From contig NZ_CP093845.1 of assembly GCF_024732245.1 (NCBI RefSeq), positions 124,001 through 188,000 on the forward strand: DNA of 64,000 bases, given 5' to 3'. Numbering within the stretch: the first letter of the stretch is position 1; each line of letters begins with the position of its first letter. The translations under genes were made by a program, and so were the position numbers. Shown here one piece after another: positions 1-64,000 of the stretch. This stretch comes from Dietzia sp. B32. GTDB lineage: Bacteria; Actinomycetota; Actinomycetes; Mycobacteriales; Mycobacteriaceae. The notes below the pieces were generated by a model. The model made no database searches and was not told where the DNA came from. It worked only from the letters and a program-made list of their open reading frames with translations.

Positions 1-522
1 GGCAGGCAGGGCCGCGAGGAAGAACCGGGTGTCGTAGCGGCGCTTCTCGATCACAGGGGTGATCCAGTGGTCGAACGGGCGGAGTCGACCGGCGGCCAGC
101 GAGAGGTCCTCCCGCTCCAGGAAGCCACTGAACGACAGCTCATGGGCCTCGAGCTCGGCCCGGGCGGAGTGATACTTCCCGGCATCGGAGACCGCGGATC
201 CGTCGAGGTGATCCGCGAGCAGGACACCGCACTCCTCGAATGTCTCGCGGGCGGCGGCACAGACCAATCGGCGGGCCCGCGGTTCGTCACATCCGAGTCG
301 TTCGGCCCACCACGTGGGGGCGGGACCGGTCCACGCGAGGTCCGGGTCGTCGTCGGCGGCGTCGACCCCTCCGCCGGGGAACACGGTCATCCCGCCGGCG
401 AACGCCATGCCCTTGACGCGGCGGGCGGCGAACACCTCCGGGCCGTCGGCGGAGTCGCGGATCACCATCACGGTGGAGGCGTCCTTGATCGGGAGGGCGG
501 TGGTCTGGTCAACCTCGGTCAT
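1..522 (-). CDS. NUDIX hydrolase, C-terminus cut by window edge
   Basis: Reads leftward off the window; 174 codons are visible from an ATG at 522. Residues 48-53 read FPGGGV and the catalytic half of a Nudix box, RETFEECG, lies at 92-99. About 40 residues are inserted between the two halves, as in NUDT19/RP2-like NUDIX proteins, which hydrolyse CoA-type or other nucleoside diphosphate derivatives. The substrate cannot be inferred here. It lies downstream of the TetR gene on the same strand, 51 bp away, so it may be read from the same transcript. Confidence 0.8.
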   Translation of the reverse strand, partial: MTEVDQTTALPIKDASTVMVIRDSADGPEVFAARRVKGMAFAGGMTVFPGGGVDAADDDPDLAWTGPAPTWWAERLGCDEPRARRLVCAAARETFEECGVLLADHLDGSAVSDAGKYHSARAELEAHELSFSGFLEREDLSLAAGRLRPFDHWITPVIEKRRYDTRFFLAALPA

Positions 523-573
523 GGTGCCAGTCTCGCGCGACGGGGTGGCGGGCCCGGCACCGGGGTGGGTACG

Positions 574-1194
574 TCAGACGGAACCGCGCGCGGCCGGGGG
601 CAGGACACCGTAGAGCACGTGGCGGACCTGCCCCATGAGTTCCTCGCGGCTGTTGTCGGCGGAGGTCCGCTCGACCCCGCACCGCACGATCGTCATGTAG
701 AGCACGTCGAACACGGTCTGGGCGGGACCGGCGAGGCTGTCCTGGGTCGCGGAGGAGGCCGAATGGCCGGCGAGGACGGCCGCGATGAGGTCGCGCAGCT
801 CCTCGAGGATGCGTTGCGCTTCCGCGCGGTGCGGACCGGGCTCCCCGAAAAGCGTCTCGCGGTGATAGGCCGCGATATTCTCCGGCTGCCTGTCGAGCGC
901 CACCAGGAGGGGCTCGCACAGCGTCACGAGATCATCGACCGGATCGCCGGTGTCGGGGACGGTCTCCACCATCGCGCGGAACTCCTCGTTGGCGACCATG
1001 CACAACAGTTCGCCCTTGGACTGCGCATATCGGAACAGCGTCCCCGTCCCGACCTCGGCACGGTCGGCGACCTCCTGGGTGGTGACCGAGGAGTACCCGC
1101 GTCGGGAGAACAGGTCCCGGGCGGCCGCATGGATGCGACGCTGCTTGTCGGCCTTGTTCAGCTCTCGCCGGCCGGGTTCGCGGGTGGGGGTCAC
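574..1194 (-). CDS. TetR-family transcriptional regulator
   Basis: About 206 aa. The N-terminal helix-turn-helix (roughly residues 38-58, [19 protein letters not shown]) is typical of TetR/AcrR; the C-terminal ligand domain is not recognised. I chose the GTG at 1194 because it overlaps the TGA of the upstream DUF3817 gene by four bases (GTGA); a GTG three codons earlier at 1203 is possible. The overlap implies translational coupling, so regulator and membrane protein probably share an operon. The inducer is unknown. Confidence 0.85.
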
Positions 1195-1688
1195 GAGAAC
1201 CACTCGGTCGGCGGCCCCGCCAGCAGCAGGAGGGAGAACACGATCGCCACCACCACGAGCGTCACCAGCAGCGCCACGGCGGGGGAGCGGAGAGCGAAGG
1301 CCAGGACCCGCTCGGGGAGGGTCCGCGGGGTGTCACCGTCCGGACCGACGCGCCACGGCCCGTCGAGCAACCCGCGGCGTTCCACCGACCGTTCGAACGG
1401 GACGGTCGCATAGGGGATCACGGCCGACGCCAGACCGAGGACCCCGGTTCCGGCGCCCCACCGCTTGTCGGTCCACACCGCGACGGTGGCGACGGCGTAG
1501 CAGAGGAACACGAACCCGTGGACGCTGCCGCCGACCATGGTGGCCCAGTCGAACCCGAGAGCGTACTTGCCGATCATGCCGAGGATCAGGAGCGTCCAGG
1601 TGACCACCTCCGCCAACGCGAGCCTCTTGTACAGGATGCGGGGGGTCACAGCTGTCCTCCATCGGTCGGGTCCGGGTCCGTCGGACAT
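1191..1688 (-). CDS. DUF3817 integral membrane protein
   Basis: 165 aa with four hydrophobic segments (about residues 24-40, 52-72, 82-97 and 138-158) and the early polar-hydrophobic pattern RLALAEVVTWTLL seen in the DUF3817 family. No enzymatic function is known for the family. The ATG at 1688 was chosen over upstream in-frame codons that run into the neighbouring helicase gene. It is followed directly by the overlapping TetR gene, which suggests the regulator controls this small operon. Confidence 0.75.
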   Translation of the reverse strand: MSDGPGPDRWRTAVTPRILYKRLALAEVVTWTLLILGMIGKYALGFDWATMVGGSVHGFVFLCYAVATVAVWTDKRWGAGTGVLGLASAVIPYATVPFERSVERRGLLDGPWRVGPDGDTPRTLPERVLAFALRSPAVALLVTLVVVAIVFSLLLLAGPPTEWFS

Positions 1689-1734
1689 CGTACGGACCCG
1701 GGCCCCGAGAGCCGGTTCCAGGGCGTGGGCGGGT

Positions 1735-4281
1735 TCACCCGTGGAGGGCGAGGGAGGCGAAACGCACCTCGCCCGCCTCGTCACAGGCGGCCAGGTCCAC
1801 CACGCCCTCGATGGCCCAGCCGTGGTCGCCCTCCGGGTCGTCGAGCACCTGACGGACCCGCCATGTGCCGGTCTCGACACCGGGGCCCGATTCCGTGATG
1901 GTGAACAGGGCCGGCCCACGGGCGGCCGGACCGGTGCCGATGGCGTCGTACTCGTCCCAGTAGGCGTCGATCTCCGAGTCCCAGTCGGGATGCTCCGGCA
2001 CGTCGGTGTCCAGTTCCGCGAGCCGCTCGATGTCGTCGCGGGAGAGCAGTTCGACGCGTCGGAACATCGCGTTTCGCACCATCACCCGGAACGCCCGCCT
2101 GTTGGCGGTGACGGGCCGGGTGGACCCCGCGGATTCGCCGAACGCCAGCTCGGCCACCTGGGCGGAGGAGACATCCGGGTCGGTGAGCAGCTCCCACTCG
2201 TCGAGCAGGCTCGAGTCCACCTGCCGGACCAGTTCACCGAGCCACTCCACGAGGTCCTCGAACTCCTCCGATCGCCGGTCGGCGGGCACCGTCTGGCGCA
2301 GTGCGCGGTAGGCGTCGGTGAGGTATCGCAGTACCGAGCCCTCGGAGCGGCCGAGCCCGTAGGCCGAGACGAGGTCCGAGAACGTCATGCCACGTTCGAT
2401 CATCTCGCGGATGACCGACTTCGGTGACGGCTCGATCCCGGCGACCCACGGGTGTCCCGTGCGGTAGGCGTCATAGGCATCGGCGATGAGGTCACCGAGC
2501 GGCTTGGGCCAGGAGATGTCCTCGACCATCTCCATGCGCTCGGAGTACTCGACCCCATCGGCCTTGAGCGCCCCGATCGCCTCGCCGCGGGCCTGACGCT
2601 GCTGGGCGTACAGGACCGGCCGGGGATCGTCGAGAACGGATTCGATCACCGAGACCAGATCCAGCTCGGGGGTCGGGGATTCCGGGTCGAGCACCTCCAT
2701 CGCGGCGATCGCGAACGGTGCCAGCGGTTGGTTCAGGGCGAAGTCCCGCTGGAGATCGACCGTCAGTCGGACGTGTCGCCCGTCGTCGTCGGGTTCGGCT
2801 ACCCGTTCCACGATCCCGGCGGCCTCCAGCCCTCGGAACAACTCGATCGCGCGCAGCACGTGTTGGCGGATGCGCGCGCGGGTCTCGTGAGAGGACAGCA
2901 GCAGGTGTCGCATGTGCTCGTAGCAACTGCCGGGACGGGAGATGATGTTGAGCAACATCGAGTTGCTCACCTCGAAGCGGCTGGTGAGCTGCTCGGGCTG
3001 GGCGCCGACGAGTTTGTCGAAGGTGGACCGGGACCAGTTGACGAACCCCTCGGGGGGCTTCTTCTTGCCGGCCTTGGCCTTCTTCTTGGGGTTGGCGGCG
3101 GCCTTCGCCGCGGCCTTGGCGTTCTCGATCTCGTGCTCGGGGGCGAGCACCACCACGAATCCCTCGGTGTCGAAGCCCGCTCGACCCGCACGCCCCGCGA
3201 TCTGGTGGAACTCGCGGGCCTTGAGGACACGCTGCCGGCGGCCGTCGAACTTGGTCAGGCCGGTGAACAGCACGGTACGGATGGGCACGTTGATCCCCAC
3301 CCCGAGCGTGTCCGTGCCGCAGATGACCGTGAGCAGTCCGTCCTGCGCCAACCGCTCCACCAGTCGCCGGTACTTGGGGAGCATCCCCGCGTGGTGGACG
3401 CCGATCCCGTGGAGCAGGAGTTTGCGGAGGGTGCGCCCGAAGGCGGTGCTGAACCGGAAACCGCCGATCTCCTCGGAGACGGCGGCCTTGCGTTCTCTGG
3501 TCGCCACCGAGAGCGAGGTCAGTGCTTGTGCCTGCTCGAGCGCGGCGGCCTGGGTGAAGTGGACGATGTAGACGGGAGCCTTGCCGTCGCGGATCAGCAG
3601 TTCGACGGTCTCGTGGACACCACTGAGCTCGTACTCGAACGAGAGCGGGACGGGACGTTCGGTTCCGCCGATGTGCACGCATTCCCGGCCCGTGCGGCGC
3701 CGTAGATCGTCGCGCAACCAGTCGACGTCGCCGAGGGTCGCGGACATGAGCAGGAACTGCGTGTCGGGCAGCTCGATGAGCGGCACCTGCCAGGCCCAGC
3801 CCCGGTCCGGTTCGGAGTAGTAGTGGAACTCGTCCATCACCACCTGCCCGATGCTGGCGGCCGAGCCCTCGCGCAGCGCGATGTTGGCGACGATCTCGGC
3901 CGTGGCGCACACGATGGGAGCGTCGGCGTTCACCGCGGCGTCGCCGGTGACCATGCCCACGTTCTCGGCGCCGAACACCTCGCACAGGGCGAAGAACTTC
4001 TCGCTGACGAGGGCCTTGATGGGGGCGGTGTAGTAGCTGCGGACGCCGCGCGCCATGGCGGAGAAGTGGGCACCCAGAGCGACGAGGGATTTACCCGATC
4101 CGGTGGGGGTGGCCAGGATGACATGGCTGCCGGCGGCGATCTCGAGGACGGCCTCCTCCTGCGCCGGGTACGGCGTCAGTCCCCGGTCCGCGGCCCACGC
4201 CACGAATGCGTCGAACACCGCCTCGTCGTGAAGATCGGCGGGTACGTCGTCGAGGTCGGCCAGGAGATGGGGCAGATGCAC
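1735..4281 (-). CDS. Ski2-like DEAD/DEAH RNA helicase with DUF3516-type C-terminus
   Basis: 848 aa, superfamily 2 helicase. Visible motifs are Walker A ATPTGSGKS (57-65), motif II DEFH (150-153), motif III SAT and the motif VI region QIAGRAGRAG (about 365). A Lys/Ala-rich insert (about 390-410) precedes a long C-terminal domain of the type found in actinobacterial DUF3516 helicases. It probably remodels RNA with ATP hydrolysis. It starts at a GTG with a poor ribosome-binding site. It is only 27 bp downstream of the PAC2 gene on the same strand, so the two are probably co-transcribed. Confidence 0.88.
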   Translation of the reverse strand: MHLPHLLADLDDVPADLHDEAVFDAFVAWAADRGLTPYPAQEEAVLEIAAGSHVILATPTGSGKSLVALGAHFSAMARGVRSYYTAPIKALVSEKFFALCEVFGAENVGMVTGDAAVNADAPIVCATAEIVANIALREGSAASIGQVVMDEFHYYSEPDRGWAWQVPLIELPDTQFLLMSATLGDVDWLRDDLRRRTGRECVHIGGTERPVPLSFEYELSGVHETVELLIRDGKAPVYIVHFTQAAALEQAQALTSLSVATRERKAAVSEEIGGFRFSTAFGRTLRKLLLHGIGVHHAGMLPKYRRLVERLAQDGLLTVICGTDTLGVGINVPIRTVLFTGLTKFDGRRQRVLKAREFHQIAGRAGRAGFDTEGFVVVLAPEHEIENAKAAAKAAANPKKKAKAGKKKPPEGFVNWSRSTFDKLVGAQPEQLTSRFEVSNSMLLNIISRPGSCYEHMRHLLLSSHETRARIRQHVLRAIELFRGLEAAGIVERVAEPDDDGRHVRLTVDLQRDFALNQPLAPFAIAAMEVLDPESPTPELDLVSVIESVLDDPRPVLYAQQRQARGEAIGALKADGVEYSERMEMVEDISWPKPLGDLIADAYDAYRTGHPWVAGIEPSPKSVIREMIERGMTFSDLVSAYGLGRSEGSVLRYLTDAYRALRQTVPADRRSEEFEDLVEWLGELVRQVDSSLLDEWELLTDPDVSSAQVAELAFGESAGSTRPVTANRRAFRVMVRNAMFRRVELLSRDDIERLAELDTDVPEHPDWDSEIDAYWDEYDAIGTGPAARGPALFTITESGPGVETGTWRVRQVLDDPEGDHGWAIEGVVDLAACDEAGEVRFASLALHG

Positions 4282-4308
4282 CGGTCCGAGCCTAGTCGTC
4301 CGTGTCGG

Positions 4309-5259
4309 TCAGCCGTTCATCTCCGGCCCGCGGCCCGACCCGTCGTCCTCGGCCTGCTGGGCCAGGAACCGTTCGAACTCCGCACCGATCTCGTCGCCGG
4401 AGGGCAGCGGCTTGCCGCCCGGGTTGAGGGAGTCGGACCCCAGGCGCGTCTCCATGAACTCGTCGTACTGCTTCTCCATGAGCTCGACCGCGGTGAGCAC
4501 CTCAGGACTGTTCTGGATCTGTGCGTTGACCTGCGCGGTGAACTCGTCTGCGGCCTTCTCCAGCCCGGCTGTGGGCAACTCGAGGTCCGCGAGCCGCGAG
4601 ACGTTGTCGACCAGATTGAGCACCGCAGCGGGGTACGCGGTCTGCGACAGGTACTGGGGGACGTGCACGGTGAAACCGGCGGACGGGATCCCGTGCTCGG
4701 CCATCCGCAGTTCGAGCAGGGACGTCACGTTGCCGGGGACGGAGAACTCACCGGGCCAGGCGGTGAACCCCTGGATGAGATCCACGTCGCTCGCGTGCGC
4801 GCTCGAGTTGGTGGGTCGGGTGTGCGGCACGCCCAGCGGCATGGCCCCGAGCCCGATGGACATGCGGACGCCGAAGGTGGCGGCCAGGTCGATGACGGAG
4901 TTGGTGAACCCGTCCCACTTCAGGTCGGGCTCGAGGCCCGAGAGGAGGAGGAAGGACGTGCCGTCGGTGGACTTGACGGCGTGCAGCTGGATCGTCGGTT
5001 GGTCGTACTCGGAGAAGCGGTCGAACGAGTACTTCAGGTGGGGGCGGCGTGACCGGTAGTCCACCAGTTCGTCCACGTCGAACTCGACGATCAGCTGCGA
5101 GTCGAGGGTGTCGCGGAGGTGTTCGGAGAAGCCCTGGATCGCCTGACCGGCGTCCGAGAACCCCTCGAGGCCGTGCACGAGGACCGGTCCGCGACCGTCC
5201 TCCGAACGCAGGTCGGGAACGGGTTCGATCATTCGGTACAGATCGCTGTGCCTGGCCAT
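4309..5259 (-). CDS. PAC2 family (proteasome-assembly-chaperone-like) protein
   Basis: 316 aa. The core (HGLEGFSDAGQAI near residue 30, and the central SIGLGAMPLGVPHTRP segment) matches the PAC2 family, whose Mycobacterium representative Rv2714 sits in the same sigB/ideR neighbourhood. The biochemical role in bacteria is not settled. The ATG at 5259 is preceded by GAGAGGAG at good spacing; upstream in-frame codons look non-coding. The C-terminus is acidic and probably disordered. Actinobacteria may have proteasomes, but nothing here ties the protein to one. Confidence 0.85.
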   Translation of the reverse strand: MARHSDLYRMIEPVPDLRSEDGRGPVLVHGLEGFSDAGQAIQGFSEHLRDTLDSQLIVEFDVDELVDYRSRRPHLKYSFDRFSEYDQPTIQLHAVKSTDGTSFLLLSGLEPDLKWDGFTNSVIDLAATFGVRMSIGLGAMPLGVPHTRPTNSSAHASDVDLIQGFTAWPGEFSVPGNVTSLLELRMAEHGIPSAGFTVHVPQYLSQTAYPAAVLNLVDNVSRLADLELPTAGLEKAADEFTAQVNAQIQNSPEVLTAVELMEKQYDEFMETRLGSDSLNPGGKPLPSGDEIGAEFERFLAQQAEDDGSGRGPEMNG

Positions 5260-5546
5260 GTCGACTCCTCTCGTCACCACACCCCGTCCGTCGGGAGTAC
5301 GGGGTCGCCCGGTCGTCCGTCCGGGACGGGGGTTCACAACTGTGACAACGACGGTTCAGCCGGGTTGATTCCCCGGCGGGGGGCACGCCCCGTTTCCCAC
5401 AGGCCCGCGCGCCTCCACAGCGGGCCCGGGTGTGGACGTCCGCAGGCTCCCGGCGCCCGTCGGCATACCCGATGGTGGGACCGGTGCACGGCACCTGCGG
5501 ACCTGGCCCCGGCGCGGGGCTCCAGGGCGCGCGAGAAAAGAGACGG

Positions 5547-6719
5547 ATGGCGACGATGACGGCTGGCGAGTTGATCGATGATGACGGGGCGAGCGGACGC
5601 GGGACGGTGGTGATCTCCTCGCCCGAGGAGCTGATCGCCTCGCTACCGGCGATGCTCGGCTTCCCCCCGGGCCCGGGCTCGGTGGTGGTGCTCTGCGGGG
5701 AGACTGCCGACGGCGGCCAGGGGCCGGTGGTGCGGATGGACGTCGACGGGCTGCCGGGTGCCGGTCGGGGTGATCCGGACGACGCCGAACTGGTCGACGG
5801 TGACGACGGCGCCGAACTGATCGATGGTGACGACGGCGATCTCGCCGGGGCCCCCGACCCGGTCCCGGGTGACCCGGCCGGGGGGCGTTCCCGTCCGTCG
5901 ATCGACCCGGGACCCGCGCGCGGGCTGGCGCAGTTCTGCGCCAGGGAGGGGATCGCCTCGGTGCATCTGGTGGTGGTGCACGAGGACTGCGCGGACGACC
6001 ACCTCGCGGGTCTGCGGGCGGAGGACGTGGCGGCGGCGTTCGAGTACTGGCTGGGTGTCGTCGGCACCGAGGTCGCAGCGGCGTACGGAGTCGGCGAGTT
6101 CGTCGAGGGCGCGCCGTGGGTCGACCTGTTCGGGATGGTGCGCGGCGTCCAGCTGGACCCCGACTCGACCCAGATAGCGGCGGTCCACGCGTACGGCGGG
6201 CGGGTCCGGGCGGACTCGCGGGACGAGATCGACCGGATGTACCTCGCGCGCGACCCGGACGCGTGCGATCTGGATCCCCACGAACCGGGGCCGCCCCGGA
6301 AGTACGGGGACCGTGCGGTGGCCGAGGCGGTGGAACGCCACGACGACGCCGCGCGCCGGTGGGAGATGGGGGAGGAGGTCGACGACGACGAACTCGCCGG
6401 GATCGGGCGGGACCTGCTGGTGATCGCGGTTCGTGACGAGATCTACCGACGGGTGGCCGTGCGGGGCCTGGGCGACGTCGACGGTCGGAGGCTGCTGTGG
6501 TGGGCGGTCGCGCGCCGGAGGCCCGGTCGCGAACGCTCGGTGGCCCTCCTGTTGCTCGGAGCCGCGGCCTACTTCGCGGGCAGCGGGGTGCACGCCTGGT
6601 CGGCGCTGTCCGCAGCCCTGGACGCGGACCGGGGCAACTCCCTCGCCCGCCTCCTGATCGACAGTCTGCACGCCGGGCTGTCCCCGGAGCGGCTCAGGCG
6701 GGTGGCCGCGGCGGCCTGA
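5547..6719 (+). CDS. DUF4192 domain protein
   Basis: 390 aa. The N-terminal SSPEELIASLPAMLGFPPGPGSVVVLC segment and the C-terminal VALLLLGAAAYFAGSGVHAW segment are typical of DUF4192, an actinobacterial family of unknown function often found near sigB and dtxR. An acidic insert around residues 75-100 contains an imperfect duplication (ELVDGDDGA / ELIDGDDGD). The start at 5547 is preceded only by a weak purine run. It converges on galE with just 12 bp between stop codons and no obvious terminator hairpin. Confidence 0.8.
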   Translation: MATMTAGELIDDDGASGRGTVVISSPEELIASLPAMLGFPPGPGSVVVLCGETADGGQGPVVRMDVDGLPGAGRGDPDDAELVDGDDGAELIDGDDGDLAGAPDPVPGDPAGGRSRPSIDPGPARGLAQFCAREGIASVHLVVVHEDCADDHLAGLRAEDVAAAFEYWLGVVGTEVAAAYGVGEFVEGAPWVDLFGMVRGVQLDPDSTQIAAVHAYGGRVRADSRDEIDRMYLARDPDACDLDPHEPGPPRKYGDRAVAEAVERHDDAARRWEMGEEVDDDELAGIGRDLLVIAVRDEIYRRVAVRGLGDVDGRRLLWWAVARRRPGRERSVALLLLGAAAYFAGSGVHAWSALSAALDADRGNSLARLLIDSLHAGLSPERLRRVAAAA

Positions 6720-6731
6720 ACCGCACCCGGG

Positions 6732-7712
6732 TCAGTGCGGTGCCGAGTGGGCGCGGTCGCCGAGTGCCCCGGTGTACGCCCAGGCGTCCTCCACCACAGT
6801 GCGCAGGTCCGTGCGGGTGGGGTGCCACCCGAGCTCGGCGATCGCTCGCGCGCTGGAGGCCACGAGCACCGCCGGGTCGCCGGCCCGGCGCGGGGCGACG
6901 ACCTCCGGGATGGGGTGACCGGTGACCTCCCGGCACACGTCGATGACCTCGCGGACGGAGAATCCCTCACCGCTACCCAGGTTGAGCACACGGTGAGTGC
7001 CGGGCGAGTTCGTCTCGAGGGCGAGCAGGTGGGCGTCGGCCAGATCGGCGACGTGGATGTAGTCGCGGATGCAGGTGCCGTCGCGGGTGGGCCAGTCGTC
7101 ACCGAAGACCTTGATGTCGGTGCGATGACCGAGGGCCACCTGGAGGACCAGGGGGATGAGATGGGTCTCCACCACCCGGTTCTCGCCGGCGCCGTGGTAC
7201 GCCCCGGCGACGTTGAAGTAGCGCAGGCTGGTCGCGGCGAGTCCGTGCGCGGTCGCATACGAGGTGATCGCGTGGTCTATCGCGAGTTTGGTGGCCCCGT
7301 AGGTGTTGGTCGGCCGCGTGGGCATGTCCTCGGTGATGGGCACCCGCTCGGGCTCGCCGTAGGTCGCCGCGGTGGAGGAGAAGACCAGGTTGTGCACCCC
7401 GGCCGCCCGCATCGCGTCGAGCAGCGCCAGGGAGGTGACGACGTTGCCCTGCCAGTACTCCTCGGGCTTGTCGACCGACTCACCGACGATGGAGCGAGCC
7501 GCGAAGTGCAGGACGCCGTCGAAGGAGGAGTCGAGGACCTCCGGCGCACGGGCCGCCACGTCCCCCTCGATGAAGGTCGCGCCCTCCGGGATCCCGTCCC
7601 GGTTGCCCGTGGACAGGTCGTCGAGCACCACGACCTCGTGCCCACGCTCGATCAGGACGGTGGCGCAGACCCCGCCGACATAACCGGCCCCGCCGGTGAC
7701 GAGGAGCTTCAC
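6732..7712 (-). CDS. galE: UDP-glucose 4-epimerase
   Basis: 326 aa, extended short-chain dehydrogenase. It has the NAD-binding TGGAGYVGG (6-14), the catalytic serine region [11 protein letters not shown] (from 121) and the YxxxK pair Tyr148/Lys152. It interconverts UDP-glucose and UDP-galactose for arabinogalactan and other wall polysaccharides. The GTG start at 7710-7712 overlaps the TGA of the ideR/dtxR gene by four bases, so translation is probably coupled to the iron regulator, as in the dtxR-galE order of Corynebacterium. Confidence 0.95.
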
Positions 7713-8398
7713 GAGATGATCTCGACCTGGATCGCGTGGGCGTGATCGCCGTCGAGTTCGACCGTGCGGCCGCCGCCGGAGTCGAGCTCGACGAGATGCC
7801 CGCGGCGGGTGGCGGTGACGGTCTTGAGCGGTTCGACGCCGGCGGCCCGGAACTCGGAGATCAGCTCGGTGTCGATCTGCACGTTCTCGCCGATCGCCCG
7901 GATGCGGACCCGGTGGGGGATATCGCTCTCCAGTGCCGAGAGCCTGATCTGGTTGGGATCGTCGAGCGCCGAGGCGGGGTACCCGATCCGCTCCAGCCCG
8001 GGGATCGGGTTGCCGTAGGGGGAGGTGCGGGGATCATCGAGCACCTCGATGAGGCGCCGTTCGACGTCGTCGCTCATCACGTGTTCCCAGCGGCACGCCT
8101 CGGCGTGGACCTTCTCCAGCTCCAGCCCGATCACGTCGACCAGGAGGCGCTCCGCGAGACGGTGCTTCCGCATGACGTCCACCGCGAGGTCCCGGCCCGT
8201 GGCCGTGAGCTGGAGATGCCTGTCAGGGGCCACGAGGACCAGCCCGTCGCGCTCCATGCGGGCGACGGTCTGGCTCACGGTCGGTCCGCTCTGCTCGAGG
8301 CGCTCCGCGATCCTCGCCCGCAGCGGGATCACGCCTTCCTCTTCCAGCTCGTAAATGGTGCGGAGGTACATCTCGGTGGTGTCCACCAGGTCCTTCAC
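7709..8398 (-). CDS. ideR: Iron-dependent repressor IdeR/DtxR
   Basis: 229 aa from the GTG at 8398. With this start the metal ligands fall exactly at DtxR positions: Met10, His79, Glu83, His98, Cys102, Glu105 and His106. An N-terminal winged helix ([21 protein letters not shown]), a dimerisation domain and a C-terminal SH3-like domain are all present. The ribosome-binding site GGAGGA lies upstream of this GTG; the longer in-frame start at 8413 would place that site inside the coding region. With Fe(II) it represses iron-uptake genes. It overlaps galE downstream. Confidence 0.95.
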
Positions 8399-8627
8399 GC
8401 TGCAGTCCTCCACGGTCGGGTCGTCGATCGGTGTCCGTCTCCCGGCAGGCGGGGGCGCCGTCCGGGTTCTGACACCGAGACTACCGTCGGGCCACCGACC
8501 GGGGTGGAGAGCGGACGATCAGGGGCCGGAGCGGTGCGGCACGCGTAGATTCGTGGGTGACGTGCCCCACTGATCGCTCGGGGTGCTCGGGCCGGGAACG
8601 CCCCGGCCCCACGGGAGGGCGGTGGTC

Positions 8628-9860
8628 ATGGCCGGAATCGGGGACGGCGTCGCGGCGAAGGTCGTGTGGAGTCCGTCATTGCTCGAATACCGGCACTCCG
8701 CCGACCACCCGATGAGTCCGCGGCGGTTGGACCTGACCATGTCCCTGGCCACCGAGCTCGGCGTTCTCCAGGGTGTCGAGATGGTGGACCCCGGGACCGC
8801 GAGTGACGACGAGCTGCTCCGGGTCCACACCTCCCGCTACATCGACGCCGTCAAAGCCGCCGGGGACCTGCCGCCCGGCGAGCACGCCGGGATGAGCCAC
8901 GGGCTCGGTACCGCTGACAACCCGACCTTCCCGGCGATGCACGAGGCGAGTGCCGCGGTGGCCGGGGGCACCCTCGCGGCCGCCCGCGCCATCGCCAGTG
9001 GTGCCGCCACGCGGGCGGTCTCCGTGGCCGGCGGGATGCACCACGCCATGCCCGCCGCGGCGGCGGGGTTCTGCGTCTACAACGACGCGGCGGTGGCGAT
9101 CAGCTGGCTGCTCGACAACGGCTACGACCGGATCGCCTACGTGGACATCGACGTCCATCACGGGGACGGTGTACAGACCGCGTTCTACGAGGACCCGCGG
9201 GTGCTGACGGTCTCGCTGCACCAACACCCCGCCACGCTGTGGCCGTCCACCGGCTGGGCATCGGAGACGGGGGTCGGCCGCGCCGAGGGCACGGCCGTCA
9301 ACCTGGCGTTCCTGCCCGCTGTCACCGACAACCTCTGGCTGCGGGGGTTCCACGCCGTGGTCCCGGGTGTGCTGCGGGCCTTCGAACCGCAGATCATCGT
9401 CATGCAGGCCGGGTGCGACTCGCATCGCGAGGACCCGCTCGCGGACCTGTCGTTGACCGTCGACGGGCACCGGCGGTCCTATCTGGAGGTCGTGGCGCTG
9501 GCCGACGAGCTCTGTGAGGGCCGCCTCATCGCCATCGGTGGGGGCGGTTACGAGTTGGTCCGGGTGGTCCCGCGGTCGTGGACACACCTCATCGCAGCCG
9601 TGCTCGGGGTCCCGGTGGATCCGGCGACCGAGGTCCCGGAGGCGTGGCGGTCCGTGGCCGGCCGGTTCACCGTCCCCGACCGGGTACCCCAGGTGATGGG
9701 TGACGGCGAGGACCCGACATACACCGCGTGGGAGCCGTCGGGATCGGACCGCGGGGTGGAGATGGACCGCTCCCTCGCCCGGCTCGACCAGTCGATCCTC
9801 GACACCCGCCGATCGGTCTACCCCCTGCTGGGACTTGATCCGGACGACCCCCGGGACTGA
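8628..9860 (+). CDS. AcuC-like histone-deacetylase-family protein
   Basis: 410 aa zinc hydrolase of the HDAC/AcuC/APAH superfamily. The tandem His pair (138-139, GGMHHAMP), the metal-binding DIDVHHGDG (173-180) and QAGCDSHREDPL (about 262) are intact, so it should be active. Family members remove acyl groups from lysine side chains, for example from acetyl-CoA synthetase. The start at 8628 follows GGGAGGG. It lies 71 bp upstream of a Pat-like acetyltransferase on the same strand, so acetylation and deacetylation may be co-expressed. It is divergent from ideR. Confidence 0.85.
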   Translation: MAGIGDGVAAKVVWSPSLLEYRHSADHPMSPRRLDLTMSLATELGVLQGVEMVDPGTASDDELLRVHTSRYIDAVKAAGDLPPGEHAGMSHGLGTADNPTFPAMHEASAAVAGGTLAAARAIASGAATRAVSVAGGMHHAMPAAAAGFCVYNDAAVAISWLLDNGYDRIAYVDIDVHHGDGVQTAFYEDPRVLTVSLHQHPATLWPSTGWASETGVGRAEGTAVNLAFLPAVTDNLWLRGFHAVVPGVLRAFEPQIIVMQAGCDSHREDPLADLSLTVDGHRRSYLEVVALADELCEGRLIAIGGGGYELVRVVPRSWTHLIAAVLGVPVDPATEVPEAWRSVAGRFTVPDRVPQVMGDGEDPTYTAWEPSGSDRGVEMDRSLARLDQSILDTRRSVYPLLGLDPDDPRD

Positions 9861-9931
9861 TCCCCGCGGCGCTGCCCCCGCGACGCCGCCCACCCCGTCA
9901 CCCCCCGACCCACCAGCTCCTGGAGGACCCC

Positions 9932-12670
9932 ATGGCGCACCCCGGCGAGAGCAATCCCGGCGACCGCGTGCCCGGTGATACGGCGACGGTCGAGCCGCCC
10001 GAGCACGCCTCGACCGACACCTCGGTCGACGCGTACCCGGAGGGTTATCCCCACGACTGGGCCGCGGACGTCCTCGGTTCCGACGGTCGGGCCGTGCGGG
10101 TCCGGCCGATCCTGCCGAGCGATGCCGAGAAGATCTCCGAGTTCCACAGCAGCCTGTCCGAGCGCACCCGCTACCTGCGCTACTTCGGGTCCCACGACGT
10201 CCTGTCCGATCGCGAACTGGCGCGCATGACGAACGTCGACTACCGCGACCGGATGGCGTTCGTCGCCGAGCTCGGCGCGGAGGTCATCGGGATGGCGATC
10301 TACGAGCGGCTGCCGAACTCGACCTTCGCCGAGGTGGCGTTCACGATCTCCGACCAGCACCAGGGGCGTGGGCTGGGGTCGATCTTCCTGGAGCATCTCG
10401 CCGGCGCGGCCGCCGAGTGCGGGATCGACCACTTCGAGGCCGAGGTGCTCTCGGAGAACCGGTCGATGATCCAGGTGTTCCGGCGGGCCGGGTACGAGAT
10501 CTCCCGGTCGTTCGACGGCTCCACCCTCCATCTGGAGTTCGCGATCGACCCCACCGAGGCCCTGACGAACGTCCGGAACTCCCGGGAGGCGGCGGCGGAG
10601 GCGCGGAGTCTCGCGCGGGTCCTCAACCCCGGTTCCGTCGCGGTGATCGGCGCCTCGGATCAGGTGGGCAAGATCGGCCACACCGTGTTGCGCAATCTGA
10701 TCGGCAACGGGTTCTCCGGACCCGTGTACCCCGTCAATTCGGATGCCAGGTCGGTGCAGTCCGTGCGCGCCTACGCCAGTGTCCGGGACATCCCGGACCC
10801 GGTGGACCTCGCGGTCGTGGCGGTCCCGGCGGCATCGATGTCCGAGGTCCTTGACGACTGCCTGTCCAAGGGCGTCTCGACCCTCGTCGTCATCTCCGCG
10901 GGGTTCTCGGACGTCGGTAGCGCCGGTGTGGTCTCGGAACGTCGTCTGGTCAGCGAGGCCCGGGCACACGGGATGCGGGTGGTCGGCCCCAACGCGCTCG
11001 GGGTGATCAACACCTCCACCGATGTCCAGCTCAACGCGACCCTGGCCGAGGTCGTCCCGGGGCCCGGCCGCACCGGCTTCTTCTGCCAGTCGGGCGCGCT
11101 CGGCATCGCGATCCTCGCCGCGGCTGCCCGGCGCGGGCTCGGGTTGTCCACGTTCGTCTCCGCCGGGAACCGCGCCGACGTCTCCGGCAACGACCTGTTG
11201 CAGTACTGGGACACCGACACCGCCACCGAGGTCGTGTTGCTCTACCTGGAGAGCTTCGGTAACGCCCGCAAGTTCTCCCGGATCGCACGGCGGGTCGCCC
11301 GCAACAAACCGGTCGTGGTGGTCCGACGCGCCGCCGACGACCTGGAGTCGGGAGTCGAGGGGCTGACGGCGAACGCCATCGGGGGATTGTTCCGCGACTC
11401 CGGCCTCATCCAGGTGGACTCCATCACCGACATGTTCGACACCGCCACACTGCTGGCCTACCAGCCGCTACCGACGGGAGGGCGTCTGGGCATCGTGGGC
11501 AACTCCTCGGCGGTCGGCCGTCTCGGTGCGGACTCCGCGCGGCAACAGGGCTTCACCGTGGCGCATTCGGTGGACCTGGGGGCCGGTGCGTCCCCCGAGG
11601 AGTTCCGTGGGGCGATCTCGGACGCACTCGCTCGCGACGAGGTGGACTCCGTTCTCACGGTGTTCGTCCCCCCGGTCGCCACGGAGCCCGACGCGTACGC
11701 GGAGGCGATCCGCGCTGCGGCCGGCGAGAGCTCCAAGCCGGTGGTGAGTACGTTCCTCGCCGGGGAGGGGCTGCCGGAGGGCCTGACCGTGACCGACGAG
11801 TCCGGGGTCGCCGCCCGGGGTTCGATTCCGTCCTATCCGTATCCGGAACGGGCCGTCTCCGCGCTGGTACGTGCCCGCCGATACGCCGAGTGGCTCGACA
11901 AACCGGCGGAGGAACCGGCCGAGTACGAGGACATCGACCGGGCTCGCGCGCGAGAGCTGGTGAACTCCCTGTGCCAGCTCCACGCCGGGACCGAGTCGTT
12001 CGAGCTCACCCAGGGCCAGGTCCGCGCACTGTTGGAGTGCTACGGGATCGACATCGTCGACTACCGCGTCGTCACCGATGTAGACCAGGCGGTGATGGCG
12101 GCCGATGAGCTCGGCTACCCCGTGGCGGTCAAGGCGATGAGCGAACGATGGCGGACCCGCAGCGACCAGTCCGGTGTGCGGCTCGACCTGGTCGACTCCG
12201 CCGCGGTACGCCACGCCTTCTCGTTCCTCCAGTCCACCACCGGTTCGCGTGCCCTCCACGTCCAGAAGATGGCGACGAAGGGGGTCGCCGTCACCATCCG
12301 GGTCGCCGACCACCCGATCTTCGGTTCGCTCATCTCGTTCGGGTTGTCCGGGATGTTGTCGGACCTGCTGGCCGATCGGGCCTTCAGCACCTTGCCGATC
12401 TCACAGGGGGAGGCCGCGGCCCTGCTCGACCGGCCCCGCGCCGCGGCGATCCTCGACGGGTACGCCGGCGACGCGCCGGTCGACCGGGACGCGTTGGTCG
12501 AGCTCATGGGGAGGGTCTCGTGTCTGGTCGAGGACATCCCGGAGATGCGCCGGCTGTCGGTGGACCCGGCCCTCGCCGCACCGGACGGGCTGGCAGTGCT
12601 CTACGCCACCGTCCGCCTGGGTCCGCCGCCCAGGTTCAGCGGCGACGAGGGACCCCGCCGACTGCGCTAG
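9932..12670 (+). CDS. GNAT fused to NDP-forming acyl-CoA-synthetase-like domains (Pat-type protein acetyltransferase)
   Basis: 912 aa. After a disordered N-terminus comes a GNAT domain (about 55-205) with the acetyl-CoA loop QHQGRGLG (142-149). A CoA-binding domain follows (from about 228, SVAVIGASDQVGKIGH), then ligase/Rossmann domains and a C-terminal ATP-grasp domain (about 680-895). This is the architecture, with GNAT at the N-terminus, of actinobacterial Pat-type lysine acetyltransferases that modify AMP-forming acyl-CoA synthetases. No cyclic-nucleotide domain is present, unlike mycobacterial Pat. The SD GGAGGA sits upstream of the ATG. It ends at the terminator shared with sigB. Confidence 0.85.
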   Translation: MAHPGESNPGDRVPGDTATVEPPEHASTDTSVDAYPEGYPHDWAADVLGSDGRAVRVRPILPSDAEKISEFHSSLSERTRYLRYFGSHDVLSDRELARMTNVDYRDRMAFVAELGAEVIGMAIYERLPNSTFAEVAFTISDQHQGRGLGSIFLEHLAGAAAECGIDHFEAEVLSENRSMIQVFRRAGYEISRSFDGSTLHLEFAIDPTEALTNVRNSREAAAEARSLARVLNPGSVAVIGASDQVGKIGHTVLRNLIGNGFSGPVYPVNSDARSVQSVRAYASVRDIPDPVDLAVVAVPAASMSEVLDDCLSKGVSTLVVISAGFSDVGSAGVVSERRLVSEARAHGMRVVGPNALGVINTSTDVQLNATLAEVVPGPGRTGFFCQSGALGIAILAAAARRGLGLSTFVSAGNRADVSGNDLLQYWDTDTATEVVLLYLESFGNARKFSRIARRVARNKPVVVVRRAADDLESGVEGLTANAIGGLFRDSGLIQVDSITDMFDTATLLAYQPLPTGGRLGIVGNSSAVGRLGADSARQQGFTVAHSVDLGAGASPEEFRGAISDALARDEVDSVLTVFVPPVATEPDAYAEAIRAAAGESSKPVVSTFLAGEGLPEGLTVTDESGVAARGSIPSYPYPERAVSALVRARRYAEWLDKPAEEPAEYEDIDRARARELVNSLCQLHAGTESFELTQGQVRALLECYGIDIVDYRVVTDVDQAVMAADELGYPVAVKAMSERWRTRSDQSGVRLDLVDSAAVRHAFSFLQSTTGSRALHVQKMATKGVAVTIRVADHPIFGSLISFGLSGMLSDLLADRAFSTLPISQGEAAALLDRPRAAAILDGYAGDAPVDRDALVELMGRVSCLVEDIPEMRRLSVDPALAAPDGLAVLYATVRLGPPPRFSGDEGPRRLR

Positions 12671-12770
12671 CGACTGTCGGACGCACCCACGCCGGGACCG
12701 CTCCGATCGGGGCGGATACGGGGCTGTGACGAGCACGGGGCGGAGAAAATGCACGGGGCGGAGACGAACA

Positions 12771-12807
12771 GGGCCCCGCCTCTCCCGATCGGGGAGGGGC
12801 GGGGCCC
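12771..12807. terminator. Bidirectional hairpin terminator between pat-like gene and sigB
   Basis: GGGCCCCGCC pairs with GGCGGGGCCC, extended by CTCCC/GGGAG around a GATC loop. It lies between two convergent stop codons (12670 and 12820), where it can serve both strands. No long T-run follows, which is normal in high-GC actinobacteria. Confidence 0.8.
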
Positions 12808-12819
12808 TGGATTCTCCGG

Positions 12820-13788
12820 TCAGACGGCGTAGGAGCGGAGCTTGTCCGCGCGACGGCCCTCGCGGAGCTTGGCCATCACCTCACGCTCGATCTGGCGGAC
12901 GCGCTCGCGGGACAGGCCGAAACGCTTCCCGATCTGGTCGAGAGTACGGGGCTGACCGTCGTCCAGTCCGAAACGCAACGTGATGACCTGCTGCTCGCGC
13001 TCCTCGAGGGTCGCCAGGACAGCGCGCACGTCGGAGTGCATCACGTTGGTCACCACGGTGTTCTCGGCGCTGGTGGCCTCGGCGTCCTCGATGAAGTCGC
13101 CGAGTGGCGCCTCCTCGTCCGCGCCGACCGGCATGTCGAGGCTCACCGGGTCACGCGAGTGGTCCAGCAGCTCCTCGATCTTGTGCGCGGGGATACCCGA
13201 CTCCTCGGCCAGCTCGTCGAGGGAGGCCTCGCGGCCGAGCTGCTGGTGCAGTTCGCGCTTGATCCGGGCGAGCTTGTTGACCTGCTCGACGAGGTGGACG
13301 GGAAGACGGATAGTGCGGGACTGATCGGCCATTCCCCGCGTGATCGCCTGACGGATCCACCAGGTGGCGTAGGTGGAGAACTTGAAGCCCTTGGCGTAGT
13401 CGAACTTCTCCATCGCACGGATCAGGCCCAGATTGCCCTCCTGGATGAGATCCAGCAGCGGCATGCCGCGACCCGTGTAGCGCTTGGCCAACGACACGAC
13501 CAGACGGAGGTTGGCCTCGAGCAGGTGGGCTCGGGCGGCCTCGCCCTCCGCGACGATCGCCTTGAGGTCAGCCTTGCGCACCGGCCCGAGACGCTTCTTG
13601 GTCTCGAGCACATGCTTGGCATAGAGACCGGCCTCGATCCGCTTGGACAGCTCCACCTCGTCCTCGGCGTTGAGCAGTGCCGTCTTGCCGATCCCGTTGA
13701 GGTAGACACGGACGAGGTCAGCGCTCGGGCTCTGGCCGTCCGGCTCCGCCTCCGTCCGACGGTCCGATCGGGTGGTGGCTGACGTCAT
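12820..13788 (-). CDS. sigB: RNA polymerase sigma factor SigB
   Basis: 322 aa, group 2 sigma-70 factor. It lacks region 1.1, starts close to region 1.2 ([21 protein letters not shown]), and has an intact region 2 ([32 protein letters not shown]) and region 4 ([19 protein letters not shown]). It is the primary-like stress sigma factor in this order and sits, as in relatives, between sigA and ideR. The ATG at 13788 follows GGAGGAGGAGAC. A GGGAAC-N18-GTT promoter candidate lies about 95-120 bp upstream, pointing to ECF-sigma control. Confidence 0.95.
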
Positions 13789-13883
13789 GTCTCCTCCTCC
13801 TGCCTGACCTGGTGACGAGGTCGGCGTTCGGTTGCTGGTGGACGGATCAGGCGCGTGTCCGGGTCACGGTCACGTACCTCTAC

Positions 13884-13910
13884 AACGGCGGGGGTGCCGG
13901 GAATGTTCCC
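13884..13910 (-). promoter_or_regulatory. Candidate SigH/SigE-type promoter of sigB
   Basis: On the minus strand GGGAAC (13910-13905) is followed after exactly 18 bases by GTT (13886-13884), with CC before the GTT. This matches the GGAAY-N16-19-GTT pattern of SigH/SigR/SigE promoters and points at sigB, whose mycobacterial orthologue is transcribed by such ECF factors. Confidence 0.7.
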
Positions 13911-13950
13911 GCGCCGATGATGTCGGTCACGATCCGTCGTGTGAACCGGG

Positions 13951-14388
13951 TCAGTGCGAGCCGGGAGTCTCCACCAGGAGAGTGAACGGCCCGTCGTTGA
14001 CGGAATGGACCCGCATCATCGCGCCGAAGACACCTGTGGCCACCTCGAGTCCGCGCTCACGCAGACCTTGGACGACCGCGTTCACCATCGGTTCGGCGAC
14101 CGCGCCGGGGGCCGCTCGAGACCACGACGGGCGCCGGCCTTTGGCGGTCGATCCCATGAGGGTGAACTGGCTGACGACCAGGACGGGCGCGCCCACCTCC
14201 GCAGCGCTGCGTTCCTCCCGCAGGATCCGCAGTTCCGAGATCTTGCGGACCATCGTGGCCGCGTCGGTCTCGTCGTCGTCGTTCGACACCCCGACCAGTA
14301 CCAACAACCCGGGGCCCGGCAGTGACCCCACGACCTCGCCGCCCACCGTCACCGACGCCTCGGTGACCCGTGAGACCACCGCCCTCAT
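13951..14388 (-). CDS. dtd: D-aminoacyl-tRNA deacylase
   Basis: 145 aa. The protein starts [15 protein letters not shown] and carries the family signatures SQFTLMG (residue 76 onward) and the C-terminal [11 protein letters not shown]. It hydrolyses D-aminoacyl-tRNAs (and glycyl-tRNA-Ala) and so protects translation from D-amino acids. The ATG at 14388 overlaps the stop of the upstream methyltransferase gene by four bases (ATGA), so the two are translationally coupled. It is the last gene of the DUF3099-methyltransferase-dtd operon. Confidence 0.95.
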
Positions 14389-15980
14389 CCGTCCGCACCC
14401 CCGGGCACGGCTGCGGCGACCCCCGGAGCGACGAGACCGGGCACCCCGACGGGGACGACGAACCCGTGGACGAACAGATCGGCCACCACCCGCCGCACGG
14501 GGGCGGCGAGGGCGTCCGGATCCTCCCCGGCACCCGCCGCGGCGAGCACCACCAGATCCTCCAGCGGCAGCGCGCCCGTCCGCGCCCCTCGTAGGACGGC
14601 CGCGGTGAGCGGGTCGATCTCGTGCCGCCACCGGGCGCCGGTGACGCGCTCCACCACCACGGTCGACGGGCCAGGGTCACCCGCCTCGTCCGGCCCGGTC
14701 GGCGCGAGGGACTCAGAGGCGTGCACGTGGACATCCGGCGACACGGTGAACACCGTGGCGTCCAGGGCACGGTCCTGCCCGCCGAGTCGGTCCGCCGCCT
14801 CCCGCAACCACGCGGCGCGTGCGAAGTACGCCTCGGCCTCGTCGCCGAGGCCCTCGCCGAACGGGTGCGTGAGGTCCTCGCACAGCACCGAGGACGGCCC
14901 CTCGATCCGACGCAGGTAGACGTAGCCGAACCCGACCCCCGCCACCCCCTCGTCGGCGAAGTGGTCCAGCCAGGAGTCCGCCGCCCGCGAGGTGGCCTCG
15001 TCGCGCGGGTCCATGCCCTCGTCGGTGAGCCAGGTCCACACGTAGAGCCCGGGGTCGGAGACGTCCCGCCGGACGATCCACGCGTCGACGCCCTCGGACG
15101 GGACCCAGGACGCCACGTGCGTCCGCCAGTCGGCGTCCTCCCGCTCCACCCAGGACGCCAGCAGGACCGCGGTGCCGCCGTCGGCCAGATGGCCCGGCGC
15201 GCCCGACACGACCGTCCGGCTCGCACCGTCGAGCTTCAGTCCCGACTCCCGGTAGGAGTGTCCGGTCTCGGGCGGACCCACCACGAACGGGGGATTGGCC
15301 ACGATCCGGTCGAACCGGCGGCCCGCGACGGGCTCGAACCACGGACCGCGCAGGAGTTCCGCACGCCGGCCGTTGATCGCCAGGGTGGCGGCCGCGAGTT
15401 CGAGGCACCGCGGTGTGATGTCCGTCCCGGTGACCGAGCGGGCGGTCTCCGACGCGTGGACCATCTGGATCCCACACCCTGTGCCCAGATCGAGGACCGA
15501 CCCCGCGGGGGAGGTGGGCGTGACCCGCAGCAGTGAGAGCGTCGCCTGCCCGACCCCCAGCACGTGATCCGGTCGTGTCCGGGTGTGGACCATCGACCCG
15601 TCGACATCCGCGAACACCCAGCGGGTCCCGTGACCCGTGTCGACCGGGCGTAGGTCGATCGCCGCCCGGAGCGAGGCGCCGTCGTCGGCCTCGGTCCACA
15701 ATCCGGCCTCGACGCCGTCACGCACCGGGACCCCGGGCAGGATCGCAGCGACATCGGAGCGGGGGAGCGGATCGCCCAGGACGAACAACCGGAGGAGCAC
15801 GCCGACCGGACCGGCGTCGCGGGCGCGGCGGCGGACCGTCGCGGCGTCCGACCTGGCCAGGGCGGAGACCGCCTCCGGGCCCAACTCCCGCTCCACTCCC
15901 TCGACCGTGTAGTCGTGACGGCGGAAGGCCTCGGCCAACGTGGGTGCCAGATCGGCGAGGGTCGGGGTCGCACGGGTCAT
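14385..15980 (-). CDS. Class I SAM-dependent methyltransferase (HemK/RlmG-like)
   Basis: 531 aa. The SAM-binding motif [11 protein letters not shown] lies near residue 165 and the catalytic NPPF motif near 232 ([11 protein letters not shown]), indicating methylation of a planar nitrogen, as in HemK/PrmC or rRNA guanine methyltransferases. The N-terminal 150 residues and the C-terminal 200 residues form extra domains typical of a conserved actinobacterial protein found near sigA/sigB. The target is unknown. It overlaps both the DUF3099 gene (upstream) and dtd (downstream) by four bases. Confidence 0.85.
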
Positions 15981-16489
15981 TGGTGGGGATCGCTCTCGTC
16001 GGTGGGGTTGGTGGGGGTGGTGGGGTCCGCGGGGGCGGCGGGGTCGGACGGGGAACCGGGGCCCGCAGGGGTGCCCGGGTCGGTCCCGGTGTCGGTGGTG
16101 TCGGTGTGGGTGGTGCGGGGGGACGGCGAATCCACCCCGGTGAGGCCGGGGGGCAGGGCGTACGGGGTGTTCGACGAGAGACGCCCCGCTGTGTAGGTGC
16201 GGGCCTGCCCCTTGGGCAGGGGAGGACGGTCATTGGCACCGATGACCGCGATCCACGGGATCGGGATGGACCCCCCCACGATCGCCAGCGCGATCCACGG
16301 GTTGTTCCAGATGGCCAGGGATCCCGCCGCCAGGAACAGGGCGGGGATCCGGATGCTCATCAGCAGGAAGTAGCGCTTCTTCCGGGCCGCGAGTTCGTCG
16401 TGGTACGACTCCCGCGCGCCCGTGATGAGAACGGGCTTCGACGTGTCGTCCCGTTCCCCGGATCGCTGACGGCGGAAGTCGGGTGCCAT
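15977..16489 (-). CDS. DUF3099 membrane protein
   Basis: About 170 aa. The N-terminal half has KPVLITGARESYHDELAARKKRYF followed by two membrane segments (about 44-58 and 64-82), as in the DUF3099 family. The C-terminal 60 residues are a Pro/Thr/Asp-rich low-complexity tail that varies in the family. The ATG at 16489 is preferred; a TTG three codons upstream is closer to a GGAG and cannot be excluded. It is the first gene of the operon with the methyltransferase and dtd and is divergent from DUF3039. Function unknown. Confidence 0.75.
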   Translation of the reverse strand: MAPDFRRQRSGERDDTSKPVLITGARESYHDELAARKKRYFLLMSIRIPALFLAAGSLAIWNNPWIALAIVGGSIPIPWIAVIGANDRPPLPKGQARTYTAGRLSSNTPYALPPGLTGVDSPSPRTTHTDTTDTGTDPGTPAGPGSPSDPAAPADPTTPTNPTDESDPHQ

Positions 16490-16547
16490 GGGGCCCAAGG
16501 TACTCCGGCGTTGGCGCTGCGACCGTGGGGTGCGGCATCATGAGGGG

Positions 16548-16793
16548 GTGAGCACCACCCGGACGAAGACACTCGAGCGTCCCGAGGTCACGACGACCGA
16601 GGAGACGCAGGACGACGCACCCAAGTTCTTCCACTATGTGGACAAGAGCAAGATCGCCGAGAGCGCGGTCATGGGTACCTATGTGATCGCCCTGTGCGGT
16701 GAGGTCTTCCCGGTCACCCGCTCCGCGAAGCCCGGATCGCCGGTGTGCCCGGAGTGCAAGCGCGTCTACGAGACCCTGAAGCCTGGTGAGTGA
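16548..16793 (+). CDS. DUF3039 small zinc-binding-like protein
   Basis: 81 aa from the GTG at 16548. The central FFHYVDKSKIAESAVMGTYVIALCGEVF and the closing CPECKRVYETL form the DUF3039 pattern; the conserved cysteines (ALCGEV and CPEC) suggest a small metal site. Function is unknown, but the gene is syntenic with mycobacterial Rv2708c between sigA and sigB. Its stop overlaps the start of the following helicase gene by eight bases, implying coupled translation. Confidence 0.82.
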   Translation: MSTTRTKTLERPEVTTTEETQDDAPKFFHYVDKSKIAESAVMGTYVIALCGEVFPVTRSAKPGSPVCPECKRVYETLKPGE

Positions 16794-18624
16794 TCCCGGC
16801 GCGGTCCCGGGCCCAGACGAGCAGACCGCAGAGCAGACCGCCCCGCCGGCCGGGGGTGCGTCGCTGCGCGCCTGGCAGCGCACCGCGCTGCGCAAGTACC
16901 TCATGGCGAGGCCGAAGGACTTCCTCGCGGTGGCGACACCGGGTGCCGGCAAGACGACGTTCGGACTACGGGTGGCCTCCGAACTGCTCGCCGACCGGAC
17001 CGTCGACGCGATCACCGTGGTCGCCCCCACCGAGCACCTCAAGTACCAGTGGGCGGCCTCCGCCGCGCGCGCCGGGATCGCCCTGGACCCCGAGTACTCC
17101 AACACCTCGGGCGCCCTCGCCCCCGAGTATCACGGCGTGGTCGTGACGTACGCGCAGGTGGCCGCACACCCGTTCAAGCATCGCGAGCGCACCGCGTCCC
17201 GACGCACCCTGGTCATCCTCGACGAGATCCACCACGGTGGCGACGCCAAGAGCTGGGGCGATGCGATCCGTGAGGCGTTCGAGGACGCCGAACGCCGCTT
17301 GTCGCTGACCGGCACCCCGTTCCGGTCCGACGACAGTCCGATCCCGTTCGTCACCTACGAGCCCGACGGCCAGGGGCACCAGCGCTCCAAGGCCGACCAT
17401 TCCTACGGCTACGCCGACGCGCTGGCCGACGGCGTGGTCCGCCCGGTGGTGTTCCTCGCCTACTCGGGGGAGGCCAGATGGCGTAGCAACGCGGGCGAGG
17501 AGTTCTCGGCCCGCCTGGGAGAGCCGCTCAGTGCCGACCAGATGTCCCGCGCCTGGCGGGTCGCCCTCGACCCCCACGGCGATTGGATGCCAGCGGTGCT
17601 CCAGGCCGCGCACACCAGGCTCCGGCAGATCCGCGCCGGTGGTGTACCCGACGCCGGCGGTCTGGTGATCGCCACCGACCAGGAGCGCGCACGTGAGTAC
17701 GCGGCCCTGCTCACCGAGATCACCGGCACCCCGCCGACCGTCGTCCTCTCCGACGACCCCACCGCCTCGAGCCGGATCGGCACCTTCTCCGACTCCACCG
17801 ACGAGTGGATGGTCGCGGTCCGGATGGTGTCCGAGGGCGTCGACGTCCCGCGCCTGAGTGTCGGCGTCTACGCCACCAGCGCATCTACCCCTCTCTACTT
17901 CGCGCAGGCGATCGGACGGTTCGTCCGCTCGCGGCGACCGGGGGAGACCGCATCCGTGTTCCTCCCGTCCGTTCCCGTGCTGCTCCAGCTGGCCTCGCAG
18001 ATGGAGGCGCAGCGCGACCACGTCCTGGGCAAGCCCCATCGGGAGGAGGGGCTGGAGGACCAGCTCCTCGCCCAGGCGAACCAGCAGCAGGACGAGAACA
18101 CCGAGGACGAAGAGGACCGCGGTTACATCTCCCTCGGCGCGGACGCCGAGCTCGACCAGATCGTGTACGAGGGGTCGTCCTACGGCACGGCCACATTCGC
18201 CGGCAGCGAGGAGGAGGCCGACTACATCGGGCTCCCGGGTTTGTTGGGCGCCGACGACGTCAAGGCCCTGCTGCGCCAGCGTGAGAAGGAGCAGATCAAG
18301 CGCACGTCCGCCCAGTCCGCCTCCGGGGCGGGATCCGTCGCGGTCGTGGGAGCGGACCCGGCGGTGTCCGGGGCGACCATCCCGGGTAACGCCGCCGGCC
18401 CCGGCGCGCACGCGGGTGCCGCCGCCGAGCGGGTCGCCTCCGCCGCCGAGCTCAAGGACCTACGGCGCCAGCTCAACACCCTGGTGTCGGTGTACTCCGG
18501 CCGGCTCGGCAAGTCCCACGGGGCGATCCATACGCAGCTCCGTAACTCGTGCGGGGGCCCGCCCGTCCCGATGGCCTCCGCGGAGCAGATCCGCGAGAGG
18601 ATCACCCTGCTGCGCAGCTGGTGA
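16786..18624 (+). CDS. SF2 DEAD/DEAH-type helicase
   Basis: 612 aa. Walker A ATPGAGKT (about 49-56), the DEAH-like box DEIH (about 146) and the motif III-like LTGTPF place it in the Rad25/XPB-like branch of superfamily 2. Motif VI is QAIGRFVRSRRPGE. The last 200 residues are acidic and Ala/Gly-rich and look non-helicase. It starts at a GTG inside the end of DUF3039. It ends at a perfect palindromic terminator before sigA. Whether it acts on DNA or RNA is not evident. Confidence 0.85.
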   Translation: MSDPGAVPGPDEQTAEQTAPPAGGASLRAWQRTALRKYLMARPKDFLAVATPGAGKTTFGLRVASELLADRTVDAITVVAPTEHLKYQWAASAARAGIALDPEYSNTSGALAPEYHGVVVTYAQVAAHPFKHRERTASRRTLVILDEIHHGGDAKSWGDAIREAFEDAERRLSLTGTPFRSDDSPIPFVTYEPDGQGHQRSKADHSYGYADALADGVVRPVVFLAYSGEARWRSNAGEEFSARLGEPLSADQMSRAWRVALDPHGDWMPAVLQAAHTRLRQIRAGGVPDAGGLVIATDQERAREYAALLTEITGTPPTVVLSDDPTASSRIGTFSDSTDEWMVAVRMVSEGVDVPRLSVGVYATSASTPLYFAQAIGRFVRSRRPGETASVFLPSVPVLLQLASQMEAQRDHVLGKPHREEGLEDQLLAQANQQQDENTEDEEDRGYISLGADAELDQIVYEGSSYGTATFAGSEEEADYIGLPGLLGADDVKALLRQREKEQIKRTSAQSASGAGSVAVVGADPAVSGATIPGNAAGPGAHAGAAAERVASAAELKDLRRQLNTLVSVYSGRLGKSHGAIHTQLRNSCGGPPVPMASAEQIRERITLLRSW

Positions 18625-18670
18625 CCGCCGGCCGGCCCCGCCGGGCATCCGGGCCACCGCTCGATGACGA

Positions 18671-18708
18671 GAATGGGCCCCCGCCGAGATCTCGGCGGGG
18701 GCCCATTC
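18671..18708. terminator. Perfect 38-bp palindromic terminator between helicase and sigA
   Basis: GAATGGGCCCCCGCCGAGA is followed directly by its exact reverse complement, giving two 19-base arms with no spacer. It lies between the convergent stops at 18624 and 18722 and can stop transcription from both sides. Confidence 0.85.
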
Positions 18709-18721
18709 CTCTGATACCGGG

Positions 18722-20098
18722 TCAGTCCAGGTAGTCGCGCAGCACCTGGGAGCGCGACGGGTGGCGCAGCTTCGACATCGTCTTGGACTCGATCTGCCGG
18801 ATCCGCTCGCGTGTGACGCCGTAGACCTGACCGATCTCGTCGAGCGTGCGCGGCAGCCCGTCGGTGAGACCGAAACGCAGCCGGACCACGCCGGCCTCAC
18901 GCTCGGACAGCGTGTCCAGGACGGAGCGGAGCTGGTCCTGCAGGAGCGTGAAGCTCACCGCGTCCACCGCGACCACGGCCTCGGAGTCCTCGATGAAGTC
19001 ACCGAGCTGCGAGTCGCCCTCGTCGCCGATGGTCTGGTCGAGCGAGATGGGCTCCCGGGCGTACTGCTGGATCTCCAGCACCTTCTCCGGGGTGATGTCC
19101 ATCTCCTTGGCGAGCTCCTCCGGGGTGGGCTCGCGGCCCAGATCCTGGAGCAGCTCACGCTGGATGCGCCCGAGTTTGTTGATGACCTCGACCATGTGCA
19201 CCGGGATACGGATGGTGCGGGCCTGGTCGGCCATGGCGCGGGTGATGGCCTGCCGGATCCACCAGGTGGCGTACGTCGAGAACTTGTAGCCCTTGGTGTA
19301 GTCGAACTTCTCGACCGCGCGGATCAGACCGAGGTTGCCCTCCTGGATGAGATCCAGGAACGCCATGCCGCGTCCGGTGTAGCGCTTGGCGAGGGAGACG
19401 ACGAGTCGCAGGTTGGCCTCGAGCAGGTGGTTCTTGGCGCGGACGCCATCCCGCTCGATCCACTTGTAGTCGCGACGCTGCGCGGTGGTGAGCTTCTCGC
19501 CTCGCTCCGTGACCTGCGCCTGGAACCAGGTGGAGTACAGGCCGGCCTCGATGCGCTTGGCCAGCTCGACCTCCTCCTCTGCGTTGAGGAGTGCGACCTT
19601 GCCGATCTGCTTGAGGTACGCGCGGACGGAGTCCGCGGAGGCGGTCAGCTCGGCGTCCTTGCGCGCCTGGCGCAGGGCCTCCGACTCGTCCTCATCCCAG
19701 ACGAAGTCGCCCGACGCCTTGTCCTTGGCGGTGGGCTCCTCCTTGGTCTCCTCGTCGGCCTCGACATCCTCGACGTCGACCTCGACGTCCTCGAGTTCGG
19801 CCGTGTCCGGCTCGACCTCGGGGACGTCGGTGGGCTCCTCGTCGACCTGGTCACCGTCGACGCCCTCGGGCTTCGACGGGGAGGCGGTCTTCTTCGCGGC
19901 CGTCTTCTTGGCGGCGGTCTTCTTCGCGGCCGTCTTCTTGGCCGGGGCCTTCTTCGCGGCGGTCTTCTTGGCCGCCGTCTTCTTCGCGGGCGCCTTGCGC
20001 GCGGCGGTCTTCTTGGCGGGGGCCTCGCCGGTGACCTCGGTGCCCAACGGATCGCCGCTCGCCGCGGAATCCGAACTGGTGGTCTTCGTGGCTGCCAC
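18722..20098 (-). CDS. sigA: Primary RNA polymerase sigma factor SigA (RpoD)
   Basis: 458 aa. Region 1.2-2 ([63 protein letters not shown]), region 3 and region 4 ([21 protein letters not shown]) are complete. The N-terminus (about 25-75) is a Lys/Ala-rich tract built on PAKKTAAKK units, then an acidic stretch to about 140, in place of a classical region 1.1; HrdB/SigA proteins of actinobacteria often have this. The GTG start at 20098 follows GAAGGGGCG. It is the housekeeping sigma factor. Confidence 0.96.
19880..20030 (-). repeat. Lys/Ala codon repeat tract in sigA
   Basis: An array of imperfect 15-bp and 27-bp units alternating lysine pairs (AAG AAG) with GCC/GCG and ACC, encoding PAKKTAAKK-type repeats in the SigA N-terminus. 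Such arrays vary in length between strains by slippage. Confidence 0.75.
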
Positions 20099-20276
20099 AA
20101 ACGCCCCTTCACAACCGGTTACTCGATGGGAATCGGGGATCGATGCCGCCTAGTGCAGACACTCGAGCCGTCCGCCTTGCGGTACCGGGCCCGTCCCCGG
20201 CCGGCACGTGGTCCCGGCATTGGCCATTGTAACGAGATTACGGCCGGGGGGTCGCATCCGGCGGGGTTGGTCCGGG

Positions 20277-21122
20277 TCAGACACCGCCGTCTGGTAGGAC
20301 CCCGCCGAGGTCGAGAACTCCCGAATGGCCGGCGGCGTACAGGGCGGCGCCGATGATCCCGGCGTCGTTGAGCCGGACCGCGGCCCGGACCGGGGTGCGG
20401 TTCTCCAGCAGGGGGAACCACTCGTCGGCGGCCTCACTGACGCCGCCGCCCAGGACGAAGGCGCGGGGCCACAGCAGGTCCTCGATCGAGCGAAGGACAT
20501 TGGACACGTGGGGGGCCCAGTCGGCGAAGCTCAACTCGTCGCGGGCGCGGACCGCGGCGGAGGCCAGGTGCTCGGCCTCGTCGAAGCCGCGTCCGGCGAT
20601 GTCCTCCACGATGACGTGTCCGAACTCGGAGTTGGGCAGGAGCCGGCCGTCGAGCAAGAGGGCGGAGCCGATGCCGGTACCGAAGGTCAGCAGGATCACC
20701 AGGCCGTCGACGCCCCCGCCGGCGCCGTAGTGCACCTCGGTCAGCCCGGCGGCGTCGGCGTCGTTGAGCATGAGCACGGTGCGGCCGGGGAGATGGCGGT
20801 CGAAGAGGTCGACCACGTCGCAGCCGATCCACGACCCGTCGATGTTGTGCGCGATCCGCGCCACGCCCTCGTGGATGACGCTCGGCAGCGCGACCCCGAC
20901 CGGTCCGGTCCAGTCGAACTCCTCGACCATCTCGCGGATGGTCCCGGCGATGGCGTCGGGCGTCGCCGGCTGCGGGGTGGCCCGCGTGAGCCGGTCGCCG
21001 ATGAGGTCGCCACGAGTGAGGTCGACGAGTCCGACCTTGATTCCGGTACCCCCCACGTCGACACCGAGGCCCGTCGGGGTGTCCGGGGAGAGGTCGGACG
21101 CGGAGGGCACGGGGTCGGGCAT
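20277..21122 (-). CDS. ppgK: Polyphosphate glucokinase
   Basis: 281 aa ROK-type kinase. The phosphate motif is GLGVDVGGTGIKVGLVDL (about residue 19) and the second is LTFGTGIGSALLLDG with the downstream NSEFGH. Together with the position between suhB and sigA, as in mycobacterial Rv2702, this identifies a glucokinase that uses polyphosphate and/or ATP to make glucose 6-phosphate. The ATG at 21122 has GGAG eight bases upstream; earlier in-frame codons are low-complexity and unlikely to be translated. It is divergent from the inositol monophosphatase gene. Confidence 0.92.
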   Translation of the reverse strand: MPDPVPSASDLSPDTPTGLGVDVGGTGIKVGLVDLTRGDLIGDRLTRATPQPATPDAIAGTIREMVEEFDWTGPVGVALPSVIHEGVARIAHNIDGSWIGCDVVDLFDRHLPGRTVLMLNDADAAGLTEVHYGAGGGVDGLVILLTFGTGIGSALLLDGRLLPNSEFGHVIVEDIAGRGFDEAEHLASAAVRARDELSFADWAPHVSNVLRSIEDLLWPRAFVLGGGVSEAADEWFPLLENRTPVRAAVRLNDAGIIGAALYAAGHSGVLDLGGVLPDGGV

Positions 21123-21292
21123 GGTGGGCTCCAAGGGTGTGGGCCGTGGGCGGGTACGGCGTGGGTCGCCCGTCGTGCCCGGGTCGCCGGGGCACGATGG
21201 GTGTGGTGCGCTCGCCAGCGTATCCGTCGGGTGCACCGCCGGGCGGGTTCATCGCCGGAGCGGACGTGGGATACGACGACGAGGAGGCTCAC

Positions 21293-22168
21293 ATGACGGG
21301 GCGGGGAACAGACGCGGTTGCCGGCCGGACGGGCACGGAGTTCACCGACGAGTTGCGGGCGCTCGCGGAGCGGTTCGCCACGTCCGGCGGCGACGTGGCC
21401 CGGCGGATGCTGGCGGAGTTCGGCCCCTCCGGCCCGGGGTCACGCTCCAAGAGCTCTGCGACCGACCCGGTGACCGTCATCGACACCTCGGTGGAGAGCC
21501 ATCTGCGGGACGAGATCGGGTCCTACCGCCCGGGTGACGGCGTCCTCGGGGAGGAGGGCGGCGAGGATGGCGGTGAGGGTGCCGGTCCGCACGACGGCGA
21601 CGGGGTTCGTTGGGTGGTCGACCCGGTCGACGGGACCGTGAATCTGCTCTACGGCATCCCGTTCACGGCGGTCTCGGTGGCCGCTGAGGTGGACGGGGTC
21701 GTGGTGGCGGGTGCAGTGCACAACATCGTCACCGGTGAGACGTGGTCGGCGGGTCTCGACCGCGGCGCCACCCTGCGGGGGGCCGACGGTACGACGAGAG
21801 CGCTCCGGTCCTCGGGGTGTGGCGACCTGTCGCTGGCCCTGGTGGGTACCGGGTTCGCCTACGACGCCGGTATCCGTGCAGAGCAGGGCCGCGTGGTCGC
21901 AGGGCTCCTGCCGCGGGTGCGGGACATCCGGAGGTGTGGGTCGGCTGCGCTGGACCTGTGCATGGTGGCCTGCGGCCGGTTGGACGCCTATTACGAGCGG
22001 GGTCTGAAGCCGTGGGACCACGCGGCCGGGGCCCTCGTCGCGGCCGAGGCCGGAGCGGTGGTGGCGGTGTCCGACGACATCGAGGTGCCGACGACCGCCG
22101 CGGCGGCCGGCGTGGCGGGGGAGTTCCTCGCGGTTCTCGGCGACCTGTCGGGTGCGGTCAGCAGCTGA
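21293..22168 (+). CDS. suhB: Inositol monophosphatase family protein (SuhB-like)
   Basis: 291 aa. Metal-site motifs are present: the first Asp in DPVTVIDTSVE, GEEGGEDGG (loop with an acidic expansion), WVVDPVDGTVNLLYGIP and the C-terminal LKPWDHAAGALVAAEAGA. It hydrolyses inositol 1-phosphate or related sugar phosphates, supplying inositol for phosphatidylinositol and mannosides in mycolata. In this synteny the Mycobacterium orthologue Rv2701c is called SuhB. The ATG follows GAGGAGG. Its 3' end overlaps cei by 11 bp, tail to tail. Confidence 0.88.
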   Translation: MTGRGTDAVAGRTGTEFTDELRALAERFATSGGDVARRMLAEFGPSGPGSRSKSSATDPVTVIDTSVESHLRDEIGSYRPGDGVLGEEGGEDGGEGAGPHDGDGVRWVVDPVDGTVNLLYGIPFTAVSVAAEVDGVVVAGAVHNIVTGETWSAGLDRGATLRGADGTTRALRSSGCGDLSLALVGTGFAYDAGIRAEQGRVVAGLLPRVRDIRRCGSAALDLCMVACGRLDAYYERGLKPWDHAAGALVAAEAGAVVAVSDDIEVPTTAAAAGVAGEFLAVLGDLSGAVSS

Positions 22169-22796
22169 CCGTCCGCGCCGCGTCGAGTTCGGCCGAGATG
22201 GGTTGACGCCCGACCTTGAGTTCATCGAGTGCCCCCACAGCCGCCGTCGAGTCGGACAGTCGGGAGAAGATCGTGCCCAGCGCCAGATCGACGGTGTCGT
22301 CCTCGCGGCCGTCCGCCACGAGTTGCATGCAGGGCGCCGCGAGCGACAGTGATCGTGCGGCCGCCTGCCCGGCGTCGCCGTAGCGGATCTGACCGTGGCA
22401 CTCGAGGGCCTGCCCGTACACCGGATCGTTCCCGATGGCGTCGTCGCCGGCGGGCTGGAATCCGCGCTCGGCGAGTTGCGCGGCCACGGCGCCGGCCTGA
22501 CCGCTCTGTCCGTTCGCGTTGAGCACGCGGACCCGGGTCTCGTTCAGCAGGGCCGGTTCGATGCCGTCGAGCGCATCCGCGGGCTGGTCACTCAGCCCGG
22601 CCTCCTCTGCCGCGGGAGGCAGGGGGCAGGCCGCGGCCTGCGTCGCGGCATCGCTTCCCCGGAGGGCGAGGGCCCAGACGAGTGCTCCCGCCGCCAGCAC
22701 CACCACCACGAACAGGACGTAGGCGGAGCGCAGTCGGTGTAACCCCCGCGCGGGGGTCGGACTCGGCCTCGCCTGGGTGCTGAGGTGGACGACCAT
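22158..22796 (-). CDS. cei: Envelope integrity protein Cei, LytR_C domain
   Basis: 212 aa. A single membrane anchor (about 26-46, YVLFVVVVLAAGALVWALAL) is followed by an extracytoplasmic LytR_C-type domain (LNETRVRVLNANGQSGQAGAVAAQLAERGF). The position between suhB and DUF4193 matches Mycobacterium Rv2700 (Cei), needed for envelope integrity. Start chosen at 22796 because AGGAAGG precedes it and the upstream extension is unlike a protein. Divergent from DUF4193. Confidence 0.85.
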   Translation of the reverse strand: MVVHLSTQARPSPTPARGLHRLRSAYVLFVVVVLAAGALVWALALRGSDAATQAAACPLPPAAEEAGLSDQPADALDGIEPALLNETRVRVLNANGQSGQAGAVAAQLAERGFQPAGDDAIGNDPVYGQALECHGQIRYGDAGQAAARSLSLAAPCMQLVADGREDDTVDLALGTIFSRLSDSTAAVGALDELKVGRQPISAELDAARTVSC

Positions 22797-22928
22797 GGGG
22801 GCCCTTCCTGCAGGTGAACGGGTCGAGAGCCCCGGCGGGCCCTGCACCACCACTGTAAACGTCGACCGCCCGGCGTCCCGGTCGGCGCACTGGCGGTCAG
22901 GGCGGATGAAAATGCCGATTAATTCCGT

Positions 22929-22934
22929 TACTAT
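22929..22934 (+). promoter_or_regulatory. -10 element upstream of DUF4193 gene
   Basis: TACTAT matches the TANNNT actinobacterial -10 hexamer and lies in an unusually AT-rich stretch about 66 bp before the start codon. It would give a leader of about 60 bases. No clear -35 is seen. Confidence 0.5.
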
Positions 22935-22999
22935 GCGTGCGCTGGTCGCGACACGACCGGTCCGCGCGCCCCCCACACAGACCCGCAGAAATGAGACTC

Positions 23000-23302
23000 A
23001 TGGCAACCGACTACGACGCCCCCCGCCGCACCGAGGCCGACGAGCTCACCGGCGATTCGCTGGAGGAGCTGAAGGCCCGGCGGGCAGAGGGCGCGACCGG
23101 CGAGGTCGACGTCGACGAGACGGACACCGCCGAGTCCTACGAACTGCCGGGCGCCGACCTGTCCGGCGAGGAGCTCACGGTGCGTGTCGTGCCGGAGCAG
23201 GACAACGAGTTCACCTGTGGTGAGTGCTTCCTGGTGCATCACCGCAGCCGTTTCGCCGAGGAGCGGGACGGGATGCCGATCTGCGTGGACTGCGCCGGCT
23301 GA
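23000..23302 (+). CDS. DUF4193 protein (Cys-rich C-terminus)
   Basis: 100 aa. The N-terminal half is acidic; the C-terminus has [19 protein letters not shown] followed by CVDC, a four-cysteine zinc-ribbon-like site. The Mycobacterium orthologue Rv2699c is conserved and of unknown role. The ATG at 23000 lies after a short purine-rich leader with a weak SD. It is transcribed divergently from cei and convergently with DUF3093. Confidence 0.85.
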
Positions 23303-23336
23303 TCGACCGCCGGCTACTCCGCCGCGGCTCGGCCGG

Positions 23337-23843
23337 TCAGCTGTAGTGGTTGTCCGGAAGCGCCGCTGCGAGGCCTTCGGGGTCCCGCGTGCTGATGAGC
23401 CAGTACGGGGTGGGATCCATCGGGTCGTCGAGGACGACGATCACCATCGTGGGGATGTATCCCCTGTGGACCACGAAGGCCTCGGGGTCGAGCTGCCGCC
23501 CCATCGCGGCCTGCTTGGCGGTGGCGGGCACGACGGCGCTGCGGGCGATGGCGTCGAAGGGCAGGCGGGCGTTGCCCGCATAGAGGGTCCCCCCTCCCTG
23601 GCCGTCGGACTCGACCTCGATCTTCACCCGGCCGACGGAGATGAACAGCCAGGCGAGCAGGACGGGGACCACGACGGCCAGCAGCCACAGCCACCACCGC
23701 GCTCCGATGACGAGCGCCTGGGCGACCACCACGACGGTGATCACGGCGAGGACGACCCACCACCATGCCGGGACCCGGAGGGTTTCCGAGTGAACCGGGC
23801 GCGGAGCGCGATCGGGCGGCGGGCGGAGATCTTCGTCGGTCAC
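23337..23843 (-). CDS. DUF3093 membrane protein
   Basis: 168 aa. Two membrane segments near the N-terminus (about 24-41 and 46-64) precede a small soluble domain ending ...[15 protein letters not shown], the DUF3093 pattern (Rv2698 in Mycobacterium). I used the GTG at 23843, which starts VTDEDLRPP and leaves 54 bp to the divergent dut gene; there is no clear SD, so it may be nearly leaderless. Function unknown. Confidence 0.78.
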
Positions 23844-23897
23844 GACGTCAAGACTATCGAGCAACCGGGTCGGACCCGGCAGGAGGGCGCGAGCGCC

Positions 23898-24377
23898 ATG
23901 AACAATCCGGACGAGTCCAACGGGACCGGTGGAGTACTTCGGGTACGCCGCCTGGACGGGGGTGTGCCCCTGCCGGTCCGGGCCCATGCGACGGATGCCG
24001 GTGTCGATCTCCACGCCGCGCACGACTGCGAGCTGGCCCCCGGACGACGGGCATTGATGGGGACCGGGATCGCCGTGGCGATCCCCGCGGGCTATGTCGG
24101 CCTGGTCCACCCACGGTCGGGTCTGGCCGCGCGCGCGGGTCTGTCGATCGTCAACGCGCCGGGAACCGTCGACGCCGGGTACCGGGGGGAGATCAAGGTC
24201 AACCTCATCAATCTGGATCCCACCGAACCGGTTCGTATCGGGCGAGGTGACCGCATCGCACAGCTCCTGGTCCAGCGTGTGGAACTGTGGGACGTCGTCG
24301 AGGTCGACGAACTCGACGAGACAGACCGCGGAGACGGTGGCCACGGCTCGACCGGCGGGCATCACCGCCTGCCCTGA
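23898..24377 (+). CDS. dut: dUTP diphosphatase
   Basis: 159 aa trimeric dUTPase. The conserved motifs are in order: [11 protein letters not shown] (1), [14 protein letters not shown] (2), [16 protein letters not shown] (3) and [13 protein letters not shown] (4). Motif 5 at the glycine-rich C-terminus reads [12 protein letters not shown], the arginine/aromatic form being replaced by His. It converts dUTP to dUMP, preventing uracil in DNA. AGGAGGG lies 11 bases before the ATG. The downstream DUF3710, OB-fold and DUF3159 genes follow on the same strand as one operon. Confidence 0.95.
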
Positions 24378-24457
24378 CCGGCGTCGACCTCGTTGGGTAG
24401 CGTCGACCCGAGACGGTCCCGTTCGGGGCCGGGTCGCACGGGGAGAGGATTTCCACC

Positions 24458-25303
24458 ATGTTCGGACGAAAGAAGCCGGTGACCGGGGCCCGCGACGCCA
24501 CCACGGCCGCCGAGCAGGAGTCGCAGGCCCCCTCCACGACGGGGCCGCATGACCGCTCGTCCGTCGGTGACGTACCCGGGTACTACACCGCGCTCGGATA
24601 CGGCCACATCGACCTCGGTTCGCTGGTCATCGGCGTCCCCAAGGGGCGGGACCTGAACGTCGCGTTGGATCCCAACGGTCAGCCCGAGTTCCACGTGGTC
24701 ACACAGGTCTCTCGGGTCATCCCGCGCGCGTTCGCCGCGCCCAAATCCGCTGGCCAGTGGCGGACGATGGTGACGGGAATGCGTGAGCAGCTCGAGCAGC
24801 AGGGCGCGGATGTCTCCGTGGAGGACGGGCCGTGGGGACGCGAACTGGTGGCGGTGATGCCGGGTGCCGTCTTCCGCGCGATCGGCGTGGACGGTAACCG
24901 GTGGACCGCCGAGGTGCGGATCATGGCGACCCCCGAACTCGCGGACCAGGCTGCCGACGAGGGGCGTGAAGTGTTCCGGCACCTGCTCATCAACCGCGGG
25001 GACGGGCCCATGCCGGTCCGGGAGCAGCTCCCGCTGACCATCCCGGACGAGATCCAGCAGGCGCTGGCGCAGGCGCAGTCACAACTCGCCGCGCAGCAAC
25101 AGGCACAGGCCTACCAGCAACAGATGGCGGCGGGTCAGCCCGGCCGTACCGGTCAGGCACCGAACCAGCCGCAGCAACCCCAGGCCCCCCAGGCCGCGGA
25201 GAACCCCGGGTCGCAGCCCGCGGCGCCGGACAGTGCCCCCAGGGCCCCACGGAGGGACGGTAGCGCGATGGACCGGCTCCGTGGCGGGGACGACGACCTG
25301 TGA
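24458..25303 (+). CDS. DUF3710 protein
   Basis: 281 aa. The globular part (about 30-195, with YGHIDLGSLVIGVPKG and RAIGVDGNRWTAEVRIMA) is the DUF3710 domain; the remaining 85 residues are Gln/Ala/Pro-rich and probably disordered (QAQSQLAAQQQAQAYQQQ). The ATG is preceded by GGGGAGAGGA. It is syntenic with mycobacterial Rv2696c. Function unknown; the location after dut is conserved. Confidence 0.83.
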   Translation: MFGRKKPVTGARDATTAAEQESQAPSTTGPHDRSSVGDVPGYYTALGYGHIDLGSLVIGVPKGRDLNVALDPNGQPEFHVVTQVSRVIPRAFAAPKSAGQWRTMVTGMREQLEQQGADVSVEDGPWGRELVAVMPGAVFRAIGVDGNRWTAEVRIMATPELADQAADEGREVFRHLLINRGDGPMPVREQLPLTIPDEIQQALAQAQSQLAAQQQAQAYQQQMAAGQPGRTGQAPNQPQQPQAPQAAENPGSQPAAPDSAPRAPRRDGSAMDRLRGGDDDL

Positions 25304-25334
25304 CGACCCCAACGCAGCGAGCAGGAGTCTGACC

Positions 25335-25742
25335 GTGCCGTTCCCCCGGGGACTCAGAGAATTGACCGCCAGGCTCACCGACCCGGTGGAGATCCTGGAC
25401 GCGGCGGATCTCGCCGGGCGCGTGCACCGTACCGGGTGTGCGCACGTGTCGACCGTGTCACGGGGAGACCACGCCACCCTGACCGGGCGCGTCCGCACCG
25501 TTCTGACGTGCGGGGGAGAGGACTTCCTCGGTCTCACCGCCGAGGTCTTCGACGGCACCGGGGCCGTCGAGGTGTGTTGGCTCGGTCGTCGCACCGTTCC
25601 GGGGATCGACACCGGCCGGTTCGTCCGTGTCACCGGCCGGGTCGGCCTCCGACAGGGGCACAAGATCATGTTCAACCCGCGATACGAGCTACTCGAGGGA
25701 CAACCCCGCAGCACCGTGGAGGAATCGCGTGACCGAGCCTGA
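25335..25742 (+). CDS. OB-fold nucleic-acid-binding domain protein
   Basis: 135 aa from the GTG at 25335 (AGGAG eight bases upstream). The central TLTGRVRTVLTCGGEDFLGLTAEVFDGTG and VRVTGRVGLRQGHKIMFNPRYEL are a RecG-wedge-like OB fold; the syntenic Mycobacterium gene is Rv2694c. It probably binds nucleic acid but has no catalytic domain. Its 3' end overlaps the start of DUF3159 by 14 bases. Confidence 0.82.
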   Translation: MPFPRGLRELTARLTDPVEILDAADLAGRVHRTGCAHVSTVSRGDHATLTGRVRTVLTCGGEDFLGLTAEVFDGTGAVEVCWLGRRTVPGIDTGRFVRVTGRVGLRQGHKIMFNPRYELLEGQPRSTVEESRDRA

Positions 25743-26463
25743 GCCGGTGACCTCGCAGACGACGGGCGCGTCCCGTCGCCGGTCTGCATTCGGTGACCCT
25801 GATGCGTCCCTCGTCGAGCAGATGGGCGGGATCCGCGGACTGGTCTACTCGTCGATCCCCATCCTGGCGTTCGTTCCCATCAACGGTGTCTGGGGTCTGA
25901 CCGCGGCCATGTGGGGTGCGATGGGTGTCGCCGTGGCGATGCTCGCGTGGTCGCTGGGGCGTCGTGAGAATCCCCAGCCCGCGATCTCGGGATTCATCGG
26001 TGTGGCCATCTGTGTCTTCATCGCGTGGCGGACAGGGGACGCCAAGGGGTACTTCCTCTACGGGATCATCACCCAGGCCGTGTACGGCGCGGCGTTCGCC
26101 GTCTCCGCACTCGTCCGCTGGCCACTCGTCGGAGTGATCTGGGGGTTTCTCGACGGCAGGGGGATGGCATGGCGTCATATTCCGGCGGCGCGTCGGTGGT
26201 ACACGGTCGCGACGTCGTTCTGGGCCGGTTTGTTCGCGATCCGGGCCGTCCTGCAGTACGCGCTCTATCTCAACGACGAGGTCACCTGGTTGGGAGCCGC
26301 GCGTATCGGAATGGGGTGGCCGTTGGCGCTCGTCGCGTTCCTTGGGACCGTCTGGGCGGTCCGACGTGCGTCCGTGTACGAGAAGGAGGCCCCGGACCGG
26401 GCCGATGCGGCCGGCGGGGCTCCGGCGGCATCCGAGCCCGAGGACGGCACCGCCACGACGTGA
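25729..26463 (+). CDS. DUF3159 integral membrane protein
   Basis: 244 aa with about six hydrophobic segments, starting near residue 35 (GLVYSSIPILAFVPINGVWG). It matches the actinobacterial DUF3159 family (Rv2693c in this synteny). GGAGGA precedes the GTG at 25729. It is the last gene of the dut operon and ends before a strong terminator. No transport or enzymatic role is established. Confidence 0.83.
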   Translation: MTEPEPVTSQTTGASRRRSAFGDPDASLVEQMGGIRGLVYSSIPILAFVPINGVWGLTAAMWGAMGVAVAMLAWSLGRRENPQPAISGFIGVAICVFIAWRTGDAKGYFLYGIITQAVYGAAFAVSALVRWPLVGVIWGFLDGRGMAWRHIPAARRWYTVATSFWAGLFAIRAVLQYALYLNDEVTWLGAARIGMGWPLALVAFLGTVWAVRRASVYEKEAPDRADAAGGAPAASEPEDGTATT

Positions 26464-26484
26464 GACCCACGCACCGCCTCGACA

Positions 26485-26520
26485 CGGAGCCCCGACGACC
26501 AGCAGGTCGTCGGGGCTCCG
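26485..26520. terminator. Hairpin terminator after DUF3159
   Basis: CGGAGCCCCGACGACC and its exact reverse complement are separated by AGCA: a 16-bp perfect stem with a 4-base loop, then TTCTCGT. It lies between convergent genes and may serve both. Confidence 0.85.
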
Positions 26521-26553
26521 TTCTCGTGAGCGGTGGCACGGGCGAGCGCCGGG

Positions 26554-27513
26554 TCAGACCGCGGCGGTCGCCGTCCGGGAGAAGGTGCTCGGCCCGGTGA
26601 TCGCCCGGTAGGCGTAGACCGAGGCGAGCGTGGTGACGGGGATCGCCACGAACAGACCCACGAACAGGGCCAGCGCACCCACTACGAGGATGAGGACGTT
26701 GAGGACGGCGAGCGTGAACAGGTTGCCCCCGTCCGACTTGATCGCGTTGAAACTCGACACGATCGCATCAGTGGCGGTCATGTTGCGATCGACGACGAAG
26801 TACTGCGTCCAGTACAGGAAGAACGCCACCACGAACGCGCCGATGATGAAGCCGATGAGTCCGACGACCGTGGCGATCCCGACGAGGATCGCCGCGACGA
26901 CGAACCATCCGAAGTTGTGGAGCTTGAAGAAGTCGCCGATAGCGGGTTTGTGCCCGTCCACCTCGAGCAGGGCGCCGCGCAGGACGAACGCCTGGAACAG
27001 CAGTCCGACGACGAAGGAGATGATCTGGGCCAGGAACATCACCGCAACCGACTCGGAGTTCGCGAGCTGCCCCGCGATACCGCCGACCACCACGCTCGCC
27101 AGGGTGATGAGAACCCACGGCAGCGGGTTGTTCTTGAACAACTGCCACCCGGCGCTGACGGCGTCGGTCGCGGACACCTTGCCCGTCATGACCGGGCCGC
27201 CGCCCGCACCTCCCTGCCCGTACGCACCGCCGTAGGCGGGGTCGCCGAAGGACTGCTGTCCGTAACCGGGTTGGCCGTAACCCTGCTGACCGTAGCCCTG
27301 CTGACCGTAACCCTGTTGCCCGTATCCCTGGTCTCCGTAGCTCTGCCCGGGGTAGGGCTCCTGACCGTAACCCTGCCCGCGGTAGGGCTCCTGACCGTGC
27401 GCGGAACCGTAGCCGCGGTCCTCGTAGCCCCGGCCCCGGTCCGGCTGACCTGAGCCGGCGTTGTACGGATCGTTCGGGAAGCCGTCCCCTGTCGGGGTAC
27501 CACCGGTAGTCAT
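26554..27513 (-). CDS. Integral membrane protein with N-terminal GYGQ repeats
   Basis: 319 aa. Residues 25-95 are Gly/Tyr/Gln-rich, with GYGQQ repeated four or more times; the rest has four or five membrane segments and an Ala/Val-rich core ([21 protein letters not shown], then [15 protein letters not shown]), resembling the YciC/DUF975-like membrane proteins found in mycobacteria. The ATG at 27513 is preferred over the adjacent GTG because GGAG sits five bases upstream. The low-complexity arm is cytoplasmic or exposed and may mediate condensation or scaffolding; that is inference. Confidence 0.75.
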
Positions 27514-27636
27514 CACATCTCCAGATCGCTAGGTGCGCCGCGGAGGAATTCCCCGGCTCTATGAATGAACCTAGTACCGGGGAGGGGTTTGCGGGAGAGG
27601 CAACTCGCCCGGCTGCCTGCATCGGGAGAGACGCGA

Positions 27637-27667
27637 GGGCCCCGCTGACGGCATGTCAGCGGGGCCC
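27637..27667 (-). terminator. Terminator of the ahpC-ahpD operon
   Basis: GGGCCCCGCTGAC pairs perfectly with GTCAGCGGGGCCC around the loop GGCAT. It lies 24 bp after the ahpD stop codon on the minus strand. Confidence 0.85.
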
Positions 27668-27690
27668 GTGGTCACCGGGGACGGTGGGGG

Positions 27691-28215
27691 TCAGATGTTG
27701 GCGTCGATCTCGACGGCCTGTGCGACGCCGGCGATGGTGCCGGCGATCTTCACCGCCTCCCAGGCCTGCTCCTTGGTGACGCCCTCCTTGCGGATGACGT
27801 CATCGTGAGCGGCGGTGCAGTTCTCGCAGCCGTTGATCGTGGACACGGCCATCGACCAGAGCTCGAAGTCGGCCTTCTCCACGCCCGGGTTGGCGATGAT
27901 GTTCATCCGCAGGCCCATGCGCACCTGGGTGTAGTCATCGCCCAGGAACTCTTTGGCGCGGTAGGCGACGTTGTTCATCGCCATGATCGAGGCGGCGCCG
28001 AGCGCGGCGTTGAACGCCTCATCCGACAGGTGCTGGCGAGCCTCGTCCGCGATCTCGGACAGGACCGTGGCCGAGCGGGTGGCAGCGGCGGTGGCTACGA
28101 ACGTCCCCCAGAGCTGCTGTTCGGACAGCTCGGTCGAACGCGCCAGCGAGCCGAGGTTCAGCTTGAGATCCTTGGCGAACTCGGGGAGTCCGGACTTCAG
28201 GTTCTCGATGCTCAC
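27691..28215 (-). CDS. ahpD: Alkyl hydroperoxide reductase AhpD
   Basis: 174 aa. The redox site is Cys130-x2-Cys133 with His137 ([11 protein letters not shown]), exactly at the positions of Mycobacterium tuberculosis AhpD. AhpD reduces AhpC with electrons relayed from dihydrolipoamide dehydrogenase and a lipoyl carrier. The ATG overlaps the ahpC stop by four bases, so they are translated as a pair, and a terminator follows. Complete and apparently functional. Confidence 0.96.
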
Positions 28216-28808
28216 TTAATGCCCTCCTGCAGGACGTCCATCTTGTTGATGTTCTTGGTGGGGTCGTTCTTCTGCCAGTTGCAGGCGCAGACCTCGGACG
28301 ACTGGAGGGCGTCGAGCACGCGGAGGACCTCGTCGACGTTGCGGCCGACCGCGTCCGGGGTGACCGAGACGAACTGGATGACGTTGTCCGGGTCGACGAT
28401 GAAGGTCGCGCGATCGGCGACACCGTCCGCGTTCTCCACGCCGAGAGCGCGGATGAGCTCGTGCTTGATATCCGACAGCAGCGGGAACGGCACGGTCTTG
28501 AGCTCGTCGTTGGTCGCGCGCCAGTTGAAGTGGGCGAACTCGTTGTCGATGGAGCCGCCGAGAATCTGGGTGTCGCGATCCTGGAAGTCCTCGTCGAGCT
28601 TGCCGAACGCGGCGATCTCGGTGGGGCACACGAAGGTGAAGTCCTTCGGGTAGAAGAAGATCACGCGCCACTTGCCCTCGTAGGACTGGTTGGTGATGGT
28701 CTCGAAGTAGTCCTCCGGCTGCTGGGCGTTGACCTCTTGCAGGTCACCGCCCTTGAGCGCGGTGAGTTCGAAGTCGGGGAACTGATCGCCGATGGTGAGA
28801 AGAGCCAT
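28212..28808 (-). CDS. ahpC: Alkyl hydroperoxide reductase AhpC, peroxiredoxin
   Basis: 198 aa typical 2-Cys peroxiredoxin. The peroxidatic Cys61 lies in FTFVCPTE and the resolving Cys174 and Cys176 in SSEVCACNW, the three-cysteine pattern of mycobacterial AhpC. It reduces H2O2, organic peroxides and peroxynitrite. The ATG at 28808 has AGGAGG nine bases upstream; codons upstream of it are not used. It is divergent from oxyR and probably OxyR-controlled. Confidence 0.97.
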
Positions 28809-28960
28809 GTGATCCTCCTGAGGATGTGCCTGTGTCGGACGGACGAGTCCGACTATGCCGGAGTATTCGTGAGAGGTAAAGCCGATGAGAGGTAGATCAC
28901 TCATAGGATCGGGCGAATAATCGTCGACTTTCTACTATTACTGCGCCTAAACTATTCGGC
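28809..28960. promoter_or_regulatory. ahpC-oxyR divergent promoter region
   Basis: The 152-bp gap is AT-rich. It has a TACTAT -10 candidate for oxyR (28933-28938), a direct repeat TGAGAGGTA at 28870-28878 and 28886-28894 (starts 16 bp apart), and inverted TATTCG (28864) / CGAATA (28914). The spacing suits a LysR-type tetramer but I cannot assign the OxyR box. Confidence 0.5.
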
Positions 28961-29896
28961 ATGGCCGATCAGCGGTTCGTTCCGAGTCTCATGCAGCTGC
29001 GGGTGTTCCTCGCCGTCGCAGAGCGGCTGCACTTCCGCAGCGCCGCGGAGGAGCTCGGCATGAGCCAGCCATCGCTGTCCCAGGCTCTGGCGACCCTGGA
29101 GGACGGGCTCGGTCTCCACCTGGTCGAACGCAGCACCCGTTCGGTCCTCGTCACCGCCGCCGGCCAGCGACTCCTGCCGTATGCCCGCGCCGCCGTGACC
29201 GCGATGGACGCGGTGGCGGACGCGGCCGCAGGGAGCGATGGGCCGTTGTTCGGCACGCTGCGGATCGGGGTCATCCCCACGGTGGCTCCCTACCTGTTGC
29301 CGGGATTGCTCCCCGCGCTCGGTGAGCGGTTCCCCGACCTGCGGCCGAGGGTCGTGGAGGACCAGACCGCGAGGCTCCTGGACGGACTCCGCAGTGGCGT
29401 GATCGATCTGGCGATCATGGCCGTACCCACCGACGCGGTGGGCGTGGCCGCGACACCGCTGTACAGCGAGCCCTTCGCGCTGCTCGTTCCCGCGGATCAC
29501 GAGTTCGCGGGGCGCGACGGCCTGCCGCTGGAGATCCTCGTCGACCAGCCGTTGTTGCTGCTCGACGAAGGACACTGCCTGCGAGAGCAGACTGTCGAGC
29601 TGTGCCGGCGGGTCTCCGCCCCCGTACTGGGCCGTGGGGAGTCCCGCGCGGCTTCGCTGACCACCGCGGTCCGCTGTGTGGCAGGCGGGCTGGGGGTGAC
29701 GATCGTCCCCGAATCCGCCGTGGGGCCCGAGACCAGGGATCCGGGCATCGCGGTGGCGAGGTTCGCCGAGCCCGTCCCGGGTCGGACGATCGGGTTGGCT
29801 CTCCGAACCGCCACGGCGGGTGCGGAGGCCTATGCGGAGTTCGGACGGGTGGTCGCCGAGGTGGCGGCTGACCAGTTCGACGCGTCCCCGGTCTGA
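28961..29896 (+). CDS. oxyR: Peroxide-sensing LysR regulator OxyR
   Basis: 311 aa. The N-terminal winged helix is at about 11-70 (QLRVFLAVAERLHFRSAAEELGMSQPSLSQALATLE). In the sensor domain Cys206 (DEGHCLREQ) and Cys215 (VELCRR) form the OxyR disulfide pair with the usual nine-residue spacing. It should activate the divergent ahpC-ahpD operon when oxidised, as in Streptomyces and mycobacteria with intact oxyR. The start lies about 25 bp after a -10-like TACTAT. The protein is intact, unlike oxyR in M. tuberculosis. Confidence 0.93.
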   Translation: MADQRFVPSLMQLRVFLAVAERLHFRSAAEELGMSQPSLSQALATLEDGLGLHLVERSTRSVLVTAAGQRLLPYARAAVTAMDAVADAAAGSDGPLFGTLRIGVIPTVAPYLLPGLLPALGERFPDLRPRVVEDQTARLLDGLRSGVIDLAIMAVPTDAVGVAATPLYSEPFALLVPADHEFAGRDGLPLEILVDQPLLLLDEGHCLREQTVELCRRVSAPVLGRGESRAASLTTAVRCVAGGLGVTIVPESAVGPETRDPGIAVARFAEPVPGRTIGLALRTATAGAEAYAEFGRVVAEVAADQFDASPV

Positions 29897-29903
29897 CGAA
29901 CGC

Positions 29904-30848
29904 TCACCTCGCGTCTGTGGTCACGCGATCGTCCACATAAGTGGACAGGTTCTCCACCGTGTCGACAGCGGCGAGGAACCTCGCCCTCAGGCCCTGGGTG
30001 CGTTCCATCCACTGCTTCTGGAACGCGACGAACTCGGCCCGACCCTCGCTGGTCTCCACCGGAATCGGCGCCAGGTCCCATGCGGAGAGGTCATAGGGGG
30101 ATGAACGCATATCGACCTCGCGGGCATCGAAGGCGGCGCACAGGGAATCCAGGAGGAGCTCACCCGGCGCCCCGGCCTCCAGGGCCGCGGTGTGCGCGTA
30201 GACGTCCATTCCGGCGTGGAGGCAGGCGGGTTGCTCGAGGCGCAGTTGATCGTCCCGGGTGAGCGGTTCCCGGTTGAGGGGGGCAGCGGCCTCGGTGAAG
30301 AAGCGGAATGCGTCGAAGTGCGTGCACTGCAGCCGGGCCCCACGGACGACCTCGTCGATCCGCTCGGGGGGTAGTCGCAGTGGAACCCGGCTGTGTCGGA
30401 GGTCCTCCCGGACGGGCCGGTAGAGCATCGCCCACTCGTGCAGCCCGAAGCACCCGGTGGCACCCCGACGGGCCGCGGTGGCGGCGACGACGTCTCGTGC
30501 CCGGGTGATCCGGGCCCCGCAGCGTCGCCAGACCGAGGCGGCGTCGACGACGAGCCCGTCCCGGCCGGCCACGCTGTCCCGGCGGTAGTGGCGCCAGTCC
30601 CGTCGTTCATCCAGATGGGCGTTCTCCAGGAGGAACCCGGCACCCGGGTGCCACCGCCGGACGGTGGCGACGCTGGTGCGGTAGTAGGTGAAGAGGAAGT
30701 CGACGACCGGGTGCGCCTCGCCCCTGCGACGACGCTCGAGATGATCGGTCGTGAGGTGATCCACCCGGTCGTGATGACGTTGCTCGCGCAGCCGCCACAG
30801 TTCCTCGGGAACGACCACGGGAGCAGGTCCCCGACGGTCGTGTTTCAC
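29904..30848 (-). CDS. Conserved actinobacterial protein, often labelled 3-methyladenine DNA glycosylase
   Basis: 314 aa. The N-terminus (RLREQRHHDRVDHLTTDHLERRRRGEAHPVVDFLFTYY) and the RRWHPGAGF motif define a conserved actinobacterial family that databases often label 3-methyladenine DNA glycosylase. I see no helix-hairpin-helix or catalytic Asp motif that would confirm a glycosylase. The ATG at 30848 overlaps the stop of the DEAD-box helicase by four bases, so it is probably translated with that gene. Confidence 0.6.
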   Translation of the reverse strand: MKHDRRGPAPVVVPEELWRLREQRHHDRVDHLTTDHLERRRRGEAHPVVDFLFTYYRTSVATVRRWHPGAGFLLENAHLDERRDWRHYRRDSVAGRDGLVVDAASVWRRCGARITRARDVVAATAARRGATGCFGLHEWAMLYRPVREDLRHSRVPLRLPPERIDEVVRGARLQCTHFDAFRFFTEAAAPLNREPLTRDDQLRLEQPACLHAGMDVYAHTAALEAGAPGELLLDSLCAAFDAREVDMRSSPYDLSAWDLAPIPVETSEGRAEFVAFQKQWMERTQGLRARFLAAVDTVENLSTYVDDRVTTDAR

Positions 30849-32101
30849 GAGCGCTTCTTTCGTTTCGGGCGATGGACGCGGGACTGCGCCGGACGGCGGG
30901 GTTGCGACGGTCGGCGCGACCGCTCCGACGGCGCGGGCGCCCGGCGAACCCGGGGCAGGACGATCTCCGGGCCGAACAGTCCGTCGAGGACCTGCTCCGA
31001 GTCGGGCCGGGTGGCGTCGACGATCTCGACGGACATACCGACCGAACGCGCCTGGTCCGCGACCCTGTCCACCTCGGAGGGCCTGAGCACGGCGGCGACG
31101 ACCCCGGCACGGGCGTCACCTCGCCCGGTCCGCCCCGAACGGTGGACGAGATCGTCCATCGAGTGCGGCGGTCCGACGTGGACGACATGCCCGATGCCGT
31201 CGATGTCGAGGCCCCGTCCCGCGAGGTCGGTACTCACCAGCACCCTGACCGCACCGGACGCGAGATCGGCGAACGCGCCGGCCCGGCGGGTGGGGGACGC
31301 GGACCCCGCGACCCCTGCGGCGCTGACACCGATGTCGGCGACGGCCGCCCGCAGGGGCTCCACGGCGTCTCGCCGTGGGACGAAGAACAGGCCCCGGTTG
31401 CACCGGGCGGCCAGGCGCACCGCCAGTCCGTTGGGGTCGGGGCTGGAGAGCACCACGAGTCGACGAGGCGCCCCGGCTCCCGCGGTGTCATCCCGGGTGG
31501 TGGCCGACGACGGGACCGGGGAATGCTCCACGCGGTGGACCCGCAGGTCCGGGCAGCGCCGGGCGAGAAGCGCCTCGATGTCCTCGTCGGCGGTGGCGGT
31601 GGTCGCCACGAGCCCCGCGTCGGGGCAGTCGGAGAGGAGCGAGCCGGTCTGCTCGGCGAAGGACGGACCGAGGAGTTGATCGGCTTCGTCGAGGACCACC
31701 AGGTCGACGTCGTCCAGTGCGAGTGCTGCGGCGCGGACCAGGTCGGCGAGACGCCCGGGGGTGCCGACGGCCACGTCGACCGGGGCGATGAGTGCGCGAC
31801 GGTCCCTGGTGAGGGGCTGGCCCCCGACGAAGGTGGCGACCTTCAGTCCGGCGCCCGCCCCCACCTCGGCGAGGACCTCGGCATTCTGCTCGGCGAGTTC
31901 GCGGGTGGGGGCCACGACCAGGGCTCGGGGACGGCCGGTCCGACTCGGCGATCCGGCGAGGCGGTGGGTGACCGCGACGGCGAACACGAGGGTCTTTCCC
32001 GACCCCGTGGGGGCGACGGCCAGTAGATTCCCACCGCCGACGGCATCCGCGAGCGCGGCGGCCTGGATCGGGGTCGGCGCACCCGGGACCAGGGCCGTCA
32101 C
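30845..32101 (-). CDS. DEAD-box RNA helicase
   Basis: 418 aa. Motifs: Walker A APTGSGKT (about 30-37), PTRELAEQN, GTPGR, DEAD (VLDEADQLLG), TTAT for motif III, and HRSGRTGR. The Lys/Arg-rich C-terminus (RSRRPSQPRRPAQSRVHRPKRKKRS) can bind RNA. The GTG at 32101 gives a protein that begins only just before the PTPIQ half of the Q-motif; in-frame sequence upstream resembles the missing N-terminus but has no ATG, GTG or TTG. It overlaps the next gene by four bases. Confidence 0.85.
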   Translation of the reverse strand: MTALVPGAPTPIQAAALADAVGGGNLLAVAPTGSGKTLVFAVAVTHRLAGSPSRTGRPRALVVAPTRELAEQNAEVLAEVGAGAGLKVATFVGGQPLTRDRRALIAPVDVAVGTPGRLADLVRAAALALDDVDLVVLDEADQLLGPSFAEQTGSLLSDCPDAGLVATTATADEDIEALLARRCPDLRVHRVEHSPVPSSATTRDDTAGAGAPRRLVVLSSPDPNGLAVRLAARCNRGLFFVPRRDAVEPLRAAVADIGVSAAGVAGSASPTRRAGAFADLASGAVRVLVSTDLAGRGLDIDGIGHVVHVGPPHSMDDLVHRSGRTGRGDARAGVVAAVLRPSEVDRVADQARSVGMSVEIVDATRPDSEQVLDGLFGPEIVLPRVRRAPAPSERSRRPSQPRRPAQSRVHRPKRKKRS

Positions 32102-32172
32102 CGCATGGCGGATCGGGACCGCTACTCCCAGTTGCTCGAGTAGGCGGCCCAGCTCGCCGGGCCGCGGGCCGG

Positions 32173-33645
32173 TCAGGCCCGCACCTCGGAACGGTCGCCG
32201 CTCCAGAGCGTGTGGAAACTGCCTTCACGATCGGTCCGCAGGTAGGTGTGCGCGCCGAAGAAGTCGCGCTGACCCTGGATGAGCGCGGCCGGCAGACGCT
32301 CGGTCCGGAGCCCGTCGTAGTAGGCGAGGGCAGCGGAGAAGCCGGGAGCGGGGATCCCGGCGGCGACCGCGGTCGTCACGACCCGGCGCCAGCTGTCGAC
32401 GCAGTCCGCCAGGGCCTCCGCGAAGTACGGGGCGGCGAGGAGCGTGGGCAGATCGCCGTTCTCCGCGTACGCCTCGCGGATGCGGTCGAGGAAGGTGGCG
32501 CGGATGATGCAACCGCCCCGCCAGATGGTGGCGAGATCGCCTCGCGCTACGTCCCAACCGTGCTCCGCGTTGGCAGCGGTGATCTGATCGAAACCCTGGG
32601 CATAAGCGATGACCTTGGAGGCGTAGAGCGCCCTGCGTACGTCCTCGACGAAGTCCGGGCCGGTCTCGGCGGGGGTCGACACGGCGCCGGAGGGCAGTGC
32701 CCGGCCGGCTTCACGCTGGGGCACCGAGCTCGAGAGGGCGCGCGCGAACACGGCCTCGGCGATACCCGTCACCGGCACGCCCAGGTCGAGAGCGGACTTG
32801 ACCGTCCAGCGGCCGGTGCCCTTCTGCCCCGCGCGGTCCACGATGACGTCCACCAGCGGTGCCCCGGTCTCGGCGTCCACCTGCGCGAGGACCTCGGCGG
32901 TGATCTCGATGAGATAGGAGTCGAGCTCACCCGTGTTCCACTCCCGGAACGTCTCGGCCATGGCGGCCGGTTCGATCCCGGCCACGCCGCGCAGCAGGTG
33001 GTAGGCCTCGCCGATGAGCTGCATGTCCGAGTATTCGATTCCGTTGTGCACCATCTTGACGAAGTGGCCCGAGCCGTCCTCGCCGACATGGGTGCAGCAG
33101 GGGAACCCGTCGACCTTGGCCGAGATGTCTTCGAGCATCGGGCCGACGACCTCGTAGCTGGAAGCCGGGCCGCCCGGCATGATGGAGGGGCCCTCCAGGG
33201 CCCCCTCCTCTCCACCGGAGATCCCCGCGCCGATGAACCGGATCCCGCGTGCGGCCATGGCCTTCTCGCGTCTGATGGTGTCGGTGTAGAGGGAGTTGCC
33301 ACCATCGATGATGATGTCGCCCTCGTCGAAGGCGTCGGCGAGGGCGTCGATCACGGCGTCGGTGGGCGCGCCCGCCTGCACCATCACGAGGGCACGCCGG
33401 GGCGATCGGAGCGCGGCTGCGAACTCGGCGATCGACTCGGTCCGGATGAAGTCGCCCTCGGCACCGTGCTCGTCGAGCAGGGCGTCCGTCTTGCCCGCGG
33501 ACCGGTTGTGTACGGCGACCGTGTAACCGCGGCGGGCGAAATTACGGGCGATGTTCGAGCCCATGACGGCGAGACCGGTCACTCCGATATCGGCGGATCC
33601 TGCGGTGTCGGAGGTGGGCGTCGCGCCTTCACGTTCAGTACTCAT
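32173..33645 (-). CDS. gnd: 6-phosphogluconate dehydrogenase (decarboxylating)
   Basis: 490 aa. It has the NADP Rossmann motif GLAVMGSNIARNFARRGYTVAVHNRS (about 26-50), VQAGAPTDAVIDAL, the substrate motif GISGGEEGALEGPSIMPGG and the catalytic KMVHNGIEYSDMQLI. It oxidises 6-phosphogluconate to ribulose 5-phosphate and CO2 in the pentose phosphate pathway. The ATG at 33645 has a weak SD. The DEAD-box helicase follows 71 bp downstream. Confidence 0.95.
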   Translation of the reverse strand: MSTEREGATPTSDTAGSADIGVTGLAVMGSNIARNFARRGYTVAVHNRSAGKTDALLDEHGAEGDFIRTESIAEFAAALRSPRRALVMVQAGAPTDAVIDALADAFDEGDIIIDGGNSLYTDTIRREKAMAARGIRFIGAGISGGEEGALEGPSIMPGGPASSYEVVGPMLEDISAKVDGFPCCTHVGEDGSGHFVKMVHNGIEYSDMQLIGEAYHLLRGVAGIEPAAMAETFREWNTGELDSYLIEITAEVLAQVDAETGAPLVDVIVDRAGQKGTGRWTVKSALDLGVPVTGIAEAVFARALSSSVPQREAGRALPSGAVSTPAETGPDFVEDVRRALYASKVIAYAQGFDQITAANAEHGWDVARGDLATIWRGGCIIRATFLDRIREAYAENGDLPTLLAAPYFAEALADCVDSWRRVVTTAVAAGIPAPGFSAALAYYDGLRTERLPAALIQGQRDFFGAHTYLRTDREGSFHTLWSGDRSEVRA

Positions 33646-33945
33646 GGGGTTCAGCGTAGTCGACGGCCCCGGGCTGGTTGGACCTGCGGTGATGGGTGTT
33701 TCCGCGCCGGGGAGGGCTGAACGGCTCCTGTGTTTTTGCTGACAGGTCAGGCGTGCACTGAGTGCACCGATTGGGCGAACCGGCCGAAATTTCTTGGTAA
33801 CGGACAGGCGTGTGTTGTAACACTTAATACCGGCCGGGTGACCTGGTTCACTGCGAGACGGGGGGTCGGATCGCGGTGGTGATCCGCTCCGGGATGGGGA
33901 CGGGCCGGCCGTGCACGGGGAATCGACTAGGGGGAAAGACCAGAC
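33646..33945. promoter_or_regulatory. 300-bp intergenic region with clustered dyads
   Basis: This gap between gnd and the divergent 254-aa gene contains three dyads in about 90 bp: CTGACAGGTCAG (33739-33750), GTGCACTGAGTGCAC (33753-33767) and GTGTTGTAACAC just before CTTAATACCGG. The stretch is less GC-rich than its neighbours and probably holds promoters for both genes. GGGGGAAAG gives a ribosome site for the rightward gene. Confidence 0.5.
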
Positions 33946-34710
33946 ATGACCGGCTCAACGCTGCGCACGCAGATGGTGGGGACACGCACTGTGTTCGACG
34001 ACACGGTCGAGGTGCTCGGCGGCTTCCGCGCCGGCTATCCGAAGTTCTACTCGATCGCCGATCTGGGGACACAGTCGCGTCGACGGTGGGTGCCGCTCGA
34101 GCAGGCCGTCGACAGCGGGCGGGTCGAGCTCATGTTCCGGAACCATTTCGCGGAGTCCGGTGATATCCGGTTCTCGACCTACCTGGTCGCCGAGGCCTTC
34201 ACCCACGGTGTTCTCGGCAGAGCGGTGGCCAGTTTCGTCACCATCGGCCGGGTGTGGGACACCGGTGCCGAGAACATGTCGGTGAGAACCGACATCGAGG
34301 GCGGCCTCGACTGGGCGGGGGTGCGCGACACCACCCTGCGGGTGCTGCCCGAGGACCCCGTCGCGGGTTCGCCGGGAACGATGGTCCTGCCCTGCGAGCA
34401 GGCGTTGGCGCAGTGGCTCGCGTGCCGGTCGCGTTCGACGCTGACGTCGGTGTTCGAGGGGCTGGCCGAGGTGAGCAACTGCAGCGTCGAGACGTTGTGG
34501 TCGATGGCGGGCGAGTGCGTCCTGGGCGCCGCGACGATCGTCCCCACGTTCGCGGACACCAGCCAGGAGACCGGGTACCGGCGGGGACAGATGGTCCTGC
34601 AGGCGCTGCACGACTCGGGACTGGCCGTCCGCCGGCGAAGCCGACTCCCGCGCACCCCCGGCGCCGGTCCGATCCCCGTACGGGACCGGGGTTGGCGGTC
34701 GGTGCGCTGA
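33946..34710 (+). CDS. Conserved hypothetical protein, no recognised domain
   Basis: 254 aa, soluble, no signal peptide or membrane segment. It begins MTGSTLRTQMVGTRTVF and ends in a basic Arg/Pro-rich tail (VRRRSRLPRTPGAGPIPVRDRG). Four cysteines lie between 150 and 190 (LPCEQ, LACRS, SNCSV, GECVL), a weak hint of a metal site. I do not recognise the family. Codon use is normal for this genome and GGGGGAAAG precedes the ATG, so it is a real gene. The upstream dyads suggest it is regulated. Confidence 0.7.
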   Translation: MTGSTLRTQMVGTRTVFDDTVEVLGGFRAGYPKFYSIADLGTQSRRRWVPLEQAVDSGRVELMFRNHFAESGDIRFSTYLVAEAFTHGVLGRAVASFVTIGRVWDTGAENMSVRTDIEGGLDWAGVRDTTLRVLPEDPVAGSPGTMVLPCEQALAQWLACRSRSTLTSVFEGLAEVSNCSVETLWSMAGECVLGAATIVPTFADTSQETGYRRGQMVLQALHDSGLAVRRRSRLPRTPGAGPIPVRDRGWRSVR

Positions 34711-34799
34711 GCGTCCACGGACGTGCCGCGGGCTCTCGTCTCCGCGGGTAACGTTCCGTCCCGGACGCCCGGACACGCCGGGCCGGGGAAAGAGGTCGG

Positions 34800-35216
34800 A
34801 TGTCCGACGCGGCTCGCAGTGAATTCATCGACATGATCCGTGCCCATTCCGGGACCGGGTTCGGGGGCGGTGTCGGAATGGAGTACACCGAGGTGACACC
34901 CGACAAGGTGGTCGTCACGGTGACGGTGGGTCCGCACCTGCACCAGCCCTACGGGATCGTTCACGGTGGCGTGTACTGCGCGATCGCGGAGGAGGTCGCG
35001 AGTGTCGCGGGCGCGGTGTGGCTCGGCGGCGAGGGCAAGGTGGTCGGTGTCAACAACTCGACCGACTTCCTGCGGGCGGTCACGGAGGGCACGCTCACAG
35101 CGACGGGCACTCCCGTCCACCGCGGGCGCTCCCAGCAGCTCTGGCGGGTGGAGATCGAGGACGACCGGGGGCGGACCGCAGCAGTCGGACAGGTCCGGCT
35201 CGCCAACCTGCAGTAG
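34800..35216 (+). CDS. PaaI-type hotdog thioesterase
   Basis: 138 aa. The hotdog core has HQPYGIVHGGVYCAIAEEVASVAGAVW, then NNSTDFLRAVTEGTL and RGRSQQLWRVEIED. The HGG motif with a downstream acidic residue is the 4HBT/PaaI active site, hydrolysing acyl-CoA thioesters of unknown specificity. A paralogue with the same VHGGVY, TDFLR and RGRSQQLW motifs occurs at 58803-59261. AAAGAGG precedes the ATG. A terminator follows. Confidence 0.85.
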   Translation: MSDAARSEFIDMIRAHSGTGFGGGVGMEYTEVTPDKVVVTVTVGPHLHQPYGIVHGGVYCAIAEEVASVAGAVWLGGEGKVVGVNNSTDFLRAVTEGTLTATGTPVHRGRSQQLWRVEIEDDRGRTAAVGQVRLANLQ

Positions 35217-35248
35217 CCGACCGGCAGAAGTCGTCGACCCGGACGACC

Positions 35249-35300
35249 AACGCACCGGGCGGGGATGTGGCGGGTTCTAGCGATCCCCGCCGGGTGCGTT
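35249..35300. terminator. Terminator between thioesterase and ndh
   Basis: ACGCACCGGGCGGGGAT pairs with ATCCCCGCCGGGTGCGT, with a single mismatch, around a 16-17 base loop. It is positioned between two convergent stop codons. Confidence 0.75.
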
Positions 35301-35314
35301 GCCGTGTGGTCCGG

Positions 35315-36766
35315 TCAGTCGGCCGTCGAGGCGGCCCGCGCTGATTCCTGCGGCTCTTCCTGCGGCTCGACCCGGGACTGCTCGGAGGACCGGAGCGCAG
35401 CGGCCTCGTCAGCGGCCACCCGCTCGATGGCCTGGCGCGCGTAGACCCATTGCTTGGTGGAGGTCAGCTGCGACCGCTGGTCGCCACCCATGTGCATCCC
35501 CCAGGAGAACATGGTGGTGATCCGGTTCTTGAAACCGATCAGGTACGCGAGGTGCACGACCAGCCACATGACCCAGGCGATGAAGCCCGAGATCTCGACC
35601 GGGCCCATCTTCACGACCGCGCTGTAGCGCGACACCGTGGCCATGGAGCCCTTGTCGAAGTACTTGAAGGGCTTCCGCTCGGCCGGCGTCCGTCCCTTCT
35701 CCACCTCGGCGACGATCTGCTTGGCCGCGTACTTGCCGCCCTGGATGGCGACCTGAGCGACGCCGGGTAGACCGTCGAGACTCATCATGTCGCCCACGAC
35801 GAAGATCTCGGGGTGGCCGGGCAGGGAGAGATCCTTGTTGACCAGCACGCGTCCGGCCCGGTCGGTCTCCGCATCCGTCTGATCCGCGAGCTGTTTGCCG
35901 AGGGGGCTCGCCTGGACGCCGGCGGACCAGATCTTGCACGAGGCGTCGATCCGGCGGACCGAGCCGTCCGGGTCCTTGACCTCGATGCCCTGGTAGTCGA
36001 CGTTCGTCACCATCGCGTTGAGCTGGATCTCGACGCCCATCTTCTCCAGACGGGCGCGGGCCGCGTTGCCGAGGTTGTTGCCGAAGGGCGGCAGCACCGC
36101 CGGGGCGGCATCGAGGAGGATGACCCGCGCGGAGGCCGGATCGATGCGACGGAAGCTGTCCTTCAGAGTGTGCTGGGCCAGCTCTGCGACCTGCCCCGCC
36201 ATCTCGACGCCGGTGGGTCCGGCACCGACGATGATGAAGGTCAGCAGTCGGCGGCGCTCCTCCTCGTCGTCGATGACCTCGGCCTGTTCGAAGCAGCCGA
36301 GGATGCGGCTGCGCAGCTCGAGCGCGTCGTCGACGGTCTTCATCCCCGGCGCCCACCGCTCGAAGTGGTCGTTGCCGAAGTAGGACTGGTTCGCGCCGGC
36401 GGCGACGATCAGGCTGTCGTACTCCAGATCGAAGTCGATGTGGCCGGCCGAGGCGTGGATCTTCTTCCCCGCCACGTCGATCTTGTCGACGTCGCCGAGG
36501 ACGACGGTGGCGTTCTTCTGGTCGCGGAGGATGAGCCGAGTCGGCGGGGCGATCTCGCCCACGGAGAGGATGCCTGTGGCCACCTGGTACAGGAGCGGCT
36601 GGAACAGGTGGTGGCCGGTCCTGGCCACCAGGGTCACGTCGACGTCCGCCTTGGCGAGTTGCTGGGCGGCGAACAGCCCGCCGAAGCCGGAGCCGATGAT
36701 GGCGACGCGGTGCCGGCGGCCGGCCGGTGCGGTGGCTGTGACCTGGTCGGTTGCGGGCTCGGTCAT
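35315..36766 (-). CDS. ndh: Type II NADH:quinone oxidoreductase
   Basis: 483 aa. The FAD-binding GSGFGGLFAAQQL (about 26-38), the quinone/FAD loop QPLLYQVATGIL and the NADH-binding VGAGPTGVEMAGQ are intact. A C-terminal hydrophobic/amphipathic stretch (ISGFIAWVMWLVVHLAYLIGF) anchors it to the membrane. It passes electrons from NADH to menaquinone without pumping protons. The ATG at 36766 has AGGAG seven bases upstream; a long in-frame extension upstream overlaps the divergent gene and is not coding. Confidence 0.95.
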   Translation of the reverse strand: MTEPATDQVTATAPAGRRHRVAIIGSGFGGLFAAQQLAKADVDVTLVARTGHHLFQPLLYQVATGILSVGEIAPPTRLILRDQKNATVVLGDVDKIDVAGKKIHASAGHIDFDLEYDSLIVAAGANQSYFGNDHFERWAPGMKTVDDALELRSRILGCFEQAEVIDDEEERRRLLTFIIVGAGPTGVEMAGQVAELAQHTLKDSFRRIDPASARVILLDAAPAVLPPFGNNLGNAARARLEKMGVEIQLNAMVTNVDYQGIEVKDPDGSVRRIDASCKIWSAGVQASPLGKQLADQTDAETDRAGRVLVNKDLSLPGHPEIFVVGDMMSLDGLPGVAQVAIQGGKYAAKQIVAEVEKGRTPAERKPFKYFDKGSMATVSRYSAVVKMGPVEISGFIAWVMWLVVHLAYLIGFKNRITTMFSWGMHMGGDQRSQLTSTKQWVYARQAIERVAADEAAALRSSEQSRVEPQEEPQESARAASTAD

Positions 36767-36994
36767 GGCGGCTCCTGATGAGGCTGATCTCGGATGGGGG
36801 GCTCGGTGGCCTCGTCGGTCTGGGGCCCGCGCGGGATGACGCCGGGCACGAGTTCCCAGGATAGTGCTCCGCCTGACCCCGTGCACAGGTAGGCGGTCCA
36901 CACGCGGGTGCGTGGCCCCCCGCCGCGCCTGACCGGGCGGACGCGCGGGCGACGGTACCGTCCACGTGACGTGAGCCCGACAGGGAGGGACAGG

Positions 36995-38335
36995 GTGGTC
37001 AGAGTCGAACCGCAGACCGTCGACCTCGAGCGCTGGCCCGCGCTCGCCCCGCCATCCGGATCGGGGGGACAGCCGGCGGTGCTCATCGCGCAGGCCCTTC
37101 GGCGATCGGCGCGCGAGCTCGGGATCCGGATCGATTATCCCGACTCCTCGGCGGCCGGCGAGTACGACGCCCCGGTTCGCGTGGTCCTGCGCGAACCGGA
37201 GGCCTTCTGGGCCCGACTGGCGGACGCCGGCGTGCTCGGGCTCGGTGAGTCGTTCATGGCGGGCGACTGGGCGACGCCGGACCTCTGCGCTGCCATCGCG
37301 GTGCTGGCCCCGTGGATCGCGGGCAACGCCGACTGCGCGCACCCGGGTGAGCGCGCGTACGGCCGTGACGGACGCGGCCCGGTCGGCGGGGGCAGGCGCC
37401 GCGGAGGTGGCGTCGGGGTGGAGCTGGAGGACTCGGTCCCGGGCGCGCTGACCTCCCTGTACACGGACGAGACGATGTCGACTTCGGCGGCGGTGTTCGC
37501 GTCCGGTGCGCGGACCCGTGCGCGTCTGGACGACGGCACCGATGTCGTCCACCTGGAGGCGCCCGCGGCGCCCCCGCGCCGCACTGATCTCGGCGATGCC
37601 CAGCGTCGGTCGGCGGACACCCTGTTGACCCTCGCCGGGGTCGGGGAGGGGACCCGCGCACTGGTGGCCACACCGGGATGGGGCGAGCTACCGATGCGGG
37701 CTGCCGAGCGTGGGGCCCACGTGCGAACGATGACGTCGTCGACGGAGAGACTGTCGGCCCTCGGGTCGCGGTTCGCCGCCGCAGGTCTGGATGACGAGAT
37801 CTCCCTCTTCCTCGGTGCGCCGTCGGAGGTCTCTGGTGCCGTCGACTCGGTCGTCGCGGTGGACCCTGGTGTCACAGCCGGTCCGGCCGGGCACGCTGCG
37901 GTGATCGCCGTCGCCGACAGGCTTCTCGGGCCGAACGGCCGAGTGGCCGTCCAGACGACGGTGTCACCGGGGCGGCCCACCCCCGCCGTCGTGGAGCTGG
38001 CCGCGTGGGGATCCCGATACGTGTCCGAGGCCGGGCCCCCCGTGGCGTGGACGGAGCTGGTCGAGATGGTCGACCGCGCGCCCCGGCTGGCTCTCCGGGG
38101 ACGGGTGGAGCTGACCGCTCATCACGCGGAGACCGTCCGCCTGTGGTCGGAGACGTTCGCCCACCGCGGCCGCGACGCCGCCGCGCTGGGCTTCGACGCG
38201 GTCTACCGGCGGATGTGGTCGTTCCATCTCGCGGCGGCGGAGGCGGGCCTCCGGAGTGGGTGGATCGAGTCGGTTCAGGTACTCGCGTCAGCGGGTGAGG
38301 CGGTCGGGCGACGCGACCAGGGGCCCACGACATAG
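36995..38335 (+). CDS. Degenerate cyclopropane-fatty-acid-synthase-like protein
   Basis: 446 aa. Early motifs GLGESFMAGDW and LTSLYTDETMSTSAAVF are hallmarks of the CfaS/UfaA1 family, which methylenates membrane-lipid double bonds using SAM. The SAM-binding loop, normally an LDIGCGWG type, reads LVATPGWGELPMRAAERG, with the first acidic residue lost and several substitutions downstream, so catalysis is doubtful. The C-terminal domain (WSETFAHRG, FDAVYRRMWSFHLAAAEAGLRSG) is well kept. GGGAGG precedes the GTG at 36995. The DUF385 gene starts 11 bp after its stop. Confidence 0.75.
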   Translation: MVRVEPQTVDLERWPALAPPSGSGGQPAVLIAQALRRSARELGIRIDYPDSSAAGEYDAPVRVVLREPEAFWARLADAGVLGLGESFMAGDWATPDLCAAIAVLAPWIAGNADCAHPGERAYGRDGRGPVGGGRRRGGGVGVELEDSVPGALTSLYTDETMSTSAAVFASGARTRARLDDGTDVVHLEAPAAPPRRTDLGDAQRRSADTLLTLAGVGEGTRALVATPGWGELPMRAAERGAHVRTMTSSTERLSALGSRFAAAGLDDEISLFLGAPSEVSGAVDSVVAVDPGVTAGPAGHAAVIAVADRLLGPNGRVAVQTTVSPGRPTPAVVELAAWGSRYVSEAGPPVAWTELVEMVDRAPRLALRGRVELTAHHAETVRLWSETFAHRGRDAAALGFDAVYRRMWSFHLAAAEAGLRSGWIESVQVLASAGEAVGRRDQGPTT

Positions 38336-38345
38336 GGTTCGTCCC

Positions 38346-38825
38346 ATGGGCAACATCCTCACCCCGATCGCCGTGTGGTTCGGCCGACAGGACGCCACCC
38401 GGGAGAACTCCCATCTGGTCGTCACGGTGGACCGGTGGCTCGACCGGGTCACCCGGGGTCGGGTCCCGCTCCTCCGGGTGGCGGGCCTGCCGACGCTCAC
38501 CCTGCACGTGGCGGGTCGCAGGAGCGGCGCGCTGCGCAGCACACCGCTCCTGTGCGCCTCCTGGGGGAACGGACTGGTCATCGTCGGGTCGAACTGGGGC
38601 GGGCAGAAGACCCCGGCGTGGGTCCACAATCTGCGGGCCGCCGGGGAAGGCGAGGTCGCTGTCTCGGTCTACGGGGCGCGCCTGGTCGTGGACGTGCAGG
38701 AACTGGCCGGTGACGAACGGGCCTCGGCATGGTCCGCGGCCGCTCGGGTGTGGCCGAACTACGAGATCTACGCCCGCCGCACCACTCGCGAACTGCCCGT
38801 CTTCCACCTCACGCCCCGCTTGTAG
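38346..38825 (+). CDS. Deazaflavin-dependent nitroreductase family protein (DUF385)
   Basis: 159 aa. The PLLRVAGLPTLTLHVAGRRSGALRSTPLL and VGSNWGGQKTPAWVHNL motifs match the F420-dependent Ddn-like family (split beta-barrel). Members reduce nitro or enone groups with F420H2 or bind fatty acids. The ATG at 38346 comes 10 bp after the upstream stop without a clear SD, so it may rely on coupled translation. Synthesis of F420 is known in mycobacteria-like actinomycetes. Confidence 0.85.
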   Translation: MGNILTPIAVWFGRQDATRENSHLVVTVDRWLDRVTRGRVPLLRVAGLPTLTLHVAGRRSGALRSTPLLCASWGNGLVIVGSNWGGQKTPAWVHNLRAAGEGEVAVSVYGARLVVDVQELAGDERASAWSAAARVWPNYEIYARRTTRELPVFHLTPRL

Positions 38826-38873
38826 CCGGCGAGCGCGCCGCGTCGCGGCAGCGCGTCACCGGGCGGCCCGGCC

Positions 38874-39353
38874 TCAGCGTCGGGCGACCATGTTCATCGC
38901 GGTGGCGGTGAGGACCGGGTCCCCGTCCTGATTGATCAGGGTGACGTCGGTCGTGAGGACACCGCGGTCCGGCTTGGTCCGCGAGGGACGCACCCCGGTG
39001 GTCTCGCACACCAGGGTGAGGCGATCGCCCGGCCGCAGCGGGCGCACCCACCTCAACTCGTCGATGCCGGGGGAGGCCAGGCTCGCCACGCTCGTGAGGT
39101 AATTGTCGGCGAACAGACGCATCATCAGCGCGGCCGTCTGCCAGCCGCTGGCGATGAGCCCGCCGAACGGTCCGGAGGCCGCTGCCTCGGGATCGGTGTG
39201 GATGCTTTGCGGGTCGTACCGGCGGGCGAAGTCCATGATCTCCTCGGCGTCGACCGTCTCCTCGCCGAACCGGTATCGCGCGCCCTCGGTGTAGTCCTCG
39301 AGGTACCTGTCGTCGATCGGGGCCGTGAACTCGTCGAACGTCTCGTCCTGCAT
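38874..39353 (-). CDS. MaoC-like (R)-hydratase
   Basis: 159 aa hotdog protein. The FARRYDPQSIHTDPEAAASGPFGGLIASGWQTAALMMRL segment contains the catalytic Asp-x4-His dyad (D-PQSI-H) and the hydratase-2 motif. It probably hydrates trans-2-enoyl-CoA or a related thioester. It is divergent from the TesB-like gene (65 bp apart), suggesting shared control of acyl-CoA metabolism. Complete. Confidence 0.88.
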   Translation of the reverse strand: MQDETFDEFTAPIDDRYLEDYTEGARYRFGEETVDAEEIMDFARRYDPQSIHTDPEAAASGPFGGLIASGWQTAALMMRLFADNYLTSVASLASPGIDELRWVRPLRPGDRLTLVCETTGVRPSRTKPDRGVLTTDVTLINQDGDPVLTATAMNMVARR

Positions 39354-39418
39354 CGTCTCTCCCAGCGCTGGTGTGTACGCTTCTCAGTTAATCACCACTC
39401 ACCGACTGGAGGACGGAG

Positions 39419-40186
39419 ATGGCGTACTTCGAGCGCCTCGGACCGGGTCGCTTCCGCCCGACCGGGCACGTGAGCGGAGCCTGGGATGAGTCGACCCAGC
39501 ACATCGGCCCGGCGCTCGGTCTGTTGGTCCACGCCGTGGAGCTCGATCTGGCGGCTCGCCGGGACGATCCCATGGTGGTGTCCCGCCTGTCCTACGAGCT
39601 GCTGGGCGTGGTGCCGATGGACGTAGTCGACGTGCGGGTGGAGGTCATCCGACCGGGGCGCACGATCGAGCTGGTGGAGGTCACCTACGGGCACGGGGAT
39701 CGGGCCGGGATCCGCCTGCGGGCATGGTTGCAGCAGCCCCGCGACACCCGCGCGATCGCCGGCGACGGATTCGATCCGATCCCGCCACCCGACCAGATGG
39801 AGCCGTGGGACCCCACCACCATCTGGCGCGGGGGATACCTCGCCTCGGCCGAGGTGCGCCGGATCAGCGACGGCCCCGGCCGGTCGCGGTACTGGGTCCG
39901 CACCGGGATCCCGCTTCTCGCCGGCGAGGAGATCGGTGGCCTGGCGCGGATGGCCGGACTGTTCGACATCGCCAACGGTATGGCGATCCGGGCCGATCCC
40001 ACCGACGTCCACTTCCCCAACATCGATCTCACCGCGCACCTGGTCCGCCCGCCGGCAGGGGAGTGGCTCGGGTTCGACACGCGAGTCACCTTCGGGCCCG
40101 GTGGGTTGGGACTGACGTCGAGCGTGATCCACGACGAGGCCGGGCCGGTGGGGACCGTCGCCCAGTCGCTCACCGTCAGACCCTGA
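39419..40186 (+). CDS. Acyl-CoA thioesterase domain protein (TesB-like double hotdog)
   Basis: 255 aa, about two hotdog folds. The N-terminal ESTQHIGPALGLLVHAVE and the C-terminal LFDIANGMAIRADPTDVHFPNIDLTAHLVRPPAGEWLGFDTRV are typical of actinobacterial TesB-like thioesterases. It hydrolyses acyl-CoAs of unknown chain length. GGAGG with a clean ATG sets the start. It overlaps the last 11 bp of the SRPBCC-GNAT gene tail to tail. Confidence 0.85.
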   Translation: MAYFERLGPGRFRPTGHVSGAWDESTQHIGPALGLLVHAVELDLAARRDDPMVVSRLSYELLGVVPMDVVDVRVEVIRPGRTIELVEVTYGHGDRAGIRLRAWLQQPRDTRAIAGDGFDPIPPPDQMEPWDPTTIWRGGYLASAEVRRISDGPGRSRYWVRTGIPLLAGEEIGGLARMAGLFDIANGMAIRADPTDVHFPNIDLTAHLVRPPAGEWLGFDTRVTFGPGGLGLTSSVIHDEAGPVGTVAQSLTVRP

Positions 40187-41081
40187 GTTGCCGGAGGTAG
40201 CACCGCATCCCGGAACCGCTGTCGGGGTCGAGGTCGGAAAAGCCGTGGCGTTCGTAGAACCGCCGGACGTCCACGTCGTCGGCGTCGACGTTGATGAGCA
40301 ACTCCTCGGAGCCGCGGGAGCGGACCTCGCCGACGGCGCGGGCCAGCAGCGCCGATCCGACGCCGCCCCCGCGGAGGTCCTGACGGACATAGAGCTCCTC
40401 GAGCTGCGCGAGCGGCCCGTCCCAGAGCGGCGTCGGGCGCAGGGTGAGGAACGCGAACCCGATGTCCGCACCGGCGTCGGAGTCGACCCGGGCGATGAGC
40501 GCGAGGACGTCCTCGCGGGCCAGCAGGTGCTCGAACCGCGCGGCGGCGCCGGGGCCGTCCGGGGTGCGCGCGTCGAACTCGGTGTTGAAGTCGTGGAGCA
40601 GCTGGCCTAGTGAACCCGCGTCCGCAGGGGTGGCCACGCGGATCTCCGACGGCTCGGCGCGCCGAGCCGGGGCCTCGGCCTCGGGCGCCGGGTTCCCCTC
40701 GACGACCCTCCTGAGGCGCTCGAGGTCCTCGGCCACGGCGGCGGCGTCCTGCTCGAACCCGTCGTCGTCGCCGTCGGTTCCGCGCAGGGTGAACACCACC
40801 TCGCTCCCGTGCGGGTGGGGCAGGACCCGCAGTGGATTGAGGGTGACCGTCCCGTCGGGGAGCGTGACCTCGTGGTCCAGGACGCCGAAGCCGTTGGTGG
40901 GGGCGAACCGGACGCGGACCACTCCCATGGGGGAGTCGACGACGAGGGTGTCGCCGTCGGATCGCACCTCACCCGCCGCGAGCCCGGCCGCCCACGAGGG
41001 CAGGTGGGCCGGGTCGGCGGCGAGGGCGTAGACCTCATCGGGGGAGCGGCGGATGACCACGCCCAGGTGCCGGGTGCGCAT
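40176..41081 (-). CDS. SRPBCC lipid-transfer domain fused to a GNAT acetyltransferase
   Basis: 301 aa. The first half (MRTRHLGVVIRRSPDEVYALAADPAHLPSWAAGL to about 130) is a START/SRPBCC-type ligand-binding domain. After an Ala/Glu-rich linker the second half (from about 150) is a GNAT with the acetyl-CoA loop VRQDLRGGGVGSALL (about 243). The fusion suggests a ligand-controlled N-acetyltransferase. The ATG at 41081 is used; an ATG-less extension upstream was rejected. It converges on the TesB-like gene. Confidence 0.8.
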   Translation of the reverse strand: MRTRHLGVVIRRSPDEVYALAADPAHLPSWAAGLAAGEVRSDGDTLVVDSPMGVVRVRFAPTNGFGVLDHEVTLPDGTVTLNPLRVLPHPHGSEVVFTLRGTDGDDDGFEQDAAAVAEDLERLRRVVEGNPAPEAEAPARRAEPSEIRVATPADAGSLGQLLHDFNTEFDARTPDGPGAAARFEHLLAREDVLALIARVDSDAGADIGFAFLTLRPTPLWDGPLAQLEELYVRQDLRGGGVGSALLARAVGEVRSRGSEELLINVDADDVDVRRFYERHGFSDLDPDSGSGMRCYLRQLRV

Positions 41082-41145
41082 GAGACAAGTATCCGCCGCG
41101 CCCGCCGTCCGCACCAGAGGCGGCGGGTCGGGGATCCGCGCCGGG

Positions 41146-41499
41146 TCAGGGGGTGGCGGGCTCGTCGTAGCTGCCCTGGCCGGCGATGCCGGTGACCGTC
41201 GTCAGGAGGAAGACGGAGTCGGCGAGCGCGGTGACGGCGTGGCGGTGGTGGGTGAGCGTGTGCAGTTCGCCCGCCGCGATGTCCGTGGACCCGTCGCCCG
41301 TGACGCGGACGGCGCCCTGCAGGAGATAGAGGCTCGCGGCCGGGGGGGAGTTGTGCTCCTCGAGTTCGGTGCCCTCCGTCAGCGCGAGGAGGGACTGCCG
41401 CAGTGGCCCCTCGCGGACGAGGATCTCGGCGTGGCGACCGTGCGCGGATTCCTTCGCGCGGGTGAGGATGCGGTCGGCCGTCTCGGTCACATGGTTCAT
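41146..41499 (-). CDS. Small cupin-domain protein
   Basis: 117 aa. The fold signature is LEEHNSPPAASLYLLQGAVRVTG followed by LTHHRHAVTALADSVFLLTTV, a cupin with a reduced metal site (His-x-Asn, then a cluster of three histidines). Function unknown; such proteins often respond to nutrients or bind metal. It lies 74 bp downstream of the lactate-permease-like gene on the same strand. A GTG four codons upstream is an alternative start. Confidence 0.75.
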   Translation of the reverse strand: MNHVTETADRILTRAKESAHGRHAEILVREGPLRQSLLALTEGTELEEHNSPPAASLYLLQGAVRVTGDGSTDIAAGELHTLTHHRHAVTALADSVFLLTTVTGIAGQGSYDEPATP

Positions 41500-41573
41500 G
41501 GTGGAACTCACTGTCTCTCGGGTCACGCTGCCTCTCGGTTTGAGCTGCCTCTCGAGTCGCGTTGGTTCGCACC

Positions 41574-43004
41574 CTACGCCAGGACGGCGACCACCGCGCA
41601 GAGCACGACGGTGGCGGACACGACGGCGGCGGCCAGGGTGCGGGTGGCGGCGCGGGGGAGTCGGGTGTGGCCGGCCATGACCACGCCGACGGCCAGGGCG
41701 ACGCGCGGGGGCGAGACGATGATCGCGAACGACCCGGCGACGTTCTGCCCGGCGAGCGTCACGAGGCTGTCGGCTCCCAGCCCGGCCGCGGCGCCGGAGG
41801 TGGCGGCGGAGAACATCGCCGCCGCACCGGTGTTGGTGCCGGTGAGATAGCCGCCGAGTGCCCCGATGGCCGGGATGCCGGCCAGTGACGCCTCTCCGAA
41901 CCCCGCGGCGAGATCGGCGAGGTGGGCGGCCATCCCGGCGGTGGCCATGACGATGCCGATGGACATGAACACGATGGCGTTGCCCGCGATGGGGACCCAT
42001 GTCGCCACCGCTGTCCGGACGAGGCGCTTCACGGGCGGGCCCGGTGTGGTGTAGACGCGGAGTGCGACGAGTGCCGCGATGGTCACCCAGAGGGCGGGGG
42101 AGGCGAGCCATCCCGCCGCGGCGGGGGAGCCGGACGGGGCGAGTACGGCCGTGGCGCCGAGGATCCCCGCGAGCAGGACCGCGAAAGGGACGAGCGCGCG
42201 CTCGAGCTCGGCGGTGACCGCGGGGAGCACGCCGTACCGGATGCGCGCGACCCCCAGCAGGAGGGCGATCACGGTGGCCGAGGCGAGGATGCCGGACGGT
42301 GGGACGCCGACCGCGGCGTTGGACGCGACGAGAGCGGCCCACTGGGTCACGACGACGGCGGCGCCGAGCGCCACGTGGCGTGCCGAAGGCCGGGTGGTGA
42401 CGACGATGAGGACGGTCGTCATGCTCACGACGAGGACCGGCAGGGTCAGAAGGGCCGACCAGTAACCGAGTTCCGCGACGTCCTGACCGCCGAGTTCCGC
42501 GGCCACGAGGGTGCCGGGGCCGAGGGAGCCCCACGGGACAAGGACCAACCCGAGCAGTCCCGTCACGACGGCCTTCACCGGCGACAGTCCCATCCGCACG
42601 AGGAGAGGGGCGGTGATCACCACGCCGAGCCCGAAACCGGTGACCGACTCCATGAGCGGTGTGAGGCCGAAGACCAGCAGCAGGATCGCGGGCACCCGGT
42701 CGCCACCGGAGCCGACCCGTTCGAGCCATCCGGCGATGTGGTCCCTGCTCCCGGTCGCCGACAGGGCCGTGGCCAAGAGGACGCCGCCGAGGAGGATGAG
42801 TGCGACCTCGAGGACCGTCGGCCCGAGCTGCGCCAGGGAGGTGAAGACCTCGTCGTCGTCGGGTCGGAAGACGGTGAGTGCACCGACGAGCGCGGCCACG
42901 AGGCCGGCGCCTCCCGCGAGCAGAGAGGGGGATCGGAGCGCCAACAGTGCCAGGACCACCACGACCGGCGCGACGGCGGCGCCGGTCTGCTCGAGAGCGC
43001 TCAC
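41574..43004 (-). CDS. L-lactate permease (LctP) family transporter
   Basis: 476 aa with about 12 membrane segments. LTPLMESVTGFGLGVVITAPLLVRMGLSPVKA and GALGGYLTGTNTGAAAMFS are LctP signature regions. It is likely a proton-coupled carboxylate (lactate or glycolate) importer. The GTG at 43004 gives a normal N-terminus; the longer open frame upstream overlaps the divergent MBL gene and has no membrane pattern. SD is weak. No lactate dehydrogenase is nearby, so the substrate is uncertain. Confidence 0.85.
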   Translation of the reverse strand: MSALEQTGAAVAPVVVVLALLALRSPSLLAGGAGLVAALVGALTVFRPDDDEVFTSLAQLGPTVLEVALILLGGVLLATALSATGSRDHIAGWLERVGSGGDRVPAILLLVFGLTPLMESVTGFGLGVVITAPLLVRMGLSPVKAVVTGLLGLVLVPWGSLGPGTLVAAELGGQDVAELGYWSALLTLPVLVVSMTTVLIVVTTRPSARHVALGAAVVVTQWAALVASNAAVGVPPSGILASATVIALLLGVARIRYGVLPAVTAELERALVPFAVLLAGILGATAVLAPSGSPAAAGWLASPALWVTIAALVALRVYTTPGPPVKRLVRTAVATWVPIAGNAIVFMSIGIVMATAGMAAHLADLAAGFGEASLAGIPAIGALGGYLTGTNTGAAAMFSAATSGAAAGLGADSLVTLAGQNVAGSFAIIVSPPRVALAVGVVMAGHTRLPRAATRTLAAAVVSATVVLCAVVAVLA

Positions 43005-43158
43005 TGCACCGAACCTACCGAGGGTCCCGGGCCAGCGGTTGCGACAGCACCGGGGGCCGAGGACCCTCGTCACACGACTGCGGGCGCAACCGCGGGCGGG
43101 CGGGACCTCGATGCGATCCGTGACCGACCGGACCGAGCCACCGCCGGAGAGGAGCACC

Positions 43159-43902
43159 GTGCACGCCACCGAAGTCGCCGACCGGGTCCATCGCCTGGCG
43201 CATGCCCACGTCAACTGCTATCTCATCGACGATGAGGACGGGGTGACCCTCGTCGATGCCGGCCTGCCGAGCATGTGGGACCTCATGACCGACACCCTCG
43301 CTCGGCTGGGCCGTGGTCCCGCAGACGTACGGGCGGTCGTGCTGACCCACGGGCACTTCGACCACGTCGGCTTCGCACGGCGCGCCCGGGTCGAGCTGGA
43401 GGTGCCGGTTCTGATCCACCCCGCCGACGGGCACTTGGCCGCGCACCCCTACAGCTATGAACCCCAGCGCAACCGCTTCCTGTACCCGTTCACCCATCCC
43501 CGGTCGCTACCGGTGCTCGGGAGGATGGCCATGGCCGGCGCCCTCACCATCAAGGGGATCGAGGACACCGGGGAGCTGCCGGTGGGATCCGCTCTGGACG
43601 TCCCGGGCCGACCCGTGGCGATGTTCGCCCCCGGCCACACCGGAGGGCACTGCATCCTGCACCTTCCCGACCGGGACACGGTCCTCAGCGGGGACGCCCT
43701 GGTGACCCTGGACCCGTACACCGGCGCCACGGGGCCGCAGATCGTCGCCTCGGCGGCCACGGCCGACACCGCCCGCGCGATGGAGTCGCTGGCGCCGATC
43801 GCCGCCACCGGGGCCTCCACCGTCCTGCCCGGCCACGGCGAGCCCTGGACCCACGGTGTCGACGCCGCGGTCGGACACGCCCGCGCAGTCGGCGAACACT
43901 GA
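43159..43902 (+). CDS. Metallo-beta-lactamase-fold hydrolase
   Basis: 247 aa. The zinc motif THGHFDH (His64, His66, Asp68, His69) and the later PGHTGGHCIL, DALVTLDP and LPGHG motifs are intact. Family members include glyoxalase II, RNases and quorum-signal hydrolases; substrate cannot be inferred. AGGAG precedes the GTG at 43159; the longer frame upstream is not coding. It ends 24 bp before a tandem duplication. Confidence 0.87.
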   Translation: MHATEVADRVHRLAHAHVNCYLIDDEDGVTLVDAGLPSMWDLMTDTLARLGRGPADVRAVVLTHGHFDHVGFARRARVELEVPVLIHPADGHLAAHPYSYEPQRNRFLYPFTHPRSLPVLGRMAMAGALTIKGIEDTGELPVGSALDVPGRPVAMFAPGHTGGHCILHLPDRDTVLSGDALVTLDPYTGATGPQIVASAATADTARAMESLAPIAATGASTVLPGHGEPWTHGVDAAVGHARAVGEH

Positions 43903-43926
43903 ACCGCGCTGCGGGCCGCCGGACCA

Positions 43927-43956
43927 GGGGATAAGCGCTCGGGGGATAAGCGCTCG
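43927..43956. repeat. Perfect 15-bp tandem duplication
   Basis: GGGGATAAGCGCTCG occurs twice in direct contact (43927-43941 and 43942-43956), each copy containing the AGCGCT palindrome. It lies between the convergent MBL gene and a frameshifted gene. Confidence 0.9.
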
Positions 43957-43966
43957 GCCGCGGTCG

Positions 43967-44463
43967 CTAGTGGCTGCGCAGGCCGCGATAGGACGTGAGC
44001 GTGGGCCTGATGGCGCGGTCCACGAGTGCCCCGGTGACCGCCGCGAACACCGCCTTGTGGCCGACGTCCACGGCGAGCTCATCGCGGGGCCAGGCTGCCG
44101 GCGGCGCGCCCACCCCGGTGGCGTTCTCGACGGTCTGGTCGACACTGAGGCGGACCGCGGTGTGCCAGGCGCTCGCGGATACGCCCCGGATGCCGGTGGC
44201 AGCCCAGACGCCCCGTAGTGCGCCAACGACGGCGCGGTGCCGAAGTGCATCAGGTGGTTCCACACCATGGGCTTGTGGCCGTCGTCGGGGGACCGTCCGA
44301 GCACGGTGAGCAGGGCGCGGGCAGGCACATAGGAGTCCGGTCGGCGGGTGACCAGCTGCTCTGCCTTCTCGGTGACGATCATTGCCGCGCCGCCCGCGAG
44401 CCCGGCGGCGGCACCCTTGCCTGCGGCGCGGAGCAGTACGGCTCGTCTGTTCGCTGGAGTCAC
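43967..44463 (-). pseudogene. Frameshifted conserved membrane-associated protein gene
   Basis: Two adjacent minus frames together encode one protein. The first (44463 to about 44225) reads VTPANRRAVLLRAAGKGAAAGLAGGAAM up to NHLMHFGTAPSLAHYGA. The second (about 44225 to 43967) continues LRGVWAATGIRGVSA to ALVDRAIRPTLTSYRGLRSH. The joined product resembles small actinobacterial membrane proteins whose middle runs THFALGT...AYG. GAGGAGG precedes the GTG at 44463. The frame changes near 44223-44232, where CTACGGGGCG occurs once; two tandem copies would restore a single frame. It may be a true mutation or a sequencing error. Confidence 0.65.
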
Positions 44464-44658
44464 GACATCCTCCTCGGTCTGCGGGGTGCGTCTGCGGGGT
44501 GGTGGCACCACGGTAGACCCGAGGAGAGGACGCGTCCATCGACGCGCCCCGGCGACGTGCGGCCCGACCGCGCCGGGAGTTCCGCAGCGGACGAAGGCCC
44601 GGGATCCGAGGCGTACGTTGGACGGGGACGGAGGCCCCGACGAGGAAAGGTCCGATAC

Positions 44659-45147
44659 ATGTCAGAGGACACCAGAACACCCGAACGCATCGTCGCCGAC
44701 CTGATCGAGAAGTCCCCGATATGCATGATCACCACCGTCGGGGCAGACGGTCGGCTGATGGCGCGGCCCATGACCCGCCAGAACTCCGACTTCGACGGAT
44801 CGATTCGGTTGCTCGCACCCCGTCACGGCGACCTTCCGTCGGAGATCGAGGCGAACCCGCAGGTCAACGTCTCAGTTCAGTCCTCGGACGGGTTCGTCTC
44901 CGTCGCAGGAAGAGCGGTCGTGGACGACGACCGTGACGCGGTGGCCGAGCACTGGAATGCCGCCGTCGGGGCATGGTTTCCCGAGGGGCCGGAGTCCGCC
45001 ACCTCGGTACTGATCCGTGCCGACACCGCCGAGTACTGGGACTCCAGCGGCTCGCGGATCGCGCACATCGCCTCGTTCGTCAGCGCAGCGGTGTCCCGTG
45101 ACGAACGCACTCCCGACATGGGAACCAGCGGCACCGTCGAACTCTGA
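44659..45147 (+). CDS. Pyridoxamine 5'-phosphate oxidase-like / general stress protein 26 family
   Basis: 162 aa split-barrel flavin-binding fold. ICMITTVGADGRLMARPMTRQNSDFDGSIRLLAPRHGD and VNVSVQSSDGFVSVAGRAVV match the Pyrid_ox_like family, in which most members bind FMN or F420 and have stress-linked roles. AGGAAAGG precedes the ATG. It lies next to the frameshifted gene, divergently transcribed (195 bp gap). Enzymatic activity is not demonstrated by the sequence. Confidence 0.82.
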   Translation: MSEDTRTPERIVADLIEKSPICMITTVGADGRLMARPMTRQNSDFDGSIRLLAPRHGDLPSEIEANPQVNVSVQSSDGFVSVAGRAVVDDDRDAVAEHWNAAVGAWFPEGPESATSVLIRADTAEYWDSSGSRIAHIASFVSAAVSRDERTPDMGTSGTVEL

Positions 45148-45173
45148 GCTCCAGCCGTTCGGAGCGGCGGAGG

Positions 45174-45677
45174 TCAGGGGAGAGCCGACGGCACGCGAAG
45201 CCGCGGCTTCAACTGATCCGGAGAGGGTTCGTCGCCCCGCTGGACGGTGGCGATGAGTGCGTCGGCGTGGGAGATCAATCCGGTCGTATCGATCCCGTGA
45301 GGCGCGGGGCCGCTGCCGTGGCCGATACGTTCGGCGGCACGGGCGAGCAAGGACAACGCACCCCTGGTGTTGCCGCGCTGGATATGGGTGATGCCGACCG
45401 CCAGCTGGGCCAGGCCCTGCCAGAGCAGGCGCTCGGCGTCGGGACAGCTCTTCCAGGCTCCCTCGAGAACTTCGTGGGCATTGAACGCGAGGCCGCGGTC
45501 CAGCAGATCCTGCGCCCATTCCAGCGACCGGGCCGGGGGCAGATCGAGATCCTCGGGGATGCGCTCGACACCCACGCTGCCGATCGGCAACGGGCGGCCG
45601 AGTTCATCGCGAGGGCGTGAGTTGCGCGCGCGGCCGTCCTCGTCGCGATCGCGGTCCATGCCGGGTGAGGTGCGCAT
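45174..45677 (-). CDS. DUF309 domain protein
   Basis: 167 aa. The helical core RSLEWAQDLLDRGLAFNAHEVLEGAWKSCPDAERLLWQGLAQLAVGITHIQRGN is the DUF309 family (NAHEVLE...W motif). Residues 1-35 are charged and disordered. Function unknown. Start set at the ATG at 45677; another ATG six codons downstream is possible. It converges with the PNPOx-like gene and is divergent from the alpha/beta hydrolase. Confidence 0.82.
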   Translation of the reverse strand: MRTSPGMDRDRDEDGRARNSRPRDELGRPLPIGSVGVERIPEDLDLPPARSLEWAQDLLDRGLAFNAHEVLEGAWKSCPDAERLLWQGLAQLAVGITHIQRGNTRGALSLLARAAERIGHGSGPAPHGIDTTGLISHADALIATVQRGDEPSPDQLKPRLRVPSALP

Positions 45678-45791
45678 GTCGCCATCGTCCCATCCGTCGT
45701 CGTCAGCCTGCCACCTCGGACCCGGGCGCCGGGACCCGATCGTGACACGTGGCGGGCGACCTTTCCTCCGAGCCCTCCGTAGGCTTGTCCG

Positions 45792-46574
45792 ATGACGCTG
45801 CATCATGTTCGACGCGGGCAGGGTAGCCCTCTACTTCTCGTGCACGGACTCGGCGCGGGGTGGCGATCGTGGGAGCCCATCATCGACGATCTGGCGGGGC
45901 GTCGCGAGGTCATCGCGGTCGACCTACCGGGTTTCGGCGAGTCCCCACCGCTGGAAGGCGAGGTGTCCATAGCGACGTTGGCCGACGCGGTCGAGCGGTT
46001 CATCGAGGAGGCGGGTCTGGAGGGGGTGTCCACGGCCGGACAGTCGATGGGTGGACGGATCGTGCTCGAGTTGGCCCGGCGCGGCGTCGGTGGTGACACC
46101 GTGGCGTTGGACCCCGGCGGATTCTGGAGTGATCGCGAGCTGGCGGTGTTCAGCGCCACCCTGCGGCCGTCGATCGCCCTGGTCAGCGCCTTGCGGGGAG
46201 CGTTGCCGCGCCTCCTGGGCAATCCGGTGGGTCGGACCGCCCTGCTGGCGCAACTCTCTGCGCGGCCATGGGCGCTGTCGGCACAAACGGTGCTGCCCGA
46301 CGTTGCCGGGCTGGCCGACGCACCGGCGACGGGCCCGGCGATGGACGCGCTCACGAAAGGCCCCCCGCAGCAGGGTGCTCCCGCGGGCACGGTCCCGGGA
46401 CGGGTCACCATCGGGTGGGGGCGTCGCGATCTCGTGACACTCCCGGCCCAGGCCCGGCGAGCCGCCCGCGCGTTCCCCGACGCGACACTGCACTGGTTCG
46501 ATCGGTGCGGCCACTTCCCCCAATGGGACGCGCCCCGGGAAGCGAGTTGGCTCATCCTGGACCGGACCAGCTGA
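45792..46574 (+). CDS. Alpha/beta-fold hydrolase
   Basis: 260 aa. The oxyanion motif HGLGAGW (18-24), nucleophile elbow GQSMGG (Ser85) and the C-terminal CGHFPQWD (His about 244) give a complete Ser-His-Asp-type triad. The cap domain lies between about 120 and 200. Small ester or lactone hydrolase of unknown substrate. The ATG at 45792 lies soon after the DUF309 promoter side, with a weak SD. Confidence 0.87.
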   Translation: MTLHHVRRGQGSPLLLVHGLGAGWRSWEPIIDDLAGRREVIAVDLPGFGESPPLEGEVSIATLADAVERFIEEAGLEGVSTAGQSMGGRIVLELARRGVGGDTVALDPGGFWSDRELAVFSATLRPSIALVSALRGALPRLLGNPVGRTALLAQLSARPWALSAQTVLPDVAGLADAPATGPAMDALTKGPPQQGAPAGTVPGRVTIGWGRRDLVTLPAQARRAARAFPDATLHWFDRCGHFPQWDAPREASWLILDRTS

Positions 46575-46605
46575 CCCGGCACATGCCGCCATCGTGGCGT
46601 AGTGA

Positions 46606-46649
46606 CCACCATGGGCGGTTGCGCCCGCACGATGCTCTGCCACCATGGG
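46606..46649. repeat. Direct repeat CCACCATGGG upstream of SRPBCC gene
   Basis: CCACCATGGG occurs at 46606-46615 and 46640-46649, 34 bp apart, in the gap before 46760. It contains the CCATGG palindrome. Possibly an operator; no partner protein is identified. Confidence 0.35.
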
Positions 46650-46759
46650 TTGATGATCCGTCACGCGCGCGACCGGGGGAGACCGCCATCAACGTGGTGG
46701 AGTAGCCCGCCGCGAGGCGAGGGCGGAGAAGCCTGGGAGACGGACAGCCGGGCCGAACG

Positions 46760-47278
46760 ATGAAACACCTCGCGTCCGCCGCTGCACTGAGTTCCGCTGC
46801 ACTGAGTTCGGTGCTGAGAATGCGCAGTACGTTCCGCCGAGGGATGTGGACGACCGAACTGCGGATGAACGTGGGCCCGGAGACGGTGTGGTCAGTCATC
46901 ACCGACGTGCAGACCTGGCCGCGATGGGGGCCCACCGTCTCGGACGCCCGGGTCGACGGTGACTCCGGCTTGACGGTCGGCGCGCGAGGGACGGTCACGA
47001 CCGTGGCGGGGCTGTCCCTGCCCTTCGAGATCACCGATTTCGTGGAACGGCGGTCATGGGCGTGGAAGGTGGCCGGGGTGCGCGCAACGCGGCACGAGGT
47101 GATCGAGGTGCCGGGTGGCTGTGTCCTCAGCTTCGGTGCTCCGGTCTGGGCGGCGGGATACCTGCCGGTGCTTGCCATCGCGCTGCCGCGCATCGAACGG
47201 ATCTCAGTCGAACGAGCTCGCCTGGAGGAGTCGGCGCGGGAGGGGGCGTGGATCGAGAAGCAGGACGGTCGCATGTGA
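46760..47278 (+). CDS. SRPBCC (polyketide cyclase/START-like) protein
   Basis: 172 aa. WTTELRMNVGPETVWSVITDVQTWPRWGPTVSDARVDG and the later WKVAGVRATRHEVIEVPGGC form a START/SRPBCC ligand-binding fold. The N-terminus carries a duplicated AALSS segment from a 15-bp direct DNA repeat (GCTGCACTGAGTTC copies at about 46782-46811). The true start may be the ATG at residue 29, just before the domain. It is the last normal-GC gene before the low-GC island. Confidence 0.72.
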   Translation: MKHLASAAALSSAALSSVLRMRSTFRRGMWTTELRMNVGPETVWSVITDVQTWPRWGPTVSDARVDGDSGLTVGARGTVTTVAGLSLPFEITDFVERRSWAWKVAGVRATRHEVIEVPGGCVLSFGAPVWAAGYLPVLAIALPRIERISVERARLEESAREGAWIEKQDGRM

Positions 47279-47418
47279 CCACCGCCTCGGCGGGGACAGG
47301 CTCGCGAGCTTCTTAATGGGAAAGTGCGTTATCCGATTCCTCGGGGATCATGAGCTGCCGAACTCGTCGTTGCGCAGTGCCCGTCGTAGCTCGCGGAGTA
47401 TCTGTCTGCGTTGTGTAG

Positions 47419-47928
47419 CTATTTGCCGTGGCCGTTGAGGCTATTGAGGATTTCTTCAGTGGCCGCGTCCGGCGGGAGGGCGACCATCATTTGATCGCCT
47501 TGGAGCTCGCCTTGCACTCGCACAGCGGAGACAATCTCATCGCCGACCTTCATCACGAGTCGAGTTTGGTCTCCAGACTGCGAAGCCTCGACCGTCATTG
47601 TGCGAGCCACGGCTGCTCCGTCGCTGTCGAATGTCACGTTGATCATGTCGGACGCTCCGGAAGGCGGTGCGCCGCTGGCGGAGTCGACGCCTGCGCGCTC
47701 GAACGCGGTGGGGACGACGAGGATGTGTTCGTCATTGATGGGGATGCACTGTGGGTCTGAACCGGGGGCGCATGTCTGGGAGATAGCTAGCTCTAACGCC
47801 CCGGAAGTCGCGCTCATCGCTTCGTCCGCGGTCGGTGGTGCAAATGTTGGTTGCTCCTCGCCCGTGCCGTCGGATGAACAGGCGGTTAGCGCCGCTAGGA
47901 GCGTGATGGCGAGGGCGAGCTTCTTCAT
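47419..47928 (-). CDS. Putative lipoprotein of the low-GC island
   Basis: 169 aa. A type II signal peptide MKKLALAITLLAALTAC ends in a lipobox (LTAC, modified Cys at about 17), followed by an acidic linker and a soluble domain of unknown family. Base composition is clearly lower in GC than in the flanking genes. It follows the recombinase operon on the same strand, 137 bp from its last stop. It may be cargo of the mobile module or an older acquisition. Function unknown. Confidence 0.72.
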   Translation of the reverse strand: MKKLALAITLLAALTACSSDGTGEEQPTFAPPTADEAMSATSGALELAISQTCAPGSDPQCIPINDEHILVVPTAFERAGVDSASGAPPSGASDMINVTFDSDGAAVARTMTVEASQSGDQTRLVMKVGDEIVSAVRVQGELQGDQMMVALPPDAATEEILNSLNGHGK

Positions 47929-48065
47929 GTGGCGATCCGAGGCAACTTTCTGCTGGTGCGGTACTACTTACGGAGGCTGGCCCCTCCTTGGGCACACCCT
48001 ACTCATGTGGAGGGTCGAGAGGTGCCGTATACGGCGTTCGCGATCGCCCTCGGTGATTTGGGCCA

Positions 48066-49175
48066 TCAGGGCTGTTGGTGCTTCAGGGTGGTGTAGTCCG
48101 ACATGGCCGTTCCGGATAGCGCTGCGTGGTGGGAGATAACGGGTCGGGTGTACCCGAGGAGATCGATAAGGCTGCGGGCGTCGACTTCTTGGCATAAGTC
48201 GCGGAAGGTAGCATTTCGGGCCCTTTGGGCGTCGATGCCGAGGAGTCTGAGTCGCTTGTACAGCGTCGCCGGATGGAGGTGCTTACCTGCGATCCGGCCG
48301 GGGAAGAGCCACGGAGTATCAGAATTGGTGGTGTTCTGGTTCCCGGGGTTACGGAGTTGCTGCCAGAACAACTCGGTGAGTGCTTCGGGAATGATTGCGG
48401 GGTAACTGCCGAGGAGGATTCGCATTCCTTCGGGGCTGGCAATGATGCGTTCTCGTCGGAGAGAGACAATTTTGTTCAGCGGCTGGGCCCAGAGCAGGAG
48501 GATGAGGCCGACCACACGAGTAGCCGGGATTACGGTGGTGTCCTCTATGCAGTTTCGGACAAGTTGGATCCGTTCTTCCTGCGTGATCATGGGCATTGAA
48601 TGGGGTGTGCGAAAAGGTACATCTAATGTTCCGTGTTGGTGCCCTTTTTGTCCACTGAGCCATCTGACGAAGTTCCGAATATGTTCGCGGGTGCTGGGCC
48701 CGCCACTGAGGTATTCGTCGACGTGGTGCTGGCGTAGCTCAGTTCCTGGCACGTGGTGGTTTTCGTTCAGCCAGAGGAGAAATTTTCCGGCCTCGGTGAT
48801 GTTCTGTTTCGCCGCCTGGGTGACGGCTACTAGGTCAGAGTCTGGGTCTGCCGCCTGATCGCGGATCCGCCTGAGGTGCTGCCAGGTTGCGTATCGCTCG
48901 ATCAGTTGGCTGGTGCCGTCGTCGGGTAATTCGGCTATTCGATTGGTAAGCCATTTTTCGAATCGTACGAGCGTCTCGTCTCCGCGGGCGGGCATCATGC
49001 GGTGGTGGATGAGCAGGGCGCGGAGATGTTCGACGGATCTAGAGCTAGGTAAGTTGTCGAAGGCCTCGTTGGTCAGTGCAAGCTCGCGGTCACCGATCGC
49101 TTCTAGGAGAGTTCTGGCTTTGGTGCCGCGGCGCATGTATATGTAGATGCTCTGGGGTCGTTCGCTGCTGGTCAA
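48066..49175 (-). CDS. Degenerate tyrosine-recombinase-like protein (second recombinase)
   Basis: 369 aa from a TTG that overlaps the stop of the zinc-ribbon gene by four bases. The catalytic-domain outline is visible: LLLWAQPLNKIVSLRRERI (box I region), TPWLFPGR, HPATLYKRLRLLGID, FRDLCQEVDARSLIDLLGY and DYTTLK. The box I Arg is replaced (PLN, about 232-234), the box II His is absent before Arg325, and LLGH is LLGY; only Arg325 and perhaps Tyr361 remain. It is probably a non-catalytic partner. Similar WLFPGR-containing proteins, often fused to an N-terminal zinc-ribbon part, occur in actinobacteria. Confidence 0.72.
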   Translation of the reverse strand: MTSSERPQSIYIYMRRGTKARTLLEAIGDRELALTNEAFDNLPSSRSVEHLRALLIHHRMMPARGDETLVRFEKWLTNRIAELPDDGTSQLIERYATWQHLRRIRDQAADPDSDLVAVTQAAKQNITEAGKFLLWLNENHHVPGTELRQHHVDEYLSGGPSTREHIRNFVRWLSGQKGHQHGTLDVPFRTPHSMPMITQEERIQLVRNCIEDTTVIPATRVVGLILLLWAQPLNKIVSLRRERIIASPEGMRILLGSYPAIIPEALTELFWQQLRNPGNQNTTNSDTPWLFPGRIAGKHLHPATLYKRLRLLGIDAQRARNATFRDLCQEVDARSLIDLLGYTRPVISHHAALSGTAMSDYTTLKHQQP

Positions 49176-49627
49176 CAGGGTGACGAGTCGTGCAGACGGA
49201 GGTCGTTGCCCGGCTTAAGGACGGATTCGAGCTCATCCTGCAGGGCGCAACGGATGCAAAGCCCAGCGCGGAATCGAGGAGCCTCCCGATGGCAGCGCGT
49301 GCAGGTCAGGGCGGTGGTAATGCCGGCGCAGCCACGGCATATAGGCTGCCGTTCAGGGGAGCGGCCGGGGAGCATGCGGTGCTCACCGCAGCTTGAGCAG
49401 GTGCCGTACGTGTGTGTGGCTTCGGTGAAGCAGGGCCCGCATATGGCGCCGTCGGGCCACCGGACGCGGATCGTCGAGACCTGGTCGTGGCAGCGGTCGC
49501 AGCGGTGCCTCCCAGTCGAGCGGGGCCGTCCGCGCTTTTTGTGGTTGGGTAGCCCGCTCACCGTCGGGGGCCTTGCGGAGCCGTTGCCGCCGGTGGCTGG
49601 CCTACCGGCGGGAGTCATTGTCCTCAT
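49172..49627 (-). CDS. Cysteine-rich zinc-ribbon protein of the recombinase operon
   Basis: 151 aa. Three cysteine clusters follow a basic N-terminus (NHKKRGRPRSTGRHR): CDRC/CGPC, CSSC/CRGC and CTRC/CIRC, each two CxxC pairs, consistent with three zinc ribbons that bind DNA. The end runs LQDELESVLKPGNDLRLHD. It overlaps the Xre gene by 26 bp and the second recombinase by 4 bp. GAGGATGAGGAC suits the ATG at 49618 slightly better than that at 49627. It may be the N-terminal half of a protein split from the downstream gene. Confidence 0.75.
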   Translation of the reverse strand: MRTMTPAGRPATGGNGSARPPTVSGLPNHKKRGRPRSTGRHRCDRCHDQVSTIRVRWPDGAICGPCFTEATHTYGTCSSCGEHRMLPGRSPERQPICRGCAGITTALTCTRCHREAPRFRAGLCIRCALQDELESVLKPGNDLRLHDSSPC

Positions 49628-49958
49628 CCTCGATTATGCGGGCGCGGACTGGTCTGAGGTGGCGCAGATCGGCGACGTCTTCACCGGACGCCACCTGGTG
49701 TTGTCGGCGGGTTCGGGCGTCGGCGGCGGTGTAGGTGATCAGGTCGTTTGGCGTGACATTGAGAGCGTCGCAGAGGGCGACAAGCACCTTGAAAGAGATG
49801 CGCTCGGGCTCTTGAGCGACGATGCGCCAGACAGCGTTGGGGGTGAGGGTGATGCCGCGTTCATGCAGCAGTTCAGCGAGTTCTTTGGCGGAGTGCACGC
49901 CGCGGCGTGCCATGATCTCGCGGACTCGCCAGGTGTAGCTGACCTCTCGTTTACTCAT
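49602..49958 (-). CDS. Xre/Cro-CI-family helix-turn-helix regulator
   Basis: 118 aa. The HTH domain spans about residues 10-75 (AKELAELLHERGITLTPNAVWRIVAQEPERISFKVLVALCDALNVTPNDLI). The tail is charged (RARIIEDEDNDSRR). Overlaps the integrase gene by four bases (ATGA), so it is made with the recombinase and probably represses the operon or acts as an excisionase-like architectural factor. Lower GC than the core genome. Confidence 0.83.
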   Translation of the reverse strand: MSKREVSYTWRVREIMARRGVHSAKELAELLHERGITLTPNAVWRIVAQEPERISFKVLVALCDALNVTPNDLITYTAADARTRRQHQVASGEDVADLRHLRPVRARIIEDEDNDSRR

Positions 49959-51067
49959 GAATTCGTCTCCGATGTGTGATGTCCGACCGCTGCATTGATG
50001 GTGCGGTTGTGTGCACGCTCTAGGGCCAGTCTTTGGTAGTCAGGGGAGGGCAGTGTGTAGATCGAGGTGGTCGCGGCATGTTCGTGTCCTAGTTGGAGCT
50101 GGACAAAGGTCACGTCGTAGCCTTCGCCGGTGACCAGATGGGTTGCGTAGGAGCGGCGAAAGGAATGCAGGTCGAGTCCAGGCGGAAGTCCGAGTTCGTC
50201 GATCAGGGAACGGAGCCGACCGAGCAGTTGCGACGGGCCGACCAGGGCGCCGGTGCTGGTGGGGAAGCAGTCGTTAATCGGGTGGCCATAGCGCGGTAGA
50301 CCTTGACGGATCCATTGGTCGATCATTTCCGCTGACCATGGCCACACGGTCAGCACCGAGCGGACCTTCTTCGCTGAGCCGCGATGCGCCTTTCCCCAGC
50401 GCACGCGGAGAACTCCGTGGTCGCCGAGGTAGGGGGCCCGGCTGTTGCGGGAGAAGTCCACCACCTGAAGATGACGGAGTTCGTTCGACCTAAGCCCCCA
50501 GCTGTAGGCGGTCTTGAACGCGATGGCATCCCGCCAAGCTGCCACGGCGCCTTTACGACCTGACTCAATAATTCGCTCGACCTCGAGGTCTGCCAGGTCG
50601 AAAACACTCTGCAGTTCGTGCTGGGTGAACGGTCGTTTGGCCGGGCGTGCCTCGGTGGGCGCGGAGTGAGTAACGCGGTTGAGTTCGGTCACTACTTGAG
50701 CAAAGACCTGCCCGAACATTCTTGCGCTGAGTTCGGACCAGTCGTAGCGCGGATCGCAGGCGTAGTCGCAGAACAACTTGATCGCGCCCTGGTAGGAGCG
50801 CACAGTGCCATGCGACAAGTTTCGAACCGCGCGGGCGTGCGAGAAATAGTCGTCTGCGTCCGCCAGGGTCCATTCCCACGGATAATGTCCCGAAAAGTCG
50901 ATCAGGCTCATGATGACCCTGCGGCGGGTATCGATTGTGGCCGTGGCGAAATCTTTCGCCTGCTGCTGTCGGGCCCACCCGTCCAGGACGCCTTCCAGGA
51001 AGACGTCCGGATCCGGAGCGCCTTGACCGAAGGTTGCGAATGTGACGTTGTCTTCGTGGTGGGTCAT
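49955..51067 (-). CDS. Tyrosine recombinase/integrase
   Basis: 370 aa. The N-terminal SAM-like core-binding domain is at about 20-125. The catalytic domain retains box I Arg (YSWGLRSNEL), the His-x-x-Arg of box II (LHSFRRSYATHL), the LGHEH His and the Tyr nucleophile (TTSIYTLPS), so it should be active. The ATG at 51067 was chosen (GAGGAC upstream); a GTG at 51151 would extend into the dyad. First gene of a four-gene operon. Product probably integrates or excises the element. Confidence 0.9.
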   Translation of the reverse strand: MTHHEDNVTFATFGQGAPDPDVFLEGVLDGWARQQQAKDFATATIDTRRRVIMSLIDFSGHYPWEWTLADADDYFSHARAVRNLSHGTVRSYQGAIKLFCDYACDPRYDWSELSARMFGQVFAQVVTELNRVTHSAPTEARPAKRPFTQHELQSVFDLADLEVERIIESGRKGAVAAWRDAIAFKTAYSWGLRSNELRHLQVVDFSRNSRAPYLGDHGVLRVRWGKAHRGSAKKVRSVLTVWPWSAEMIDQWIRQGLPRYGHPINDCFPTSTGALVGPSQLLGRLRSLIDELGLPPGLDLHSFRRSYATHLVTGEGYDVTFVQLQLGHEHAATTSIYTLPSPDYQRLALERAHNRTINAAVGHHTSETNS

Positions 51068-51465
51068 TACGACCGTCCTCGAGCCCCGGAAAGTGATTGC
51101 AAGTTTCGCACACTGATTGCGAAAGGCGCAATAGGAGGGTGAGTAACGCACGGTCAGGGGCTATCTGGCTTCGTCCCTTAGGTGGCTGGAACGTACTGCG
51201 CACGCCGCTGCGGGCCGGGACGCCGATAAGGGAAAGGTGCAGGTCACGGGGGAGGCTAAGGAAAGATTGGGGCGTTACCCGAATTCTCGTTATGTGCCGG
51301 AAGCGCAGATACGGTCGATTCGACTTTACATAATGTAGATTATCGGCACTTTGGAAGCGCTGGCCGGGAGGTGGCTCGAGCCGATTCGAACCATCCACTT
51401 CTCGCACGGGTCCGAATAGTCACTGAGGCGGCACCGTGTCGCTCGACAGAGAAAGGTGCGTCATC
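51068..51465. promoter_or_regulatory. 398-bp non-coding region upstream of the recombinase operon
   Basis: AT-rich relative to surroundings. It holds the 37-bp dyad at 51096-51132, GTAACGC (51143-51149) inverted to GCGTTAC (51272-51278), and the dyad TACATAATGTA (51327-51337). These look like recombinase and regulator sites plus promoters for the leftward operon. No protein-coding gene or RNA gene is recognised. Confidence 0.6.
51096..51132. promoter_or_regulatory. 37-bp dyad resembling a tyrosine-recombinase core site
   Basis: Arms ATTGC-N3-TTTCGCA and TGCGAAA-N3-GCAAT (15 bp each) flank the 7-bp spacer CACTGAT. All 12 paired bases in each arm match exactly. Arm length and spacer fit lox/dif/att-type crossover sites. 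It starts 29 bp upstream of the integrase ATG and could alternatively be an operator for the Xre protein. Confidence 0.65.
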
Positions 51466-51564
51466 ATGCGCGGATCGGTCGAGAACGCTTTCATGTTCAT
51501 CCACAACCCTCTCGTGGATCTCTACCAGTGGCTCCTCAGCGTCATCCCGGCGGACATGGCCTGA
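51466..51564 (+). CDS. Small ORF, 32-aa hydrophobic peptide
   Basis: Reads MRGSVENAFMFIHNPL then VDLYQWLLSVIPADMA. The ATG follows AGAAAGG at nine bases and the stop at 51564 is followed within 10 bp by a hairpin, so it may be a real small gene. The peptide is mainly hydrophobic with few charges and could be a membrane-active or porin-like peptide; no family is recognised. It lies at the edge of the low-GC island, divergent from the recombinase. Confidence 0.45.
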   Translation: MRGSVENAFMFIHNPLVDLYQWLLSVIPADMA

Positions 51565-51570
51565 CCGTCT

Positions 51571-51655
51571 CGGCGGCGCCGTGTCGCCGCGCCGCCGTGA
51601 GGCCCCGGGTCGCGGACGCTGTGAGTTCATCTCGCGAACCCGCCCGGGGTCTCAC
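51571..51655 (+). terminator. Two stacked hairpins after the small ORF
   Basis: CGGCGGCG (51571-51578) pairs with CGCCGCCG (51590-51597). A second inverted repeat, GTGAGGCCCCGGG (51597-51609) with CCCGGGGTCTCAC (51643-51655), has 12 of 13 bases paired. They could stop transcription of the small ORF and, from the other side, of the amidase gene. Confidence 0.55.
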
Positions 51656-51757
51656 GGCATCGGTCCGCCGCCGCTCCTCCGCAGCGCTGCAGGGCGCCCT
51701 TGTTTCGACACTGTGACGTTTCATCCGGGGGTTCCCCGGTGGGCGAAGTCGCTGAGC

Positions 51758-53248
51758 TCACGCGTCGTTGAGTGCCGGATTCCTGTCGGACCACGGCGAC
51801 GACTGCTCGAGTTGGCCGGCCAGTCGCAGCAGCGTCGATTCTCCCCCGAGCTGCGCGGTGAAGTGCACTCCCATGGGTACGCCTTCCGGAGTCCAGTGCA
51901 GCGGGAGCGACATCGCCGGCCGACCGGTCAGGTTGGCCAATTGCGTATACGGCACCCAGCTGAGGTTGGCATTGATGAGTGACTCCACGAAGCCCGAGTG
52001 GCGCAGCAGTGATGCAGTACGCGTCGCGAGCAACGCGGCCGCTCCGCGACGTGCCAGCGGCGGGGTGTCGAGAGCGCCGATGCGAGGCGGTAGGTCGGCC
52101 AACGTCGGCGTCATGAGCAGGTCGTAACCGTCGAAGTAGGTGGTCAGTTCGCGGACGTACTGGTCCCGCCGCATCACGGCGTCGAGGTAATCCACGCTGC
52201 TCTGCGCCCTGCCGAGTGCCGCGACGATCCGCGTATCCGTCTCGAAGTCCCGGTCGGCGCACCCCGTCCGCCGTTTGGTGTCCTCGACCGACCACGCGAG
52301 ATACGCGAACCAACTGGTGAGGAAGTCTCGTGCCAACGCGAGGCCGTCGACGGGCTGTGCATCCAGGATCTCGACGTGGTGGCCGAGGTCCTCAAGCGTT
52401 CGGGCGGCGTTCTCGACTGCAGCGAGGGCCTCCGGATGGGGTTCCGGGTTGATCGACGACGCGGTACAGACCCCGATCCGCAGCCGGCCCGGGTCCGCTC
52501 CGACCTGTGAGAGGAACGACTCGGACGGCGTGGCGGGAACGTACGGGCCGCCCGGCTCCCCGCCCATCAGGACGTCCAGCATCGCAGCGGTGTCGCGGAC
52601 CGACCGCGAGACGACACCGTTGGTGGCGGCGCCGTGCATCGCCTCCCCGCGCAATGGGCCCATCGGCACCAGTCCACGGCCGGGTTTGAGGCCCACGAGA
52701 CCGCAGCAGGCGGCTGGGATACGGATGGAGCCGCCGCCGTCGCTCGCCCCCGCGGCCGGGACGATTCCGGCCGCGACCGCGGCGGCGGACCCGCCCGAGG
52801 ATCCACCGGGGCTGCGGCTGGTGTCCCACGGGTTCCTGGCGGGGCCGAACAGCTCGGGCTCGGTGATTCCCTTGGCCCCGAACTCCGGGGTGTTGGTCTT
52901 GCCGAAGACGACCAGGCCCGCGTCCAGCCACCGCTGCACCACCGTCGCGTGTTCGACTGCCGGCACCCCGACCAGCGGGCGGGAACCCCCGCTGGTCGGC
53001 GACCCCGCATAATCCTGTCCGAGATCTTTGAGGAGGAACGGCACCCCGGCGAACGGGCCCGTCAGTTCCCCGGCCACCCGGTCACGGGCCGTTCGGTCCA
53101 TTCGGTGGACGATGGCGTTGAGTCCCGGGTTGACGCTGTCGGCGCGCTGAACTGCTGCGTCGAGGAGCTCGACGGGGGTGGCCTCGCGACGTCTCACCAG
53201 GGCGGCGAGTCCGAGGGCGTCGTGACTCCTGAACTCATCGAAGCGCAT
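51758..53248 (-). CDS. Amidase signature family hydrolase
   Basis: 496 aa. The Ser-cisSer-Lys triad is present: Lys74 (FLLKDLG), the GGSSGGSAAAVAAG signature (Ser150/151) and the nucleophile region SDGGGSIRIPA (Ser174). The rest of the AS fold is complete to the C-terminus, including PMGVHFTAQ. It hydrolyses amide or nitrile-derived substrates of unknown identity. It is the first normal gene after the mobile region. SD is unclear upstream of the ATG at 53248. Confidence 0.9.
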   Translation of the reverse strand: MRFDEFRSHDALGLAALVRRREATPVELLDAAVQRADSVNPGLNAIVHRMDRTARDRVAGELTGPFAGVPFLLKDLGQDYAGSPTSGGSRPLVGVPAVEHATVVQRWLDAGLVVFGKTNTPEFGAKGITEPELFGPARNPWDTSRSPGGSSGGSAAAVAAGIVPAAGASDGGGSIRIPAACCGLVGLKPGRGLVPMGPLRGEAMHGAATNGVVSRSVRDTAAMLDVLMGGEPGGPYVPATPSESFLSQVGADPGRLRIGVCTASSINPEPHPEALAAVENAARTLEDLGHHVEILDAQPVDGLALARDFLTSWFAYLAWSVEDTKRRTGCADRDFETDTRIVAALGRAQSSVDYLDAVMRRDQYVRELTTYFDGYDLLMTPTLADLPPRIGALDTPPLARRGAAALLATRTASLLRHSGFVESLINANLSWVPYTQLANLTGRPAMSLPLHWTPEGVPMGVHFTAQLGGESTLLRLAGQLEQSSPWSDRNPALNDA

Positions 53249-53311
53249 GGGGTCGGAGTCTACGCAGCGCGATCGCTGACCCGGTCCGGTTCGGGATCGC
53301 CGTGGTCCGGG

Positions 53312-53671
53312 TCAGTAACTGAACGTGGTCGCCCCCTCCCCGATCCACTCCCACATCGGCACGGTCCCGCCTTTGGTCGCCCCGTCGATGAGGGGGCTGT
53401 CGGTCAGCTGCTTGGCATCCACGCAGATCGGGCACACCAGATAGGTGCCACCCGCGGCCACGTACCGGGCCATGAGGCTCTCGATCGACGGACAACCCTG
53501 GCAGGCGGTTCCGGTCGCGACCCCCCGCACCGCGAGCCGAACGGCCTCCTTGGTGAGGAACATGAGTGTCGGCCGGCCCGATTCGGCGGCCCCGACCGCG
53601 ACCAGAAAGGCGACGGTCACCTTCTCCGCGTCCTCGAGCCCGGTCGTCAGCGATACGACTGCTCTGTTCAT
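53312..53671 (-). CDS. DsrE/DsrF-like family protein
   Basis: 119 aa. The small sulfurtransferase-like fold is suggested by AVVSLTTGLEDAEKVTVAFLVAVGAAESGRPTLMFLTKEAV and the later TACQGCPSIESLMARY and LVCPICVDAK segments. CxxC pairs (CQGC, CPIC) could carry sulfur or sense redox. Complete. It is divergent from the HxlR-type regulator 128 bp away, which probably controls it. Function unknown. Confidence 0.75.
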   Translation of the reverse strand: MNRAVVSLTTGLEDAEKVTVAFLVAVGAAESGRPTLMFLTKEAVRLAVRGVATGTACQGCPSIESLMARYVAAGGTYLVCPICVDAKQLTDSPLIDGATKGGTVPMWEWIGEGATTFSY

Positions 53672-53798
53672 CTCCCCTGCTCCTTCCGTCCACGCACCGG
53701 ATGCGCGATGAGACCCTGCAAGGGGACCACCGCGGGAGCGGCGCGCACACTTCGCGATGTGTAGTGACGCCGGGCCTCAGCGGGTCTACCGTGGACGG

Positions 53799-54515
53799 AT
53801 GAACGGCTACGGGCAGTTCTGCCCCGTCGCGAAGACCGCGGAACTCCTGTGTGAGCGATGGGCTCCGCTGATACTGCGCGAGCTGATGTGCGGTTCCAGT
53901 CGATTCGGCGAGATCCAGCGAGGAGTTCCGTTGATCTCACCGAGCCTGCTGTCCAAGAGGCTGCACCAGTTGGTGTCCGCCGGTGTGCTGGAACACCACG
54001 GAGCCGGGCGGGACAGCACATACACCCTCACCGCATCGGGCTGGGAGCTGCACCCCGTGATCGAGGCCATGGGCATCTGGGGGCAACGCTGGGCGCGGAG
54101 CAGGTACACACCTGACGAGCTCGATCCGTCGTTCCTGATGTGGGACATCCGCCGGATGCTCCGTCCCGCCGGACTGGCCGACCGCCGGATCGTCATAGAG
54201 ATGTGGATCCGCGACGGGCCACCCCGCAGGACCACCTACTGGATGGTGGTGGACGACGCGATCGACCTGTGTCTGGTCGACCCGGGCCTGGATGTCGACC
54301 TGCGGGTGAACTCCGACCTTCGGACCCTGACGAGGATCTGGATGGGCGACGCCGTAATGCACGACGAGATCGGTGACGGCCGGGTCGAACTCTGGGGTCC
54401 GCCGGAACTGACGGAACGGTTCCCCGCCTGGTTGGGATGTCATCCGATCCTGGGGGTCGTCCGAGAGGCGGAGTCGTCAGTTCATGGCGACAACGGGCCC
54501 CGGGGTCCGGGTTGA
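53799..54515 (+). CDS. HxlR-type regulator with C-terminal sterol-carrier-like domain
   Basis: 238 aa. The N-terminal MarR-like winged helix (about 10-95, AELLCERWAPLILRELMCGSSRFGEIQRGVPLISPSLLSKRLHQL) is HxlR; the C-terminal portion (IDLCLVDPGLDVDLRVNSDLRTLTRIWMG) resembles an SCP2-type lipid-binding domain seen in related actinobacterial regulators. A cysteine (Cys8, FCPVAK) near the N-terminus may sense electrophiles. Start ATG at 53799. Likely regulator of the divergent DsrE gene. Confidence 0.83.
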   Translation: MNGYGQFCPVAKTAELLCERWAPLILRELMCGSSRFGEIQRGVPLISPSLLSKRLHQLVSAGVLEHHGAGRDSTYTLTASGWELHPVIEAMGIWGQRWARSRYTPDELDPSFLMWDIRRMLRPAGLADRRIVIEMWIRDGPPRRTTYWMVVDDAIDLCLVDPGLDVDLRVNSDLRTLTRIWMGDAVMHDEIGDGRVELWGPPELTERFPAWLGCHPILGVVREAESSVHGDNGPRGPG

Positions 54516-54532
54516 CGTGCGCGCGCGGATCC

Positions 54533-55009
54533 TCACGCGTTCCGGTTCCGCCAGGCGCGCCAGGCGCCGGTGGACCACAGGGCCCACGCCACGAGCACCG
54601 GCTGGAAGAACAGTCGGACGAGCCGTGCGCGGTCGCTGTCGAGCCCGAATGCATCCGTGCCCGTGACGTACTGCGAGATGTTCCCGGGGAAGATGGCGAT
54701 GAAGAACGCCGCCGTCACGCCGCCGACCGCCGGACGGAACCGGGTCGGTGCGAAGATGAGCGCCGCGCCGAGGCCGAGTTCCACCACGCCGGAGGCGACC
54801 ACCACGAAGTCCGGGTCGAGCGGAACCCACGTCGGGACCTGCGCCTGGAACTCCTCGCGCATGGTCGTCAGGTGGCCGGTCCCCGCGCCGAGGAGTGCGG
54901 CGCCGAGGGCCCACCGTCCGACATGGCGAACGATCTCCCCCGCGCTGCGCCGTCGGCGCGAGGGCGGACGGGATCCCGGGGTCGTCTGGGTTCGGTCGGA
55001 TGAGTTCAT
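54533..55009 (-). CDS. DoxX-like membrane protein
   Basis: 158 aa with four hydrophobic segments (LGAALLGAGTGHL, FVVVASGVVELGLGAALIF, GGVTAAFFIAIFPGNISQYV, LFFQPVLVAWALWS). The pattern and the GH/NISQ residues fit the DoxX/SURF4 group of small membrane oxidoreductases. The ATG at 55009 is used; a GTG six codons earlier lies inside the operator. It is divergent from the OhrR-like gene and probably repressed by it. Confidence 0.8.
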   Translation of the reverse strand: MNSSDRTQTTPGSRPPSRRRRSAGEIVRHVGRWALGAALLGAGTGHLTTMREEFQAQVPTWVPLDPDFVVVASGVVELGLGAALIFAPTRFRPAVGGVTAAFFIAIFPGNISQYVTGTDAFGLDSDRARLVRLFFQPVLVAWALWSTGAWRAWRNRNA

Positions 55010-55018
55010 GGGGGTAGT

Positions 55019-55045
55019 GTTGCGCACAACTTAGTTGAGCGCAAC
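55019..55045. promoter_or_regulatory. 27-bp palindromic operator between DoxX and OhrR-like genes
   Basis: GTTGCGC A CAAC TTA GTTG A GCGCAAC: outer arms of 7 bp and inner arms of 4 bp match perfectly around a 3-base centre. Location between divergent starts (55009 and 55070) and symmetry fit an operator for the MarR/OhrR-type regulator. Confidence 0.8.
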
Positions 55046-55069
55046 CCAATCGTGGTCCATAATCGGGCA

Positions 55070-55516
55070 ATGGATGCCGACCTCCGCCTGGAAGAGCAAG
55101 TGTGCTTCGCCCTCTACGCCGCCTCTCGCGCCTCGACGTCTGCCTACCGGCACGCCCTGGCATCGGTTGGCCTGACCTATCCGCAGTATCTCGCCCTCCT
55201 CGTGCTGTGGGAGGAGGACGGACTGACGGTCCGGCAGCTCGGGGACCGACTCCTCCTCGACTCGGGCACCCTCTCCCCTCTGTTGGCGCGACTGGAGCAT
55301 GCCGGCCTGGTCGCGCGATCCCGCTCCGCCGGCGATGGCAGGAGTGTCCACGTCCACCTCACCGAGGCCGGCGGGAGGCTGCGCGCTGAAGCCGAGACGA
55401 TCCAGTGTTCCCTGCTGGACAGGGTGGACATGCCGCAGGAAGATCTCGTCCAGTTGCGGACCCTGGCACAGCGACTCGTGACCTCGCTCGACGGAGCCGA
55501 TCGCGGCGATCGGTAA
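55070..55516 (+). CDS. MarR-family regulator, OhrR-like
   Basis: 148 aa. It has the OhrR-type N-terminus LEEQVCFALYAASRA with a single Cys at residue 12, the position of the peroxide-reactive cysteine of OhrR, and a winged helix (LTYPQYLALLVLWEEDGLTVRQLGDRLLLDSGTLSPLLARLE). It should sense organic hydroperoxides and release DNA when oxidised. Its own start and the divergent DoxX promoter share one palindrome. No ohr peroxidase gene is adjacent, so the DoxX-like gene is its likely target. Confidence 0.88.
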   Translation: MDADLRLEEQVCFALYAASRASTSAYRHALASVGLTYPQYLALLVLWEEDGLTVRQLGDRLLLDSGTLSPLLARLEHAGLVARSRSAGDGRSVHVHLTEAGGRLRAEAETIQCSLLDRVDMPQEDLVQLRTLAQRLVTSLDGADRGDR

Positions 55517-55518
55517 CG

Positions 55519-56148
55519 TCAGCCGATGGTGATCGGCTGACGCAGGATCGTCTTGAGTCTGGCGGGATCGGACCTACGGGGGTCCGAGAGATAGATCTCG
55601 TGATGGTGCCCGGACGGGACGGCGCCGTGTGCGGGGATGACCTCCTCGTGCATCCGCGCGATGGCCGGGCCCTCGTCGTCGTAGGGGCCCACGTGCAGCG
55701 TCTGCACCGCCGTCCCCTCGGCATACTCGTCGAACCGCACCCGCTCGCGGGCGTCCGGCACCTTCGTCGTCGTCACCTTCTCCATGGCGGCGGACAGGAT
55801 GTCCGGGGTGACCCAGTCCGGCTGCCAGATCATCATCGTCCAACTCCAGGCGGCCTTGTCGCGGGACGTGAACACCTGCGGGTCGTCGGCGTACCAGAGG
55901 CCCTCGAGCGGGCCCACCGTGTGGACTCGTCCCAGCACGGTCCGGGCCGCCGCGCGCACGGCGTAGGACGTGGCGTACAGCGCCTCGACGGCGGCCCTGT
56001 ACTCGGGCGCGGTATCGGGATCTCCCTGCCCGTCGACCATGAGTAAGGTCATCGGTGGGACCTCGACCAGATCGAATCGGCCGGCCTTGGCGTCGTAGAG
56101 GTCCCTGCGCTCGCGTTTGATGTCGAAGTTGGGTGGGTCGCCGACCAT
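55519..56148 (-). CDS. GyrI-like small-molecule-binding domain protein
   Basis: 209 aa. VEVPPMTLLMVDGQGDPDTAPEYRAAVEALYATSY and FDEYAEGTAVQTLHVGPYDDEGPAIARMHEEVIPAHG match the GyrI-like (SOUL/DNA-gyrase-inhibitor-type) fold, common as stand-alone proteins and multidrug-binding regulator domains. HHHEIYLSDPRRSDPARLKT ends the protein. It converges on the OhrR-like gene with a 2-bp gap. Function unknown. Confidence 0.85.
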   Translation of the reverse strand: MVGDPPNFDIKRERRDLYDAKAGRFDLVEVPPMTLLMVDGQGDPDTAPEYRAAVEALYATSYAVRAAARTVLGRVHTVGPLEGLWYADDPQVFTSRDKAAWSWTMMIWQPDWVTPDILSAAMEKVTTTKVPDARERVRFDEYAEGTAVQTLHVGPYDDEGPAIARMHEEVIPAHGAVPSGHHHEIYLSDPRRSDPARLKTILRQPITIG

Positions 56149-56157
56149 GGCAGCAGG

Positions 56158-56748
56158 CTACGCCGATCCGGCCTGCAGCTCCTCGATCCGGCGTCGGTAC
56201 ACCGAGGTCAGCTCGTCGACGTACCGGCGATCCCACCGCGGGGTGATGTGCTTACTGCAGTTGGCGTCAGTGGCCACCACGTCCACCACGATCGCGCGTT
56301 CCACGTGGCCGGAGTACTGCTTGTCCCCCATGGCCCGGAGCCGGTCGATCAGCTGGGGGTCGGCGTCCGGCTCGACCGTCCGCGCGTGACCGAAGACCTT
56401 CAACCGCCGGCGGGTCGGGTAGTCGACGAAGAGCAGGCAGACGCGTCCGTCGTGGTCCACGTTGCCCGTGGAGACGTACTGGCGGTTGCCCGGGAACTCG
56501 GCCCAGGCGAGGGTCGTGTCGTCGACGACGTGCACGAACCCCGCCGGGCCACCGCGGTGCTGCGCGTAGGGCCAGCCCGACTCGGTGACCGTCGAGAGGG
56601 AGAAGTGGTCGGCGCTCCGGATCAGCGCGACATCGGTGCCGTCGAGGGAGAAGTCGCCGGTGTCGACGGGGAGGGTGACCCCCACGGCGTCCTGCCGGGC
56701 CCGCACCGCCGGTCCGTACGCGATCCCCGGGTAGTGGTTGGCTGCCAT
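56158..56748 (-). CDS. Pyridoxamine 5'-phosphate oxidase family protein
   Basis: 196 aa split barrel. SADHFSLSTVTESGWPYAQHRGGPAGFVHVVDDTTLAWAEFPGNRQYVSTGNV and the later FVDYPTRRRLKVFGHARTV are typical of FMN-binding PNPOx-like oxidoreductases. The ATG at 56748 is chosen because the TTG upstream lies within the first operator. It is divergent from the 67-aa HTH gene and shares its operators. The GyrI-like gene follows 9 bp downstream and may be co-transcribed. Confidence 0.83.
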   Translation of the reverse strand: MAANHYPGIAYGPAVRARQDAVGVTLPVDTGDFSLDGTDVALIRSADHFSLSTVTESGWPYAQHRGGPAGFVHVVDDTTLAWAEFPGNRQYVSTGNVDHDGRVCLLFVDYPTRRRLKVFGHARTVEPDADPQLIDRLRAMGDKQYSGHVERAIVVDVVATDANCSKHITPRWDRRYVDELTSVYRRRIEELQAGSA

Positions 56749-56751
56749 GGC

Positions 56752-56797
56752 CGTCAATGATAGTTGACGCCCGGTGCGTCGTCAATGTAAGTTGACG
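56752..56797. promoter_or_regulatory. Two CGTCAA-N6-TTGACG operators
   Basis: Site 1 spans 56752-56769 (spacer TGATAG) and site 2 56780-56797 (spacer TGTAAG). Both have perfect 6-bp inverted arms and are 28 bp apart, centred between the divergent oxidoreductase and HTH genes. They are the likely binding sites of the 67-aa HTH protein. Confidence 0.82.
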
Positions 56798-56812
56798 GTC
56801 GAGGTGGTGGCC

Positions 56813-57016
56813 ATGGAAACGACATTCGATTTCTCCGACGACGACTCCCCGATCGACAGGCTCGCCGCGATCGCGCATGCGAAGGCCGACATCGCCCGCC
56901 AGGAAGCCGCCGCGGTGCGGCACGCCCGGCTGCAGGGCATGAGCTGGGCGGAGATCGGCATGGTGCTCGGAGTCAGCAAACAAGCGCTGCACAAGAGATT
57001 CGGAAGGACGGCCTGA
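56813..57016 (+). CDS. Short helix-turn-helix protein
   Basis: 67 aa from the ATG at 56813, which follows GAGGTGG. The C-terminal part WAEIGMVLGVSKQALHKRFG is a sigma-70-region-4/AsnC-like helix-turn-helix, and residues 1-40 form an amphipathic helix likely to dimerise. It is followed six bp later by the FUSC transporter gene and is divergent from the oxidoreductase gene, with two palindromes between. It likely autoregulates and controls both. Confidence 0.75.
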   Translation: METTFDFSDDDSPIDRLAAIAHAKADIARQEAAAVRHARLQGMSWAEIGMVLGVSKQALHKRFGRTA

Positions 57017-57022
57017 CCGCGC

Positions 57023-58798
57023 ATGGCGTCGACCACACCCGGCACCCTGCTGCGGCCCCTCGTCACCCTTGCCCCGAGCCCCCCGCGTCTACCGAACGCG
57101 ATCAAGGCGGGGCTCACGGTCCTGCTGTGCCTGGCGATCCCGTACCTGTTCGGGCGGCTCGATCTGGGCCTTCTCACGGTGACGGGCACATTCGCGGTGC
57201 TCTACGCGCCGGCGGCACCGATCCGTCGCCGCGCGGTCACGGTCGCGGGTATCGGACTGGGGCTGGTGGCGGCGACTGCGCTGGGGGCGTTCACGGCGGG
57301 ATCCCAGGTGGCCTTCGCGGTGTGCGCCGTGCTCCTGGCGATGGTCACCGCCGGATTGTGCCTGGCATTCCGGGTGGGGCCTCCCGGCTCGTACTTCCTC
57401 GTCCTGTGCTCCGGCATCGCCTACCTAGTGGTGGGTGAACACGGCGTCGAGCCCATCGTCGTCCCGGCCATGACTGCCGTCGGGGCGGCCGTGGCCTGGC
57501 TGGTGACGATGGCGGAGTTCCTCCGTGACCCGCGCCGGCCGGAACGGCGAGCCGTCCGGCGTGCGCGGGACGCGGTCGCCGCCTACGCCTCCACGGAACC
57601 CGGGCCCGACAGTCGCCCACAGCACCGTGCAGCGGCGCACGCCCTGGCCGAGGCACAGGAGGCCGTCGCGGAAGGGATGTGGACGCCGACGGAGGAGATC
57701 ATCGCCGGACTGGCCGCTGCTCGGCGTGACTACGAGGAGCGCGCCGCGCGGGCCACCGTCCACATCGTGCCCGGGGAAGACCATGCGTGGGACCCCCGCA
57801 ACCCCGACGCCGGTCGCTGGCTGGGCGAGACGCCCGAGACCTCCGACATCGACCTGCCCACCGCCTCGGCGGCCGAACGAACCGAGCGCGCGCTCGCCGA
57901 CGACGAACGCGGTCACATCGGTTCGTTGCGGTGGCGGCTGGCCAACGGGCTCCGGTGGCCCGGTGAACCGTGGTCGGTGGCCGCGTCGGTCGGGGTCGCC
58001 ACGGCCGCGTCCATCGTCCTGCTCACGCTGCTCGCAGGCCCCGACCAGCCGCACCTGTACTGGGCGATCGCGTTCTCGGCTCTCGTACTCCACCAGGGCG
58101 GCCCCCGGGCGGCCCGGACCTACCGGGCATTGCACCGCCTGACCGGCACCGTCGCCGGTCTCGGCTTGTTTCTGCTGGTAGCGATTCTGCAGCCCACCGG
58201 GTGGTGGCTCATAGGACTGATCGTGGTCCTGCAGTTCACGATCGAGCTGCTCGTCACCCGCAATTACGGACTCGCGGTCACACTCATCACCCCGCTCGCC
58301 CTGCTCATCGCTTCCGGTGGCAACGTCCCGGAGCGGCCCCTGTCGCTGGTCGGCGAGCGACTGCTCGACACCGTCGTGGGCGTCCTCGTGGCTCTGGCCG
58401 TGCTGTGGGGTCTCGGTCGACGGGCCCACCACCGGGCCGTCCGCGCGGACACCGGACGGGTGCTGCGTGAGCTCGCACAGTTCGCCCGGGGGGAGGAACA
58501 GGCGCGCCGAGAACCCACCTTGTCCTCGACGCTGCGCGACCTCAATGCCAGTCATTCCCTCCTCGTGGCGGACGGGCACGCCGACTCCACCGAGGCCAGA
58601 ACCGCCGAGGCCGTCACCCACGCCGGGTACCTCATGCTGGGGACGCACGGGGTGGACGCGGTCGCCGCGTCGGCGCCCGGGTGGGAGGAGCTCGCGGATC
58701 TGGAGCTGCCTTCGGGCCGGCGACCGGTCGGAGCCGATAATCCCGTCGACGCGCGTATCCGTGAACACTGCCGGCGCACGGGGGCGCAGTTCGGCTGA
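57023..58798 (+). CDS. FUSC-family membrane transporter
   Basis: 591 aa. Two membrane bundles (about 25-165 and 325-475) separated by a cytoplasmic helical region are visible, e.g. GLTVLLCLAIPYLFG and AASIVLLTLLAGPDQPHLYWAIAFSALVLHQGG, followed by a cytoplasmic C-terminus. This is the fusaric-acid-resistance/aromatic acid exporter (FUSC) pattern. The start is 6 bp after the HTH gene, so the two form an operon. It likely exports an aromatic or toxic acid. Confidence 0.85.
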   Translation: MASTTPGTLLRPLVTLAPSPPRLPNAIKAGLTVLLCLAIPYLFGRLDLGLLTVTGTFAVLYAPAAPIRRRAVTVAGIGLGLVAATALGAFTAGSQVAFAVCAVLLAMVTAGLCLAFRVGPPGSYFLVLCSGIAYLVVGEHGVEPIVVPAMTAVGAAVAWLVTMAEFLRDPRRPERRAVRRARDAVAAYASTEPGPDSRPQHRAAAHALAEAQEAVAEGMWTPTEEIIAGLAAARRDYEERAARATVHIVPGEDHAWDPRNPDAGRWLGETPETSDIDLPTASAAERTERALADDERGHIGSLRWRLANGLRWPGEPWSVAASVGVATAASIVLLTLLAGPDQPHLYWAIAFSALVLHQGGPRAARTYRALHRLTGTVAGLGLFLLVAILQPTGWWLIGLIVVLQFTIELLVTRNYGLAVTLITPLALLIASGGNVPERPLSLVGERLLDTVVGVLVALAVLWGLGRRAHHRAVRADTGRVLRELAQFARGEEQARREPTLSSTLRDLNASHSLLVADGHADSTEARTAEAVTHAGYLMLGTHGVDAVAASAPGWEELADLELPSGRRPVGADNPVDARIREHCRRTGAQFG

Positions 58799-58802
58799 GT
58801 GC

Positions 58803-59261
58803 TCAGCGTCCAGGAGTGGCGGCGGTGTCCGGCCTGGGCACGTTCTGCAGCCGGAGTTGGCCCCGTGCGAGCACGGCTCCGCTCCCGGACTGGCTGATCA
58901 CGACATCCCACAGTTGCTGGCTGCGGCCCTGGAACAGGGCATGCGCGGTGACCTCGACCCGCCCGCCGGTGGACGGACGGAGGAAGTCGGTGCCGTTGTG
59001 GACGCCGACCGCGATCTGCCCCCGGTCGGCGACCGCGAATCCGGCTCCCGCTCCGCCTGCGGACTCCACGATGCTCGCGTAGACGCCGCCGTGGACCGTC
59101 CCCCACGCGGTGAGGTGCTCCTCCCCCAGGTCCGCGTGCCCGCGCAGCGAGGTGGTCGTCACCTCGTCGACGACGAGCCCGGAGGCGCGGACGAAGGCGC
59201 TGGCGTCGGAGGAGCTGGCGTCGGAGGAGCTGGCATCGGGGAACCCGCCGGAATCGATCAT
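58803..59261 (-). CDS. PaaI-type hotdog thioesterase (second copy)
   Basis: 152 aa. WGTVHGGVYASIVESAGGAGAGF, NGTDFLRPSTGGRV and QGRSQQLWDVVIS match its paralogue at 34800-35216. The N-terminus is a low-complexity DASSSDASSSDAS run encoded by tandem 15-bp repeats (about 59205-59236). Ends of the downstream gene in the operon overlap: its start is within the last 4 bp of the UvrA-like gene (ATGA). Confidence 0.83.
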   Translation of the reverse strand: MIDSGGFPDASSSDASSSDASAFVRASGLVVDEVTTTSLRGHADLGEEHLTAWGTVHGGVYASIVESAGGAGAGFAVADRGQIAVGVHNGTDFLRPSTGGRVEVTAHALFQGRSQQLWDVVISQSGSGAVLARGQLRLQNVPRPDTAATPGR

Positions 59262-61645
59262 GGGGTCTTTCTACCCGCCACCGGCACCGGCAAGGTCGCC
59301 GCAGCCACGTACTCCGCCAGATGCTCCCCGGTGAGAGTGGAGGCGGCGGCGACGAGATCGGCCGGGATGCCCTCGAACACGACCCGACCCCCGTCGTGCC
59401 CGGCCCCGGGGCCGAGGTCGATGATCCAGTCCGCGTGGGCCATCACCGCCTGGTGGTGCTCGATCACGATCACCGACTTCCCGGCGTCGACCAGCCGGTC
59501 GAGCATCGCCAGCAGGGTCGCCACGTCGGCCAGGTGCAGGCCGGTGGTCGGTTCGTCCAGGACGTAGACCTCGGCCTTGTCGGCCATCTGCGCCGCGAGC
59601 TTGAGTCGTTGCCGCTCGCCACCGGACAGCGTGGTCAGGGGTTGGCCGAGACGGATGTAGCCCAGGCCGACGTCGCGGAGCCGGACGAGAATCTTGTGCG
59701 CGGCGGGGATCCGCGCCTCTCCCCCGGCGAAGAACTCCTCGGCCTGTGCGACGGACATCCCCAGCACCTCGCCGATGTTCCGGCCGCCGAACCGGTACTC
59801 GAGCACCTCGGCCTGGAAGCGCCTGCCCTCGCAGTCGTCGCACGTCGTGGCGACGCCGGCCATCATCGCGAGGTCGCTGTAGATCACGCCGGCGCCCTTG
59901 CAGGTGGGGCACGCGCCCTCGGAGTTCGGGCTGAACAGCGCCGGCTTGACGCCGTTGGCCTTGGCGAACGCCTTGCGGATGGGCTCGAGCAGTCCGGTGT
60001 AGGTGGCCGGGTTGCTGCGTCGGGACCCACGGATGGCGGCCTGGTCGATCGCGACCACCCCGTCGCGAGGGGACACCGAACCGTGGATGAGTGAGCTCTT
60101 GCCCGACCCGGCCACCCCGGTCACCGCGCACAGCACCCCGAGCGGGATGTCCACGTCCACGTCCCGGACGTTGTGCGCGGTCGCGCCACGCACCTCCAGC
60201 ACCCCGGTGGCCGATCGCACGGACTGCTTGAGGGCCGCCTTGTCGTCCAGGTGACGACCTGTAACGGTGTCGCTCGCGCGGAGCCCGCTGACCGATCCCT
60301 CGAAGCAGATCTGACCGCCCTCGGAGCCGGCGCCGGGCCCGAGGTCGACGACGTGGTCGGCGATCGCGATGGTCTCCGGTTTGTGCTCGACCACCAGGAC
60401 CGTGTTGCCCTTGTCGCGCAGCCGCAGGAGCAGCCCGTTCATGCGTCGGATGTCGTGGGGGTGCAGGCCGATCGACGGCTCGTCGAACACGTAGGTGACG
60501 TCGGTCAGTGCGGAACCGAGGTGCCGGATCATCTTGACCCGCTGCGACTCGCCGCCGGACAGGGTCCCGGCGGGGCGGTCGAGGGACAGGTATCCCAGGC
60601 CGATCTCCACGAACGAGTCGAGCGTGTGCTGCAGGGAGTCGAGCAGCGGCGCCACCGACGGGTCGGCGATACCCCGGAGCCATTCGGCGAGATCGGTGAT
60701 CTGCATGGCCGAGACGTCCGCGATGTTCCTGTCCCCGATGCGGGACGATCGGGCCCCCTCGTTGAGCCGGGTGCCGTCGCACTCGGGGCAGGTGGTGAAG
60801 ACCACGGCCCGCTCCACGAATGCACGGATGTGGGGCTGCATCGCCTCGACGTCCTTGGACAGCATCGACTTCTGGATCTTGGGGATCAGGCCCTCGAATG
60901 TGACGTTGATGCCGTCGGCCTTGACCTTGACCGGCTCCTTGCGCAGCAGGTCATGCATCTCCCGGTCGGTGAACTCCCCCACCGGCTTGTCCATGTCGAA
61001 GAACCCGGAGCCGGAGTAGATGCGCCCGTACCAGCCGTCCATCGAGTACCCGGGGACGGTGATGGCGCCCTCCGACAGGGACCTGGAACGGTCCACCAGC
61101 GCATCGATGTCGAAGTCGGACACCGACCCACGACCCTCGCAGCGGACGCACATTCCGCCGGTGATGGAGAACTCGGCCTTTTGCCGGGTACCGTCTGCCT
61201 TCTTCAGCGTCCCCACCCCGGACGCCGATGCGACGTTGAAGGAGTACGCCTTGGGGCCGCCGATCCTCGGCTGCGCGAGACGGCTGAACAGGATCCGCAG
61301 CATCGCCCCGGTATCGGTGGCGGTGCCGACCGTGGAGCGGGGGTCGGAGCCCATCCGCTCCTGGTCCACGACGATCGCCGTGGTCAACCCCTCCAACACG
61401 TCGACGTCCGGCCGCGCGAGGGTCGGCATGAAACCCTGCACAAACGCGCTGTAGGTCTCGTTGATCATCCGCTGCGACTCCGCGGCGATGGTGGAGAACA
61501 CCAGGGAACTCTTGCCCGAGCCGGAGACCCCGGTGAACACGGTGAGCCGCCGCTTCGGCAGTTCCACGTCGATCGACCTGAGGTTGTTCTCGCGCGCGCC
61601 GAGGACGCGGATGATGTCGTGCGTGTCAGCGGCGTGGGCGCTCAT
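59258..61645 (-). CDS. UvrA-like ABC ATPase (UvrA2/drug-resistance type)
   Basis: 795 aa. Two ABC modules each have Walker A (TGVSGSGKSS and TGVAGSGKSS), signature LSGGESQRVKM and LSGGERQRLKL and Walker B regions, with zinc-finger-like cysteines (MCVRCEGRGSV, CPECDGTR, CPTCKGAG, CDDCEGR). The protein is shorter than UvrA and lacks part of the UvrB-binding region, as in UvrA2/DrrC-like proteins that protect against DNA-damaging drugs. The ATG at 61645 follows GAGGAG. Its stop overlaps the thioesterase start. Confidence 0.88.
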   Translation of the reverse strand: MSAHAADTHDIIRVLGARENNLRSIDVELPKRRLTVFTGVSGSGKSSLVFSTIAAESQRMINETYSAFVQGFMPTLARPDVDVLEGLTTAIVVDQERMGSDPRSTVGTATDTGAMLRILFSRLAQPRIGGPKAYSFNVASASGVGTLKKADGTRQKAEFSITGGMCVRCEGRGSVSDFDIDALVDRSRSLSEGAITVPGYSMDGWYGRIYSGSGFFDMDKPVGEFTDREMHDLLRKEPVKVKADGINVTFEGLIPKIQKSMLSKDVEAMQPHIRAFVERAVVFTTCPECDGTRLNEGARSSRIGDRNIADVSAMQITDLAEWLRGIADPSVAPLLDSLQHTLDSFVEIGLGYLSLDRPAGTLSGGESQRVKMIRHLGSALTDVTYVFDEPSIGLHPHDIRRMNGLLLRLRDKGNTVLVVEHKPETIAIADHVVDLGPGAGSEGGQICFEGSVSGLRASDTVTGRHLDDKAALKQSVRSATGVLEVRGATAHNVRDVDVDIPLGVLCAVTGVAGSGKSSLIHGSVSPRDGVVAIDQAAIRGSRRSNPATYTGLLEPIRKAFAKANGVKPALFSPNSEGACPTCKGAGVIYSDLAMMAGVATTCDDCEGRRFQAEVLEYRFGGRNIGEVLGMSVAQAEEFFAGGEARIPAAHKILVRLRDVGLGYIRLGQPLTTLSGGERQRLKLAAQMADKAEVYVLDEPTTGLHLADVATLLAMLDRLVDAGKSVIVIEHHQAVMAHADWIIDLGPGAGHDGGRVVFEGIPADLVAAASTLTGEHLAEYVAAATLPVPVAGRKTP

Positions 61646-61712
61646 CCCGGGTCTCCTCATCTGCCGAGTACAGCGGCAACGTTAGACCGCGGCCCCCTGG
61701 CGTGAAAGTGCA

Positions 61713-63461
61713 TCAGCCGCGCTCCTGCCGCTCCATCGCGACCGCGTGCAGTCGGGCGAACCGCCGGAACTCGTCGTCGTCCCATCCCTCGCGTCCCGTC
61801 GCGGCCGCCCACCCGTCGAGAATCTGATGATCGTAGAGGTGGCCGTAGCCCTGCGACCCGCCGATGGCGTTCCCGAGGTCGGCGGTCACCTGGAAGAGGG
61901 TCAGCACGGGCATGTAGAACATCCCGGGGTGCCGACCCTTCCCCGGCGGCTCGGCCAGCCACGCGGGGCGGTCGAACAGCAGATCCGGGGTCCACCACAC
62001 CACCGGATCCGTCGCGTGCTGGACGTACAGGACGTGCGGCGGGATCCACGGGGTGGCGTCGTCGCGGAACTCCGCGGGATCCTCGGAGAACCGCACGAGC
62101 AGGCCGTCCGCGTACACCGGCTCGGTGACCGGGGTGCCGGGGTCGCGGCGCTGGACGAGCGCGTGCCAGATGTGGTTGGAATTGGGTGGACCGACCCAGA
62201 GCACCCCGTCCACCGTCGCCCGGATGTCCCGGATTCCGGAGAACGCCGCCTCGCCGGCCTGGGTACCCAGGCTCTCGCCGTAGACGTACAGCTTCGGCCG
62301 CGGCCGGTCGGGTGGGAGCGCGTCGCGCCACGCCACCACCGCCTCGATGAGTGACCGACCCGCCGCCTCGGCCTTCTCCCGGTCGGCGAGGAATGAGATC
62401 CAACTGGGCAGATACGAGTACTGGGTACCCACGATCGCGACGTCGCCCCCGGAGAGCAGCTCGATGGCCTGGGCGGCGTGGGGGTTGATCCACCCGGTGC
62501 CGGTGGTCGGGGCGATCACCACGGACTCGCGCTCCCCCGCCCGGGTCCGCTCCAGCTCCGCGACCACCAGTGCGGAGCGCTCGTCGTCGGTCGGGGCGGA
62601 CTCCAGTCCGGCGTACGCCCGGATCGGCTCGGGCGCGGTCCTGCCCAGCAGGTCGCCCAACCGCTCCCCGTCGAGACCGCCGGTGACGAACCGCCGCCCC
62701 TGGAGGCCCAGGTCCTCGAAATCCACGACCGAGCCCGGGGACCCGGACCGTTCGGGCGTCATCGGGGGCCGCGCGCCGGGGAGGTCCTCGTTGTTCTGTC
62801 CGCTGAAGATCCGGTTCGCGCCCTCGAAGAACAGGCGCGGCACCACGCCCTGCACCACGCCGAGCGCGAGGACGGCCACGACCACGACGCCCGCGAGCCG
62901 GGCGGTGTACACCCCGATGCCGAACCTGCGGCCCACCACGCGGGTCAGCCACCGGTACCCCGCGCGGATCCCCCGGACCGCGACGAGGAGTCCGACGAAG
63001 ATCGCCAGGGCGACCCACGGGATCTTCATGTAGTCCGCCCACGGCGGACGGGGTGAGCTCACCAGGTCCGAGACCTGGTCCTGCCACCGGATCGCCGTGG
63101 CGGTGGCGGTGACGAGGTAGACGACCAGAACGTACGGGGCGGACAGCCGAGCGAAGGTCAGGAGGCGATCACCCAACGCGAGGAGGTCGGGATGAAGGAT
63201 GACGCGCGGCGCCACGACCCGTCTCCAGACGGTCCTGAGCGCCACGCCGACCCCGTAACCCACCAGCATCGACACGCCGGTGACCAGCCCCTGGTAGTAC
63301 CAGGCGCGCGGCAGCAGGGACGGCATGAGCGAGACCCACGCCGCCAGTGCGGCCACGACGAGGCCGGTCACGGAGGGGCGCCACCGGCCCCACCACGCCC
63401 GGAGCGTCGCGACGAGCGGGTTCATCGCTGCCGTCCGCCGCGCCCCACCGCCCTGGCTCAT
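61713..63461 (-). CDS. Membrane-anchored alpha/beta hydrolase
   Basis: 582 aa. The N-terminal half has about five membrane helices (VTGLVVAALAAWVSLMPSLL, LVTGVSMLVGYGVGVALR, LVVYLVTATATAI, WVALAIFVGLLVAV, AGVVVVAVLALGVVQGVV). The C-terminal half is an alpha/beta hydrolase with nucleophile elbow YGESLGTQAG (residue about 410). This matches the actinobacterial family related to Rv1069c. Substrate unknown. The ATG at 63461 overlaps the zinc-finger gene stop by four bases. Confidence 0.8.
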   Translation of the reverse strand: MSQGGGARRTAAMNPLVATLRAWWGRWRPSVTGLVVAALAAWVSLMPSLLPRAWYYQGLVTGVSMLVGYGVGVALRTVWRRVVAPRVILHPDLLALGDRLLTFARLSAPYVLVVYLVTATATAIRWQDQVSDLVSSPRPPWADYMKIPWVALAIFVGLLVAVRGIRAGYRWLTRVVGRRFGIGVYTARLAGVVVVAVLALGVVQGVVPRLFFEGANRIFSGQNNEDLPGARPPMTPERSGSPGSVVDFEDLGLQGRRFVTGGLDGERLGDLLGRTAPEPIRAYAGLESAPTDDERSALVVAELERTRAGERESVVIAPTTGTGWINPHAAQAIELLSGGDVAIVGTQYSYLPSWISFLADREKAEAAGRSLIEAVVAWRDALPPDRPRPKLYVYGESLGTQAGEAAFSGIRDIRATVDGVLWVGPPNSNHIWHALVQRRDPGTPVTEPVYADGLLVRFSEDPAEFRDDATPWIPPHVLYVQHATDPVVWWTPDLLFDRPAWLAEPPGKGRHPGMFYMPVLTLFQVTADLGNAIGGSQGYGHLYDHQILDGWAAATGREGWDDDEFRRFARLHAVAMERQERG

Positions 63462-63814
63462 CGCAGCCGCTCGGCCCGTCTCGCTGCTGAGACCAGGTCC
63501 TCGGACATGCGCGTCAGTTCCGCGGCGTCCTCCCCCTCGGCGATCGCGGTCCGCAGGTCCTCGCAGGCGCAGCGCAACTGGAACATGCGGTCCATGAGGT
63601 CGGTCGACTCCGCTTCGGTGAGCACGACCGTGCCCTCGGGCAGGTCCTGCATCCGCAGGGACCGGCGCTGCTCGTAGGCCCGTTGCCGGCAGGACCTCCG
63701 GCAGTAGCGGCGCCGGCGGCCGGTCCCGCCCTCGTCCACGGGACGGCCGCACCAGGCGCACGAGGCCTCACCCCTGCGGGGCGCGGCAGGCTCGGGTCGG
63801 GGGTCGGGTTCCAC
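63458..63814 (-). CDS. Zinc-finger-containing small protein
   Basis: 118 aa from the GTG at 63814 (VEPDPRPEPAAP...). CAWCGRPV and RYCRRSCRQRAYEQR form a treble-clef/CxxC zinc finger, followed by a helical region. Found in actinobacteria; function unknown. The long open frame further upstream (to 63934) lacks a likely protein pattern and crosses the rbpA promoter. It overlaps the hydrolase gene by four bases. Confidence 0.65.
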   Translation of the reverse strand: MEPDPRPEPAAPRRGEASCAWCGRPVDEGGTGRRRRYCRRSCRQRAYEQRRSLRMQDLPEGTVVLTEAESTDLMDRMFQLRCACEDLRTAIAEGEDAAELTRMSEDLVSAARRAERLR

Positions 63815-63866
63815 GGGTGTGAGGCTACCCAGCCCGCCCCCGGGGTGGCCCGCAGCATCGGGACGT

Positions 63867-63894
63867 GGGAACATTTGGGGGTTCCCCTGGCGTT
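63867..63894 (+). promoter_or_regulatory. Candidate SigH/SigR-type promoter of rbpA
   Basis: GGGAAC (63867-63872) is followed by GTT (63892-63894) at a spacer of 19 bases; GGGAAC also forms a dyad with GTTCCC (63881-63886). The rbpA gene is a SigR-regulon member in Streptomyces. A vegetative-like TTGACA occurs at 63893-63898. Confidence 0.6.
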
Positions 63895-63970
63895 GACACA
63901 AGCAGGAACCACGCAGCGTCGTGTCGATCCGCATGAATTGACGCAGACGAACACGGCAGAAGGAGTTCGC

Positions 63971-64000
63971 ATGGCAGATCGAGTCCTCAGGGGCAGCCGC
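63971..64000 (+). CDS. rbpA: RNA polymerase-binding protein RbpA, N-terminus only
   Basis: The last 30 bases encode MADRVLRGSR, the conserved start of RbpA, preceded by AAGGAG seven bases before the ATG. RbpA binds RNA polymerase and stimulates transcription by the principal sigma factor. The remainder lies outside the window. Its neighbours sigA and sigB are elsewhere in the window. Confidence 0.85.
   Translation, partial: MADRVLRGSR

Follow-up and report, generated by a model that had tools for sequence, protein, structure and literature searches.

Described systems related to the locus

The three-gene core of the locus analysed here was named 'XER module' in 2018 on plasmids of Antarctic Arthrobacter, where all three described modules are inserted in umuDC; the available sections of that report make no mention of dif, of a circle, of element ends or of lineages (PMC6305408). 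For the IMEX (CTXphi, GGI, LME-1), the available parts of the literature describe dif as the integration address, the use of the host Xer and the carriage of a dif mimic (PMC5357621, PMC9765430), and the actinobacterial Tn554-like sets comprise, according to the available part of their description, one recombinase of 611-828 aa, another of about 350 aa and, in most cases, TnpC (PMC3414803). The literature search found no report of dif being targeted by such gene sets. Integrases of the Tn916 type are characterised by a circle, a short overlap and variable coupling bases.

In the window, i.e. the whole stretch of 64,000 nt analysed from Dietzia sp. B32, the locus shares with the XER modules, as far as the available text on them goes, a recombinase, an XRE regulator and a second recombinase-like gene in one operon (the third gene being split in the window) as well as variable cargo behind this core (a lipoprotein gene in the window, other ORFs in the circular record pD of a relative). 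However, the insertion in umuDC reported for the described modules is absent, the window copy lying at dif instead. The module of pA2H2 matches the models built here (recombinase E 1.8e-118, partner E 2.2e-69), but it sits between umuD and the gene of a Y-family polymerase, and the two stretches scanned there, of 45 and 20 kb, contain no dif; its partner protein has 828 aa, and its recombinase belongs to neither the D nor the C group defined below. The label 'undescribed' given in the first-pass annotation is only half correct, as the three-gene core already had a name, though with no link to dif in the available text. From the sequence comparisons we consider it very probable that the locus represents an XER-module-type integrative element, which its own tyrosine recombinase would insert just outside one arm of dif.

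Gene content and composition

The features of the locus are as follows:

47313..51322, minus strand: complete low-GC element of about 4.0 kb, flush with dif at one end and terminated by the far-end motif at the other
51323..51350, minus strand: chromosomal dif (AGTGCCGATAATCTACATTATGTAAAGT), intact, the target and outside the element (conserved core, pattern match)
49955..51151, minus strand: catalytic tyrosine recombinase, Xer-like (PF00589 match, 3e-14)
49602..49958, minus strand: Xre/Cro-type regulator (HTH_26 match, 2e-13)
49172..49627, minus strand: triple zinc-ribbon part of the partner, an ORF of its own in the window (six CxxC pairs)
48066..49175, minus strand: recombinase-like part of the partner, catalytic residues absent (motif alignment)
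47419..47928, minus strand: putative lipoprotein gene, cargo within the element (LPAM_1 match, E 0.03, below its cut-off)
47313..47333, minus strand: far-end motif GATAACGCACTTTCCCATTAA, common to Kocuria, Arthrobacter and D. maris elements

As already read in the first pass, the four ORFs form a leftward operon with short overlaps (4, 26 and 4 bp), in the order recombinase, Xre, zinc-ribbon and recombinase-like protein. Judged against its relatives, the recombinase probably starts nearer to 51073 than to 51151. The R-K-H-R-H-Y active site is kept in 93-95 of 95 aligned catalytic recombinases, and the first gene of the locus has it. The low GC content noted earlier is confirmed by a value of 0.611 for 47313-51322 as opposed to 0.703 in the remaining window; 260 further segments of 4 kb, overlapping and taken at steps of 200, reach a minimum of 0.664. 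A search for further copies in this genome gave just two distant recombinase matches. The lipoprotein gene, proposed earlier as possible cargo, does fall inside the element borders; it is also present in the related Dietzia genome G008, and a homologue in G013 lies away from dif.

In the relatives, the last two ORFs are a single protein of about 505-520 aa, and by this comparison the third gene, whose product in the relatives joins three zinc ribbons to a recombinase-like domain, is divided into two ORFs in the window, so that the supposed four-gene set is one of three genes. The six CxxC pairs are invariant across 39 aligned fused relatives, in agreement with the proposed triple zinc ribbon. 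With catalytic positions matched by motif and not by structure, Arg I, both His and the Tyr position are lost in 41/41 partner rows and Arg II is retained in 39/41, which upholds the idea of a catalytic recombinase paired with a non-catalytic zinc-binding partner. The profile comparison between partner and recombinase is weak (E 0.02, probability 2.3%), and neither the zinc-ribbon nor the recombinase-like protein has a convincing family in Pfam, NCBIfam, PHROG or PADLOC.

The likeness to Tn554 suggested in the first pass fares less well. Several recombinase-like proteins and a fixed target would fit a transposon of that type, and the Tn554-like sets are likewise multi-protein tyrosine-recombinase modules on plasmids and chromosomes. 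However, the available description of the actinobacterial sets gives two recombinases, mostly with TnpC, and other sizes, numbers and genes (PMC3414803), whereas here a single recombinase has the catalytic residues, the partner lacks Arg I, both His and Tyr by motif alignment, and family searches alone recognised no TnpC-like gene and no family match for the zinc-ribbon part; a Tn554-type transposon is thus extremely unlikely. Among other candidates, a phage origin was rejected with no match among 50,697 phage records at E 1e-5 and no relative in viral contigs, a defence system with only weak PADLOC matches of the Xre protein, and a tRNA-type attachment site with no tRNA in the window.

The dif site and the borders of the element

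The site at 51323-51350 is the sole exact match to the dif pattern in the whole genome and agrees with the Frankia alni dif printed in PMC3025954. Its 24-bp core GCCGATAATCTACATTATGTAAAG is identical in 11 other genomes of the genus (G004, G008-G013, G016, G017, G019 and G022), the outermost bases differing among them, while the hydrolase locus of G002 (16 kb) contains no dif. On the dif side, homology to the amidase side of G017 starts at 51323, and where one element occurs at two sites, the similarity of the copies ends at or beside dif; the arm at the border is the XerD-type arm TTATGTAAAGT. At the other end, the next element in L103 begins directly after the far-end motif. Borders held to be unresolved within 47290-51564 can accordingly be set at 47313 and 51322, the earlier span having been too wide and the main point, i.e. 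that the element abuts dif, having been overlooked.

Distribution of related modules

The expectation that the gene set recurs in actinobacteria, fused versions included, is supported, the recurrence being wide. Of 101 related modules with partner gene, 68 adjoin dif or a dif-like site: 57 have it on the D side, in 55 cases at a distance of 265-335 bp, and the other 11 have it on the C side. One lineage thus lies on the XerD-arm side of dif and another on the XerC-arm side, and at nine loci both stand back to back around one dif. The C-side recombinases form one clade (11/11, SH-aLRT 99) in a tree that was built quickly and has long branches, the D-side rows L122 and L091 falling outside the main D group. 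No dif was found near 22 of the 101 modules, 14 of which belong to a distant group of the tree; of the others, three begin near the start of a contig, two are the second copy on pA and the half-dif case, and three (L108, L112 and L208) fit none of these descriptions.

The count scanned 115 loci, with the duplicates L104, L166 and L207 dropped and L087 outside the set. Recombinases were kept if at least 250 model columns were covered, by which fragmentary or frameshifted ones were removed. Nine of 110 rows were partnerless by a position rule (four none, four edge, one stacked) and do not belong to the 101, although a partner ORF is present in at least L140, L143 and L199, whose inclusion would raise the 'none' count. 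The sample includes the best 80 of 142 loci, in which near relatives are over-represented, and 20 of its distant stretches were hand-picked. A dif matrix score of at least 14 was reached by 48 of 71 rows, among which some loci recur twice or more owing to split partner ORFs, as compared with 1 of 710 shuffles and 15 of 830 other windows; 11 contig-edge rows had no score. The matrix was seeded with nine sites whose loci are in part also included in the count; without the seed-site loci and L074, whose dif is the same as that of the window, D = 48 and C = 9.

Mobility of the relatives

Identical elements occur at unrelated sites on pYJN5-1 and pYJN5-2 (4720 bp) and in Arthrobacter MA-N2 (3323 bp), and 99.1% identity over 3313 bp links Arthrobacter 68b with Pseudarthrobacter H3Y2-7, i.e. 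different genera. In one strain, two copies stand in tandem on pA and the same element also has a circular record of 4712 bp, pD; pD is short of the tandem junction by 2 bp and could be an assembly product. The short contigs L100 and L168 both start and end at element ends. None of 20 sequences, among them pD itself and a D. cinnamea contig present in duplicate, was circular by terminal overlap, which leaves the record of pD as the single circle.

An ester-cyclase gene is interrupted by the element in L120, and the two flanks joined with one TGT give a SnoaL match (positions 3-126 of 126, E 1.1e-33). Since this frame is open with or without the TGT, the length of the overlap was inferred from the shared ends, which have about 3 bp in common in the best pair. 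One relative is inserted beside a half dif only. As to an empty pA site, the right flank was found in other plasmids in diverged form only (best 80.7%), while in AT5 the left flank is intact with other DNA at that place. Plasmid pC, considered as a second element type, has its own dif-like site and a 60-bp element end; it carries no module genes and was therefore excluded from the evidence. Circle, short overlap and variable coupling bases recall Tn916-type integrases, which differ from the present case in that here the target is fixed at the side of dif and the partner has zinc ribbons.

Judged by identical copies at unrelated sites, the tandem and circle record, cross-genus copies and the gene interruption, the relatives are mobile, as the first-pass annotation had suspected of the module. 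Two other explanations must be weighed here. An IMEX, with a dif mimic through which host XerC/XerD integrate it at dif and with its own recombinase incidental, would account for the location at dif, which remains present as in IMEX, and for a far-end motif (GATAA-N6-TTCCCA) resembling the left half of dif. Nevertheless, the far ends read show no second full dif, a pattern search found no dif-like site in the pD circle or the pA tandem junction, the element starts outside the XerD-type arm rather than within the 6-bp centre, the border has an intact recombinase gene next to it, and one insertion is at a half dif only; compared with the available accounts of IMEX, this makes the explanation quite improbable. 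Alternatively, the genes might form a resident, non-mobile module that uses the neighbouring dif-like site to resolve dimers of plasmids or chromosomes, in line with the frequency of the gene set on plasmids (233 records). This is very unlikely, as identical modules with sharp borders stand beside different dif centres, one tandem copy has no dif, one copy lies within a gene, and modules are also found beside chromosomal dif.

The copies in Dietzia

In G008, the module is at the same place as in the window with 85% DNA identity over the locus; because of this shared position and identity, the Dietzia copies look vertically inherited. G022 has a diverged module at dif with different neighbours, and G009, G013, G016 and G017 have dif but neither a module recombinase nor a partner within 6.5-7.6 kb on that side; no empty site from the same species was found. 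Occupation of one core position in all strains, named earlier among the observations that would speak against a mobile module, is thus realised in part, through G008.

Since the window copy has its partner gene in two parts and that of G008 is broken further down, the Dietzia copies may be immobile. That the element has by now been domesticated at the terminus, or is in decay there, and has ceased to move, which is compatible with mobility of the relatives, is a plausible reading to which we would give somewhat less than an even chance: the copies in G000 and G008 share their position and a broken partner gene and have about 85% DNA identity, but both recombinases are intact and 87% alike, and a translational restart could still yield the second part of the partner.

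Proposed mechanism and significance

In the relatives, borders, target, tandems, multi-site copies, one gene interruption and one circular record are documented at the sequence level. Under the preferred reading of an XER-module-type element with its own recombinase, the element would have been inserted, probably from a circular form, directly outside the XerD-type arm of dif, and the window copy would have moved like its relatives. The intact recombinase would be the catalyst, the zinc-ribbon/dead-recombinase partner may read the target or help to build the synapse, and the Xre protein may control expression or direction. The second lineage would act likewise on the XerC-arm side. Relatives occupy chromosomal dif and plasmid dif-like sites, and tandem arrangements occur among them. 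As the 28-bp dif is left complete, the host should keep chromosome dimer resolution.

More tentatively, and with doubt prevailing, these may be a new class of dif-side elements with two lineages, each recognising one outer flank and both able to bracket one dif, in which the dead partner would read the Xer arm, perhaps docking on bound Xer, and pass the site on to the active enzyme; the terminus and the dif-like sites of plasmids might then form a shared docking network for actinobacterial gene traffic, possibly with altered dimer resolution.

Selection on dif is strong where chromosomes are circular, and an element that inserts beside dif and leaves it undamaged would therefore always find a safe home. 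While the described dif parasites, according to the available accounts, borrow the host Xer, XER-module elements appear to bring their own enzyme and to join outside dif. They open to test how a recombinase reads half a dif, what role a non-catalytic recombinase-like partner has, and whether terminus arrays affect dimer resolution. Adjacency to dif in addition gives a rule by which unannotated 'recombinase XerD' loci of actinobacterial plasmids can be delimited.

Gene content of the cluster

All four ORFs listed in the first-pass annotation were recovered in this single-contig genome (3.73 Mb), with overlaps of 4, 26 and 4 bp, and its claim of low G + C content held as well (61% in the cluster stretch versus 70% in the surrounding DNA). 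By family search the first gene codes for a tyrosine recombinase and the second for an Xre regulator, while no convincing match for the third and fourth ORFs was found in Pfam, NCBIfam, PHROG or PADLOC. The count of four genes had to be abandoned, as the latter two correspond to one protein of about 505-520 aa in Kocuria, Paenarthrobacter and G008, a genome of the same genus. In the window the reading frame shifts between them, and the partner gene is split, with a possible restart on its second part; in G008 it is broken further down. In line with the proposed triple zinc ribbon, the six CxxC pairs of the fused partner, which make up three zinc ribbons, are invariant across 39 aligned relatives.

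The C-terminal part of the partner aligns by motif with tyrosine recombinases, with a PF00589 match in one of 39 members (3e-5) and a weak profile-profile comparison with the recombinase (E 0.02). With positions matched by motif, Arg I, both His and Tyr are absent from the partner in 41/41 rows and Arg II is retained in 39/41. The R-K-H-R-H-Y residues of the first gene are retained in 93-95 of 95 rows, and the intact recombinase resembles XerC-like and XerD structures. The module therefore pairs a recombinase whose active site is complete with a probably inactive zinc-ribbon protein.

The dif site and the borders of the element

Immediately upstream of the recombinase gene lies a dif site whose 24-bp core recurs unchanged in 11 further genomes of the genus. 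The assignment of its XerC and XerD arms follows the E. coli layout. When up to 2 mismatches were allowed, the pattern occurred in the whole genome here and at one further position, 2,001,015, where a single base differs. dnaA is located at 2.26 Mb, and the dif in the window is thus 2.09 and 1.64 Mb away from it in the two directions. The second site (2,001,015-2,001,037; position 8015 of stretch L196) has no module recombinase or partner in the surrounding 16 kb and is perhaps a scar or remnant of an integrated plasmid. The site in the window agrees with the actinobacterial dif sequence given for Frankia alni in the available text of PMC3025954.

On the dif side, the amidase flank of G017 is 92% identical to the window as far as 51323 and not past it. 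In the window the other side of the element is bordered by an SRPBCC gene; in G016 this gene is about 25-50 bp away from dif, and the window therefore has about 4 kb extra between the two. Taken together with a far-end motif, directly behind which the next element begins in locus L103, the dif-side border delimits the element as follows.

47313-51322, minus strand: predicted element
47313-47333: far-end motif GATAACGCACTTTCCCATTAA, common to the Kocuria, Arthrobacter and D. maris elements
51323-51350: dif, AGTGCCGATAATCTACATTATGTAAAGT

The lipoprotein gene earlier suggested as cargo falls inside these borders. A homologue (75% DNA identity) occurs in G013 (L075: 5863-6397) near a homologue of the window's 45174-45806 gene, and no module, dif-like site or far-end motif was found in that stretch. 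In several elements with dif upstream in the same orientation (D side), a motif like GAA(T)CGGRTAACGC recurs near both ends in the same direction, for example within 51250-51322 and 47313-47340 of the window; it is a candidate Xre operator or arm site for the recombinase.

Distribution and association with dif

The partner protein was found in 9/23 genus, 49/296 class and 22/396 phylum genomes (window's genome counted in each) and in 233 of 72,556 plasmid records; the 50,697 phage records and the viral contigs searched yielded none. Among the best 80 of 142 relatives from a scan of genome contigs, 74 have a module recombinase, whole or in part, upstream. Five modules (L138, L140, L141, L143, L145; from an Actinomycetota MAG, Tessaracoccus, an Agrococcus MAG, Kocuria and Gulosibacter) have almost equal model scores and are apparently one recently spread element; L140 and L143 have no dif directly upstream, and the dif-like site of L140 is more than 5 kb off. 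The contig of L169, which has a module with dif, bears the label of an Acidobacteria MAG and possibly represents misbinned actinobacterial sequence.

Counting 101 near-full-length recombinases accompanied by the partner, dif lies upstream in the same orientation in 57 (55 of them at 265-335 bp) and in the opposite orientation in 11; of the rest, eight are at contig edges, three follow another module in a stack, and 22 lack a dif in the vicinity. In an earlier scan, 48/71 rows scored at least 14 for dif, versus 1/710 shuffles and 15/830 other windows, some of which contain the dif of a neighbouring module. At nine loci two divergent modules flank a single dif.

The opposite-side group forms one clade (11/11, SH-aLRT 99) in a tree built from 89 recombinases, and 52/54 same-side rows cluster there, joined by 7 rows without dif and 3 stacked rows; the side targeted thus tracks recombinase lineage. 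The remaining 14/21 rows without dif fall in a distant part, where at least one member has another target: the XER module described on Arthrobacter plasmid pA2H2 has umuD on one side and a Y-family polymerase gene on the other, with no dif in the 45- and 20-kb stretches scanned.

In G010 (L026) a module-type left end, TCTGCGTATTGCATCAGATGAATCA, adjoins dif at a contig end, and in G004 (L084, L098) the dif contig ends 6 bp beyond the core and a separate contig opens with the same left end; therefore both probably have a module at dif. The hydrolase gene and the dif/amidase side adjoin each other in the window; in G013 C1 (L075, L076) they lie 78 kb apart, pointing to another large insert or a rearrangement at dif.

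Mobility in related elements

Paenarthrobacter YJN-5 carries an identical 4720-bp element on two plasmids, adjoining two dif-like sites with different centres amid differing flanking DNA and genes. Arthrobacter MA-N2 has two copies of a 3323-bp element, one beside a dif-like site and the other next to only the right half of one, ATTATGTCA, where it interrupts an ester-cyclase gene; rejoined with one TGT, the flanks match the SnoaL domain end to end, and the reading is also open without TGT. A 3313-bp stretch that starts next to dif and reaches the far-end motif is 99.1% identical between Arthrobacter 68b and Pseudarthrobacter H3Y2-7. A block of 3737 bp (99.95%) is common to two genomes that both bear the name Mycolicibacterium rhodesiae, and one of 5871 bp (99.93%), containing an element with dif in opposite orientation (C side), to a Rhodococcus MAG and G151; these two blocks end at and include dif. 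Contigs L100 and L168 start and finish at element ends.

In P. ureafaciens AT, plasmid pA carries the element twice, head to tail (period 4714 bp); only the first copy has a dif-like site, and dif is therefore outside the repeated unit. The element is also recorded as a 4712-bp circle, which is shorter by 2 bp of the tandem junction and hence possibly an assembly product. On plasmid pC (NZ_CP094492.1, L090 and L218; NZ_CP136442.1, L089), which carries atzC and merA, a separate dif-like site is accompanied by a 60-bp element end, and the stretches scanned contain no module genes; in strain AT5 the pA backbone gives way to pC-type DNA exactly at the dif-like site of pA, suggesting plasmid fusion there.

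On these genomic comparisons we consider it shown that the unit has moved, that its borders are fixed, and that it targets the outer edge of one dif arm, leaving dif whole. The intact recombinase would do the cutting and joining, the zinc-ribbon partner might help to pick or hold the target, and the Xre protein would act as regulator. The Dietzia copies may be ageing, because they occupy the same place in two species and the partner is broken in both.

Relation to known systems

The suggested likeness to Tn554 was not supported, as the Tn554-like sets described in the available text of PMC3414803 differ in genes and sizes. Nor is the cluster wholly undescribed: its three-gene core was named XER module in 2018 (PMC6305408, available text); no report linking XER modules to dif was found in the open-licence PubMed Central literature, so far as its text was available. 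IMEX carry a dif mimic and rely on the Xer enzymes of the host (PMC5357621, PMC9765430, available text). The element works somewhat like them; however, it has its own recombinase and lacks a second dif, and by the tested features is not an IMEX. We class it with the XER modules, as a variant that targets dif.
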